NCBI GenBank assembly: GCA_003520425.1
Contig: DOUU01000314.1
Coordinates: 386 to 10,931 of the forward strand
Direction of reading: 5' to 3'
DNA from: Deltaproteobacteria bacterium
GTDB taxonomy: Bacteria; Myxococcota_A; UBA9160
DNA: 10,546 bases
Below the pieces are notes generated by a model. That model was not told the DNA's origin, did not search any database, and saw only the letters and a program-made list of their open reading frames with translations. Positions 1-10,546 of this stretch are shown piece by piece. Within the stretch, counting starts at the first letter, position 1. Each line of letters opens with the position of its first letter. Position numbers and translations under genes: made by a program.

Positions 1-1
1 G

Positions 2-127
2 CCGATCGGTGCAGAGGCGCTGTTGCGGCGGAATCTCTTGATCTGGGGGGTTGGGGGCGTACTTCTGCCCTTCGTGTTCATCAAGTTGATTGACGTCACC
101 ATGGTCGCGCTCCACCTGGCCGCCTGA
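2..127 (+). CDS. kdpB: Potassium-transporting P-type ATPase subunit B, C-terminal end (partial)
   Basis: Only the last 41 codons are present; the gene enters from the left edge in frame 2 and stops with TGA at 125-127. The visible tail reads [18 protein letters not shown] followed by a hydrophobic stretch with IKLID. This matches the last transmembrane helices of KdpB, where LRRNL..YG.GG...PF.GIK.ID is conserved. KdpB is the catalytic P-type ATPase subunit that hydrolyses ATP to drive K+ import through KdpA in the inner membrane. Its phosphorylation site and nucleotide-binding domain lie outside the window. kdpC starts 31 bp downstream, the normal kdpABC order, which supports the call. Confidence is high despite the short fragment because the tail motif and the neighbour agree. 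Confidence 0.93.
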
Positions 128-143
128 GACGCGCGAGAGGAGC

Positions 144-150
144 AAGGGAG
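144..150 (+). promoter_or_regulatory. Ribosome-binding site deciding the kdpC start
   Basis: AAGGGAG lies 8 bases before the ATG at 159. The reading frame is open from an ATG at 90, but the 23 extra residues that start would add overlap the kdpB tail, are hydrophilic and resemble no KdpC N-terminus. The Shine-Dalgarno match and the KdpC-like start MGKYFTKSL favour 159. Confidence 0.7.
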
Positions 151-158
151 AAAAGACG

Positions 159-1178
159 ATGGGGAAGTATTTTACGAAGAGTCTGTGGCTGCTGGGCTTC
201 GCCGTGGTGATCTGCTGCGGCGTGTACCCGGCGGTCTTGTGGGTGATCGGCCAGGTGTTCTTCAACGAGCAGGCGAACGGGAGCCTTTTGACGGGGCCGG
301 ACGGCAAGGTGGTGGGTTCGAAGCTCATCGCGCAGCCCTTCACGAAGGACGAGTACTTCCAGCCGCGTCCCTCGGCGGTGTCGTACGATGCGTCGGCTTC
401 GGGCCCCTCGAACCTCTCGGCCTCCAACTACCTGCTCCGCGACCGGGTGGCCAAGATCCTGGGTCCCATCGCGAAGTACGCCGATGGGCCGAAGGCGGGG
501 CAGCCCGTCGCGCCGGACGTCGAGGCCTGGTTCCAGAAGGACATGTATCAGGGTGCGCCTCACCTGGTCGCGCAGTGGGCGGATGCACACAACGCGGTGG
601 CGCAGGCCTGGGTGAGCGGCGATCCCCTGCATGGGGGGTACGTGGATGCCTGGATGAAGGAGCATCCGAACGAGGTGGCGCAGTGGATCAAGGACAACCC
701 CGGGACTCCGGAGCCGAAGAACACGGACCTGGCGGTCGTTTTCTTCGAGGACTTCTCGAAGAAGAATCCCGGCATGTTCCCTTCGGCCGTGGATGAGCCC
801 ACGGCAGACGGGAAGACCCAGAGCGTGATCAAGCCGGTGAAAGAGGGCGCGGACATCCAGTCCACCTTCTTCGACATGTGGCGGACGGAGCATCCCGACG
901 TGGCGCTGCAGCAAGTCCCGGCGGACATGGTGATGGCGTCGGGCTCGGGACTCGATCCCCACATCTCGCTTGCCAACGCGACCTTCCAGCTCGAGCGCGT
1001 GGCGGGCAAGTGGGCGGACGATCTGCACCGCGATCCCGCCGACGTGCGCAAGGAGATCCAGCAGATCCTGGACCAGAACGTGTCCGCTCCCTGGGGAGGT
1101 CTCATCGGCGAGAAGTATGTGAACGTCCTCGAGCTCAACCTCGAGCTCCGCAAGCGCTTCGGCGCCCCCCCGGCGTAA
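159..1178 (+). CDS. kdpC: Potassium-transporting ATPase subunit C, enlarged form with central insert
   Basis: KdpC is the single-span accessory subunit of the KdpFABC K+ pump; it has a large periplasmic part and stabilises the complex. The 339-residue product has an N-terminal membrane helix (about residues 8-34, with YPAVLWVIGQVFF). The first half of the KdpC core follows (QANGSLL at 39-44, GSKLIAQPF at 53-61, YFQPRPSA at 66-73, YDASASGPSNL at 76-86, NYLLRDRV at 90-97). The second half lies near the C-terminus (VPADMVMASGSGLDPHIS at 253-270, then A-rich FQLERVA, and GGLIGE..VNVLELNLELRKRF at 313-334). Residues about 107-252 interrupt this core. They are hydrophilic, rich in W, H and P, and carry a recurring W...HP..VA.W pattern. 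Without the insert the protein is about 193 aa, close to the roughly 190 aa of E. coli KdpC. The start at 159 is supported by its ribosome-binding site. It is probably co-transcribed with kdpB. The identity is secure; the role of the insert is unknown. Confidence 0.95.
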   Translation: MGKYFTKSLWLLGFAVVICCGVYPAVLWVIGQVFFNEQANGSLLTGPDGKVVGSKLIAQPFTKDEYFQPRPSAVSYDASASGPSNLSASNYLLRDRVAKILGPIAKYADGPKAGQPVAPDVEAWFQKDMYQGAPHLVAQWADAHNAVAQAWVSGDPLHGGYVDAWMKEHPNEVAQWIKDNPGTPEPKNTDLAVVFFEDFSKKNPGMFPSAVDEPTADGKTQSVIKPVKEGADIQSTFFDMWRTEHPDVALQQVPADMVMASGSGLDPHISLANATFQLERVAGKWADDLHRDPADVRKEIQQILDQNVSAPWGGLIGEKYVNVLELNLELRKRFGAPPA

Positions 1179-1290
1179 AGGCTCGCACGCGGCGGCATGA
1201 GGAGTTCTCGGCTCGAGCGGAAGGCGGGGGCTTCCGCAGATCGGCGTGCTCGTGCCAAGGGGCTTGATGACGCCGCGGCGACCTCTGCTT

Positions 1291-1327
1291 CGAGGCCAGG
1301 CGCGAGGGACGCGCGCGCTTGGCCTCG
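1291..1327 (+). repeat. Strong hairpin between kdpC and the sigma-54 regulator
   Basis: Arms 1291-1304 and 1314-1327 pair over 14 bp (outer part CGAGGCCA with TGGCCTCG, one G-T pair, then GCGCG-type pairs) around a 9-base loop. It lies in the 174-bp gap between the kdpC stop and the next ATG. No T-run follows, so it is not a textbook intrinsic terminator. It could act as a transcription attenuator, a mRNA 3'-end stabiliser for kdpABC, or a factor-assisted stop. The pairing is seen directly; the role is inference. Confidence 0.5.
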
Positions 1328-1352
1328 AGCGCCGCGGGAGGGGTAGGGCTCC

Positions 1353-2687
1353 ATGGCAAAGCTCCTCGTCGTAGATGACGACAAGAACATCCGGCGGGTC
1401 TTGTCCACCTTCCTCGAGTCCTGTGGCCATGAAGTTCGGCAGGTCCCAGACGCTGCCAGCGCCCTCGCTGCGCTCTCCAAAGAGCCCGACATCGCCCTTG
1501 TCCTCACCGACTATCGAATGGCGGAGATGAACGGGCTTGAACTCCTGGAGCAGATCAGGCAGCAGCATCCCGACACGCTTGTGATTCTCATGACGGCCTA
1601 TGCCACGGTCGAATCGGCCGTCGCCATCATCAAAGCCGGCGCCTACGACTATCTGACGAAGCCCTTCTCGCTGGACCGGGTGAGACAGGCGGTGGAACGG
1701 GCGCTCGAGGTCGGGAACCTCCGTGTCGAAAATCGCGCGCTTCGAGACGTCGTGCATGATCTGCCCCTCACCGAGTCTCGCAGCAGCGCGATGCAGGCTG
1801 TGCTTCGGACCGCGCGCCAGGCGGCGCAGAGCGATGCGACGGTCATCCTCTTGGGCGAGAGCGGGGCAGGGAAAAACGTTCTCGCGCGTCAGATTCATGA
1901 ATGGAGCCCCCGCCGCGATCGGCCCTTCGTGGTGGTGAACTGCACCACGCTGTCGGACCAGCTGCTCGAGAGCGAGCTGTTTGGGCACGTGCGAGGAGCC
2001 TTCACGGGAGCGATCAAGAACAAGCCCGGCCGCCTGGAAGCGGCCGCGGGGGGCACCGTCTTCCTGGATGAGATCGCCGATCTTTCCCCCACCTTGCAAA
2101 CCAAGCTGCTTCGTTTTCTGCAAGAGCGGCAGTTCGAGCGGGTCGGCGGTGACGAGACCATCGAGATCGACGCGCGAATCATCGCCGCGTCCAATCGCGA
2201 TCTTGAGCGCGAGGTGGCAGCCGGACATTTCCGGGAGGATCTCTTCTACCGGCTCAACGTGATCTCCCTTCGGGTTCCCGCTCTGCGCGAGCGACCCGAG
2301 GACATCCGCCCGCTGGTCGAGCATTTCCTCACTGCGGCCGCGCTCCGGAACCGCCGCCAGGAGCTGCGGTTTTCGCCTGAAGCGATGGACGCACTCTGCG
2401 CGTACCAATGGCCCGGGAATATCCGGGAGCTCCGCAATGCCATCGAACGCGCGGTGGTGCTCAATCGAAGCGACGTCATCCCGAGAGAAGGTCTCCCGGA
2501 CCGGGTGTTCCAGACGCCGAGCCCGGCGCGCGCGCGGGCTCCGAGCGGGGGAACCCTGGAGGACCTGGAGCGAGAACACATCCGGCGCGTGCTGGCAGAA
2601 GCCGTAACCCTCGAAGAAGCGGCGGAGACCCTCGGCATCAGCACGACCACGCTCTGGCGCAAAAGGAAGCGGTACTCGATCGAGTGA
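1353..2687 (+). CDS. Sigma-54-dependent response regulator (AlgB-like NtrC family), possible kdp regulator
   Basis: A 444-aa bacterial enhancer-binding protein with the full three-domain layout. The receiver domain (1-120) has acidic residues D8-D10, phospho-acceptor D53 (LTDYRM), T81 and K103. The AAA+ domain (about 138-375) has Walker A GESGAGKN at 168-175, the sigma-54-contacting GAFTG at 215-219, Walker B GTVFLDEI at 234-241, the arginine-rich FREDLFYRLNV at 293-303 and WPGNIREL at 353-360. A C-terminal Fis-type helix-turn-helix (about 405-440, LEEAAETLGISTTTLWRKRK) binds DNA. Once phosphorylated it would activate sigma-54 promoters. The central domain reads most like AlgB-type regulators (VLARQIHEWSPR, ELFGHVRGAFTG). 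The start has a purine-rich GGGAGGGG about 9 bp upstream. It lies 174 bp after kdpC on the same strand, so kdp control is plausible, replacing the usual KdpE. Its sensor kinase is not adjacent in the window, so the target and signal are inferred from position only. Confidence 0.93.
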   Translation: MAKLLVVDDDKNIRRVLSTFLESCGHEVRQVPDAASALAALSKEPDIALVLTDYRMAEMNGLELLEQIRQQHPDTLVILMTAYATVESAVAIIKAGAYDYLTKPFSLDRVRQAVERALEVGNLRVENRALRDVVHDLPLTESRSSAMQAVLRTARQAAQSDATVILLGESGAGKNVLARQIHEWSPRRDRPFVVVNCTTLSDQLLESELFGHVRGAFTGAIKNKPGRLEAAAGGTVFLDEIADLSPTLQTKLLRFLQERQFERVGGDETIEIDARIIAASNRDLEREVAAGHFREDLFYRLNVISLRVPALRERPEDIRPLVEHFLTAAALRNRRQELRFSPEAMDALCAYQWPGNIRELRNAIERAVVLNRSDVIPREGLPDRVFQTPSPARARAPSGGTLEDLEREHIRRVLAEAVTLEEAAETLGISTTTLWRKRKRYSIE

Positions 2688-2694
2688 GAAGATC

Positions 2695-2723
2695 TCCGGG
2701 CCCCGCAGCGCGCGGGTCCCGGA
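2695..2723 (+). terminator. Terminator-like hairpin after the sigma-54 regulator
   Basis: Starting 8 bp after the TGA, arms 2695-2706 and 2712-2723 pair at 11 of 12 positions (one C/T mismatch) around the 5-base loop AGCGC. The stem is very GC-rich. It is followed by AATATG rather than a T-run, so intrinsic termination would be weak or would need Rho. Position and stability suggest it marks the end of the regulator transcript. Confidence 0.5.
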
Positions 2724-3021
2724 AATATGACCCCGCACTCTCACCGAAAGAGCCGCGCGGGAGCCGTAGGAACACCAAATGGAGACGCAAGGGTCTCGCG
2801 GGTGGCGCCGATCCCCTCTGTAACACTTCTGGCACAGCTGTGCGGGGTTCCTCCACCACCCGGAGTAGGACCGACAACCCTTCCCCTGCGACCGGGATCG
2901 GGCTCTCGGCGTCCAGCGAGGTGCCGCCGCCGCTCTTGTCTGGATGGCCGAGACTGCGCGATGCTCAGGTTGACGTAATTCGACGCGACTGGTCTCGGTC
3001 GATCGAGCGGAAAGAAGAGGC
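2724..3021. other. Intergenic stretch without a recognisable gene
   Basis: About 300 bp separate the hairpin after the regulator from the DUF2254 gene. The short open frames here have no conserved-looking motif, no ribosome-binding site and low-complexity Arg/Pro/Ser translations, so I call none. It holds a perfect 12-bp palindrome (2832-2843) and a TTGACG hexamer at 2970-2975 that could be a -35 element, but no convincing -10 follows at 17 bp. The promoter for the DUF2254 gene probably lies here but cannot be placed with confidence. Confidence 0.5.
2832..2843. repeat. Perfect 12-bp palindrome upstream of the DUF2254 gene
   Basis: GCACAGCTGTGC is identical to its reverse complement and lies about 180 bp before the DUF2254 start. 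Symmetry of this size suits a dimeric regulator, but a 12-bp palindrome can occur by chance and no second copy was noticed nearby. The function is unassigned. Confidence 0.35.
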
Positions 3022-4350
3022 TTGACCGTCTTCCAGCGCCTGCGCATCCGGTCCCGTGCGGCCATGTATTCGCTGCGCGGCGGATTTCTCGTACGCCCCT
3101 TTCTCATCGCGGCGTTCCTAGGATTCTCGGGCGCGGTGCTCTCGGCAAAGGAGGAGTCCACCCCCGCCCTGAGCGCCTGGATCCCCGCAGCTCTCTTCCC
3201 ATCGCGCCAAGACCCTCAGGTGGCCCAGGTGATTCTTGGCGGGATCGCCGCCTCCACCATGACCGTCGTCTCGATCGTCTTCGCCATCCTGCTCATGACC
3301 CTCACCCTCGCTTCCACGCAGTTCTCGCCGAGGATCCTGATCAGCTTTGTGAGGGACCGGACCACGCAGTGGACGCTGGGAATCTTCTTGGGGACGTTCT
3401 CCTATTGTATGGCGGCACTGCCCGCCGCGCGGTCCTTGCCCCACCCCTTCCTCCCAGCCGCAACCGTGACGGGCGCGATGCTGCTCGCGGTGGTCTGCGT
3501 GGGCTGGCTCATCTTCTTCATCAACCACATCTCCCAGGCGATCAGCGTGAACCACATCGTGGACCGCATCGCACGGGAGACGGAGTGGGTGATGGATGAG
3601 TTTGTGCCTCATCCACGCGAGTATTCCCAGCTCGAGATGACAGACATGGAGCCCGCTGGGACAGAGGCCTCGATCTTGAGCCGGGTCTCCGGCTACATCC
3701 GGTTCGTCGACGTGGATCGTCTTCTCGGGCTTGCAAGAATGCACCACGTCCGCGTTCGCGTGGAGCGCCGCGTCGGCCACTACGTTCCGGAAGGCATCCC
3801 CCTCATGTCGGTCGCGCGCGGCGAACGCGTCACGGAGGATCTTGCGCTCGAGCTCCTTGCTGCATTCGACATCGGCCCCACGCGCACGCTGCAACAGGAC
3901 GTCGAGTTCGGCGTGATCCAGATCGTCGACATCGCGCTTCGAGCGATCTCTCCTGCGGTGAATGATCCCAGTACAGCCATCAGCTGCGTCGATCAGCTGA
4001 GCCGCGTCCTGATCCGCTGGGTGAACCGCGCGCCGCCGCGCTCGCATCTCTACTCGCCGCCGCATGTCCTGCGCGTTGTTTTGCCCTGGATCACCCTGGA
4101 CGAGCTTCTCGACACCGCCTTCGAGCAAATCCGCCACTATTCCGCAAGCGACGTGGCGGTCAGCCTGAGATTGCTCCGGGCATTCGGGGATATCGCCCGG
4201 ACGGCTGCGGACGCGGCTTTGCAAGCCGCGCTCTTGGCCCGGGCCCGTCGCGTGGTGGGTGGATGCACGGGTCGACTTGCGGAAGATGAGCTTGCCAAGT
4301 TGCGGCAGCGTCTTTTCGCTCTCGAGTCGGCGATCGGGGCCGAAGCATGA
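3022..4350 (+). CDS. DUF2254 family membrane protein
   Basis: A 442-aa protein with four predicted transmembrane segments in its first third (about residues 23-41, 70-97, 117-134 and 144-167) and a long soluble C-terminal part. The membrane part holds S-I-V-F-A-I-L..T-L-T-L-A-S-TQFSPR (84-104) and FVRDRTTQWTLGIFLGTF (109-126). The C-terminal part has FGVIQIVDIALRAISPAVND (a family hallmark), then PSTA and a conserved Cys. Both regions are typical of DUF2254. The family is widespread, and I know of no established biochemical role. The TTG start at 3022 is preceded closely by AAGAAGAGG and gives the Arg-rich N-terminus usual before the first helix. An ATG at 3064 is the alternative and would drop 14 residues. 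The gene converges on the E2 gene, with only 26 bp between their stops. Family assignment is firm; the start is moderately certain. Confidence 0.87.
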   Translation: MTVFQRLRIRSRAAMYSLRGGFLVRPFLIAAFLGFSGAVLSAKEESTPALSAWIPAALFPSRQDPQVAQVILGGIAASTMTVVSIVFAILLMTLTLASTQFSPRILISFVRDRTTQWTLGIFLGTFSYCMAALPAARSLPHPFLPAATVTGAMLLAVVCVGWLIFFINHISQAISVNHIVDRIARETEWVMDEFVPHPREYSQLEMTDMEPAGTEASILSRVSGYIRFVDVDRLLGLARMHHVRVRVERRVGHYVPEGIPLMSVARGERVTEDLALELLAAFDIGPTRTLQQDVEFGVIQIVDIALRAISPAVNDPSTAISCVDQLSRVLIRWVNRAPPRSHLYSPPHVLRVVLPWITLDELLDTAFEQIRHYSASDVAVSLRLLRAFGDIARTAADAALQAALLARARRVVGGCTGRLAEDELAKLRQRLFALESAIGAEA

Positions 4351-4376
4351 AGCGAGAACCCGGAAGCCTTGGCGGC

Positions 4377-5681
4377 TTAGAGGACCAGCGACAGGGGATC
4401 CTCGAGCCCGCACCGGAGCGCCGTGAGGAGCTCGGCGCCGGTGGCGGCGTCGAGAGCGCGGTGATCGGCGGAGAGGGTGCAGGTGATCATCGTGCGCACC
4501 GCCACCGCGCCGTCGCGAGCCACCGGACGAGGCTCCGCCGCGCCCACGCCAAGAATGCAGCTCTGCGGCGGATTTGGGATCGGAAGAAGGCTTTGGATCC
4601 CATAGCTGCCGAGGTTCGAGACCGTGAGGCTCCCGCCCTGGTACTCCTCCGGTCGAAGCCTGCGTGCCCTCGCGCGTTCGCTGAGATCCCGCAGTTCACG
4701 GCTTAGATCCACCAGACGCTTGCGATCGGCGTCACGCACGATCGGTGTCACGAGTCCCGCATCGGTGGCCACGGCGACCGCCACATCGACCCGATCGTAG
4801 AACCGCAGCGCCTCCTCCGTAAAAGAGACGTTGGCATCGGGCACGCGACGCAGGGCCAGAGCGGCGGCGCGGATCACGAAGTCGTTCACGCTGAAGCGGG
4901 GCTCGCCCTCGCGGAGGCGCGTATTGAGCTCCTCGCGAAGGGCGAGCAGGCCATCGAGTTCGCAGTCCGCGGTCAGGTAGAAATGGGGGAGGCTGCGTTT
5001 GGACTCTGCGAGCCGCGCGGCTTGCGTGCGCCGGGCCGTGGCGTGGCGGAGCTCATGAAACGGGGCTTCGGCGGGGAGCTCCTGGGCGTGCTGCGCCGCG
5101 GAATCGTCTTGGCCGCGCACCCTCGCGAAACGCGAGAGCACGGGAGGGAGCTCGGTCTTAGGAGGAGCGCGTCTCGCCTCGGGGGCGAGAGGGCCCGGGG
5201 GCCGCATCCCTCGCGCTGCCTCGATGTCGCATTTCAGGATGCGCCCCCCGGCGCCGCTACCCCGGATCGAGGCGAGCGGGATGCCATCCTGCTCGGCCAT
5301 GCGCCGCGCGAGGGGCGTCGCGTCGGCGACTCGCTCGGGAGCGGGCGCAGCCGAGAGGTCGGTGGACGCGGCCTGCGCCGGGCACCTAGCGCTCCTCGTC
5401 TCCCGAGCCGGAGGAGAACCATTGGTTGCGGAGGCTTCGCCAGGGCGTGCAAGCAGGGCAAGCAGGGCCCCCACGGGCACGCCCTCGGCACCCTCTTGCA
5501 CGAGGATTTCGAGGAGCGTCCCCTCGTCCGACGCCTCAAGCTCCGCCGCCGACTTGTCGGTCTCGATTTCCACGAGCACATCGCCGGGCTTCACCGCCTC
5601 GCCCGGGCGTTTTCGCCAGGCGAGGATGGTGGCCTCGTTGATCGAGGCGGAGAGCTCGGGGAGTCGGATTTCAATCGGCAT
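4377..5681 (-). CDS. 2-oxo acid dehydrogenase E2, dihydrolipoamide acyltransferase
   Basis: This E2 subunit (434 aa) transfers the acyl group formed by E1 from its swinging lipoyl arm to CoA. Order of parts: one lipoyl domain (1-78) with the lipoylated lysine K43 in ETDKS; an Ala/Pro-rich linker; a peripheral E3/E1-binding domain (about 121-155, TPLARRMAEQDGIPLASIRG, GRILK); a second linker; and the catalytic acyltransferase domain (about 208-434) with VTPIVRDAD, SNLGSYGIQSLLPIPNPPQ and the active-site stretch ADHRALD, giving H407 and D411. The usual DHRxxDG ends in Ala (A412) instead of Gly, a minor change that leaves the catalytic His and Asp. The ATG at 5681 has GGAG at 5689-5692, 7 bases away. 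A GTG at 5702 overlapping the E1 stop would add seven residues not typical of a lipoyl domain. It lies 17 bp after E1 in the same operon. The acyl substrate (acetyl or branched-chain) cannot be read from the sequence. Confidence 0.92.
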   Translation of the reverse strand: MPIEIRLPELSASINEATILAWRKRPGEAVKPGDVLVEIETDKSAAELEASDEGTLLEILVQEGAEGVPVGALLALLARPGEASATNGSPPARETRSARCPAQAASTDLSAAPAPERVADATPLARRMAEQDGIPLASIRGSGAGGRILKCDIEAARGMRPPGPLAPEARRAPPKTELPPVLSRFARVRGQDDSAAQHAQELPAEAPFHELRHATARRTQAARLAESKRSLPHFYLTADCELDGLLALREELNTRLREGEPRFSVNDFVIRAAALALRRVPDANVSFTEEALRFYDRVDVAVAVATDAGLVTPIVRDADRKRLVDLSRELRDLSERARARRLRPEEYQGGSLTVSNLGSYGIQSLLPIPNPPQSCILGVGAAEPRPVARDGAVAVRTMITCTLSADHRALDAATGAELLTALRCGLEDPLSLVL

Positions 5682-5688
5682 ACCGCTT

Positions 5689-5692
5689 CTCC
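5689..5692 (-). promoter_or_regulatory. Ribosome-binding site deciding the E2 start
   Basis: GGAG on the minus strand lies 7 bases before the ATG at 5681, within the short gap after the E1 stop. It favours the start MPIEIRLPEL, a standard lipoyl-domain beginning, over the GTG at 5702. Confidence 0.65.
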
Positions 5693-5698
5693 AAAGGC

Positions 5699-8035
5699 TC
5701 ACGCCCGCCGGTCAAGGCACGCGCGAGCGACTGCCCCGAGGATCGCGTCGGCCGAGAGGCCGTACGCTCGGTAGAGATCTGGGACGTCTCCAGACTGGCC
5801 GAACCGTTCGACACCAAGCGACACGACGCGGTGTCCGGACACCGCACCCAACCATGACAACGCCGCAGGGTGGCCGTCCAGCACCGTCACGAGAGCGGCG
5901 TCCCGGGCGAGGGGGGCGAGCAGGGCCTCGACCGGCGCGTGCACCTTGGCGTCGCCCGACGCCCGCGCGCTCTGGGCCGCGCGCCAGCCCGCGTGGAGGC
6001 GATCGGCAGAGGTCACGGCGAGGAGCCCGGCGCCGCGGGCGTCCTCCCGCAGCGCTGCAAAGGCCTCCTGGACTTCGGGCGCCACGACGCCGGCGTAGGC
6101 GAGTGCCAGCTCGGCCCCAGGCTCGGGCGGCACCATCCAATAGCCTCCCTCCACGATCCCGCGCCGCAGCTCCGGCCCAAGGGAGCGATCGGGCTGAAGG
6201 AGAGGACGCGTCGAGAGCCGCAGGTAGACCGATCCACCGTTTTCGTCCTGCAGGTATTCCAGCGCAAAGCGCACAATCTCTGCGAGCTCGTCTTGGAAGG
6301 CGGGCTCGTACGCCACCAAGCCTGGCTGGCCGATCCCGATGAGCGGAGCCGACACGGACTGGTGTGCGCCGCCTTCGGGCGCGAGCGTAATGCCAGAGGG
6401 CGTTGCCACGAGGAGAAAGCGCGCATCCTGGTCGCAGGCGTAGTTGAGCGCATCGAGGGCGCGCGCGATGAAGGGATCGGAGAGGGTGCCCACGGGAAGG
6501 AGGCGGACTCCGAACAGGGGTCCGGCGAGGCCCAAGGCCGCCAGCAAGAGGAAGAGATTGTTCTCGGCGATGCCGAGCTCGATGTGCTGGCCCTCGGGAG
6601 AGGTTTCCCACTTCTGCGCCGATACAACCTCCTGCAGGCGGAAGACATTCGCTTTTCGCCGGCGGTCAAACACCCCGCGCCGGTTCACCCAGGCGCCGAG
6701 GTGGGTCGAGACCCCGACCTCGGGGGAAGCGGTCACGATGCGCTCGGAGAGCGCGCATCCGCCGCGGGCCAGGTGCTCCAGGAGGTGACCGAAGCCCTCT
6801 TGGGTCGAGAGCTTGGAGCCGCTGGGAACCGGGAGCGGGTCGGGAACCGGAAGTCGCGGCGGGCGGTGGCAGCGCTCGACGGGCTGTGCGAAGGGGACCG
6901 CGCCGAGGAACTCCCGCAGCTCGTCCTCGGGCACGTCCAGCCCTTCGAAGAGCTCCCATTCTCGACCGGTCTCGATGCCCTGCGACTTGCGGAAGAGTTC
7001 CATCTGCTCGAGGCTCATGAGGCCCGCGTGGTTGTCCTTGTGGCCGGCGAAGGGAAGGCCATAGCCCTTGATGGTGTAGGCGAGAAAGCAGGTGGGACGG
7101 TCGCCGCGGACCCCGTGAAAGGCCTCGAGCACGGTCTCGAGGTCGTGACCGCCAAGATTCGTCATAAGGCCGTGCAGCGCGGGATCGTCGTGCTCCTCCA
7201 GCAGCTCGCGCACGCCAGCGACATCGCCAAGATCGCGCAAGAGGTGCTCGCGCCAGCCCGCTCCGCCCTTGTAGACGAGGGCGGAGTAGAGGGAGTTCGG
7301 GCACTCGTCGATCCACTGCCGAAGGGCATCGCCCCCCCGCCGCTCGAATGCCGCCTCAAGACGCCTGCCATACTTGAGGACGTTGACGTCCCAACCCATG
7401 TCACGAAAGAGCGTGTCGATCTGAAGCGCGAGGCGGTCCTCCATCACGCGATCGAGGTTCTGCCGGTTGTGGTCGATCACCCACCACACATTGCGTACGT
7501 CGTGCTTCCAGCCCTCGAGCAGGGCCTCGAAGACGTTTCCCCTCTCGAGCTCCGCGTCCCCTACAAGGGCCACCATGCGCCCGGGCGCCACGTCGGTCGG
7601 GACCAGCTTCTTCGTGCGCAGGTAGTCTTGGACGAGCGCCGCGAACAGTGTCAGCGCGACGCCGAGCCCCATGGAACCCGTCGAGAAGTCGACATCGTCG
7701 CCATCCTTGGTGCGAGACGGGTAGGACTGCGCGCCACCCAACGCGCGGAAACGCTGAAGTGCGTCGCGGGTCTGCCGACCGAGGAGGAATTGAATGGCGT
7801 GGAAGACAGGGCTTGCGTGCGGCTTCACGGCGACGCGGTCCTGCGGCCGCAGGACGTCGAGATAGAGCGCGGTCATCAGCGTCACCACCGAGGCGCAGGC
7901 AGCCTGGTGGCCGCCGACCTCGAGGCCGTCCCGCCGTTCCCGAAGGTGGTTGGCGTGGTGGATCGTGAACGAGGAGAGCCACAAGATCTTGCGCTCGAGG
8001 GCGCGCAGACAGGCGAGGTGGCGCTCCGCGTCCAT
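5699..8035 (-). CDS. Single-chain thiamine-diphosphate E1 of a 2-oxo acid dehydrogenase (AceE/transketolase-like)
   Basis: A 778-aa homodimeric-type E1 that would decarboxylate a 2-oxo acid (pyruvate is the likeliest) on thiamine diphosphate and reductively acylate the E2 lipoyl group. The N-terminal ThDP-binding half has GGHQA (41-45), KPHASPVFHA (71-80), SYPSRTK, DFSTGSMGLGVA (116-127) and the cofactor/Mg motif starting GD at 159-160 and ending at N190 (IDHNRQ). Later comes AYTIKGYGLPFAGHKDNHAG (319-338). The pyrimidine-binding half holds the catalytic-type glutamate E491 in ELGIAENN, then ATPSGITLAPEGGAHQS (544-560). The last part (about 640-778) resembles the transketolase C-terminal domain, with VERFGQSG near the end. 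It is shorter than E. coli AceE (887 aa) and belongs to the group often annotated simply as transketolase. The ATG at 8035 has AGGAG only 2 bases upstream, closer than ideal, and no other in-frame start was found. It is first in an operon with E2; no E3 gene is present. Confidence 0.88.
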   Translation of the reverse strand: MDAERHLACLRALERKILWLSSFTIHHANHLRERRDGLEVGGHQAACASVVTLMTALYLDVLRPQDRVAVKPHASPVFHAIQFLLGRQTRDALQRFRALGGAQSYPSRTKDGDDVDFSTGSMGLGVALTLFAALVQDYLRTKKLVPTDVAPGRMVALVGDAELERGNVFEALLEGWKHDVRNVWWVIDHNRQNLDRVMEDRLALQIDTLFRDMGWDVNVLKYGRRLEAAFERRGGDALRQWIDECPNSLYSALVYKGGAGWREHLLRDLGDVAGVRELLEEHDDPALHGLMTNLGGHDLETVLEAFHGVRGDRPTCFLAYTIKGYGLPFAGHKDNHAGLMSLEQMELFRKSQGIETGREWELFEGLDVPEDELREFLGAVPFAQPVERCHRPPRLPVPDPLPVPSGSKLSTQEGFGHLLEHLARGGCALSERIVTASPEVGVSTHLGAWVNRRGVFDRRRKANVFRLQEVVSAQKWETSPEGQHIELGIAENNLFLLLAALGLAGPLFGVRLLPVGTLSDPFIARALDALNYACDQDARFLLVATPSGITLAPEGGAHQSVSAPLIGIGQPGLVAYEPAFQDELAEIVRFALEYLQDENGGSVYLRLSTRPLLQPDRSLGPELRRGIVEGGYWMVPPEPGAELALAYAGVVAPEVQEAFAALREDARGAGLLAVTSADRLHAGWRAAQSARASGDAKVHAPVEALLAPLARDAALVTVLDGHPAALSWLGAVSGHRVVSLGVERFGQSGDVPDLYRAYGLSADAILGAVARACLDRRA

Positions 8036-8068
8036 TGCTCCTGACCATATCGCGTGAGGCAGGGTGTA

Positions 8069-8087
8069 TCAGTGCGTAGCTCACTGA
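8069..8087. repeat. Inverted repeat in the E1 leader/promoter region
   Basis: TCAGTG and CACTGA form perfect 6-bp arms around a 7-base spacer, 34 bp upstream of the E1 start. On the plus strand it is followed by a run of five A. It could be an operator in the E1-E2 promoter or a hairpin in the 5' untranslated mRNA. No clear -35/-10 pair was found in the 100-bp gap to fix which. Confidence 0.4.
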
Positions 8088-8099
8088 AAAACCCACCCC

Positions 8100-8114
8100 C
8101 TGAGCAATATTCTG
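8100..8114 (-). promoter_or_regulatory. Possible Lrp-type binding site upstream of E1
   Basis: CAGAATATTGCTCAG on the minus strand matches the E. coli Lrp consensus YAGHAWATTWTDCTR at 12 of 15 positions by my count. It is the only AT-rich patch between E1 and the decayed Lrp-family gene, which is where a divergent Lrp regulator would bind. The consensus is degenerate and was defined in another organism, so this is suggestive only. Confidence 0.3.
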
Positions 8115-8143
8115 CGAAAGATCGTGTGAACTAAAGCTGAACT

Positions 8144-8563
8144 GTGGCTTCTCCTTCCCTTAACTCCATGACCGCCGCATCCTGCGCGAGCTCCAAGAGG
8201 GTGCCCGCATCTCGAATGCCGAGTTCTCGTGCAAGGTCGCGTTGTCCCCTTCGCCTTGCCTGCGTCGCGCGCGCTGGGAAGGGCGTGATCCGTCGCCGTG
8301 TGACGCTCCTCGACCCCGTGGCGATTCAGTGTTCGTGCAGATATGCCTCGAGCGGCAGGTGGTGGAGGCCCTCGAGCGGTTCGAAGAGATGATCCTCGGA
8401 GGGCCCGAGGTGAGGGAGTGCGACCTCATAACGGGCGACGCGGATGGCCGATATTCCCGCTGACCAACGCTTCTGGATGGATCACCTGAAAAGGGTTCCG
8501 GGGTCCCGAGCATTCGCTCGAGCTTCGCGCTCCAGCAAGGGATACGGGACAGCCTCCCCTCGG
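8144..8563 (+). pseudogene. Decayed Lrp/AsnC-family transcriptional regulator
   Basis: Read piecewise across two plus-strand frames, almost an entire Lrp/AsnC regulator can be recovered. In order: a start GTG GCT TCT (8144) reading ASPSLNS; HDRRILRELQEGARISNAEF through LSPSPCLRRAR (8167-8275, the N-terminal helix-turn-helix); GVIRRRVTLLDPVAIQ (8282-8329); SVFVQICLERQ, ALERFEEMILGGPEVRECD and LITGDADG (8326-8445, the ligand-binding RAM domain); MADIPADQRFWMDHLKRVPG (8444-8503); VPSIRSSFALQQ (8503-8538); KGYGTASP (8537-8560). These are the hallmarks of the family in the right order. Switches near 8166, 8275, 8326, 8444, 8502 and 8537 alternate between the two frames. In-frame stops include TAA 8161-8163 and TGA at the end of the DADGRYSR segment. 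Family members are about 150-160 aa; the remnant spans about 140 codons, so a few codons are also lost. It diverges from the E1-E2 operon, the usual place for the regulator of such operons (as BkdR for bkd). It is almost certainly non-functional unless the indels are assembly errors. Confidence 0.88.
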
Positions 8564-8603
8564 TCTCGATTCGCCCAAGGCCGCAGCGGAGGGACTGCAG
8601 CGC

Positions 8604-8642
8604 AGCTCGGGGGCTGCATCCCCATCTCAGCTTTCCCGAGCT
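8604..8642 (+). repeat. Extended inverted repeat upstream of the sigma-54 promoter
   Basis: AGCTCGGG (8604-8611) and CCCGAGCT (8635-8642) are perfect 8-bp arms. Inside them GCTG (8613-8616) and CAGC (8628-8631) add a second paired block around an 11-base loop. Its centre is about 75 bp before the predicted transcription start of the kinase gene, a distance at which NtrC-type activators bind. It might instead be an old terminator for the decayed Lrp-family gene, but no T-run follows. The pairing is seen; the role is inferred. Confidence 0.45.
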
Positions 8643-8671
8643 AAGTCTGCGGAATTGCTCGCGCAGCCCAC

Positions 8672-8687
8672 TGGCATGGGGCTTGCT
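8672..8687 (+). promoter_or_regulatory. Sigma-54 (RpoN) promoter for the kinase/regulator operon
   Basis: TGGCATGGGGCTTGCT matches the -24/-12 consensus TGGCACG-N4-TTGCW at every position but one. It has the invariant GG at 8673-8674 and GC at 8685-8686, separated by exactly 10 bases. Transcription would begin near 8698, leaving about 80 bases of leader before the kinase GTG. The gene pair downstream encodes an NtrC-type activator, which fits a sigma-54 promoter and suggests autoregulation. Confidence 0.75.
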
Positions 8688-8765
8688 CTCTCCCGGCTCA
8701 TGAGAAGATGTCTGGGACCCACCCGCTTTGCCCTCCATACTGGAGCCGCCCTCCAAGGAAGCGAC

Positions 8766-8770
8766 GGAGG
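8766..8770 (+). promoter_or_regulatory. Ribosome-binding site deciding the kinase start
   Basis: GGAGG lies 7 bases before a GTG at 8778. Starts further upstream in the same open frame (TTG 8655, ATG 8676) lie on or before the sigma-54 promoter and could not be on its transcript. ATG 8700 would be almost at the 5' end, with no Shine-Dalgarno sequence. Confidence 0.75.
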
Positions 8771-8777
8771 CACTGCC

Positions 8778-9881
8778 GTGCGAGATCACCGCTGGGAGCG
8801 CGAATGGCACGACGACGGGCGCCGCATGCGGGTCCGCGCTCGCGGGCGCAGCGGGCCCGAGCGCGAGGCGAGAGAGTTCACGCCCGAGGAGGAGGCCTAC
8901 GCCGAGGCCCAGCGCCTTGCGAACCGAAAGGTCGGGTTCGTTTCGCACCTCGTGCCTTACCTTGCGACCTGCACCTTTCTCCTGCTCGTCGCGCCCCGCG
9001 CGGCGATGATCGTGGCCATGGCCTGGGGAATCGGTGTCGCCTGCCACTGGTTCGGAGTTGTCGCGCCGACGCTCCGCAAGCGCTGGATCGATCAAGAAGT
9101 CGATCGGCGTCTAAACCGCACCGTGTCCAAGGAACGGCGCGTTCTCGAAGGTCAGCATGCGCGCTCGCTCGAGGAGCTCTCTGCCTCCATCGCCCACGAG
9201 ATTCGAAATCCGATCACGGCGGCCAAGAGCCTCGTGCAGCAGATGGGCGAGGACCCCGCCTCCCAGGAGAATGTCGAGTACGCACGGGTTGCGCTCGAGG
9301 AACTCGACCGGGTCGAGCGCTCGATCTCCCACCTGCTCAAGTTCGCAAGGGAAGAGGCGCTGCGCCTGGCCGACGTGCGCATTTCCGACGTCCTCGATTC
9401 CGCCCTCGAGAGCTTTCGTGACCGGATTGCGCGTTCGGGCGTGAAGGTGGAACGCTCGTTCGACGACCGGGGCACACTGCGAGGGGATCCGGAGAAACTG
9501 CGTCGGGTCGCCTTGAATCTCATCGGCAATGCCCTCGACGCGCTCGAGCAAGGGGGCACGCGTGCGCCTGCGCTCGAGGTTGCAACGGGTGAGAATCTCG
9601 CGTCCACAGAGGTCTGGGCGCGGATTCGCGACAACGGTCCCGGCATGGACCGGGAGGCGCTCAGCAAGATCTTCCGGCCCTTCTACACCTCAAAGCCCGA
9701 AGGCACAGGGCTCGGCCTCGCCATCACCAAGAAGCTCGTCGAGGCCCACGGCGGAACGATCGAGGCGCAGTCGGCGCCCGGGGCGGGGACCGAGTTCGTC
9801 GTCGCCCTGCCGAAGGCGGGTCCAGACGCCTCCGCGGATCCCTCCGCCCGCAGCGCAGCGCAAGGGGGAGGGGCGGCGTGA
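8778..9881 (+). CDS. Membrane-anchored sensor histidine kinase with 2TM domain
   Basis: A 367-aa kinase starting at GTG 8778. After a charged N-terminus, residues about 46-96 form a two-helix membrane module ([13 protein letters not shown], then [13 protein letters not shown]) that resembles the 2TM domain family (Pfam 2TM). There is no sizeable periplasmic sensor domain between the helices. The DHp domain follows a coiled segment and has the phospho-accepting H140 in [10 protein letters not shown]. The ATP-binding domain shows the N box [10 protein letters not shown] (248-257), G1 DNGPGM (285-290), F box FRPFYTSK (299-306) and G2 GTGLGLAI (309-316), so it looks catalytically complete. The tail after residue 345 is low-complexity Ala/Pro/Gly. 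Its stop overlaps the start of the next regulator by four bases (GTGA), so the two are translationally coupled and probably partners. A sigma-54 promoter sits 90 bp upstream. The signal sensed is unknown; with so little outside the membrane it probably senses a membrane or cytoplasmic cue. Confidence 0.92.
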
Positions 9882-10546
9882 GCGCACGCATCCTCGTCGT
9901 CGAAGACGAGCGAGCGATTCAGCTCGCGCTCTCCGGTCTCCTGCGACGGGAGGGCTACGAAGTCGCCGTTGCGGACTCGGGCGAGACCGCCTTGTCGCAG
10001 CTGCGCGAGATCCCCGCCGACCTCGTGCTCACCGACCTCGCCCTCGGGCAAGGCCTTTCCGGAATGGACGTCCTGCGGGAGGTCAAGGCGTCCCGGCCCG
10101 AGACCGCCGTCGTCATGATCACCGCGCACGGCTCTGAGAAGGTCGCCGTCCAAGCGATGAAGGCCGGAGCGCAGGATTACGTGCCAAAACCCTTCGATAA
10201 CGATGAGATCCGTATCGTCGTGCAACGAGCGCTTGAACACACCCGCCTTGAGCGTGAGCATCGCATGCTGCTCGAGCGCATCGATCGCGATCTCCGCTTC
10301 GAGAACCTCGTGGGCTCCGGCCCCGCCATGCGCCGCGTGTTCGAGATGATCGGGAAGGTGGCGGAGACCGATCTCACCGTGCTTGTGCGCGGCGAGAGCG
10401 GAACCGGAAAGGAACTTGTGGCCCAGGCCCTTCATCAAAGAAGCCCCCGTCGCGGGCGCCCCTTCGTCGCGGTCAACTGTGCGGCGATTAGCCGAGAGCT
10501 CGTGGAGAGCGAGTTGTTTGGGCACGAGAAGGGTGCCTTCACCGGC
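9878..10546 (+). CDS. NtrC-type sigma-54 response regulator (partial, runs off the window)
   Basis: The first 223 residues are present; the gene continues beyond the right edge. The receiver domain (1-120) has the acidic pair E9-D10, phospho-acceptor D53 (LTDLAL), T82 and K104 (PKPF). A linker helix leads to the AAA+ domain, which begins near residue 144 ([15 protein letters not shown]), with Walker A GESGTGKE at 172-179, VNCAAI and [12 protein letters not shown] at 212-223. The last residues in the window are the complete GAFTG loop, which contacts sigma-54. Walker B, the arginine fingers and the helix-turn-helix are out of view. It starts with GTG overlapping the TGA of the kinase, so it is the evident partner of that kinase. 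Because the pair has its own sigma-54 promoter, the protein may activate its own operon. It is distinct from the AlgB-like regulator at 1353: the receiver and linker differ clearly. Confidence 0.93.

Follow-up and report, generated by a model that had tools for sequence, protein, structure and literature searches.

What has become of the stretch that diverges from a pair of 2-oxo acid dehydrogenase genes in this locus, and did it once control them? The window, i.e. the whole stretch of 10,546 nucleotides that was analysed, derives from contig C391 of a draft assembly (512 contigs, 81% complete). Gene names were assigned from Pfam and NCBIfam matches, and the following features were distinguished:

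147–1178 (+): KdpC; Pfam/NCBIfam match
1353–2687 (+): NtrC-type regulator; Pfam/NCBIfam match
3022–4350 (+): DUF2254 membrane protein; Pfam/NCBIfam match
4377–5702 (−): E2, dihydrolipoamide acyltransferase, 441 aa; open frame with Pfam domains
5699–8035 (−): E1, single-chain AceE-like thiamine-diphosphate dehydrogenase, 778 aa; open frame
8036–8143: intergenic stretch from the E1 start to the GTG of the remnant, 0.50 GC
8112–8118 (−): TTCGCAG, a possible eroded CGCAA element, one change from TTCGCAA
8144–8576 (+): full-length remnant, almost certainly an Lrp/AsnC pseudogene; HMM and frameshift-aware alignment
8655–9881 (+): histidine kinase, its true start probably further in; context, outside the module
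from 9878 (+): second NtrC-type regulator, running off the window end; context, outside the module

When positions 8080–8620 were read in the plus-strand frames, the helix-turn-helix (HTH), RAM and C-terminal signatures of an Lrp/AsnC regulator followed one another, as the sequence-only reading had described, and an Lrp HMM matched the stop-to-stop frame 8164–8460 in two pieces (E=1.4e-23). This HMM was built from 120 intact homologues retrieved with the joined translated pieces of the remnant itself, which makes the match somewhat circular. The HTH and RAM pieces, queried separately with tblastn, each matched Lrp genes adjoining E1 in other genomes. A frameshift-aware alignment of the remnant to a profile based on 13 intact proteins, of which the homologue search supplied four and loci fetched with E1 the other nine, covered profile columns 12–156 of 162 with a score of 280.5, as compared to a mean of 27.0 and a maximum of 40.8 for dinucleotide shuffles (n=30) and 27.8 for the minus strand; the Lrp/AsnC match expected from a search of this kind was thus obtained. 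Residues 1–160 of the closest intact homologue (P0001, 160 aa) aligned to the stretch from the GTG at 8144 through 8569, with 108 of 139 residues identical (78%, over frameshift-aligned residues), and in the homologue search the same protein gave 66% identity over 93% of the joined remnant query. An N-terminal HTH and a C-terminal RAM domain are hence found in order along the ~160-aa length of the homologues, while six clear frame changes leave no single open frame from start to stop and are disabling relative to intact homologues. We conclude that 8144 to about 8576 (+) is almost certainly an end-to-end Lrp/AsnC pseudogene. The span originally proposed, 8144..8563, is correct in its GTG start and slightly short at its end, which falls at 8569 (P0001), 8576 (P0003) or 8587 (P0002) depending on the protein aligned. 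The assignment to two plus-strand frames likewise holds for the body of the remnant, the last codons possibly using a third.

The six clear frame changes have net effects of about −1, −8, −13, −20, −1 and −2 nt, and the C-terminus shows an in-frame 9-nt gap when compared to P0001 or a seventh frame change (−2) when compared to P0003; five or six frameshifts plus small deletions had been counted earlier. As the first frame change occurs already after about nine codons, a working product is not expected. A gene caller would leave the region blank or give a false 82-aa frame, and it is such a listing of the GTG frame 8144–8392 that could lend credit to a functional short product, made either from this frame or by frameshifted translation of the whole remnant. 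However, the GTG frame follows the Lrp reading for only about nine codons and is mostly in the wrong frame, and the whole remnant could be translated only through six or seven separate frame changes, so that we regard both products as improbable to the point of being negligible.

The lesions could also be assembly or sequencing errors, the Lrp gene being intact in the organism. The draft state of the assembly, with its 512 contigs and 81% completeness, would allow for this, and indels also break two further genes of this assembly, one of them LPD-like and located on C368, a contig containing an N, the other a second DUF2254 copy on C117; the assembly may therefore hold more pseudogenes or errors than usual. 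Against this, six or seven lesions are concentrated within 0.43 kb, whereas all seven genes flanking the remnant have open frames, and genes met by chance elsewhere in the assembly are open as well (E1_dh on C114, C390 and C71, lipoamide dehydrogenase on C447 and AsnC on C30). Furthermore, 5 of 33 conserved columns are also altered by substitution, and base-calling errors do not typically produce lesions as long as about 8, 13 and 20 nt. Based on the seven open neighbours and the three lesions of 8–20 nt, sequencing error is unlikely, and we give an intact gene in the organism very little probability; the stretch is instead read as a genuinely decayed gene.

The decay had also been described as recent. 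The GC3 of the remnant is 0.797 over 128 codons (0.770 over 139 when the less certain C-terminal ones are included). Of 442 overlapping windows of equal size taken from the seven intact genes, a fraction of 0.425 does not exceed 0.797, and the intergenic DNA next to the remnant has 0.50 GC; as GC3 has not drifted, the decay looks young. On the other hand, 5 of the 33 highly conserved columns, the threshold being conservation in ≥95% of 97 intact homologues, are already altered; in leave-one-out comparisons of the intact proteins the median was 0 of 38, the worst case being 10 of 41. A recent origin is thus supported by base composition and tempered by the altered residues: constraint on the remnant looks relaxed with its base composition undrifted, as in a young pseudogene beyond its first lesions. 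In Salmonella, young pseudogenes are described as being removed by deletion (PMC2916853). The remnant is similar to these as a disrupted gene losing DNA through deletions, but it is known from one genome whereas that study compared several.

As previously stated, the remnant diverges from intact E1 and E2 genes; both frames are open, and E2 overlaps the 3′ end of E1 by 4 bases. E2 exceeds the Pfam cut-offs for the catalytic (PF00198), lipoyl (PF00364) and E3-binding (PF02817) domains and scored 386.4 bits against the NCBIfam equivalog TIGR01349, under the cut-off of 445. E1 scored 164.6 bits against TIGR00759 (AceE, homodimeric pyruvate dehydrogenase E1), where the cut-off of 859.9 was not reached; as judged by alignment only, it would work like an AceE-type E1. 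Both enzymes are full length with the expected domains and normal GC3, a lipoamide dehydrogenase gene is present in the assembly (C447), and the enzymes look usable. The whole E1-E2-Lrp module could nevertheless be dying or silent, with the Lrp as its first visible casualty and the enzymes unused: other 2-oxo acid dehydrogenase E1 genes are found elsewhere in the genome and may make the module redundant, G001 and G002 of the same family are without it, and losing the Lrp should silence the operon if the Lrp was an activator. In contrast, E1 and E2 are open and of normal length and GC3, and E1 is kept without a divergent Lrp in 44 of the 80 relatives' loci described below (best 80 of 524), showing that E1 can persist without it. 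We therefore find a dying module unlikely, and there is a reasonable likelihood that E1-E2 are still in use without the Lrp.

For comparison with relatives, genome contigs were scanned for E1, and the best 80 of 524 loci (62–72% identity) were analysed, mostly labelled Alphaproteobacteria, with some Acidobacteria and one Planctomycetaceae. An intact Lrp gene diverging from E1 at a distance of less than 450 bp was found in 36 of these best 80 of 524 loci, which shows an intact gene in the same divergent place in related loci and matches the BkdR-like arrangement, i.e. divergence from a dehydrogenase gene; 25 of the 36 form one clade (Reyranella and kin) and 11 are scattered. A laboratory strain carrying the intact pair is Reyranella aquatilis KCTC 52223 (L103). 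Two more of the best 80 of 524 have an Lrp elsewhere in the locus (L056, L061) and none was seen in 42; in three of the latter (L052, L099 and L104) the upstream DNA is scant or missing. E2 is a neighbour in only three of the best 80 of 524 (L039, L075, L080), with some contigs ending early. Within this set, the intact divergent Lrp in 36 loci makes it look like an old partner of E1, the rarity of an adjacent E2 indicates that E1 is the conserved partner, and the lack of an Lrp in about half of the loci indicates that the pairing is dispensable. No Lrp remnant was found upstream of 41 Lrp-less E1 loci, where the frameshift-aware score was at most 46.2; three of the 41 loci in this specificity control had less than 350 bp upstream. 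Clustering of neighbouring ORFs was noisy in this high-GC DNA, only its Lrp cluster matching the HMM result, and was not used.

In an E1 tree, which was constructed by a quick method and in which the window, L036, L075 and L079 were flagged as long branches, the window fell within a group of nine (support 97). Its sister (support 94) is L039, in which E2 is present and no Lrp was found in 350 bp upstream. L075 and L080, both Acidobacteriota in the same group, have an intact divergent Lrp as well as E2, and no Lrp gene was seen in its members L039, L036, L079, L102, L055 and L093. Among 147 genomes searched, E1 at 60% identity or more was found only in the window's genome and in G082, and neither G001 nor G002, of the same family, has it; such a patchy distribution suggests horizontal arrival, of which the base composition of the window genes shows no sign. 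The closest E1 proteins, P0121–P0123, are 86–87% identical and, like P0001, derive from metagenome contigs. In G082, the short E1 (L036, G082:C81) immediately follows a wax-ester synthase/DGAT gene, and its surroundings gave no match to Lrp or E2. A genome of the same order, G014, encodes an intact Lrp (60% identical to P0001) whose gene diverges from that of a long AceE-type E1 on one and the same contig; at this locus (L142, G014:C323) an Lrp of the remnant's type is paired with a long E1, not a short one.

BkdR is described as the activator of the divergent bkd operon of Pseudomonas, probably stimulated by branched-chain amino acids (PMC8707732, PMC3480352), which bears out its earlier citation as a divergent regulator of a 2-oxo acid dehydrogenase operon. 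Both systems have an Lrp-type gene divergent from 2-oxo acid dehydrogenase genes, but BkdR is an intact activator while the window's Lrp is dead, and bkdA1-bkdA2-bkdB-lpdV encodes a two-subunit E1, unlike the single-chain, AceE-like E1 of the window (PMC8707732, PMC3480352); the parallel is one of arrangement only. MdeR from Pseudomonas putida is also named as a divergent local regulator (PMC8707732). It shares with the remnant its Lrp type, its divergent position and a presumed local role, perhaps also an AceE-like E1 as neighbour, and differs in being intact and methionine-responsive. The gene mdeB encodes an E1 homologue. By analogy, we infer that the remnant once worked like a local regulator of the BkdR/MdeR type, and it is likely that the Lrp was the former local regulator of E1. 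The best description, which we hold with good probability, is that the gene of a local Lrp/AsnC regulator has become a young pseudogene next to its divergent partner E1(-E2); the E1-E2 genes have probably lost their own switch.

A similar fate is known for oxyR of Mycobacterium tuberculosis, a multiply broken regulator pseudogene divergent from its intact target ahpC. The likeness lies in a regulator with several lesions diverging from an intact target, although oxyR is of the LysR type and belongs to another pathway. Among the publications listed for a broken divergent Lrp beside a dehydrogenase, or for general precedents, none was recognised as such a case, which leaves its absence in print unproven. 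The Lrp remnant is a clear and ordinary case of gene decay, a known kind of event and nothing new in kind. Loss of a local regulator beside intact targets is one route of bacterial regulatory rewiring that is usually visible only once the gene has gone, whereas here the remnant is still readable.

How the Lrp may have acted can be proposed from BkdR: its binding site, containing CGCAA, would have lain upstream of E1, and from there it would have tuned the transcription of E1-E2 to an amino or keto acid. Following its inactivation, short deletions would have accumulated in its gene and the binding element would have begun to erode, leaving E1-E2 without a local regulator and either constitutive, low, or under another factor. 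Regulation of E1-E2 by the Lrp is something that we infer by analogy. The search of the assembly contigs gave one further AsnC-type gene (C30, 33% identity to P0001). Neither a sigma-70-like promoter nor a terminator-like site was detected in 7950–8900, and the window gave no match to an RNA family (Rfam). A takeover of E1 by NtrC was considered and rejected, no −24/−12-like site being present upstream of E1 with up to two mismatches allowed. The sole −24/−12-like (sigma-54) match in the window has one mismatch (8672–8687, +) and is within chance, with 3.4 expected; it lies just upstream of the histidine kinase-NtrC pair.

Since the remnant is located upstream of this pair in the same direction, with no terminator-like site in 7950–8900, it might have been kept as an untranslated leader or regulatory DNA for the downstream genes. 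However, the pair was found in six relatives in fetched stretches without any E1, E2 or Lrp match, no RNA family was matched, and the site at 8672–8687, within chance as it is, could serve the pair separately; a retained leader is accordingly most improbable, and we keep to a decayed local regulator. Genes upstream of the histidine kinase are common only to G001 and G002 among the six relatives, and therefore no empty site could be reconstructed.

The DNA upstream of E1 was also compared. CGCAA occurs within 130 bp upstream of E1 in all 36 divergent-Lrp loci and in 9 of the 42 others (best 80 of 524; L056 and L061 placed among the 42, L052 and L104 too short), and in 499 of 3900 shuffled upstream sequences. 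Divided by group (best 80 of 524), it is present in 25/25 loci of the Reyranella clade, where the element reads ACGCAAG, and in 11/11 scattered loci. It is the best discriminator of 1024 5-mers (one-sided p=2.2e-6 for the 11 scattered loci vs the 42, about 0.002 after correction for 1024 tests) and the sole 5-mer found in at least 10 of the 11 scattered loci, the runner-up being CAACA (6/11 vs 0/42); the motif was chosen from the same data, and relatedness is only partly removed by separating one clade. Palindromes are found upstream of E1 in L075 and L080 (CGCAATATTATTGCG and CGCAACAATGTTGCG).

CGCAA is absent upstream of E1 in the window, as it is from the Lrp/E1 intergenic stretch of G014, where E1 is of the long type. 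The window instead has TTCGCAG, located 83 bases from E1; exact TTCGCAA is found in 6/36 loci with and 0/42 loci without the Lrp (best 80 of 524), at 85–117 bases from E1 in the former. When the DNA upstream of E1 in the window itself was shuffled 2000 times, a near-match of this type appeared in 143 cases, and TTCGCAG in the window alone is therefore only suggestive. The candidate binding site of the lost Lrp may be eroding. That regulator and operator decay together, CGCAA being a strict companion of the divergent Lrp while here the Lrp is dead, the element one change away and the enzymes intact, is a tentative proposal that we hold with more doubt than confidence. If true, the intact, decaying and Lrp-less loci would form a natural series of local regulator loss. 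Of all this, only the association of CGCAA with the Lrp might be new. The remnant, the intact loci of relatives, the Lrp-less relatives and the candidate binding element are available for comparison, and the element is amenable to bench work.

Two further operator searches were set aside. Palindromic operator models of width 14–17 were dominated by the Reyranella clade and placed the window far below known sites, with best window scores of 2.1–5.1 bits vs known-site medians of 15.9–18.1, ranking 11–20 of ~10,530 positions; they are hence unused as evidence. The pattern CGCAA-N5-TTGCG with up to three mismatches gave 66 matches in the window vs 54.9 expected, which is near chance.

Some minor observations were made in the same data. 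The LPD-like gene on C368 (L145, G000:C368; 1–1160) is spread over several frames of an N-containing contig and represents a pseudogene or poor sequence, while the second DUF2254 copy on C117 (L164, G000:C117; 5860–7164) consists of two pieces in differing frames, 77% and 89% identical to the window's gene, and is probably another pseudogene. The locus L101 (NZ_VCCH02000019.1) is titled Mycobacterium sp. KBS0706, but its E1 and that of Inquilinus limosus form a short-branched group (support 100), and the genome is probably mislabelled. Near-identical KdpC proteins (P0242 and P0243, on contigs of 6303 and 5609 bases) suggest that further assemblies of the window's species exist. The window's KdpC (147–1178) has 343 aa, with an insert of ~130 residues separating two conserved parts; as KdpC proteins of ~337–345 aa are common in databases (at least 120 matches), it represents a known long form.
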